From a bacterium (GTDB taxonomy: Bacteria; Actinomycetota; Acidimicrobiia; Spongiisociales; ZC4RG35): 34,138 bases of DNA. The position numbers were made by a program, and so were the translations under genes. The stretch lies in NCBI GenBank assembly GCA_024639335.1, contig JAHEIN010000011.1, positions 1 through 34,138 on the forward strand, written 5' to 3'. Each line of letters starts with the position of its first letter. The stretch's first letter is position 1. Under the pieces are notes generated by a model, which saw only the letters and a list, made by a program, of their open reading frames with translations, did not search any database and was not told the DNA's origin. Positions 1 to 34,138 of the stretch are shown in pieces.

Positions 1-1208
1 CCGAATGTCGAGATCATGGAGAGGGGAAGCTCCTCGGAGTGGTCGACCACATCGCCGAGGCTCTCGCCCGAGGGCAACGCCGACTTGACCCAGCCGAAGC
101 ACCAGTCGGCGAAGAACAGGCGGCCGTCGAGCTCGGGGATGGCGCTCCCCCGATAGACCGGCCCTCCGGTGATCGAACAGGCCGGAGTCTCTGCGTGATT
201 CAACGGGAGCGCCGGCTCAACGAGATCCGTCTCGGGGGTTCCACCGTAGAAGTCGACCGGCCCCTCCTTGATCGGCCATCCGAAGTTGCGGCCCGGATCG
301 GAGATGGGAGCCGCGTTCAGTTCCTCGAAGTCCTCCTGGCCGACGTCGCCGATCCAGAGGACCGAGGTGGCGGCATCGATCGAGAACCGCCAGGGGTTGC
401 GCAAGCCCCAGGCGAACACCTCCGGGGCGCCGCCTCCCGACGCGAAGGGGTTGTCAGCCGGGATCGCATACGGCTTCGCCGAATCAACGTCGATCCGCAC
501 GATTGCGCCGAGAATCGTGTTCGGGTCCTGACCGTTCACACTTGCCCGCGCTCCGTCCCCCACCGACAGGTACAGCAGGCCGTCGGGGCCGAACTCGACG
601 TGGCCACCGTTGTGGCGGATCTTGTCGGCTTCGCGGTCGACGACCAAGAGCACAGACGCCGAGGACGGATCGAGCCGATCGTCGACCACCCGGTACTCGA
701 CGAGTTGATTGTCGTTGTCCGGCCGGGAATGAAACACGAATACCCGGTCGGGCTCGGACGGGTGGAACGCGAAACCCAGCAGACCCTGCTCGATTGAACC
801 CTGGTGCGCGACCTCGGAGAGATCGGCGAAAGGCTCCTCGGGCTTCACACCTTCTGGCCCTACTGCGTAGACCCTGCCGCCGCGTTCGACGACGAAGACA
901 CGGTCATCGCCGGTCCTGACTGCGAGCTCGACAGGCTCGGAGAACCCACCTGCGATCTCCGCCAAGGCGAGCCCCTCGAGCGGCGGAAGCGTCGTCGTCG
1001 TCGTTTCGAACACCGTGTTGGCCGTTGCCACCTGGGTCGTCGACACCGACGGCTGAGTGGTCGGCGAGGCGGTTGGCGGACTGGTCGTGGTCGCCACCGA
1101 GTCCTGGCTCACCGGTTGCTCGGCGGCCGCGCAGCCGGCGAGGAGCAGGGTGGCGCCGAGACCCAACAGGGCGAATCGCTTGGCGGCTCGACCGCATCCG
1201 GGGTCCAA
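1..1208 (-). CDS. PQQ-dependent glucose/sorbosone dehydrogenase-like lipoprotein, 3' end truncated by window start
   Basis: My reverse-strand translation (not in ORF track) reads ...RFALLGLGATLLLAGCAAAEQ (lipobox), Ser/Thr-rich linker, then LAEIAGGFSEPVELAVRTGDDRVFVVERGGRVYAV...QGLLGFAFHPSEPDRVFVFHSRPDNDNQLVEYRV...HNGGHVEFGPDGLLYLSVGDGA...VFAWGLRNPWRFSIDAATSVLWIGDVGQEDFEELN. Only usable start after the upstream stop appears to be TTG at 1208. Confidence 0.85.
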   Translation of the reverse strand, partial: MDPGCGRAAKRFALLGLGATLLLAGCAAAEQPVSQDSVATTTSPPTASPTTQPSVSTTQVATANTVFETTTTTLPPLEGLALAEIAGGFSEPVELAVRTGDDRVFVVERGGRVYAVGPEGVKPEEPFADLSEVAHQGSIEQGLLGFAFHPSEPDRVFVFHSRPDNDNQLVEYRVVDDRLDPSSASVLLVVDREADKIRHNGGHVEFGPDGLLYLSVGDGARASVNGQDPNTILGAIVRIDVDSAKPYAIPADNPFASGGGAPEVFAWGLRNPWRFSIDAATSVLWIGDVGQEDFEELNAAPISDPGRNFGWPIKEGPVDFYGGTPETDLVEPALPLNHAETPACSITGGPVYRGSAIPELDGRLFFADWCFGWVKSALPSGESLGDVVDHSEELPLSMISTF

Positions 1209-1211
1209 GAC

Positions 1212-1850
1212 TCAGATCAACTTGCGTTCCGCAGCCCACCGGGTGAGCTCGTTCCGGTTGGACAGCTGGAGCTTGCGCAACACCGAGGAGACGTGGGACT
1301 CGATCGTCTTGATCGAGATGAACAGCTCCTCGCCCGCCTCTCGATACGTGTAGCCCCGGGCAATGAGACGCAGCACCTCACGCTCTCGATCGGTGAGCTG
1401 GTCTAGCTCAGGGTCGATGTCCCCCACGGGCATCGCAGAGAATGCATCGAGTACGAACCCTGCAAGGCGGGGCGAGAACACCGCATCACCTGCGGCGACC
1501 CGTCGGATCGCATCTCCGAGTTCCTCGGCCGAGATCGATTTCGTGACGTACCCGCGTGCGCCGGAGCGAACGACAGCCACGACGTCATCGGAGGCGTCGG
1601 AGGCGCTCAGCGCGAGGAACTTGATGTCGGTGTCCTTGTAGGCAGCCGCCACCTCACGTCCACCGCCGCCGGGGAGGTGCACGTCCAAGAGCACGACATC
1701 CGGCTGACGCTCGCCGATCAACTCGATCGCAGCCTGCGTGTCGGAGGCCTCGCCGATCACGTCGACATCGTCTGGCAGGGCACCGCGAACCCCTGCACGA
1801 AACAAGTCGTGGTCGTCGACGATGAACACTCTGATCGTGTCATCCGGCAT
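1212..1850 (-). CDS. NarL/LuxR-family response regulator
   Basis: Receiver domain (VFIVDDHDLFRAGV, VVLLDVHLPGGGG, GYVTKSI) and LuxR HTH (LTDREREVLRLIARGYTYREAGEELFISIKTIESHVSSVLRKL). Confidence 0.95.
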   Translation of the reverse strand: MPDDTIRVFIVDDHDLFRAGVRGALPDDVDVIGEASDTQAAIELIGERQPDVVLLDVHLPGGGGREVAAAYKDTDIKFLALSASDASDDVVAVVRSGARGYVTKSISAEELGDAIRRVAAGDAVFSPRLAGFVLDAFSAMPVGDIDPELDQLTDREREVLRLIARGYTYREAGEELFISIKTIESHVSSVLRKLQLSNRNELTRWAAERKLI

Positions 1851-2988
1851 CGCTCTGGATCCTTTCGATTGGGACCGTCATTCTCCACTCCGTGCCTGTG
1901 CCGTCGGTCGATCTCACCGTGGCCTGTCCACCGAGCCCCTCCACTCGATCGATGATGGAGCTGCGGACACCCTGTCGGTCGGCCGGCACAGACCCGAGAT
2001 CGAATCCCGCACCTCGATCGCGAACATAGACCGCGAGAGACCCGCTCGCCGACTCGCCATAGACATCGATCTCATGGACGCCGGCATGGCGCGCGGCGTT
2101 GGTGATGGCTTCACCGGCCGCGGCGATCAGACCCGACACGGTCGGGGATGGCCCTGCATCTCCCACCACCACGACATCGATCGAGACCTCGAACCGATCC
2201 TCGACATCGGCCGCCGCCTGTTTCAAGCCTTCCTCGAATCCCGGATCGTTCGACGCCGCTGCCCCGAACAGCCAGTCTCTGAGCTCGCGTTCTTGGCGCC
2301 GAGCAGAGATCGTGACCTTCTGAGGGTCACCGGCATCCCGCTGGATCAAGGCAAGTGTCTGAAGGACAGAATCATGGAGGTGACGGCCGATGTCGGCGCG
2401 CTCTGATTCCCGAGCCGCCGACGCTCGCGCCTCGGCGACGGCGTCGTTTGCTGCGACCAACTGCTCTTCGGCCTGTCGCAGCACGTCGCCGATCCAGGCA
2501 ACGAGCACACCAACGCCCAGGTAGGCGAATATCAAGGTCGTCTGACCGATGATCTCTTGGAACGAGATGTCATCGACGATCGTCCCCAGCACGGTGACCA
2601 CCAGGACTCCCGCCGATACGAGTCCCTCGACTCGGCCTCGAAGCGCAGCGATCGCCACCACGATCAGCGGCAGCCCCCCGTAGAACGACGCTGTCGTGCC
2701 GGCGATATCTGGGGCGAACAAGCTGAGCACGCCGACGGCCAGATCGACCGCGAGCATCTCTCGGGACAGTGCACGTTCTGGATAGGCGACAACGGTGGCT
2801 GCCAACGCCCAGAGGAAACCGATCACGATCATCCCGATCACGTAGGCCGGGCGAACATCGGCGTCCCGGGCCAGCGTGACCGCTCCCAGGATCGCCATCC
2901 ACACCGCCGCGACGATGCGGGAGCCGGCAGCGATCCGGGCGAACGTCGAGTCGATACCCCCGTCGAATGTCGATCGGAACGGTTCCAT
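1840..2988 (-). CDS. NarL-type sensor histidine kinase, multi-TM N-terminus
   Basis: Phosphoacceptor region ERADIGRHLHDSVLQTLALIQR; HATPase region GEAITNAARHAG...VYVRDRGAGFD; overlaps the response regulator by 11 bp. Start chosen at MEPFRST rather than the longer ORF start at 3132. Confidence 0.9.
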   Translation of the reverse strand: MEPFRSTFDGGIDSTFARIAAGSRIVAAVWMAILGAVTLARDADVRPAYVIGMIVIGFLWALAATVVAYPERALSREMLAVDLAVGVLSLFAPDIAGTTASFYGGLPLIVVAIAALRGRVEGLVSAGVLVVTVLGTIVDDISFQEIIGQTTLIFAYLGVGVLVAWIGDVLRQAEEQLVAANDAVAEARASAARESERADIGRHLHDSVLQTLALIQRDAGDPQKVTISARRQERELRDWLFGAAASNDPGFEEGLKQAAADVEDRFEVSIDVVVVGDAGPSPTVSGLIAAAGEAITNAARHAGVHEIDVYGESASGSLAVYVRDRGAGFDLGSVPADRQGVRSSIIDRVEGLGGQATVRSTDGTGTEWRMTVPIERIQSDAG

Positions 2989-3075
2989 GTTCCAACGATA
3001 CGACCCAGGCCGACCGAATCCGGGCATCGTCAGGCGCACGAGACGGACAACACACCGGCAGTAGCCTCTTCGACG

Positions 3076-3936
3076 ATGTTGCGTGTCTTCGGGCTCATTG
3101 GGTTGTTTACTGCGGTGACCGCCTGCCAACAACAGCCGGTCGGAGTGGAGCCGACGATCCCCATCCCGACGGTCACGACCATCGCGTCGGTTGTCGAATC
3201 GACCGCAGCCACTCCAACGACCCCGAGCAACCGAGCCGACGACAGGTGCTTCGACCCTGATCCCCCTCTGGTCGACGACGGCTTCCTCGGGCGCTTCGAT
3301 AGCCAGGACAGCGACTCTCGCGCCCTTGCTGGTTTCAAATGGAGCGAGACCGGCGAGTGCGCAGCTCTGACCCTGTCGTTTCGCTCAGAGGCAGGTGCCC
3401 CGGCCGTGGACCCACCCGAGTTCCGGGCCGAGTATCTGCGCCATACGGCGGTCGTTCGTTTGGAACTCGGGTCGGGGATCGGCGAGTCGGCGGTATCGGA
3501 GCAGGCACTCGACACCGGCCTGCTGGAGACGGCTTTCGTTGCATTCGATCCGGCGGCCGACGCTCTGGTCGCAGACATCCACTTGGCAGCGGGTGCCACC
3601 GTGCGCGTCCGGCCGGTGTCGTCGCCCGCACGGATCATCGTCGAGATCGAATCGGATGGGAAGGCGGCGGCAGGCACCGCCACCGTGGGTGAGGCCGTTG
3701 TCCTTTTCGCCCCTGAGTCGTCACAGCCTCCGCTGCTGGTTCAAGGCTACGGTCGGTCCGGCCTGGAAGTCAGCAGCAGCTTCGAAGCGGGCAGCCGCGT
3801 CCTCGACGACACCATCATCCTCGGGCCATCGCCAACACGCTGGACGATATTCGAGTGGACGATTCGGGACTTTCAGCCAGGTCCGGTCGTCATCAGCGTT
3901 GGCGACGCCGCACCCGTGGAGTTCATCAGTCGGTGA
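3076..3936 (+). CDS. Putative lipoprotein of unknown function (possible AMIN-like/Gmad2-like domains, unverified)
   Basis: Lipobox-like N-terminus MLRVFGLIGLFTAVTACQQQ, then a Thr/Ser/Pro-rich linker and a beta-rich C-terminal region. Confidence 0.65.
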   Translation: MLRVFGLIGLFTAVTACQQQPVGVEPTIPIPTVTTIASVVESTAATPTTPSNRADDRCFDPDPPLVDDGFLGRFDSQDSDSRALAGFKWSETGECAALTLSFRSEAGAPAVDPPEFRAEYLRHTAVVRLELGSGIGESAVSEQALDTGLLETAFVAFDPAADALVADIHLAAGATVRVRPVSSPARIIVEIESDGKAAAGTATVGEAVVLFAPESSQPPLLVQGYGRSGLEVSSSFEAGSRVLDDTIILGPSPTRWTIFEWTIRDFQPGPVVISVGDAAPVEFISR

Positions 3937-4435
3937 GCCCCGGTATCGGGTTGATGGTCACCGTCCCGGATTCGAGATCGACGGACGGGACCAGGTCGTG
4001 GACGAACGGCACTTCGAAACGAGCGCCGCCATCAGTGGCGATCTCCAGCCGAACCTGGGCGTGTCCCTCCACGATCCCCACGACCTTCCCGAGCGGTCGA
4101 CCGTCGAGATCGACCGCCTCGAGACCGATCATCTCGTCCGGCCAGTACTCGTCTTCGGCCAGAGTGCGGCGGTCCGCGGGATCGATCGTCAACTCATGGC
4201 CGCGCAGCAGTTCGGCGGCATCTCGGGTGTGGTGGTCCGCGAAACGGAGATGAATGCCCTTGTCGGCCTCGCGAACGTCGTCCACGACGAGGTCTGATCC
4301 GTCGGGACCGGGGAAACGAGCGCCGGCGACAAACCGGTCGGGATGGTCGCTCTCCACCCGGACAGTGACGTGACCACGCATGCCGTAGGGCTTTCCGATG
4401 AGCCCTACGAGAACCCGTTCAGTCGACGAACTCAA
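3926..4435 (-). CDS. rimM: Ribosome maturation factor RimM
   Basis: VLVGLIGKPYGMRGHVTVRVESDHPDRF...LEAVDLDGRPLGKVVGIVEGHAQVRLEI...VPFVHDLVPSVDLESGTVTINPIPGL. TTG start inferred; overlaps khpA. Confidence 0.93.
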   Translation of the reverse strand: MSSSTERVLVGLIGKPYGMRGHVTVRVESDHPDRFVAGARFPGPDGSDLVVDDVREADKGIHLRFADHHTRDAAELLRGHELTIDPADRRTLAEDEYWPDEMIGLEAVDLDGRPLGKVVGIVEGHAQVRLEIATDGGARFEVPFVHDLVPSVDLESGTVTINPIPGLTD

Positions 4436-4679
4436 CGCCCGCCGTGACTCCCTCTTCCTCCGCTGCCGCCTGTGCCACGGTGCGAATCGCCCGTGCAACA
4501 CGCCCACGGCGGCCGATCACCCGTCCGAGATCTCCCTTGGCGGTGCGAACCTCGGCGAGCACCTCGTCGGGCCCTTGCTCGATCATCGTGATCGAGACCT
4601 CGTCGGGCTTGGAGACGATCTGTTTGACGATGTAGCCGACTACGTCTTCGACGATCTTGCCGCTGTCGCTCACCGTCAT
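4419..4679 (-). CDS. khpA: KH-domain RNA-binding protein (KhpA/YlqC family)
   Basis: 86 aa with KH loop GRVIGRRGRVARAIRT; located between rpsP and rimM; ATGA overlap with rpsP. Confidence 0.92.
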   Translation of the reverse strand: MTVSDSGKIVEDVVGYIVKQIVSKPDEVSITMIEQGPDEVLAEVRTAKGDLGRVIGRRGRVARAIRTVAQAAAEEEGVTAGVEFVD

Positions 4680-5044
4680 TCCTCCTCGGAGGCGTCGGCG
4701 TCGGCCTCTTCAACGCTCGGCTCATCGGCCGGCGTCTCATCAGCGACAGGCTCGGGCTTCGCACCGACGGTGTGGATCCTCCCGGCAGAGACCTTGAACT
4801 TGGACGTCACTCCGGAGATGTCGAGCAGCTTGGCGACGGCCTCGGTGGGCTGCACACCCTTCTTCAGCCAGTCGACGGCTTTCTCCTCGTCGATCTCGAT
4901 CAGCGACGGCTCCTCGCGGGGGTCGTATCGTCCGATCAGATCGATGTATCGGCCGTCACGCTGTCTGCGCCCGTCGATCACGACTATTCGGTAGTACGGG
5001 GACTTCTTCTTCCCCATGCGCGTCAGGCGCATCTTCACGGCCAT
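4676..5044 (-). CDS. rpsP: 30S ribosomal protein S16
   Basis: MAVKMRLTRMGKKKSPYYRIVVIDGRRQRDGRYIDLIGRYDP; acidic C-terminal extension. Confidence 0.97.
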   Translation of the reverse strand: MAVKMRLTRMGKKKSPYYRIVVIDGRRQRDGRYIDLIGRYDPREEPSLIEIDEEKAVDWLKKGVQPTEAVAKLLDISGVTSKFKVSAGRIHTVGAKPEPVADETPADEPSVEEADADASEEE

Positions 5045-5048
5045 CTGT

Positions 5049-6383
5049 TCACCTCTTGCCTCGTCGACCGGGGGCGAGCCCGGGCATCCCGGGGAGGCCC
5101 TTTCCTCCGGCCATCTGTTTCATCATCTTCTGTGCATCTGCGAATTGCTTGAGCAGACGGTTGACGTCCTGGGGCTTCGTTCCCGAGCCGTTCGCGATGC
5201 GACGCCGTCGGCTTCCGCCGATGATCTTTGGTTTGTGCCGTTCCTCGGGGGTCATCGAACGAATGATCGCTTCGACCCTGGCGAGATCCCGATCATCGAC
5301 ATCGACATCTTTGAGCGCGGAACCGGCGCCCGGGAGCATAGCAAGGATGTCCTTGAGAGGCCCCATCCGCTTGATCATCTGGAACTGATTGAGGAAGTCG
5401 TCGAGGGTGAACTCACCCTTGGCCATCTTCTTCACCGAGCGCTCGGCGTCTTCTTCGTCGATGTGCGACTCGGCCTTCTCGATGAGCGAGAGGACATCCC
5501 CCATCCCGAGGATCCGACCGGCCATCCGCTCGGGGTGGAAGGGTTCGAAGTCGTCGAGTCCCTCACCCACACCGGCGAACTTGATGGGAACACCGGTGAC
5601 TTCTCGTACGGAGATCGCCGCGCCTCCTCGGGCATCACCGTCGAGCTTGGAGAGGACGACTCCGGTCACTTTGGTCTGCTCAGAGAAACCGGTCGCCACG
5701 TTCACGGCGTCCTGGCCAGTCATGGCGTCGACGACCAGGAGCACCTCGTGAGGGGTCACCTCCTTCTCGATGTCGGCCAACTCCTTCATGAGGTCGGTGT
5801 CGATCTGGAGCCGGCCGGCTGTGTCGATCAGCACCACGTCGTGGCCTTGGCGCACCGCCTCTTTCATGGCGTTCTTGACCAGCTTGCGGGGACGGGAGGT
5901 TCGTTCGGTGTATACGGGAACACCGATCCGTTCACCGAGACGCTCCAGCTGGTCGATGGCGGCTGGGCGCTGGAGGTCGGCGGCGACGAGAAGCGGCTTC
6001 TTGCCATCGCCCTTGAGCCGCTTGGCGAGTTTGCCCGTCGAGGTGGTCTTTCCCGAGCCCTGGAGGCCGACCATGAGGATCGTGAGCGGCTTCGGGCCCT
6101 TGTTGAGTTCGGCGGTGCCTTCCCCCAGAGTCTTGATGAGCTCCTCGTGGACGATCTTGATGACCTGCTGCCCGGGTGTGAGGCTCTTCTGGACATCGGC
6201 TTCGAGCGCTCGATCTTTGATCCGGCCGAGCATGTTGCGGGCCACGCCGACGTTGACGTCTGCTTCGAGCAACGCGAGGCGCACCTCGCGGAGCGCCGCG
6301 TCGATGTCGGCCTCCGACAACTTGCCCTTGCTCCGCAGCCGCGTGAAAACGTCGTCGAATCGATCGGTGAGGGTGTCGAACAT
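5049..6383 (-). CDS. ffh: Signal recognition particle protein Ffh
   Basis: MFDTLTDRFDDVFTRLRSKGKLSEADIDAALREVRLALLEADVN...GLQGSGKTTSTGKLAKRLK...DTAGRL...Met-rich C-terminal M domain. Start at 6383 rather than 6437. Confidence 0.97.
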   Translation of the reverse strand: MFDTLTDRFDDVFTRLRSKGKLSEADIDAALREVRLALLEADVNVGVARNMLGRIKDRALEADVQKSLTPGQQVIKIVHEELIKTLGEGTAELNKGPKPLTILMVGLQGSGKTTSTGKLAKRLKGDGKKPLLVAADLQRPAAIDQLERLGERIGVPVYTERTSRPRKLVKNAMKEAVRQGHDVVLIDTAGRLQIDTDLMKELADIEKEVTPHEVLLVVDAMTGQDAVNVATGFSEQTKVTGVVLSKLDGDARGGAAISVREVTGVPIKFAGVGEGLDDFEPFHPERMAGRILGMGDVLSLIEKAESHIDEEDAERSVKKMAKGEFTLDDFLNQFQMIKRMGPLKDILAMLPGAGSALKDVDVDDRDLARVEAIIRSMTPEERHKPKIIGGSRRRRIANGSGTKPQDVNRLLKQFADAQKMMKQMAGGKGLPGMPGLAPGRRGKR

Positions 6384-6421
6384 GTGTCGGGAACGGTAGT
6401 ACTGGTCACGGCGTGCGCCGT

Positions 6422-6491
6422 ACGCCTCATGTCCCACGCCTCACGTCCCACGCCTCACGCTCCACGCCGAACGCTCCACGCTCCGACGCGG
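6422..6491. repeat. Degenerate 14-bp (2x7-bp) tandem repeat upstream of ffh
   Basis: Units ACGCCTCATGTCCC / ACGCCTCACGTCCC / ACGCCTCACGCTCC / ACGCCGAACGCTCC / ACGCTCCGACGCGG. Confidence 0.85.
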
Positions 6492-6522
6492 CTGTGGGAG
6501 TCGGGCCACCGCTCCTACCGAT

Positions 6523-6597
6523 GTTCTTGGGTCGGCGCTGCCACCCGACCTCAACGTGGAAATCCGGCGAGCCGCGCAATGGTGACGACGCAAGAAC
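6523..6597. repeat. 75-bp inverted-repeat element A (diverged copy)
   Basis: Ends GTTCTTGGGTCG ... CGACGCAAGAAC; with one flanking base each side the arms are TGTTCTTGGGTCG/CGACGCAAGAACA, 12/13 complementary. Confidence 0.6.
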
Positions 6598-6659
6598 AGA
6601 GGGGAAACCTGGGTCACACCCGGCGGCAGCGACTCCGCTGTCACATCGAGTGGAGGACC

Positions 6660-6734
6660 GTTCCTGTGACGGAGGCCGCAACCCGCAACCAACCCGGACC
6701 GCCGACCACACACACGAATCGACGTCACAAGAAC
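6660..6734. repeat. 75-bp inverted-repeat element B
   Basis: Ends GTTCCTGTGACG ... CGTCACAAGAAC (11/12 complementary); left flank CCGTTCCTGTGACGG nearly identical to element C at 17304. Confidence 0.7.
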
Positions 6735-6826
6735 ACGATCACCACCAACGAGAACGCGCTGAGCGACCGCTCTCTTTTTCCGATAGAGGTCTCTCGGTAG
6801 CCTCGTTCAGACTTGAAAGGTCGGGG

Positions 6827-9550
6827 ATGAGCGCACAAGACACCGATGCATTACTGCGAGCGGACATCCGGAGGTTGGGGTCCCAGCTCGGCGACGCGCT
6901 CATCCGTCAACACGGGCCAGAGCTACTCGAGCTGGTCGAGCGGGTTCGCACTCTCACCAAGGAGGGCCGATCCAGCGGCGGCGAGTTTCAGGAGCTCGAC
7001 CAGCTCCTGAGATCTTTGGACATCGAACAGACCATCAACCTGGTTCGGGCGTTCTCGGCGTACTTCTATCTCGCCAATGTCGCCGAGCAGACCCATCGAG
7101 TAGGCGATCTGACGATGCTCGACTCGGACCGCACGCTTGCAGCCACCGTCGATCGGATCCTCGAGGCGGATCTCGATCCCGAGTTGGTGACCGGCGTGCT
7201 CGATCGCCTGGAGCTGCGGCCCGTCTTCACGGCACACCCGACAGAAGCGGCCAGGCGCACCCTGCTCACGAAGCTCGGCACCATCGCAGAGCTCTTGGAC
7301 GACCGGCTCAGCCCACGCAGGACCGAGGCCGAGCTCGAGCGTATCGACCGTCGAGTCGCCGAGATCATCGATCAGATCTGGCAAACCAACGAACTGCGCT
7401 CTGCCCGGCCGCAACCGATCGATGAGGCGAGGTCGGCGATCTTCTATCTCGGCCAGCTCGAGACCGAGGTCCTGCCCGGGTTGGGCGAAGACATCTCGAT
7501 TCAACTCGAGCGCCTGGGCAGGCCTCGCACGAGATTCGGCGTCCCGGTCCGGTTCGGCACCTGGGTAGGAGGCGACCGAGACGGAAACCCGTCGGTGACA
7601 GCGGAGACCACGCTGTCGGTGCTCGAGGTGCAGCACGACCATGGCCTTCGGAATCTCATCGAGATGATCGAAGTCGCCGCAGAGGAGATGTCGACGTCCT
7701 CGGCCATTCGAGGAGTGAGCGAGGAACTGGGACAGAGTCTCGAACAGGACCGTTCGCATCTCCCGGGCGTCTGGGAGCGTTTTCGCACCCTCAACGCCGA
7801 GGAGCCGTACAGGTTGAAGTGTGCGTACATCCATCAACGGCTCAGGAACACCCGCAGCCGCATCGCCGACGGGTCGAAGCACGTTCCCGGTGAGGACTAT
7901 CGCGTGCCACAGGATCTGGTCGACGAGCTCGAGATCATGCATCGGTCGTTGGCCGCCGACAGCGGGCAGCTGATCGCCGATGGCGTGCTCCGACGGGTCA
8001 CGGCCACGGCATCCACTTTCGGCTTCCACATGGCCACGATGGATGTTCGCGAGCATGCCGAACGACATCATGAAGTGCTGGACCAACTGTTCCAGCGCGT
8101 CCACATCCAATACAGCAACCTCAGCCGCGAGGACCGCACCGAGCTGCTGAAAGAAGAGCTCGGAAGCCGCCGCCCGCTGTCCTCGCCGGCCACCTCTCTC
8201 GAAGGCCGGGCCCAGGTCACTTTCGACTCGTTCCGGGCGATCACGGAGGCGCTGGATCGCTTCGGCGATGACGTGATCGAGAGCTACATCATCTCGATGA
8301 CGCGTGACATCGACGACGTTCTGGCTGCCGCCGTGCTGGGGCGCGAGACCGGTTTGATCGATCTCCACGGTGGGGTAGCCCGCATTGGATTCGTCCCGCT
8401 GTTCGAGACGATCGAGGAGCTGAGGCGAGCCGGCGATCTGCTCGACAGCCTCTTGTCGTGCGAGCCCTATCGGAAGATCGTCGCAATGAACGGGAACGTC
8501 CAGGAGGTCATGCTGGGCTACTCGGACTCGAACAAGTTCGGCGGGATCATGACATCGCAGTGGGAGATCTACAAGGCCCAGCGCCTGCTGCGGAGCTCCG
8601 CGCAGCGACACGGAATCACGTTACGGCTCTTTCACGGCCGTGGTGGGACGATCGGGCGCGGTGGCGGCCCAACGCACCAGGCGATCCTCGCCCAGCCCTT
8701 CGGGACGATCGACGGCCCGATCAAGGTGACCGAACAGGGCGAAGTCATCTCCGACAAGTACGGCCTTCCTCCGATCGCCGCCAGAAATCTCGAGCTGGCA
8801 CTCTCGTCGGTACTCGAGGCCTCGCTGCTCCACCGGGTGTCCCGCCAGCCGAAGGACGTGCTCGATGTCTGGACGTCGACGATGGAGGCCGTATCGGACG
8901 CTGCCTTTGCGAAGTACCGGGCGCTGGTCGAGTCGCCCGGACTCGTCGACTACTTCCTGTCGGCGACCCCGGTGGAGGAACTCGGTCAGATGAACATCGG
9001 TTCGCGTCCGTCCCGACGCCCTGGCGGCGGAGGTGCCGGCCTCGAGGATCTGCGGGCGATTCCATGGGTGTTCGGCTGGACCCAGTCACGCCAGATCGTT
9101 CCCGGCTGGTTCGGCGTCGGGACCGGCATCGAGACGTTCCGATCGGAACACGGGGACGATGCCCTCAGAGAGATGATGGACAAGTGGCTGTTTCTCCAGA
9201 CGTTCGTGTCCAATGTCGAGATGACCTTGACCAAGACCGACATGGCCATCGCCCAGCGATACGTCGAACAGCTCGTCCCGGAGGAACACCGCCATCTGTT
9301 CGACGTGATCCGGGACGAGTACGAGCGGACCGCCGAGCAGATCGCGTGGATGACAGGTAGTGGGCTGATGGAGCGCCTCCCGGTTCTCAAGCGAACGCTG
9401 TCGGTACGTGACAACTACCTCAACCCGCTCAACTTCCTTCAGATCGCCCTGCTGGAACGCAGCCGCAGCGACCACGACGACCCCGACACTGCCCGCGCAC
9501 TCCTGCTCACAGTCAACGGCGTCGCCGCCGGGATGCGCAACACGGGTTGA
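6827..9550 (+). CDS. ppc: Phosphoenolpyruvate carboxylase
   Basis: VFTAHPTEAARRT, GYSDSNKFGGIMTSQWEIYKAQ, LRLFHGRGGTIGRGGGPTHQAILAQP, IGSRPSRR, RAIPWVFGWTQSR, C-terminal GMRNTG. ATG at 6827 preceded by GAAAGG. Confidence 0.97.
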   Translation: MSAQDTDALLRADIRRLGSQLGDALIRQHGPELLELVERVRTLTKEGRSSGGEFQELDQLLRSLDIEQTINLVRAFSAYFYLANVAEQTHRVGDLTMLDSDRTLAATVDRILEADLDPELVTGVLDRLELRPVFTAHPTEAARRTLLTKLGTIAELLDDRLSPRRTEAELERIDRRVAEIIDQIWQTNELRSARPQPIDEARSAIFYLGQLETEVLPGLGEDISIQLERLGRPRTRFGVPVRFGTWVGGDRDGNPSVTAETTLSVLEVQHDHGLRNLIEMIEVAAEEMSTSSAIRGVSEELGQSLEQDRSHLPGVWERFRTLNAEEPYRLKCAYIHQRLRNTRSRIADGSKHVPGEDYRVPQDLVDELEIMHRSLAADSGQLIADGVLRRVTATASTFGFHMATMDVREHAERHHEVLDQLFQRVHIQYSNLSREDRTELLKEELGSRRPLSSPATSLEGRAQVTFDSFRAITEALDRFGDDVIESYIISMTRDIDDVLAAAVLGRETGLIDLHGGVARIGFVPLFETIEELRRAGDLLDSLLSCEPYRKIVAMNGNVQEVMLGYSDSNKFGGIMTSQWEIYKAQRLLRSSAQRHGITLRLFHGRGGTIGRGGGPTHQAILAQPFGTIDGPIKVTEQGEVISDKYGLPPIAARNLELALSSVLEASLLHRVSRQPKDVLDVWTSTMEAVSDAAFAKYRALVESPGLVDYFLSATPVEELGQMNIGSRPSRRPGGGGAGLEDLRAIPWVFGWTQSRQIVPGWFGVGTGIETFRSEHGDDALREMMDKWLFLQTFVSNVEMTLTKTDMAIAQRYVEQLVPEEHRHLFDVIRDEYERTAEQIAWMTGSGLMERLPVLKRTLSVRDNYLNPLNFLQIALLERSRSDHDDPDTARALLLTVNGVAAGMRNTG

Positions 9551-9556
9551 GTCGGG

Positions 9557-9577
9557 CCGGCGCCCTTCCGCCGCCGG
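9557..9577 (+). terminator. Possible hairpin terminator downstream of ppc (no clear T-tract)
   Basis: CCGGCG-ccttccgc region-CGCCGG just after the ppc stop; stem extendable with G-T pairs. Confidence 0.35.
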
Positions 9578-9611
9578 TTCTCAGTCATCGGTCATCGGCT
9601 CTGGCCAACGG
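9577..9611. repeat. Degenerate heptad tandem repeat
   Basis: GTTCTCA GTCATCG GTCATCG GCTCTGG CCAACGG. Confidence 0.5.
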
Positions 9612-9706
9612 TTCGGAGATAGACGGTTGCTGTCGTCCTCACAGTTCAGGGTTTGTTTCGGGATGTCAGGGCGGACTAGCTCCGGAGTCGTGGTTTGCTG
9701 GCGGGC

Positions 9707-11119
9707 ATGAAGAACACGAGTTTGATGGTGATCCTCGCATTGGTGGCGACGGCGTGCACTGCCGCGGTCGAATCGACGACGACCACCCTCTCCGACACGC
9801 CTCCGACGACTGTCACCCCCGAGACGACAACGACGACCGCTCCGTCCCCGGCGGGGCCGTTCGGTGAGGCGCCTGAAGTGCCTGACGGGCCGCTGTCGGA
9901 GGAGGCGATCGCGGCCGTGGATGCGATCTTCGATCGGCTCGACCGACCCATTGCCGCCTCGCACCTCGCGGCGTTCGCCGACACCGGAGACGCGAGGCTC
10001 GTCTGGCTGCTCGCCGATCTCCTCAGGTTCTCTTCTGCCCCGTCGGTCAACGAATCCGCCGTACGGGCAGCGTCGGACCTGGCCGGCGTCGAGTTCTCCG
10101 GTCCCGTCTCGTGGGTGTCCATCTCCGATCATCTCATCGCATGGGATCTGCCGTCGTTCCCGGGATACGAGTCGTACAAAGGGCGGCTCTACACCCACAT
10201 CGACCCTCGGTGGGACTTCCTCTTCAGCGATCCGAACGACATCGACTACCGGCTGCTGTCGTGGGGAGGCGTCCCACCCGACGACAGGCCGTTCGGAGAC
10301 GCCGAACCGTGCCGGCTCGGCTGCATCCCCTCGCTCGACGAGCCGGCCGTCACCGACGCCGCAGGCGGAGCCTGGTACCCCGAAGAACGGATCGTCTTCG
10401 GCGTCGAGATCAACGGCGCGACCCGCGCCTACCCGAAGAACATCATGGAAGTCCACGAGATGGTCAACGACACGCTCGGCGGTCGGGATTTCGGGCTCCC
10501 CTACTGCACGTTGTGCGGATCGGCCCAGGTGTTCTTCACCGACGATGTCGACGGGTTCGATCGACCAATCCTGCGGACGTCGGGCCTGCTGTCCCGGTCC
10601 AACAAGGTGATGTACGACCTGATCACCGAGTCGGTGTTCGACACGTTCACCGGCCGAGCGATCTCCGGACCGCTCTTCGAGGCCGGCCTCACACTCCCCC
10701 AAGGCTCGGTCGTCGTCTCGACCTGGGGCGACTGGAAGGCGGATCACCCCGAGACGACGATCGTTGCCCCGGACGGCGGCATCGGCCGCACCTACCGCCT
10801 CGACCCGTTGGGTGGCCGTGACGATCGAGGACCGATCTTCCCGATCGGCGAACGAGACCAACGGCTGACGGTTCAGTCCCAGGTCGTTGGGGTCGTTTCA
10901 GCCGACGGGACAGAGGTCGCCTTCCCGGCCGCCGAGGCCCGCCAACAACTCGAAGATGGCGTGCCGGTCGAACTGGCCGGGATCACTCTCGAGCTCGACG
11001 GATCGGGTCTGATCGCCTTCGAGAACGGCGAACAGGTTGCCTCCCACCAGTCCTTCTGGTTCGCCTGGAGCCAGTTCCATCCAGCTACCAAGCTCTGGTC
11101 TCCGATTGGGAACGATTGA
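9707..11119 (+). CDS. DUF3179-domain lipoprotein
   Basis: MKNTSLMVILALVATACTAA (lipobox), Thr-rich linker, RIVFGVEINGATRAYPKNIMEVHEMVNDTLGGRDFGLPYCTLCGSAQVF...TSGLLSRSNKVMYDLITESVFDTFTGRAISGPL. Confidence 0.85.
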   Translation: MKNTSLMVILALVATACTAAVESTTTTLSDTPPTTVTPETTTTTAPSPAGPFGEAPEVPDGPLSEEAIAAVDAIFDRLDRPIAASHLAAFADTGDARLVWLLADLLRFSSAPSVNESAVRAASDLAGVEFSGPVSWVSISDHLIAWDLPSFPGYESYKGRLYTHIDPRWDFLFSDPNDIDYRLLSWGGVPPDDRPFGDAEPCRLGCIPSLDEPAVTDAAGGAWYPEERIVFGVEINGATRAYPKNIMEVHEMVNDTLGGRDFGLPYCTLCGSAQVFFTDDVDGFDRPILRTSGLLSRSNKVMYDLITESVFDTFTGRAISGPLFEAGLTLPQGSVVVSTWGDWKADHPETTIVAPDGGIGRTYRLDPLGGRDDRGPIFPIGERDQRLTVQSQVVGVVSADGTEVAFPAAEARQQLEDGVPVELAGITLELDGSGLIAFENGEQVASHQSFWFAWSQFHPATKLWSPIGND

Positions 11120-11193
11120 GCTCGTCCGCCGGGTGAACTGTGAACTCCTGAGCCGACCGGTACGCTCGCTCCGAATCCCAGGGAGGACCGAGC

Positions 11194-11814
11194 GTGCCAT
11201 TGACCGTCGTGGAACATCCGATCGCCATGCATTACCTGACCGTGCTGCGACAACGGTCGACCAGCTCTCCGGTCTTCCGGGCCGCCGCCAAGAAGCTGGC
11301 GTTCCTCCTCGTTGCAGAGGCGACGACGGATCTCGAGACGAAGCTGGTCGAGATCGAGACGCCGCTCGAGGGCATGGAGGCTCCAGTCCTGGCGAAGCCG
11401 ACAGCCGCGGTTGCCGTGTTTCGTGCTGGGCTCGGGCTGATCGATGCCGCCGTCGAGTTGCTGCCCGACGTCAAGATCGGTTACGCCGGCGTCCAGCGCA
11501 ACGAAGAGACCGCCGAGCCGATGGAGTACTACACCAAGTTCCCGGAGATGACCGACGCCCGAGTCCTCATCCTCGAGCCGATGCTGGCGACCGGAGGTTC
11601 GCTGTCATGGGCCGTGAACAAGGTGAAGGAGCACGGTGCCACGGACATCACTGCCGTGTGTGTGGTGGCTGCCCCGATCGGGGTCGAGCGCATGGAGCAG
11701 GAGCATCCCGATGTACGAGTCGTGACTGCTGCGCTCGACCGTGATCTCGACCACAACTTCTACATCCGCCCCGGTCTCGGCGACATGGGCGACCGCCTGT
11801 TCGGGACGGTGTGA
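11194..11814 (+). CDS. upp: Uracil phosphoribosyltransferase
   Basis: HPIAMHYLTVLRQRSTSSPVFR, VFRAGLGLIDAAVELLPD, LILEPMLATGGSLSWAV, FYIRPGLGDMGDRLFGT; GTG start with GGGAGG upstream. Confidence 0.96.
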   Translation: MPLTVVEHPIAMHYLTVLRQRSTSSPVFRAAAKKLAFLLVAEATTDLETKLVEIETPLEGMEAPVLAKPTAAVAVFRAGLGLIDAAVELLPDVKIGYAGVQRNEETAEPMEYYTKFPEMTDARVLILEPMLATGGSLSWAVNKVKEHGATDITAVCVVAAPIGVERMEQEHPDVRVVTAALDRDLDHNFYIRPGLGDMGDRLFGTV

Positions 11815-12092
11815 GCGACCTCTCGCCCTTCGCCAGAGCGGTACACGATGTCGTCGCCGCCATCGGTGAGGGTGATGTCATGACCTACGGCGAAGTCGCC
11901 GCCGAGGCAGGCCACCCGGGAGCAGCGCGGGGTGTGGGATCGGTCATGCGGGCGAGCGAAGGACTCCCCTGGTGGCGAGTGGTGAACTCCTGTCTGCGGA
12001 TCTCGACCGACCCGCCCCAACGCCAGGCGGACCTGCTCCGCACAGAAGGCTGGGACATCGACCCCATCACACACCGACTGTTGGGTCACTGA
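11811..12092 (+). CDS. MGMT-fold alkyltransferase-like (ATL) DNA base-flipping protein
   Basis: YGEVAAEAGHPGAARGVGSVMRAS...LPWWRVVNS: the MGMT PCHRV motif is replaced by PWWRV (no active-site Cys). Start codon overlaps the upp stop. Confidence 0.9.
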   Translation: MSDLSPFARAVHDVVAAIGEGDVMTYGEVAAEAGHPGAARGVGSVMRASEGLPWWRVVNSCLRISTDPPQRQADLLRTEGWDIDPITHRLLGH

Positions 12093-12126
12093 AACTGTCG
12101 ACTGTCAGCGGTCAACCGTGGACTCA
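12092..12126. repeat. Degenerate heptad tandem repeat
   Basis: AAACTGT CGACTGT CAGCGGT CAACCGT GGACTCA. Confidence 0.65.
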
Positions 12127-12143
12127 CGGGCCATACTGGCCAC

Positions 12144-13328
12144 ATGAGCGTTCTCGACCGTGCAGTCATTCTCGTCATGGACTCCGTCGGCGCCGGCGAG
12201 GCACCCGATGCGGCCGACTACGGCGACGAGGGATCCGACACACTCGGCCACACCGCCCAGGTGGTTGGTGGACTCGACCTCCCCAACCTGGGAGCCGCCG
12301 GACTGGGAAACCTGCACGGCAGCATCCTCGGCGTTCCTCCCGTGGAGCACCCCACCATGGCATTCGGCCGCAACCAGGAAGTCTCCGAGGGCAAGGACTC
12401 GACCACCGGGCACTGGGAGATCGCCGGGATCGTGACCACCGATCCGCAGGCGACGTTCACCCACACCGGGTTCCCCGCCAAGCTGGTCGAGTCGGTGGAA
12501 CTCGAAGCCGGAGTCACCTTCATCGGCAACTACGCCGCGTCGGGCACCGTGATCATCGACGACCTCGGCCCCGAGCACATCGAGACCGGAAACCCGATCC
12601 TCTACACCTCTGCCGATTCGGTGTTCCAGATCGCCGCCCACAACGACGTGATCCCATTGGAGCGTCTGTACGAGATCTGCCGGGTCGCCCGTAGACACTG
12701 CAACGACTTCAACATCGGCCGGGTGATCGCCCGGCCCTTCATCGGCGAGCCGGGAGACTTCAAGCGCACCTATGACCGGCAAGACTTCGCCATGCCACCG
12801 CACTCGCTGACGGTGCTCGACAACGCCAAGTCGGCGGGAATGTCTGTCTATGGGATCGGCAAGATCGAAGATCTCTTCGCAGGACAGGGGTTGACCGACG
12901 CAGTTCACACCGAAGGCGACCGTGACGGGCTCGAGAAGACGCTGGACGCGATCAGGAATCGCACCGAGAAGGGGATCATCTTCACGAACCTCGTCGATCT
13001 GGACATGACCTACGGGCATCGTGAGAACCCGGAAGGCTACGCAGAGGGCCTCGCGCTCATCGACTCCTACCTTCCCGATCTGTTGGCGGAGCTCGGCGAC
13101 AAGGACCTGCTGTTCATCACCGCCGACCACGGCAACGATCCCACTGACGGCGACACCGATCACACCCGCGAGTACACGCCGCTGCTCGTCGGAGGCATGA
13201 GCGCCGCCGGCGTCGATCTCGGGATTCGCAAGCAGTACTGCGACATCGCCGCCACCATCGCCGAAGGGCTCGAGTTGCCGCTCCCATTCCAGGGCGAGTC
13301 GTTCCTCGAGGAGGTCAGCGGATCGTGA
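12144..13328 (+). CDS. deoB: Phosphopentomutase
   Basis: VILVMDSVGAGEAPDAADYGDEGSDTLGHTA...KDSTTGHWEIAG...ITADHGNDPTDGDTDHTREYTPLLV. Confidence 0.97.
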   Translation: MSVLDRAVILVMDSVGAGEAPDAADYGDEGSDTLGHTAQVVGGLDLPNLGAAGLGNLHGSILGVPPVEHPTMAFGRNQEVSEGKDSTTGHWEIAGIVTTDPQATFTHTGFPAKLVESVELEAGVTFIGNYAASGTVIIDDLGPEHIETGNPILYTSADSVFQIAAHNDVIPLERLYEICRVARRHCNDFNIGRVIARPFIGEPGDFKRTYDRQDFAMPPHSLTVLDNAKSAGMSVYGIGKIEDLFAGQGLTDAVHTEGDRDGLEKTLDAIRNRTEKGIIFTNLVDLDMTYGHRENPEGYAEGLALIDSYLPDLLAELGDKDLLFITADHGNDPTDGDTDHTREYTPLLVGGMSAAGVDLGIRKQYCDIAATIAEGLELPLPFQGESFLEEVSGS

Positions 13329-14629
13329 ACACCGTCGAACTGATCGAACGCAAACGCGACGGCGGTGTGCTCAGGGCCGAGGAGATCAAGTGGCTCATCA
13401 CTTCATACACCAACGACACGGTGGCCGACTACCAGATGTCGGCGATGACGATGGCGATCTTCCTCAACGGTTTGAACGCCGAGGAGCTGGCAGCCTGGAC
13501 GGAGGCGATGCTGCATTCGGGCGACGTGCTCGACTTCAGCGACATCGACGCGCCGAAGGCCGACAAGCACTCGACCGGAGGTGTCGGGGACAAGGTGTCG
13601 ATCCCCCTCGGCCCGATGGTCGCAGTCTGCGGGGTCGCCATCCCGATGATGTCGGGGCGAGGCCTCGGGCACACCGGCGGGACGCTCGACAAGCTCGAAT
13701 CCATCCCCGGCTTCACGACCGGGCTCGATCCGGACACGTTTCGCAAGGTGCTCGACGAGACCGGGTTGGTCCTGGCCGGGCAGTCGGAGACGCTGGTTCC
13801 GGCTGACCGCAAGCTCTACGCGCTCCGGGACGCCAGCGGGACCGTGGCGTCGATCCCGTTGATCTCCAGCTCGATCATGTCGAAGAAGCTGGCGGAGGGC
13901 CTCGATGCGCTCGTCCTGGACGTGAAGTTCGGTTCAGGTGCGTTCATGACCGACGTCGGTCGCGCACGGGAGCTGGCCGAGACGATGGTCGGCATCGGCA
14001 AGAGCTACGGCGTCGACACCGTCGCGCTCATGACCGACATGAACACTCCTCTCGGCCGAAAGGTCGGCAACGCCAACGAGATCGCCGAGTCGATCGAGGT
14101 TCTGCGCGGCGAGGGCCCAGAGGATCTCACCGAGGTGACGATGGAACTCGGTGTGCAGATGCTGCTCCAGACCGGCGTTGTCTCCACGGCCGAGGGTGCC
14201 AGGGCCGACCTCCAGCGATGCGTAGACGACGGGTCGGCGCTCGAGAAGTTCATGGAGGTCGTCGAAGCGCAAGGCGGAGACCCCGCCGCCATCGAGAACC
14301 CCGACCTGCTGCCATCGACCGGCAAGCACTGGACGATCGAAGCCAAGCAGGCCGGCTATGTCACGGTCTGCGACGCCCGCTCAGTGGGTGTCGCCGGTAT
14401 GCGGCTCGGAGCCGGAAGAGCCCGCAAAGAAGACACGATCGACCCCGCCGTCGGGATCACGATCCTGGCGAAGCCCGGCGACGAGGTCGAAGTAGGCACC
14501 CCTCTCGCCGTCCTCGAATACCGCCACCAGGCCCGCCTCGATGAGGCGTTGAGGATCCTCGAGAACTCCTGGACGATCACCGATGAGCCACCAGAGCCAA
14601 CGCCGCTGATTCTCGACTTGATCGAATAG
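13325..14629 (+). CDS. deoA: Pyrimidine-nucleoside/thymidine phosphorylase
   Basis: DKHSTGGVGDKVSIPLGPMVAVCGVAIPMMSGRGLGHTGGTLDKLESIPGF; GTGA overlap with deoB stop. Confidence 0.96.
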   Translation: MNTVELIERKRDGGVLRAEEIKWLITSYTNDTVADYQMSAMTMAIFLNGLNAEELAAWTEAMLHSGDVLDFSDIDAPKADKHSTGGVGDKVSIPLGPMVAVCGVAIPMMSGRGLGHTGGTLDKLESIPGFTTGLDPDTFRKVLDETGLVLAGQSETLVPADRKLYALRDASGTVASIPLISSSIMSKKLAEGLDALVLDVKFGSGAFMTDVGRARELAETMVGIGKSYGVDTVALMTDMNTPLGRKVGNANEIAESIEVLRGEGPEDLTEVTMELGVQMLLQTGVVSTAEGARADLQRCVDDGSALEKFMEVVEAQGGDPAAIENPDLLPSTGKHWTIEAKQAGYVTVCDARSVGVAGMRLGAGRARKEDTIDPAVGITILAKPGDEVEVGTPLAVLEYRHQARLDEALRILENSWTITDEPPEPTPLILDLIE

Positions 14630-14677
14630 CTCGCTGCGCTCGCATGCTCGGGCCGGCGCCCTCACAGCTACCGGCCC

Positions 14678-14705
14678 CTTGGCTGTTGACCATTGGCCTC
14701 ACGGG
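14678..14705. repeat. Degenerate heptad tandem repeat
   Basis: CTTGGCT GTTGACC ATTGGCC TCACGGG. Confidence 0.4.
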
Positions 14706-14931
14706 CCGCAACCTGGATCGCGAGCCCGAGCACCGCTGCCGGCACGGCATCGCGCTCGCCTCGCTCCGCATGACCGGACCATTCGTCCCTCGCTCAGACC
14801 GGTTCGCATGGTCGCGCGGCGGCCTCCCCCACAGAATCGACCTCCCAGCCTCGAACAACGCCCGCCACGTGGAGCCAGATGCCACCAGCCAGAAGCCAAG
14901 AGCTGCGAGCGCATCGAGCTCCCGGATTCCT

Positions 14932-14953
14932 TTACCGACCATTCGGTCGGTAA
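14932..14953. promoter_or_regulatory. Palindromic operator, likely for a TetR-family regulator, upstream of etfBA
   Basis: TTACCGACC-ATTC-GGTCGGTAA: perfect 9-bp arms, 4-bp spacer, 37 bp between its end and the etfB ATG. Confidence 0.75.
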
Positions 14954-14990
14954 CCTTGGACGCAACCCGAACGAGCAAGGAGTACAGCCG

Positions 14991-15749
14991 ATGAAGGTGG
15001 TCGTCTGTGTCAAACAGATCCCCGATCCAGCAAGCCCCTACACCTTGGAAGCGGACAGCCACTGGCTGGTCCGCCCCACCGAGCAGGTCCTGGACGATGG
15101 CGACAGGTACGGAGTCGAAATGGGGCTCCAGCTCGCTCAGGCCCACGAGGGCTCGGTCACGTTGGTGAGCATGGGACCTGCGGGAAACATGCAGGGCATT
15201 CGCCAGGCACTTGCGATGGGGGCCGACAAGGCAGTCGTGGTCGACGATTCGTCGCTCCGGGGCTCCGACGCCCTCACGACGGCCAGAATCCTCGCCAAAG
15301 CGATCGAGAACGAGGAATTCGATCTGGTCATTTCCGGGTGCGAGTCGACCGACGGCTACTCAGGCGTGGTTCCGCAGATGATCGCCGAGCTGCTCGATGT
15401 CCCGGCGCTGACGTACGCGACCAGCGTGGACCTCTCTGCCGAATCGGTTTCGATCAATCGCCAGACCGATCTCGGATACGACGTCGTCAACGCCTCGCTG
15501 CCGGCACTCGTGTCGGTCACTGCGGGGGTCGTCGAGCCTCGCTACCCCACCTTCAAGGGGATCATGGAGGCGAAGAAGAAGCCCGTCGAGACACTCGGCA
15601 TCTCCGACCTGGGCATCGACCCGACGATCGAACAGACCGTTGCCGGAATCACCGCCGCGCCCGAGCGGGCCGCCGGAGAGAAGATCGAAGACGAGGGCGA
15701 GGCGCATCTGCGCGTCGTCGAGAAGCTCGAAGAAGTGAAGGTGATCTGA
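14991..15749 (+). CDS. etfB: Electron transfer flavoprotein beta subunit
   Basis: MKVVVCVKQIPDP...ALAMGADKAVVVDD...VISGCESTDGYSGVVPQMIAELLDVPALTY; AAGGAG upstream of ATG. Confidence 0.96.
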   Translation: MKVVVCVKQIPDPASPYTLEADSHWLVRPTEQVLDDGDRYGVEMGLQLAQAHEGSVTLVSMGPAGNMQGIRQALAMGADKAVVVDDSSLRGSDALTTARILAKAIENEEFDLVISGCESTDGYSGVVPQMIAELLDVPALTYATSVDLSAESVSINRQTDLGYDVVNASLPALVSVTAGVVEPRYPTFKGIMEAKKKPVETLGISDLGIDPTIEQTVAGITAAPERAAGEKIEDEGEAHLRVVEKLEEVKVI

Positions 15750-15750
15750 G

Positions 15751-16701
15751 ATGGCCGATGTATGGGTCTTCACACAGGAGATGAATGGCGAGCCGAGCTC
15801 GCTGAGCCTCGAGCTCCTCACCAAGGCACGCAGCCTCGGAGATGTGACCGCGGTGTATGTCGGAGCAGGATCCGACGCGGCGTTCGCTGCGGTCGGCGAA
15901 TACGGGGCGGCGAATGTCCTCCACATCGATCCCGGATCCGAGCTGGTCTCCGGCACGGTGGCGGCCACGCTCGCTGCAGCTGTCGGCGACCAGGCACCCG
16001 ACTTGATCCTCTTCGGGCAGGCATATGACGACCGCGACGTCGCCGGCCGTCTTGCCGCCAAGCTGGGCAAGTCGGTGCTGTCGAACGCCGTTGATGTCTC
16101 GCTCAACGGGCAGGCGGAGGCGCAACACGAGATCTTCGGTGGCACCCAGGTCGTCACCGCCAAGCTCACCGGTTCGGCACCGTTCATCGTCCTCGCTCGG
16201 CCGAAGAGCTTCCCGGCGGAGCCGTCCGGTGGCGGTGCCCCGGGTGTGACGAAGCTGGACCTGGTCGATGCCGGCCGTTCGGCTGCAACCGTGGCCGAGA
16301 GCCACGTGGAGCAGAAGGAAGGACCGCAGCTCGAAGAGGCGGCCGTGATCGTGGCCGGCGGCCGCGGCCTGGGCAACGCCGAGAAGTACGGGATGATCGA
16401 GGACGTGGCACAGCCGTTGAAGGCTGCCACGGGTGCGACCCGAGCGATCGTCGATGCCGGTTGGGTGCCGTACGCCAAGCAGGTCGGCCAGACCGGCAAG
16501 ACGGTCAAGCCGGACGTCTACATCGCCGCAGGCGTATCGGGTGCCATGCAGCATCTGGTGGGCATGAAGGACTCCAAGACGATCATTGCGATCAACAAAG
16601 ATCCGGACGCCCCGATCTTCGACGTCGCCGACCTCGGCATCGTCGGGGATGTCAACAACGTGCTCCCAAAACTCGCCGAGGAACTCCAAAAGCGAGTCTG
16701 A
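15751..16701 (+). CDS. etfA: Electron transfer flavoprotein alpha subunit
   Basis: C-terminal FAD domain: [100 protein letters not shown]. Confidence 0.97.
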
Positions 16702-16782
16702 GGCCCAGCTCGCTGGCGCTCGCGTCGGCGTCTTCGGTCATGGGGTCATCGGTGCACCCCGTCGTCACCTGTCGACTCAGCG

Positions 16783-16817
16783 AAACGGACCACCGGAAAC
16801 CGAGAACTGACAACGCA
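16783..16817. repeat. Degenerate heptad tandem repeat
   Basis: AAACGGA CCACCGG AAACCGA GAACTGA CAACGCA. Confidence 0.6.
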
Positions 16818-16896
16818 GATGCGAGGCGCCCGTCGATCGATGCTCAACTGCCGAGCAAGGGGCATCGGGAAAGCGGGAGACCCGTAGGATTCGAAG

Positions 16897-17301
16897 ATGA
16901 CCGGGTACAGCGGCACTCCGCTTGCGAAGAAGCTGGGGATGAAAACCGGAATGCGCGTGTGGCTCCGCAACGCGCCTGAGGATTTCGAAGACCTGCTCGA
17001 AGGGTTGCCAGACGACGTGTCGTTGTCACGCCGCAAGCGCGAGCGCGTCGACCTCGTGGTGTGCTTCTCGGCATCGGCGAGCAAGCTCGAAGCCGATGTC
17101 GATCTTGCCCGCTCGGTCATTCCACCAGATGGTGTCATCTGGACGGCATGGCCGAAGAAGGCTTCGAAGGTGCCGACTGACATCACCGAGGGCCGGCTCC
17201 GTGAGATGTTCCTGCCCACCGGTCTGGTCGACGTGAAGGTGTGCGCCATCGACGAGACCTGGTCCGGCCTCAAGTTCGTCATCCGCAAAGAGCTCCGCTG
17301 A
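16897..17301 (+). CDS. DUF3052-family protein
   Basis: GYSGTPLAKKLGMKTGMRVWLRNAPEDFEDLL...VIPPDGVIWTAWPKKASKVPTDITEGRLREMFLPTGLVDVKVCAIDETWSGLKFVIRKE. Confidence 0.85.
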   Translation: MTGYSGTPLAKKLGMKTGMRVWLRNAPEDFEDLLEGLPDDVSLSRRKRERVDLVVCFSASASKLEADVDLARSVIPPDGVIWTAWPKKASKVPTDITEGRLREMFLPTGLVDVKVCAIDETWSGLKFVIRKELR

Positions 17302-17303
17302 CT

Positions 17304-17356
17304 CCGTTCTTGTGACGGGAATGCACGGAATATCGACGTTTCCGTCACAAGAACGG
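17304..17356. repeat. Inverted-repeat element C (49-bp core 17306-17354)
   Basis: CCGTTCTTGTGACGG (17304-17318) and CCGTCACAAGAACGG (17342-17356): 15-bp perfect arms, 23-bp centre. Confidence 0.9.
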
Positions 17357-17426
17357 GGTGTGACGTCCGCCTCTCGCAACTCGACACATCTGACGACATG
17401 ATGGGCTCTGTCGAGAGGAGAAACGC

Positions 17427-17603
17427 ATGGCCGACACACCCCGCCACTCCGATCCCCCGCTCGTCATGGCGCTGGGTGGGCTGTTGGGTGGGCTGATCGG
17501 ATTCGCAATCTGGATGACGACCGAGACGTTCGTCTTCCTCCCCGTCTTCCTGGCTATCGGCCTCGTTGTCGGGATCTCGATCGCCCAGAACCGTCCAGGC
17601 TGA
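17427..17603 (+). CDS. Small (58 aa) predicted two-TM membrane protein
   Basis: MADTPRHSDPPLVMALGGLLGGLIGFAIWMTTETFVFLPVFLAIGLVVGISIAQNRPG; AGAGGAG upstream; stop overlaps the next ATG (TGATG). Below the ORF-track length cutoff. Confidence 0.7.
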   Translation: MADTPRHSDPPLVMALGGLLGGLIGFAIWMTTETFVFLPVFLAIGLVVGISIAQNRPG

Positions 17604-18082
17604 TGGATTCGATCCACGTCTCGCTGGTCGTCGCGGCCGGCTCACTGGCCAACCTGGCGATCGGAGCCATGTTCGTCGCAAGAGTCAGGCGCCCAGAAAG
17701 GGCGCGGGGACTCGGCTTCTTCGGCACGGCGATGGCGCTACCACTGGCCGCGGCCAGTCTCATCGCGTTCCTGGACGGAATGCATCCGTGGGACATCGCC
17801 CTCCCATTGGTGTTCGTGGTCTTCGCCGTGATCGAGGTCGGTGTCGACGTGATTGCTGATTTCGACGTGCGAAGCTCCCGATGGCTGTGGCCCTACCTGA
17901 CGTCCTTCTACGTCGCCCAGTGGGCAGTCATCGGTGCAGCGTTCCGAGCGTCCGAGGTCGGCGGTGCCGTAGTCCTCGTGACGTACTTCGTGTGCCTCGC
18001 GAGCGCTGCGTACTCCTATCGGCGAGTTGGGCACGGCACTGACCACGAGGGCTCAGTTGAGCAACGCCCCTCACTCGTGTGA
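17603..18082 (+). CDS. Predicted multi-TM membrane protein of unknown function
   Basis: 159 aa, about five hydrophobic segments (VSLVVAAGSLANLAIGAMFVA, GTAMALPLAAASLIAFL, IALPLVFVVFAVIEV, YLTSFYVAQWAVIGAAF, AVVLVTYFVCLASAAYSY); translationally coupled to the upstream 58-aa ORF. Confidence 0.75.
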   Translation: MDSIHVSLVVAAGSLANLAIGAMFVARVRRPERARGLGFFGTAMALPLAAASLIAFLDGMHPWDIALPLVFVVFAVIEVGVDVIADFDVRSSRWLWPYLTSFYVAQWAVIGAAFRASEVGGAVVLVTYFVCLASAAYSYRRVGHGTDHEGSVEQRPSLV

Positions 18083-18084
18083 TC

Positions 18085-18133
18085 GTTCATGTGACGAATA
18101 CACCGGTATTACCTGCGTTCTCGTCACAAGAAG
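18085..18133. repeat. Inverted-repeat element D (49 bp)
   Basis: GTTCATGTGACGA ... TCGTCACAAGAAG; arms 18086-18097/18121-18132 are 11/12 complementary; same length as C core; sits between convergent stops at 18082 and 18139. Confidence 0.85.
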
Positions 18134-18138
18134 GGGGT

Positions 18139-18528
18139 TCAGAGCTTGAACTGGAATGGGAGCAGGTCGTCGAGGCTGTGCTCTCTGACCTCTCCTTCGC
18201 TCGTGGTGACGAGGACGCGTGCGACGCCGAACTCCGACATGATCTGGCGACAGCGGCCACATGGATATGCCCCACTGACGTCCTTGGCGTCGACACAGGC
18301 GACAGCAACGACCGGGATCGTCGTCATGCCCTGGCTCACGGCGAAGTTGATGGCGTTCGCCTCGGCGCATTGAGACACCGGATAGGCGGCGTTCTCGACG
18401 TTGGCACTCGAGAACATCGCTCCTTCGGCTGTGAGCACCGACGCTCCAACTCGAAACTCCGAATACGGCGCGTAGGCCTTCTCGGCGGCCTTGCGGGCGG
18501 CCTCGATGAGTTCGGTGTCGGTCCTCAT
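18139..18528 (-). CDS. cdd: Cytidine deaminase
   Basis: AYAPYSEFRVGASVLTAEG, NVENAAYPVSQCAEANAI, PCGRCRQIMSEF. Confidence 0.95.
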   Translation of the reverse strand: MRTDTELIEAARKAAEKAYAPYSEFRVGASVLTAEGAMFSSANVENAAYPVSQCAEANAINFAVSQGMTTIPVVAVACVDAKDVSGAYPCGRCRQIMSEFGVARVLVTTSEGEVREHSLDDLLPFQFKL

Positions 18529-19535
18529 GCGTCAGCCAGGAGGGCGTCGACGAACGCATCCGGTTCGAAGGGGATGAGATCGTCGATGCCTTCCCCGACA
18601 CCGATGAACTTCACGGGCAGACCCAGCTCGGCCTCGATAGCGACGACAATCCCACCACGGGCGGTGCCGTCCAGCTTGGTGAGCACGATCCCCGTGACGC
18701 CAGCAGTTTCGAAGAAGTGCTGAGCCTGGGACATGCCGTTCTGGCCGGCAGTGGCGTCCAACACCAACAAGACCTCTTTGATCGGACCGGCCTCTCGCTC
18801 GACCACCCGTTTGATCTTGGCGAGTTCGCCCATCAGGTTCTTTTTCGACTGAAGCCTGCCTGCGGTGTCGATGATGACCACATCTCTCCCGCGCGCTCTC
18901 GCCGCCTGAAAAGCGTCGAAGGCAACTGCGGCAGGATCTGAGCCTTCTTGGCCGGCGACGATGTCTACGCCGACCCGCTCGGCCCAGGTCCGCAGCTGGG
19001 TGTCTGCTGCGGCCCGGAAAGTGTCGGCGGCGCCGAGCAGAGGCTCGGCGCCTCGCTCCTTCAGCTGCGCAGCGATCTTGGCGATCGACGTGGTCTTCCC
19101 GGTTCCGTTCACGCCGACGACCATGATCACTGCCGGCTCCCCTTCGATGACCAGCTCCCGATGCTCTGCTGCGAGTGCGTGTCTGACCTCCATACTGAGC
19201 AGATCCCGCGCTTCGACCGAGGATGCCGGATCCGCATGTTTCACTCTGCCGACGATCTCCGTGGACGCTTTCACGCCAACGTCTGCCCCGATGAGGGCCT
19301 CCTCGAGCTCATCCCAGAAGTCCTGGTCGAGCTGGGGTCTCGAAAACACATTCCGCAGCGCACCGCCGAGAGACACACGCGACTTCGAGAGGCGATCGCT
19401 GAGGTCTTCTCCGCCCGTACGAGCTTCGGAGATCTCCCTGGCGATGGACCCTGGACGCCTCCGCGTCGTGACTACATAGCCCGCAACGACGAGGACGATC
19501 ACGAGCCCGACGATGAGATAGATGACAGGTTCCAC
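18525..19535 (-). CDS. ftsY: SRP receptor FtsY with N-terminal TM anchor
   Basis: VVGVNGTGKTTSIAKIAAQLK, AADTFRAAADTQLRTWAERVGVDIV, IIDTAGRLQSKKNLMGEL, LTKLDGTARGGIVVAIEAELGLPVKFIGVGEGIDDLIPFEPDAFVDALL. Confidence 0.96.
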   Translation of the reverse strand: MEPVIYLIVGLVIVLVVAGYVVTTRRRPGSIAREISEARTGGEDLSDRLSKSRVSLGGALRNVFSRPQLDQDFWDELEEALIGADVGVKASTEIVGRVKHADPASSVEARDLLSMEVRHALAAEHRELVIEGEPAVIMVVGVNGTGKTTSIAKIAAQLKERGAEPLLGAADTFRAAADTQLRTWAERVGVDIVAGQEGSDPAAVAFDAFQAARARGRDVVIIDTAGRLQSKKNLMGELAKIKRVVEREAGPIKEVLLVLDATAGQNGMSQAQHFFETAGVTGIVLTKLDGTARGGIVVAIEAELGLPVKFIGVGEGIDDLIPFEPDAFVDALLADA

Positions 19536-19592
19536 GCCGCTCCGATGTGTGGTGTGCGGTGGAAGGCTAGTGAGCCCTGCGTGGCGTTCGGA

Positions 19593-19925
19593 TCAGCGCT
19601 TGAGGTATCGGGCGAGTAGCCGAAACGGTCGTCGAATCCGCACGTTTCGGAACCCGAACATCTGGGCGATCAGGGAAGGCTGCACATCACCTATGTCCAG
19701 GATCGTGGCGCCACCTTCGACAACGCTGATCGACATTCCAGCCTCCGCGAGCCGAGTCGTAACACGCCGTACGACGTTCGCGTCCGCGCTGGGCGCCGAG
19801 CTCACGAACGGCGTGAGATCGGTCGCTGTAAACCTCAAATGACAACCGGAACCGCTGAGGTGGCCCTCGGCGGTTCCGGCTCGAATCGTGAGATCGGCGT
19901 CTGCAGTGATCGCCGAATCGGTCAT
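19593..19925 (-). CDS. Uncharacterised 110-aa protein with basic C-terminal tail
   Basis: MTDSAITADADLTIRAGTAEGHLSGSGCHLRF...RNVRIRRPFRLLARYLKR; start separated by 1 nt from the upstream ORF's stop. Confidence 0.6.
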   Translation of the reverse strand: MTDSAITADADLTIRAGTAEGHLSGSGCHLRFTATDLTPFVSSAPSADANVVRRVTTRLAEAGMSISVVEGGATILDIGDVQPSLIAQMFGFRNVRIRRPFRLLARYLKR

Positions 19926-19926
19926 T

Positions 19927-20136
19927 TCAGGACCGCTGATCGGCGTCGGTCGTCGTGATCCTGAGCGTGCCATTCAGACGCCAGGTGGCGGCCGGGGCAT
20001 CGACGCCCGTGTCGCGGGGGACATCGACAGCCATGTCGACGAACTGGTAATCGATGGCGGCTTCCTTGCCGGTGAGGTACGACCACATGTCGCGTCCGAG
20101 ATCGGTCCAGGTGGTGACCTGAGTGTTGGTGTCCAT
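19927..20136 (-). CDS. Uncharacterised 69-aa protein
   Basis: MDTNTQVTTWTDLGRDMWSYLTGKEAAIDYQFVDMAVDVPRDTGVDAPAATWRLNGTLRITTTDADQRS; AAAGGAG a few nt upstream of the ATG. Confidence 0.65.
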   Translation of the reverse strand: MDTNTQVTTWTDLGRDMWSYLTGKEAAIDYQFVDMAVDVPRDTGVDAPAATWRLNGTLRITTTDADQRS

Positions 20137-20212
20137 GAGAGGCTCCTTTGGTCTGTGTCGCGCTTTTAGCGCTTGATGGGCCTGGACTACCCACCGGCGC
20201 CGAGCCGAAACA

Positions 20213-23200
20213 TCAGACCGTCTGCTCGACCTCTGACATCGCTTTGGCGATCACCTTGGATGAGCCTCCTGGCTCCATCGTGACCCCGTACAGAACGTCA
20301 CCGCTCTCCATTGTCTGCTGCTGGTGGGTGACGATCATGAGCTGGGCACTGTCACGGAACGATGCCAGCAGGCGGAGGAATCTCCTGAGGTTGGCGTCGT
20401 CGAGGGCCGCTTCGACCTCGTCGAGGATATAGAAAGGGCTGGGACGCGCCTTGAAGACGGCGAAGAGGAACGCGAGGGCTGCCAGTGAACGCTCCCCACC
20501 GGACAGCAAGCTCATCTTGGCGACTCGCTTTCCGACCGGCTGGGCGCCGATCTCGACGCCGGAAGTCATCGGGTCGTCGGGAGCGGTCAGGCCGAGACGG
20601 CCTCGTCCGCCTGGGAACAGCACAGTGAAGTTCTCCTCGTAGGCGGCTGCGATCTCGGTGTAGGCCTCGAGGAACTGGTTGTGGATCTCGGTGTCGAGCG
20701 CCTCGATGATCCTGCGGAGCTCCGACCGGCTCACCTCGAGGTCCTCGAGCTGAGCGGACAGGAATGCGTGTCGCTCTGACAACTCGGCGTACTCCTCGGC
20801 GGCGAGTGGGTTGATGGGCCCCATGCGTTTCAGCTCGGCCTCGCGCGAGCGCAACACACCGGCGAGGTCATCGGATTCGATGTCGGGACGGGGCGCCGCC
20901 ATCGCCTCGGCTTCGGTGGCATCTGCGTCCCGGCGGAGCCGCTCGGCCACCGCCTCGAAACGTACGCGCAGCTCCGCTTCCTCAACAGCCATTCGGGAGA
21001 GTCGGCGTTCTGCTTCGTCCAGCTCGGTCCGGTACTGGCGTTCGGTGCGGGTCAAGGCGTCGAGCCGCCTCCCTGCCTCTCCAGCCTGCTCACGTAGGTC
21101 GGCCTGGCGTCTCCGAAGACCCTCGAGATGCGCCGCGAGGATCTCGAATGCCCTTCGGGCAGATTCCTCGACCCTCAGCAGACGTTCGATCCGCTCAGGG
21201 CTCTCGTCGCTGCGAGTCTCGGCGTCGAGCAACTCACCAATCGTGGCAATCCGCCTGTCCATCATCGATCGCCGGCCGGCCATCGAGGTCACGTCGGACT
21301 CGAACGCCTGCCACTCGGCCCGGGCGGACTCGCGCCGCCGAGCCACCTCGTTCCGTCGAGTGGTGAGTTCTTCCCAGGCGCGCTGTCGCTCTGCTTCTTC
21401 CCCTTCGAGATTGGCTAGCCGCTCGGTGAGGACTGCTCGCTGGTGAGCCCGGTCTTCGATCGCCGCCCGCAGCGAGGCGAGGCGGTCGGTGAGGCGAGAC
21501 AGCTCGGTCTCGGACTCGACGACGACCCGCTCTGATCGTCCAAGCGAGTCGGTGGCCCCCGACAGGCGGGCTTCGAGTGATTCCAGCGTCTCCAGGGAGT
21601 CTCGCTCCGCCTCGCGGGCGTCGTCGAATGCTCGCTTCGACTGGGTGAGAAGGCTCTGAGAGCGGGCGAGCTCCGTCTCGGTTCGTTCGAGCTCGACCTG
21701 GGCGTTTTCCATCATGGCCGGCGTGGCGCCATCGGGGTGAGCGACCCTCGCGGTGCCACCTCGGAAGATGTCGCCTTCGAGGGTGACGAAGACGGAATCG
21801 GGATGGGTCTGAGACAGCTGCCAGCCGCTCTTCCAGCTCTCGGAGAGGTGCGCCGAACCGAGCAGGGAGACTGCCAGCTTCCTGTCGGCGCCGGAGCCGA
21901 GCACGCCGGGAAGCCAGGTGACACCGACTGGCCCGCCGATCGTGGCTCCCGACTGCTCGACGTCACGGAACTGGACCACCGAGACACCGCCCAACCCCTT
22001 CGACTTGAGCGCGGCGACCGCATCTTCGATCGAGGCGTTCGCCTCGAGGACGAGAGCATCTGCCAGGTGGCCGAGCACGGCATCGACTGCAGCGGCGTAT
22101 TCGTCGGGCACGTCGAGGAGCGACGCGATCGTTCCGGCGTAGCCATCGACGGCTTCGACGACCGAGCGGGACTCCGGATCGGCCAGCCCTTCGGCTGCCT
22201 CTTCGACGGCGGTGAGTCGAGCTGCAGCGGCGGCCACGCCCACCCGTGACTCGTTGTGCATCGCCTCGGCGCGCTCCCAGCTCCCCTGAAGCCGAACCCG
22301 CTCGGCCTGAACGGAGTGAAAACGGTCTTGCGCCTCGACGACGATGGTGTCGAGGTCCCTGATCTCGGTGTTGAGCCCGGCGGTCTCCGAGACATGCTCT
22401 GCGACGCGACGTTCGAGCCCTTCGATCCGCTCAGACAGTGACTTCGACTCACGTCTGTCACGTTCGTCCGACGCTTCGAGTGACCTGAGATCCCCGCGCA
22501 CGACTGCGATGGCACCTTCGGTCGACATCGATTCCTGATCGGCGAGGCTCCGTTCCTCGTCTTCGAAAGACCGGAAGGCCCGTTCGGCTGCCTCCGATGC
22601 GACCGTCAACCGGCGCTGCTCCTCTTCGGTCGCGGTGAGTTCGGCCTCGAGCTGGCGGCGTTCGGCTTCGAGCCCCTGCCTGCGGTCTTCTGCTCCCTCG
22701 ATCCGCTCCTGCGACGTTCTGGCTCGTTCGGCCGCGACCTGCGCGATCCGTCTGAGCCGCTCACCCAGCGTTTCGAGCCGCGCAGCAGCTGCGGTGTCTC
22801 GTTCCAGCGCCTGACCGAACATCCCGGCCTCTTCCCGTACGGCTTCGAGCTCTGAGCCGAGATCTGACAGGAGATCGGCCCTCGTGGCGACGATCTCGTT
22901 GGCCGTCGCTTGAATCCCCCGCACCTCGGACTGTCGAGCCGTGATCGTCCGCAGATCCTGGCCACCGAGGAAGAGCCGTAGTGCCTGGGCTTCGGCCGCA
23001 ACTCCGTCGAAGCGCTCAGCGGCTGCAGCTTGGCGCTTGAGTGGGCGCATCTGCCGGCTGAGCTCACCGAGGAGATCGTGGAGGCGAGTGACGTCGCCGT
23101 CGGTACGCTCGAGCCGCCGCTCGGCCTTGTCCCGCCGCACGCGATGCTTGAGAATGCCGGCAGCCTCTTCGATGACCGCCCGATGATCATCGGGAGTGGC

Positions 23201-23653
23201 GTTGAGGACCGAGGTGATCTGTCCCTGCCCGATGATGACGTGTTGATGTCGACCGACACCCGAATCCGAGAGCAGTTCCTGGATGTCGAGCAGGCGACAT
23301 CCAACACCGTTGATCTCGTAGTCTGACGAGCCGTCTCGATAGAGCCGTCTGGTCACACTCACTTCGGGGAGGTCGAGGGGCAGCATCCCCGACTCGTTGT
23401 CGAACACGAGAGTGACTTCGGCTCTCGCCAGGCCGGGCCTGGTGGCCGTGCCGGCGAAGATCACATCGTCCATCTTCGAAGTCCTGAGCGCTTTGGGCGA
23501 CTGGGTGCCCATCACCCAGGACAGGGCGTCGACGATGTTCGACTTGCCGGAGCCGTTGGGCCCGACGATCACCGTCACTCCAGGACGGAAGTCCAGGCGC
23601 GTCCGATCTGCGAACGACTTGAACCCCGTGAGTTTGAGCGACTTGAGAAACAT
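20213..23653 (-). CDS. smc: Chromosome segregation protein SMC
   Basis: MFLKSLKLTGFKSFADRTRLDFRPGVTVIVGPNGSGKSNIVDALSWVMG (Walker A); long coiled coil with hinge; LLSGGERSLAALAFLFAVFKARPSPFYILDEVEAALDDANLRRF. Start moved from 23737 to 23653. Confidence 0.97.
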   Translation of the reverse strand: MFLKSLKLTGFKSFADRTRLDFRPGVTVIVGPNGSGKSNIVDALSWVMGTQSPKALRTSKMDDVIFAGTATRPGLARAEVTLVFDNESGMLPLDLPEVSVTRRLYRDGSSDYEINGVGCRLLDIQELLSDSGVGRHQHVIIGQGQITSVLNATPDDHRAVIEEAAGILKHRVRRDKAERRLERTDGDVTRLHDLLGELSRQMRPLKRQAAAAERFDGVAAEAQALRLFLGGQDLRTITARQSEVRGIQATANEIVATRADLLSDLGSELEAVREEAGMFGQALERDTAAAARLETLGERLRRIAQVAAERARTSQERIEGAEDRRQGLEAERRQLEAELTATEEEQRRLTVASEAAERAFRSFEDEERSLADQESMSTEGAIAVVRGDLRSLEASDERDRRESKSLSERIEGLERRVAEHVSETAGLNTEIRDLDTIVVEAQDRFHSVQAERVRLQGSWERAEAMHNESRVGVAAAAARLTAVEEAAEGLADPESRSVVEAVDGYAGTIASLLDVPDEYAAAVDAVLGHLADALVLEANASIEDAVAALKSKGLGGVSVVQFRDVEQSGATIGGPVGVTWLPGVLGSGADRKLAVSLLGSAHLSESWKSGWQLSQTHPDSVFVTLEGDIFRGGTARVAHPDGATPAMMENAQVELERTETELARSQSLLTQSKRAFDDAREAERDSLETLESLEARLSGATDSLGRSERVVVESETELSRLTDRLASLRAAIEDRAHQRAVLTERLANLEGEEAERQRAWEELTTRRNEVARRRESARAEWQAFESDVTSMAGRRSMMDRRIATIGELLDAETRSDESPERIERLLRVEESARRAFEILAAHLEGLRRRQADLREQAGEAGRRLDALTRTERQYRTELDEAERRLSRMAVEEAELRVRFEAVAERLRRDADATEAEAMAAPRPDIESDDLAGVLRSREAELKRMGPINPLAAEEYAELSERHAFLSAQLEDLEVSRSELRRIIEALDTEIHNQFLEAYTEIAAAYEENFTVLFPGGRGRLGLTAPDDPMTSGVEIGAQPVGKRVAKMSLLSGGERSLAALAFLFAVFKARPSPFYILDEVEAALDDANLRRFLRLLASFRDSAQLMIVTHQQQTMESGDVLYGVTMEPGGSSKVIAKAMSEVEQTV

Positions 23654-23830
23654 GGACAACTTACACCCTTGTGATTCGCTGGGCACTGTAGCGGCGCGTC
23701 GAGGACGTCCTGAGTCTTGTGTTCTGAGTGAACCCACTGCAGTCGCGGCGGAAGCCGTGACCGACCGGCGCCTGTTTCGGACTCGTGTCGCCCTGCGACT
23801 CCAACTCGCCTGTCCGAAAGTCGGTCACCA

Positions 23831-24103
23831 TCAATTCGTTATCAGGAAGTCCTGGAGGTTTGGGTCGGGTTCCACCGTGTTCGACTCGACGCCGGTGACG
23901 AGAGCCCCGGGCGGGCCAGCCCAGAGCCAGTCGATGAAAGCGTTGACGTCGTCCTCTTCGCCTTGAGCGAAGACCTCGACGTCGCCGGTCCGCACGTTGC
24001 GAACCCAGCCGTGCAGGTGACGTTGCCTGGCTTCGCGGCGGGTGGTCTGTCGGAAGGCGACACCCTGGACCCTGCCCGAGACAACCGCGTGTGTTGCTTT
24101 CAT
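23831..24103 (-). CDS. Acylphosphatase
   Basis: KATHAVVSGRVQGVAFRQTTRREARQRHLHGWVRNVRTGDVEVFAQGEEDDVNAFIDWLWAGPPGALVTGV. Confidence 0.93.
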   Translation of the reverse strand: MKATHAVVSGRVQGVAFRQTTRREARQRHLHGWVRNVRTGDVEVFAQGEEDDVNAFIDWLWAGPPGALVTGVESNTVEPDPNLQDFLITN

Positions 24104-24107
24104 GGTC

Positions 24108-24947
24108 TCAGTCTGCCAGGCGTTGACACATTGGGCAGAAGTGTGACGAACGTTGAGCGATGACCATCCGCTCGATTGCGGTGCCACAGGTGCGACATGG
24201 TTCCCCTTCCCGTCCGTACGCTCCGAGTCGTTCGAGGAACTGCCCCGCCCGGCCGTCGGGAAGCAGATAGGCGAGATCGTTGAGCGACGTTCCGCCGTGA
24301 GCCACTCCAGCCTCCAGCACAGGCACGATCGCGTTGCGCAACCGTGCGATCTCCTCCCTGTCCAGCGACCCGATCCGGCGGGCCGGGTGGATCCGGGCGA
24401 GATGCAGCACCTCGTCGGCATAGATGTTGCCGAGGCCGGCGACGAACCGTTGATCCAACAGGGCCGACTTGATCGCGGGAACTCGCCCGGCGAAGGTCTC
24501 GGCGAACTCGTCGACGGTCGGCAGATCGGTGAGCGCGTCACGCCCCACCCGAGAGAGGCCCGAGCCAGTGAGTTCGTCCGGAGTGAACACGGCAACGAAC
24601 CCGAAGGTCCTGGGGTCGACGAACCGGAGCTCGGTTCCGCTCTCGGTCTGGAAGATCGCATTCGTGTGAGGCGCTTCGGTCTCGCCTGGCTCGGCGATCT
24701 GAAGTCGCCCCGACATGCCGAGGTGGATCACCCAGGTGAGTTCACCCTCGACGTCGATCAGGATGAACTTCCCTCTGCGACCGACTCGCCGCACGCGGCG
24801 CCCGGAGAGTCGCTCCGCCACATCTTCGGGACGGACGTTGCGACGGGCCATCCGGGGCCGCCTGACCTCCACGAGGCCCATGCGTTGCCCGGTCAGCACC
24901 GGCTCGATGAACCGTCTCGACGTCTCTACCTCAGGCAATTCCGGCAC
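24108..24947 (-). CDS. mutM: Formamidopyrimidine-DNA glycosylase
   Basis: MPELPEVETSRRFIEPVL...HLGMSGRL...GLGNIYADEVLHLARIHPARR...zinc finger CRTCGTAIERMVIAQRSSHFCPMCQ. Confidence 0.96.
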   Translation of the reverse strand: MPELPEVETSRRFIEPVLTGQRMGLVEVRRPRMARRNVRPEDVAERLSGRRVRRVGRRGKFILIDVEGELTWVIHLGMSGRLQIAEPGETEAPHTNAIFQTESGTELRFVDPRTFGFVAVFTPDELTGSGLSRVGRDALTDLPTVDEFAETFAGRVPAIKSALLDQRFVAGLGNIYADEVLHLARIHPARRIGSLDREEIARLRNAIVPVLEAGVAHGGTSLNDLAYLLPDGRAGQFLERLGAYGREGEPCRTCGTAIERMVIAQRSSHFCPMCQRLAD

Positions 24948-25224
24948 CCATCCAGCTTGAACTCACCCCCGAAAGACCACAAATCGACATGGAGCTCAGA
25001 ACAAGCCTCTCCCATGTGACAGGCCGGCCAACCCACTTCAAGAGGTGCGTTGCCAAAGGAGTTGTGGGTTCCTTTGCGCCGGGACGGTCACAACGGGATC
25101 TCTGCAAGGGTTGCTGATGCGCACGAGGGGTCCGCCAGGCGAGCCGGCGGCAGCGGTCTTCCCAAGAGTGGGGGTCGGTCGGCTAGCTTGATTGACGCTC
25201 GGACGAAGGAAAGCGACGCACCCC

Positions 25225-26202
25225 ATGACCTCACGACCTGATCTGCGGCCGCGGTCGATCGGCGAGAACCTCGATGCCGGGTTCAAGCTCTTCACGTCGA
25301 ACTTCAAACAGCTTGTCACCCTGGCTGCGATCATCCTGATCCCGGTGGCCGTCGTCAACGCCGTGATCAGCACCGCGGCGGGCAACTTCAACTACTTCGA
25401 TCTGATCAGCGACCCGGAGAACTTCGATCTCGCCGACGAGCTCGCCACATTCGTCGGCCTCACACTCCTGACAGGAATCATCGGGGCGCTCGGGAGCCTG
25501 ATCGTCCAGGCGGGGGCCGTGAGCGTGATCGGCGACTCCTATCAGGGCAAGCAGACCACATGGCGTGAGGGTCTGTCGATAGGTCTCCGCAAGGCATTCC
25601 CGGTGTTGCTGACCGGCATCCTGATCGGGCTCATCGCCATCAGTCTGCTGATTGCGATCGGAATCGCCGTGTTCATCCTGGCGCTGGTCTCCGAGATCCT
25701 CGCCGCGGTCGCGGCGTTCTTCGCCTTCATCGGGCTCTTGATCTCCGTGTTCACGCTGGCGTACGTGGCGGTCCCGGCACTGATCGTCGAGAATCTGGGA
25801 CCCGTTCAGGCGATCGGTCGGTCGATCTCGATGGTGCGGCACCGATTCTGGCCGACGTTCTGGACCGGCTTCCTGGCAGCGATCATCATCGGGATCATCG
25901 GTGCAATCGTCAGCAGCATCATCCAATTGAGCGTCACCGGTCCTGCGCTCTTCTCTGCCACCGAGACCGGTGAGCTCTCCGGTGGGCTCGTGTTCGCTTC
26001 GTCCGCAGTGTCGAGTGCGCTGGTGAGCATCTTCCAGACGCCCTTCCTGGCTGCGGTCGGGCTTGCCGTCTACTTCGATCTCAGGGTCCGGCTGGAGGGC
26101 TTCGATCTCGAGCTGCTGGCGCGCGAACTGGAACAGTCGACCGGAACCGAAGCCACACCCGATACCGGCTCCGACCCGTTTGGGTTGGATTCGCCCGAGT
26201 GA
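25225..26202 (+). CDS. Multi-TM membrane protein (resembles the GDPD membrane domain class)
   Basis: LRPRSIGENLDAGFKLFTSNFKQLVTLAAIILIPVAVVNAVIS... with several TM segments. ATG at 25225 chosen over TTG at 25192. Confidence 0.75.
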   Translation: MTSRPDLRPRSIGENLDAGFKLFTSNFKQLVTLAAIILIPVAVVNAVISTAAGNFNYFDLISDPENFDLADELATFVGLTLLTGIIGALGSLIVQAGAVSVIGDSYQGKQTTWREGLSIGLRKAFPVLLTGILIGLIAISLLIAIGIAVFILALVSEILAAVAAFFAFIGLLISVFTLAYVAVPALIVENLGPVQAIGRSISMVRHRFWPTFWTGFLAAIIIGIIGAIVSSIIQLSVTGPALFSATETGELSGGLVFASSAVSSALVSIFQTPFLAAVGLAVYFDLRVRLEGFDLELLARELEQSTGTEATPDTGSDPFGLDSPE

Positions 26203-26987
26203 TCGGGGTCCTCGGCCTGGCTCCGGCAGAAGACGTCATCGATCTCATTGAACGTGACGACCTCTCGGCGCTGCAGTCGATCGCCGACATCGACGGTCTC
26301 CCGGTGGACATGGCGGCGATCACCGACGCAACCGGGACAGAACTGGACCGCCGACTCGAGACGCTCTCCGATCTGCTCGCCCGACAGCTCGGGTCCGATG
26401 TCGATGTCGGTGAAATCACCGCAACGGCGCGCATGGTTCTCGAACAGGACAAGTTCGAGGTCGCAGGTGAGGGCTTCCTGGACCAGATCGGAGCTCTGAT
26501 CCTGGCCTGGTTCGACCGATTTCTCAGCTGGCTGTCCTCGGCTCTGGGCGGACCGACCAACACCGCCCTTGTCGTGATCGGTGTGGTCGTACTGTTCGGG
26601 CTGGCTGCCTTCACCTTCCTGGCACGGCGCCGTTCGGCGGCCCTCGCAGACGAGTTCAGCCTGGAGCGGCTCATCGCCGAAGGCGGAGATCCGGCCGAGT
26701 TCGAGCGTTCGGCGGCCGAGGCGGCGGCTCGCAGTTCGTGGGACGAAGCCTTGCGCTACCGGTTCCTCGCCGGTCTGCTTCGGCTGGACCTGTCGGGCAG
26801 GATCAGCTTCCGCCCCGGTCTCACCACCGGTGAGATCGCCGCCACCCTCTCCGACGACCGGTTCGATCGCCTCGTCGATGTGTTCAACGATGTCGCATAC
26901 GGGGGGCGTCATGCCGACGAGGCCGCATATCGCACATCGGTCGAGACGTGGCGCGAACTGTTGACGCCCGAGCGGTCGCGCTCATGA
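26199..26987 (+). CDS. DUF4129-domain membrane protein
   Basis: Single TM region (ALVVIGVVVLFGLAAFTFLARRR) followed by ARSSWDEALRYRFLAGLLRLDLSGRISFRPGLTTGEIAATL...FNDVAYGGRHADEAAY. Confidence 0.8.
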   Translation: MIGVLGLAPAEDVIDLIERDDLSALQSIADIDGLPVDMAAITDATGTELDRRLETLSDLLARQLGSDVDVGEITATARMVLEQDKFEVAGEGFLDQIGALILAWFDRFLSWLSSALGGPTNTALVVIGVVVLFGLAAFTFLARRRSAALADEFSLERLIAEGGDPAEFERSAAEAAARSSWDEALRYRFLAGLLRLDLSGRISFRPGLTTGEIAATLSDDRFDRLVDVFNDVAYGGRHADEAAYRTSVETWRELLTPERSRS

Positions 26988-28099
26988 CCACGATCACCGC
27001 CGAGGGGCGACGGATCCGCTCGAACATCGTCACCGGTGTCATGTCGATCGTTGCGATCATGGTCGCGCTCGTGATCGTGTCGGCGTTCGGGAGCGACCAG
27101 GCGGTCGATGGCCCGCCGGGCTCGTCGTTCGTCACCACGTCTCTCGGCGCGGCAGGCCTGTACGAGACCTTGGAGGATCTGGGGGCCGATGTCGTGCGGA
27201 ACCGCCAGCCGATCAGTGGCGACAACCTCTCAGGCGTCGACACGCTGATGGCGCTGGAAGTCGGAGGCATGTTCTATGACCCGTTCGAGCGTGCTGCAAT
27301 CCGCAATGCCGTCGAGTCCGGTCTCACGCTGGTCACGAGTGGCCCACCGAACGCCGAGTTGCTCGATCGGGTGGTCGGGACCGTCCCCGAATGGATTCCG
27401 AGCACGCCACGAGATGGTCGCCTCACCATTGGGACCGGGATGTTCACTGCCCCTCGATTCGGCGTGTTCGCTCCAGGCTCCGGCCTCCCGCTGGTCGTCG
27501 CCGGAGACCGACATCTGGTGGTGGTCTTCACGGTTGGGGAAGGACGAGTGGTCCTCTTCTCGGACACTGCTTCGGTCGGCAACCAGGGGCTGGGGCTGTT
27601 CGACAACGCCGAGATCGCCGTCGGCCAGGTCGGTCTTGGCACGGTGATGTTCGATGAGTTCCGCCACGGGTTCACCGAGCAGGGCACGACCGGCCTGCTC
27701 GATGCGGCTCCGCAGAGTTGGTCGAACACGCTGCGTCTGCTCGGCGTTGCGCTGGTGATCGCGCTCATCGCCTACGGGCGCCGGTTCGGTCCGCCCGAAC
27801 CGCAGGGCCGCTCGTTCGTCCCCTCGAGACGACAGCTGATCGACTCGGTGGCGGCGAGCCTGCGGCGCACCGGCTCACCAATCGGAGCGACCGAACCGAT
27901 TCGCAACCTGGCGAAACACGAAGTTCGCCGCAAGGGCATGCTCGGACCGGAAGCGACCGACGCCGAGTTGCGGACAGCCGCCGCCGACCTTCTACCTCCG
28001 GAGGAGGTCGACGCGATCTTCTCACCCGGCCCCGATAGCGTGATGCTGGCCGACCGGGCACTCGCTCGGTTGCGGTCGGTGAGCGGGAACATCAGATGA
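26984..28099 (+). CDS. DUF4350-domain protein
   Basis: SSFVTTSLGAAGLYETLEDLGADVVRNRQP...; C-terminal TM and basic region; ATGA overlap with the DUF4129 gene. Confidence 0.8.
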   Translation: MTTITAEGRRIRSNIVTGVMSIVAIMVALVIVSAFGSDQAVDGPPGSSFVTTSLGAAGLYETLEDLGADVVRNRQPISGDNLSGVDTLMALEVGGMFYDPFERAAIRNAVESGLTLVTSGPPNAELLDRVVGTVPEWIPSTPRDGRLTIGTGMFTAPRFGVFAPGSGLPLVVAGDRHLVVVFTVGEGRVVLFSDTASVGNQGLGLFDNAEIAVGQVGLGTVMFDEFRHGFTEQGTTGLLDAAPQSWSNTLRLLGVALVIALIAYGRRFGPPEPQGRSFVPSRRQLIDSVAASLRRTGSPIGATEPIRNLAKHEVRRKGMLGPEATDAELRTAAADLLPPEEVDAIFSPGPDSVMLADRALARLRSVSGNIR

Positions 28100-29046
28100 C
28101 GAACGAAGGAAACGCGATGAGAGAGCTGCGCAGCCGAGTCCACCAGGAGGTCTCGAAGGTCGTGATGGGCCAGACCCCGGCGCTCGACGCCCTCCTCGCA
28201 GCGGTCGCGGTCGGCGGTCACGTGCTGTTGGAAGGTGTCCCGGGGACCGCCAAGACCCTCCTGGCGAACACATTCGCCAAGGCGGTCGGCCTCGACTTTG
28301 CGCGCGCCCAATTCACACCGGACATGCTGCCGTCGGATCTCACCGGCACGATGACGTTGCGGGGCGGCGACCTGGTGTTCCGTCCGGGCCCGGTCTTCTC
28401 GAACGTTCTGCTGGCCGACGAGATCAACCGCACCCCACCGAAGACCCAATCGGCGCTACTCGAAGCAATGGCGGAAAACCAGGTGTCGGTCGATGGCACC
28501 ACCCATGAACTACCCAGCCCCTTCATGGTCGTTGCGACGCAGAACCCGATCGAATACGAGGGAACCTATCCCCTGCCCGAGGCCCAACTCGACCGGTTCC
28601 TCATGAAGATCGAGGTGGGTTACCCACAAGCCGACCAGGAGCTCGAGATGCTGCGGATGTCCCGTGACGGGGTCAGGCCCACTGCGATCGACGAGGTCGC
28701 ACCGGTGACAGGAGCCGGTGAGTTGCTCTCGATGCGAGATCAGGTCAGCGATCTCATGATCGAGGACGATGTGCTCGACTATCTCGCCAAGGTCGTTTCG
28801 GGAACCCGCACTCAGCCGTCGGTCGAATTGGGCGCCAGCCCCCGGGCGGCCGTTCATCTGCTTGCGGCATCGAGGGCGATCGCTGCCATGGCGGGACGCG
28901 ACTACGTGACCCCCGATGACGTCAGCAGGATGGCGCGTCCTGTGCTGAACCATCGCATCCTCATTCGCCCCGAAGCCGAGATCGAGCGATACACGCCGGC
29001 GGACGCCATCACCGCCAGTCTCCAATCTGTGACCGTCCCCCGCTGA
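28096..29046 (+). CDS. MoxR-family AAA+ ATPase
   Basis: GGHVLLEGVPGTAKTLLANTFAKAVG, RGGDLVFRPGPVFSNVLLADEINRTPPKTQSALLEAMAENQVSVDGTTHELPSPFMVVATQNPIEYEGTYPLPEAQLDRF. Confidence 0.96.
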   Translation: MTNEGNAMRELRSRVHQEVSKVVMGQTPALDALLAAVAVGGHVLLEGVPGTAKTLLANTFAKAVGLDFARAQFTPDMLPSDLTGTMTLRGGDLVFRPGPVFSNVLLADEINRTPPKTQSALLEAMAENQVSVDGTTHELPSPFMVVATQNPIEYEGTYPLPEAQLDRFLMKIEVGYPQADQELEMLRMSRDGVRPTAIDEVAPVTGAGELLSMRDQVSDLMIEDDVLDYLAKVVSGTRTQPSVELGASPRAAVHLLAASRAIAAMAGRDYVTPDDVSRMARPVLNHRILIRPEAEIERYTPADAITASLQSVTVPR

Positions 29047-30312
29047 ATGAGCTTCACCCGGCGCACCGTCGTCCTGATCATCCTTGCGGCGTTATCGGCG
29101 CTCATCCTCCCTTGGCAGCTCGCCGGAGTCGTGATGCTCGTGGTCCTGATCGCCGCCGCCGCCGACGCATTGCAGGTGCGGACGCCACCGACGATCGACC
29201 GATCCGCCCCCCAGATCATGAGCCGAGGTGTGCCATCGGAACTGGCGTGTCATGTGCGGTCGGGCAGCCCGAGGATGCTGGTGAAACAGCCGGTCGGTGA
29301 CGCCGATCTCCTGGTTGCCGAACAGGTGGGTGTGCGCGGTCTCGAGTCGGCGCTGTGGGCGAAGCGCCGCGGAGCTCATCTGCTCCCCCGGATGGCGACG
29401 ATCTCGACAGGCCCGCTCGGGCTGGGCAGGTGGTATCACCGGGTCGGTGACGACTCCACCGTGACCGTGTACCCGGATCTGCCGGCCGCCCGACGGCTGG
29501 CGCTCGACGTCCGGCTCGGCCGGTTCCGGGACGACGCTCGGCGTGCGCGCGGCCAGCTGGGCCTGGGGACCGACCTCGAGTCGATCAGGGACTATCAACC
29601 CGACGACGACATCCGCCAGGTCAATTGGAAGGCCACCGCCCGCATCGGAAGGCCCATGAGCAACACCTTCCGGGTGGAACAGGACCGCCAGATCATGTGC
29701 CTGGTGGACTGCGGGCGTCTGATGGCGGCGCCGGTCACGGCGAACGACGACGTCAGCACCATCACGCGACTCGATGTGGCGGTCGACGTCGTTGCTGCGG
29801 TCACGGCGGTTGCCAAGGAGGTGGGCGATCAGGTGGGCGTGCTCGCATTCACCGACGAGATCATCAGGATGGTCAGTCCGCGACGCGACTCCGAGGACGT
29901 GGTCCTGGAGGCGATCCACGACCTCGAGCCGGTTGGGGTGGACGCCGACTACGAGCGGGCGTTTCAGCGGGTGATCGGCATGAAACGTAGTCTCGTCGTC
30001 GTTCTGACCGACCTGTTGGACGACACCGCCGGCGAACCGCTGGTGCGTTCACTGCCGATCCTGGCGCGCAAGCATTCGGTGATCGTCGCCAGCCTCACCG
30101 ACCCCGACGTCGAACGGCTCATCTCCGGCCCGGCGACATCGGTGGATGAAGCGATGCAGACGGCCGTCGCCGTCGACATCCTCGAGCCCCGCTCGTTGCT
30201 GGTCTCCCGACTCGCCCATCGTGGCGTCGATGTCGTCGAAGGAGACGTCCACCGCCTCTCGGCGCGGACCGTCGCCGCCTACCTACGGGCCAAGCGACGA
30301 GCCCGCACCTGA
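29047..30312 (+). CDS. DUF58-domain protein
   Basis: DLESIRDYQPDDDIRQVNWKATARIGRPMSNTFRVEQDRQIMCLVDCGRLM; starts immediately after the MoxR stop. Confidence 0.93.
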   Translation: MSFTRRTVVLIILAALSALILPWQLAGVVMLVVLIAAAADALQVRTPPTIDRSAPQIMSRGVPSELACHVRSGSPRMLVKQPVGDADLLVAEQVGVRGLESALWAKRRGAHLLPRMATISTGPLGLGRWYHRVGDDSTVTVYPDLPAARRLALDVRLGRFRDDARRARGQLGLGTDLESIRDYQPDDDIRQVNWKATARIGRPMSNTFRVEQDRQIMCLVDCGRLMAAPVTANDDVSTITRLDVAVDVVAAVTAVAKEVGDQVGVLAFTDEIIRMVSPRRDSEDVVLEAIHDLEPVGVDADYERAFQRVIGMKRSLVVVLTDLLDDTAGEPLVRSLPILARKHSVIVASLTDPDVERLISGPATSVDEAMQTAVAVDILEPRSLLVSRLAHRGVDVVEGDVHRLSARTVAAYLRAKRRART

Positions 30313-30313
30313 C

Positions 30314-31162
30314 TCACTTGTCCTGGCCGAGGGCGAACCCGCTCATGAAAGGCTTCTGCATCAATAGGAACACCACCGCAGGCGGGATGGACGCAATGAT
30401 CGCCGCCAGCATCAACGGGCCATAGGTCAAAGCTCCATCGATGTTCGTGAGTGTCTGCAGGGCGACCTGCGTGACCTGTGCGGACTCGTCGCGGATGATC
30501 AGGCTCGGCCACAGGAACATGTTCCAGGTGTAGACGAACTGGATGACGAACAATGCCGCGATGACGTTCCAAGAAAGGGGGATCAGGACCCGGGTGAGGA
30601 ACTTGACCGGCGTTGCCCCATCGATCTGTGACGCTTCGAGGAGTTCAACAGGCATGTTCGAGAAGTGCTGTCTGAAGAGGAACGCACCGGTCGCCGACGC
30701 CAGGAACGGGACGACGATCGACGCCATGGTGTCCTGCCACCCGAATCCGGACACGAGACGGAACATGGCGAGGATCATGACTTCGGTGGGCATCATCAGC
30801 GTCACGAGTACAAGGAAGAACACGAGCCACTTGCCGCGGAACTTGAAATAGACGAACGCCAATCCGGCCATCAGGGACAAGATCGTCTTGCCGGTCGTCA
30901 CATACAGCGCCTGCTGAGTGGAGTTCCACATGGCCCCGGCGAAGTCGCGATTGACCCACACCGACTCGAAGTTTGAAACGAGCGCACTCCCCGGCCTCAT
31001 CTGGAACGCGAAGATCTCGGTGTTGTTCTGTGTGGCGATCAGTGTGGCGTACAACAGCGGGAAGGCGATGCCCAGCGCCGTGGCGACGAGTGCGACGTGA
31101 TACGGCCAGTTGCGACCGCGAAGCCACGTCCGCTTCTTCACGCCGGGGTTGAAGCCCATCAT
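30314..31162 (-). CDS. ABC transporter permease, MalG/UgpE-like
   Basis: EAA loop LLEASQIDGATPVKFLTRVLIPLSWNVIAALFVIQFVYTWNMFLWP; start overlaps the upstream permease stop (TGATG). Confidence 0.9.
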   Translation of the reverse strand: MMGFNPGVKKRTWLRGRNWPYHVALVATALGIAFPLLYATLIATQNNTEIFAFQMRPGSALVSNFESVWVNRDFAGAMWNSTQQALYVTTGKTILSLMAGLAFVYFKFRGKWLVFFLVLVTLMMPTEVMILAMFRLVSGFGWQDTMASIVVPFLASATGAFLFRQHFSNMPVELLEASQIDGATPVKFLTRVLIPLSWNVIAALFVIQFVYTWNMFLWPSLIIRDESAQVTQVALQTLTNIDGALTYGPLMLAAIIASIPPAVVFLLMQKPFMSGFALGQDK

Positions 31163-32541
31163 CAGGCACCCCCGTACGTGACTCGTCGACCGCTTGTCCG
31201 GAATTGCCACAAGGTGATTCCGATCACGGCGATGAACAACAGCACGGATTGCGCCGCTCCCCTGCCGAGGTCGCCGTTGTTGACGCCGACCCTGATGATC
31301 TCGTAGATGGCGACAGAAGTGTCACCGGCCGGCGCGCCCCTCGTCATGAATTCGATCGTTGCATAGATCTCGAAGAACGCATACGTGAGGTTGGTCACCA
31401 AAAGGAAGAAGGTGATCGGCGAGAGCCCTGGCCACACCACCTTGAGGAAACGTTGCCATGGTGAGGCGCCATCGATCACGGCCGCTTCGACCTGATCGAG
31501 CGAGACGGCCTGGAATCCGGCCAGATAGAAGAGGATGTTGTACCCGAGGATCTTCCACGAGCTCGCCAGGATGATTGCGGTCTGGGCCAGGAAGGTGCTC
31601 TCCCGATAGTTGGGCACGTCGATGCCGAACCAAGTGTCCATCGTGTGTGTGAAGATCCCTGCCGTCGGGTCGAAGATCATGAAGAACAGCACGCCGGCCA
31701 CGGCAGGCGAGATGGCATACGGCCAGATGAGGAGTGTGCGGTAGACGCTTCCACCCCGGAGACTGCGGTACGCGAGATAGGCGATCGCCAAGCCGAGGCT
31801 CATCCCTACGACGACGATCCCGACGGAGATGATGACGGTGGTCAGATAGACGGATCGGAAGTCCACGTTCCCCCCGCCACCCGGCGAGAACATGGCGTAG
31901 AGGGCGACGAACACCGACAGCATGGCCACGATCGCGGCGACGTCGGCGGCCCGCCTCGGCCATGTCGCGAACGAGGTTCTGGTCCGCCAGAAACGTGCCC
32001 CGTAGACGAGGCCGATGGCGAGGAGGGGGTAGGCCACCAGGCGGAAGGGACTGGCGATCAGGAGTTCGCTGAAGTTCCCCAAGCACACATCGACCGACCG
32101 GGGGGCTCCCAGTCGGGTCAGCCTCGTGGACAGCGTGAACGTCTGGACCGCCGGCGTGTACAAGAAGATGATGAGTATCGCCAGGGTCGGCGCCAGGAGC
32201 ACCCATGGGACCCACCAGCCCATCCGGTAGCCGCCACTTCTGATCTCACCGGCGAACGCTTCCGAGTCGTCGGACACGCCGTCCTGACGGTCGAATACGG
32301 ATCGCAGCACGACCAGAGCGACCGCGGCTCCCGCCGCCATCAGACCGTACGCCATCAGGTGGTCGACGCCGGACGTCTCGGGAGCGAATCCACACCGACC
32401 CATTGCGATCGGTGTGACGGCGGCACCTCCGACAGCGACGACGGAACTGACCGCATAGCGGATTGGATCGCGTCGCTCGAAGAGGAAGCGAACGTAGGCA
32501 AGCCCGGCAAGGGCGGCGACGACGAGACCGATGATCAACAA
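31162..32541 (-). CDS. ABC transporter permease, MalF/UgpA-like, with extra N-terminal and inserted hydrophobic segments
   Basis: EAA loop VEAAVIDGASPWQRFLKVVWPGLSPITFFLLVTNLTYAFFEIYATIEFMT; 459 aa; TTG start with GAGGTG upstream. Confidence 0.88.
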   Translation of the reverse strand: MLIIGLVVAALAGLAYVRFLFERRDPIRYAVSSVVAVGGAAVTPIAMGRCGFAPETSGVDHLMAYGLMAAGAAVALVVLRSVFDRQDGVSDDSEAFAGEIRSGGYRMGWWVPWVLLAPTLAILIIFLYTPAVQTFTLSTRLTRLGAPRSVDVCLGNFSELLIASPFRLVAYPLLAIGLVYGARFWRTRTSFATWPRRAADVAAIVAMLSVFVALYAMFSPGGGGNVDFRSVYLTTVIISVGIVVVGMSLGLAIAYLAYRSLRGGSVYRTLLIWPYAISPAVAGVLFFMIFDPTAGIFTHTMDTWFGIDVPNYRESTFLAQTAIILASSWKILGYNILFYLAGFQAVSLDQVEAAVIDGASPWQRFLKVVWPGLSPITFFLLVTNLTYAFFEIYATIEFMTRGAPAGDTSVAIYEIIRVGVNNGDLGRGAAQSVLLFIAVIGITLWQFRTSGRRVTYGGA

Positions 32542-32565
32542 GAGCTACACCTCTGGAGGAACGGC

Positions 32566-32599
32566 GTGGGTGGGGGGAGCAGCTGCTCCCCCCACCCAC
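32566..32599 (-). promoter_or_regulatory. Perfect 34-bp palindrome (intercistronic RNA hairpin)
   Basis: GTGGGTGGGGGGAGCAG|CTGCTCCCCCCACCCAC between the binding-protein stop and permease start, with no U-tract after it. Confidence 0.85.
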
Positions 32600-32606
32600 A
32601 TTCCGG

Positions 32607-34052
32607 TCACTCGTCTCCGTACAGCAGTTCGTATTCGGTCAGTGACCGGTTGGCCTCTTCGTTGGCTTGCTCGAGACGCTCGGTCACGTCCACGTCGTTC
32701 ACGAGGATGTCCTCGATCGCTCCCGTGATGACGTCGCGAATCCCGACGAAGTTGCCGAGCAACGCGCCGAGCGATGCCGGCGTGTTCGCTGCGTCGGCGA
32801 GCTGGTCTGAGGCGACCTTCGAGTTCGGGCTCTCGTCGTACCAGCCGTCACCCTGGAGCAGGTCGACGGCGGCCTTCGTGATCGGCACATAGCCGGTGAT
32901 CTGGTGCCACTCGCCTGCGTTCTCGGGGTTCGAGAAGAAGTTCATGAACGCCAACGCACCGTCTTCTTGCACCGGATCCATGCCATCGAGCATCCACAGC
33001 GTGGCACCGCCGATCAGGTTGCCCACGTACTCGACGTCCTCGTTGCGTGGCATGTAGCTCGCTTGGTTCGTGAAGGCGGCATTGGTGTCGAAGAACGTGG
33101 TGTCCGAGCTCGAGTAGATGAGCATCGCGACTTCCTCGGCGAGGTACGCGTTCGACGTGCCGTCCCAGTCACGCTGGAGTCCGGTGTAGCTGTAGTACCC
33201 GGCGTCGTTCAGACCCTTCCACCAGTTGATGTAGTCGAGCATGCCGTCGGATGTGAGGAACACCTCCGTCGCACGATCGGACCGGCCGTTGTCGTTGTTG
33301 GCGAGCAGCTCGCCCTGCTGGCCCATGGACTGCTCCACGAACCACGAGTGGTTCGGCCACGTGATGCACGCATCTGGCCCGTCTGCCAGGGCGGCGATCG
33401 CCTCACATGTGGCCTCGACCTCTCCCCAGGTTGTCGGGGGCTCGGTGATCCCGGCCGCATTGAGAATGTCCATGTTGTTGAACATGACGGTGGTCGACGT
33501 GTTCCACGGCATCGAGTAGAACGAGCCGTCCACCGTGTAGTAGTTGCGAGCGGCGTCGACGACGTCGTCGAGCACGACAGGTTCGCCGAGGATCTCGGTG
33601 CGACCGTCGATGGCTTCGGTGACCGACTTGAAGATCGGGTTCCCCGACGCGTCGACGGCGTCGAGTGCTTGGCGGGTCGCCGCTTCGAAGAAGTGGATGA
33701 TCTCGGGCGGCTCACCGCTGTCGACGGCGAGGACTGCTGCGTCGAAGGCATCGTTGTACGAAGCAAAGGACGTGACCTGCACGTTGTATTCGGGGTGTTC
33801 GGCGTTGAAGGCCGCTGCCTTCTCTTCGGAGAACCCGAGACGTGCCTCGTCGGAGAACGCCACCCAGAAGTCGATGTCGATGACCTCGCCGCCACCTTCG
33901 GTCGTAGCGGGCGCCTCTGTGGCATCTGGGGTGTCCGCTGCGGTCGTGGCCGGCTGGTCGCCCGCCTCGGTCGTCTCCGTTCCAGGATCGTCACCACACG
34001 CCGCGGCCACCATGGCCAGGATCGTGAGGAGTATCAATAGACGGTGTTTCAT
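32607..34052 (-). CDS. Extracellular solute-binding lipoprotein, UgpB-like (glycerol-3-phosphate/sugar family)
   Basis: LLTILAMVAAACGDD (lipobox); GSFYSMPWNTSTTVMFNNMDILNAAGITEPPTTWGEVEATC; NFFSNPENAGEWHQITGYVPITKAAVDLL. Confidence 0.88.
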   Translation of the reverse strand: MKHRLLILLTILAMVAAACGDDPGTETTEAGDQPATTAADTPDATEAPATTEGGGEVIDIDFWVAFSDEARLGFSEEKAAAFNAEHPEYNVQVTSFASYNDAFDAAVLAVDSGEPPEIIHFFEAATRQALDAVDASGNPIFKSVTEAIDGRTEILGEPVVLDDVVDAARNYYTVDGSFYSMPWNTSTTVMFNNMDILNAAGITEPPTTWGEVEATCEAIAALADGPDACITWPNHSWFVEQSMGQQGELLANNDNGRSDRATEVFLTSDGMLDYINWWKGLNDAGYYSYTGLQRDWDGTSNAYLAEEVAMLIYSSSDTTFFDTNAAFTNQASYMPRNEDVEYVGNLIGGATLWMLDGMDPVQEDGALAFMNFFSNPENAGEWHQITGYVPITKAAVDLLQGDGWYDESPNSKVASDQLADAANTPASLGALLGNFVGIRDVITGAIEDILVNDVDVTERLEQANEEANRSLTEYELLYGDE

Positions 34053-34069
34053 GTCTCTCCCTCGTCAGT

Positions 34070-34089
34070 CCCTGCTGCACCCAGCAGGG
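34070..34089. promoter_or_regulatory. Inverted repeat upstream of the solute-binding-protein gene
   Basis: CCCTGCTG-CACC-CAGCAGGG, perfect 8-bp arms, 17 bp upstream of the start codon. Confidence 0.5.
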
Positions 34090-34138
34090 GGTCAACGTCG
34101 ATGGCCGAGGCCATCCTCAATCGGACTCTATCGCTCCG

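Follow-up and report, generated by a model that had tools for sequence, protein, structure and literature searches.

Fixed-length palindromes near gene ends in an actinobacterial genome, with common arms and differing cores in sister species

Elements C and D in the window

The window analysed here is a stretch of 34,138 nucleotides (contig JAHEIN010000011.1, positions 1 to 34,138), in which two short palindromes, elements C and D, lie on either side of two membrane genes. A 134-aa ORF (16897..17301, + strand) has its TGA 4 nt before C. The 58-aa membrane ORF (17427..17603) and the 159-aa membrane ORF (17603..18082) follow on the + strand, the TGA of the latter being located 2 nt before D, while the convergent cytidine deaminase gene (18139..18528, - strand) has its stop 5 nt beyond D. 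The sequence-only reading had placed C and D at 17306-17354 and 18085-18133, each 49 bp in length, with near-identical ends and at these distances from the TGA codons, enclosing the 58-aa and 159-aa ORFs. All of these particulars, including the coordinates and sizes of the ORFs, are confirmed on the sequence. The label DUF3052 for the 134-aa ORF could not be retained, since Pfam gave no match to it at E<=1e-3; the two membrane ORFs are likewise without a match at this threshold.

Element C (17306..17354, no strand assigned; GTTCTTGTGACGGGAATGCACGGAATATCGACGTTTCCGTCACAAGAAC) is an intact family copy and stands at the top of the inverted-repeat list for the window. Its left arm (17306..17317, + strand, GTTCTTGTGACG) and its right arm (17343..17354, - strand, CGTCACAAGAAC, the reverse complement of the left arm) are both perfect over 12 bp and enclose a 25-nt core (17318..17342, no strand assigned) of the type found in this genome. 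Element D (18085..18133, no strand assigned; GTTCATGTGACGAATACACCGGTATTACCTGCGTTCTCGTCACAAGAAG) runs from GTTCATGTGACG to CGTCACAAGAAG and is slightly decayed, with one substitution in the left arm and the last base changed. The element matches no Rfam family in the window or at the neighbouring loci.

Two longer palindromes, also without an assigned strand, are present in the region upstream of an SRP54-type gene (5049-6437, - strand). One is 75 bp in length (6660..6734) and has family-like arms (GTTCCTGTGACG/CGTCACAAGAAC); the other is 77 bp (6522..6598) with arms GTTCTTGGGTCG/CGACGCAAGAAC. Their middles are unrelated, and both are possible relatives of the family.

Copy number, placement and folding of the family

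The pattern TTCTTGTGACG-N25-CGTCACAAGAA has 18 exact copies in the source genome (G000, 3.2 Mb), and none was found with the reversed pattern used as a control. Spacers of 10 to 40 nt were allowed in the search, and all 18 matches have a spacer of exactly 25 nt. This genome contains 39 exact arm 11-mers, and 36 of them sit in pairs of exactly 47 bp. Chance is excluded by these pairs and by the 18 copies against an empty control. The architecture consists of arms of 11-13 bp around a 25-nt core, with the length fixed. With C and D included, the family amounts to about 20 copies in G000, which like all copy numbers given here is a lower bound because the genomes are draft assemblies. Most copies are single and lie between unrelated conserved neighbours. 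C and D do belong, as had been proposed, to one constant-length repeat family with conserved ends, and the fallback reading of coincidentally similar terminators, tied to a motif occurring nowhere else in the genome, fails.

In G000, 10 copies are located between convergent genes, 7 between genes of the same direction and 2 at contig edges. G001, a sister species of the same genus, has 6 convergent and 3 same-direction placements, and divergent placement is seen for none of the 28 copies of this genus. Stop codons near the elements show a preferred gap to the 47-mer of exactly 5 nt, seen for 17 of 24 stops in G000 and for 9 of 13 in G001 (gene calls are based on codon usage and approximate). 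All 26 stops at this distance, from the 37 cases, are TGA, a codon that ends about 80% of long ORFs. It does not belong to the element itself, since it is missing on the sides where no gene ends. One G000 copy directly follows a tRNA-Ser gene, and copies in the relative G036 adjoin tRNA-Leu and tRNA-Ala genes; a tRNA supposed beside the copy at L095:6168 was not confirmed. In other genera the 5-nt rule is absent. Many genes there have their terminal TGA within the arm (gap -9), and some copies have divergent genes on either side, which counts against a 3'-end reading. A core polarity was suspected by eye, since all 7 one-sided G000 copies turn one core half toward the gene end, but it was rejected, there being no trend in G036.

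The elements are predicted to form long and strong hairpins on both strands, with z values from -2.3 (for D) to -11.7. The arm sequence differs by lineage, both arms being changed to match (TTCTTGTGACG, TTCTCGTGACG, TTCTCGGGTCG and TTTTGGTGACG), and in the relative G103 the stem extends outward with locus-specific pairing above the shuffled expectation. The flanks vary among copies except for a CG that prolongs the stem, and CGTC is present only within the paired arm. The core halves are often non-complementary and at some positions anti-symmetric, which gives each element two unlike halves; a simple hairpin does not need this mismatch, and it counts against a hairpin reading. T-runs of four or more are absent from the copies of G000 and G001 and number one or two in the other genomes, and no terminator-like site was found in the region. 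The frame read through after the TGA contains 5 stops in G000 where 13.7 are expected. Compared with shuffled cores, this frame has 8 stops against 5.2 in G001, 102 against 32.6 in G036 and 48 against 26.7 in G103. Such excess stops leave a read-through peptide past the TGA unsupported outside G000.

Among the relatives, exact copies are present in G001 (8), G103 (33), G120 (3) and G036 (2). With up to 3 mismatches, 8 of 149 relatives have any copy; G036 has 60, G103 34, G043 32 and G001 12, and the G034-type relatives have none. The TTCTYG pattern gives 38 copies in G043, and G073 (97% complete, from the genus of G103) has 1-2 copies. A scan of species-representative genomes returned matches in a few actinobacterial MAGs only, and the viral contigs searched contain no copies. 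With three arm positions left open, 28 of 395 genomes of the class show this architecture at 46-48 bp but with different arms (for example TTTTGGCGTCG in G074, G174 and G299), and the reversed control gives 6 genomes with one match each; this pattern cannot tell the free arm positions because the remaining letters were fixed. The family is patchy within the class, and each genome has its own "dialect" of arm and core. Contig C29 of G036 carries two exact copies of the TTCTTG type whose sequence and flank recur in G103 (L092 vs L061), which suggests that this contig may be mis-binned. The four arm sequences are matched in 14 papers, of which the ten listed deal with unrelated subjects.

On contig C35 of G133, four 46-bp copies that are almost the same in sequence are clustered within 5 kb in one orientation (L241:5713, 6596, 9384 and 10722), with TCG directly on both sides of each. 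This cluster is a recent local amplification.

Arms and cores in sister species

Six orthologous sites were compared between G000 and G001. Both flanks are aligned at three of the pairs (L101/L052, L093/L071 and L099/L084) and one flank only at the other three (L095/L067, L095/L070 and L100/L131); the pair L066/L103 is not the same site and was not counted. Over the six sites, the arms agree at 131 of 132 positions, as compared to 31 of 150 (21%, equal to chance) for the cores. Core likeness is 0.61 within G000 and 0.72 within G001, and falls to 0.32 between them, with 0.30 for shuffled cores. Three copies in G001 (C188:1659, C76:10685 and the one at the D site) have retained the core type of G000; the arms of all three are damaged, whereas 8 of the 10 copies with the new core have perfect arms (p=0.035). 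At one gene end, this element type is found in G001 and variant arms (GTTCTCGGGTCG/CGACCCGAGAAC) in G000. On the alignments, these six pairs, three of them anchored by one flank, show a core exchange between the sister species in which the arms appear to have been kept and the cores replaced. Copying or conversion directed by the arms would explain this better than point mutation at every site, though we hold this with less confidence. It may also be that the cores have co-evolved with a changing protein.

At 24 matched loci of G043 and G036, a few of which are only neighbouring sites, identity is 96% in the arms, 71% in the cores and 73% in the flanks. At two of the loci the core is inverted in place with collinear flanks, as judged from the printed sequences. 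Hairpin-loop inversions in chloroplast DNA flip a loop in place between short inverted arms. The two inverted cores resemble them, but the present family is multicopy and dispersed, and its cores are also replaced. The element is variably present at one G103 site.

Two of the orthologous sites show further features. About 1.36 kb of extra genes lie between the upstream gene and the element in G001 (L131:140-1500, compared to L100:4712), and the upstream gene there ends in a different short hairpin. At L099:5254-5371, about 110 bp beside the element are nearly identical to L084 in surrounding DNA that is about 80% identical. This stretch folds strongly (z -5.5), matches no Rfam family and is possibly an unannotated structured RNA; its identification as SRP RNA is without Rfam support.

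Comparison with known repeats and possible explanations

REPs, REPINs and CGTC-REPs, as described in PMC3733652, are short intergenic palindromes located mostly between convergent or same-direction genes and near 3' ends, and the present family resembles them in being short, palindromic and intergenic and in its closeness to 3' ends. Strict REPs carry a GTAG or CGTC tag and are RAYT-linked (PMC3733652). Among the copies studied here no unpaired GTAG or CGTC was seen at the stem end, and the Y1/RAYT transposase domain PF01797 was found in none of the 8 bearer genomes searched, its control being positive in 5 of 14 known genomes. The family also differs from REPs and REPINs in having no tag outside the stem, in its fixed 47-49 bp with a 25-nt core and in the exchange of cores between sister species. 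The earlier description as REP/MITE-like thus stands for REP-like in the broad sense and falls for a strict REP, since PF01797 is absent from the 8 bearer genomes searched. The family is multicopy, intergenic, palindromic and mostly at 3' ends, and is best read as new, untagged, REP-like interspersed palindromes. Hairpin repeats are common at the ends of bacterial genes, and CGTC-REPs are likewise without a known transposase (PMC3733652). The SLS families (PMC2267715; untagged ones in PMC3733652) share with the present family that they are repeated, form stem-loops and are mostly intergenic. Neither this family nor its order is listed in the relevant passages of these two accounts, which also do not describe near-fixed stop spacing or constant arms with an exchanged core.

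C and D both follow stop codons and fold, and the G000 read-through frame is poor in stops. One could therefore see in them two independent intrinsic terminators that are similar by coincidence, or a stretch that is translated by read-through. We regard this as very improbable in view of the 18 exact copies against none in the control, the excess stops in G001, G036 and G103 and the copy located after a tRNA gene; moreover, the G+C-rich hairpin of an intrinsic terminator is present and the T run that should follow it was not found. TRIT, reportedly a sequence-conserved terminator motif of M. tuberculosis, is by its description also an actinobacterial repeated hairpin at gene ends, and is set apart, again by description, by the absence of a U-tract from the present family. 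The source for TRIT is RNIE (Gardner 2011), cited in PMC3526491. In E. coli, ribosomes repress a terminator placed 5 nt past the stop codon (PMC4824070), and a plain intrinsic terminator is unlikely here because of this repression and the lack of a U-tract. The bracketed 828 bp had further been put forward as a unit, C and D flanking exactly two membrane genes as they would if they bounded a mobile cassette, integron-like or composite-transposon-like. Integron attC sites lie beside stop codons and are palindromes with mismatches, their ends being conserved and their middle variable. The present elements share these traits, but they have GTT...AAC as ends, the opposite of the attC consensus, and they lie between convergent resident genes and not in same-direction arrays. 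Comparison of the syntenic locus, which the sequence-only reading had called for, shows the same order in G001 (upstream ORF, 58-aa gene, 159-aa gene, cytidine deaminase) with no family copy at the C site and a D copy more decayed than in G000. The genes and their boundary sites do not come and go together, and the bracketed genes are hence not a mobile unit. The two membrane genes are ordinary resident genes, and since most copies elsewhere in the genome are single, amid unrelated conserved neighbours, we give a cassette hardly any credence.

It is conceivable, though rather unlikely, that the elements are sites of a sequence-specific DNA-binding protein that recognises both arms together with a core particular to each genome and serves chromosome organisation, insulation or roadblock termination. 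Arms near-invariant beyond what pairing alone requires, the fixed 25-nt spacing and core halves that vary independently or anti-symmetrically, as half-sites could, would suit such a protein, as would the copies between divergent genes, and the sites would lie between genes because they are tolerated there. A double-strand site, however, does not need the matching changes on both arms or the pairing beyond expectation in the outward stems of G103; the stop-codon spacing is exact in the genus of G000 and G001, and between the sister species all sites would have had to change their cores simultaneously. A conventional MITE, made of the two terminal repeats of a DDE-type transposon and moved by a transposase not seen here, could account for the patchy distribution, for the presence or absence at C and at the G103 site, for the near-identical clustered copies of G133 and for genes of other genera ending inside an arm, as after insertion. 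We judge it unlikely. Direct repeats beside the 47-mer are not above the shuffled expectation in five genomes, and the TCG on both sides of the four G133 copies is the only hint of target duplication; no full-length transposon with the same ends is present in the arm list of G000, an assembly that is fragmented and 91.6% complete; and at orthologous sites the arms have persisted in place over long periods, unlike those of dead copies.

We incline modestly to the view that the elements are untagged REP-like 3'-end hairpins which are spread or homogenised through their arms. The hairpin would form in the RNA right after the coding region and define or protect the 3' end of the transcript, and between convergent genes it would serve both sides. 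Both the hairpin and its location behind the stop codon would be under selection, and the elements would thus probably function at the RNA level. A reasonable variant would be an effect on the termination of translation, by analogy with the REPs of E. coli, which at up to 15 nt from the stop codon stall ribosomes and affect translation (PMC12306157). With less confidence, we suggest that copies spread and are kept alike via the arms, by transposition-like copying or by gene conversion or template switching between hairpins, the enzyme presumably being other than a Y1/RAYT transposase. As such a process acts via the arms, the core of intact copies would be exchangeable while the arms stay. A bolder form, possible but doubtful in our opinion, is a self-homogenising palindrome, in which an enzyme or a process of replication would rely on the invariant arms for overwriting the 25-bp cores of intact copies genome-wide, so that the whole set of a lineage would switch core type and only broken-arm copies would keep the old core. 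Two species of one genus have sites and arms in common and cores not. This contrast sets apart what is constrained (arms, length and stop spacing) from what is copied (the core), and it allows the function as well as the process of spreading to be tested.

Other palindromes were observed in the same genomes. A second family, whose members measure about 47-55 bp and have arms resembling GAACCCAGGGCTC...GAGCCCTGGGTTC, has a G000 copy at L093:2353-2399 that is absent at the matching G001 site, and is also found in G036/G043 (L164, L166, L174, L191, L202, L204, L211 and L215). Near-perfect palindromes of the GTTTTGGCGTCCATTTGGGC..GCCCAAATGGACGCCAAAAC type are present in G103 (L055:1707, L057:5482, L085:2606 and 4503, L087:6576), several of them within about 200 kb. 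A further type of the same length, TTCTCGTCAATGCCG...CATTGACGAGAA, is seen in G036 at L198:9369 and, as two copies 60 bp apart, at L185:3823 and 3883.
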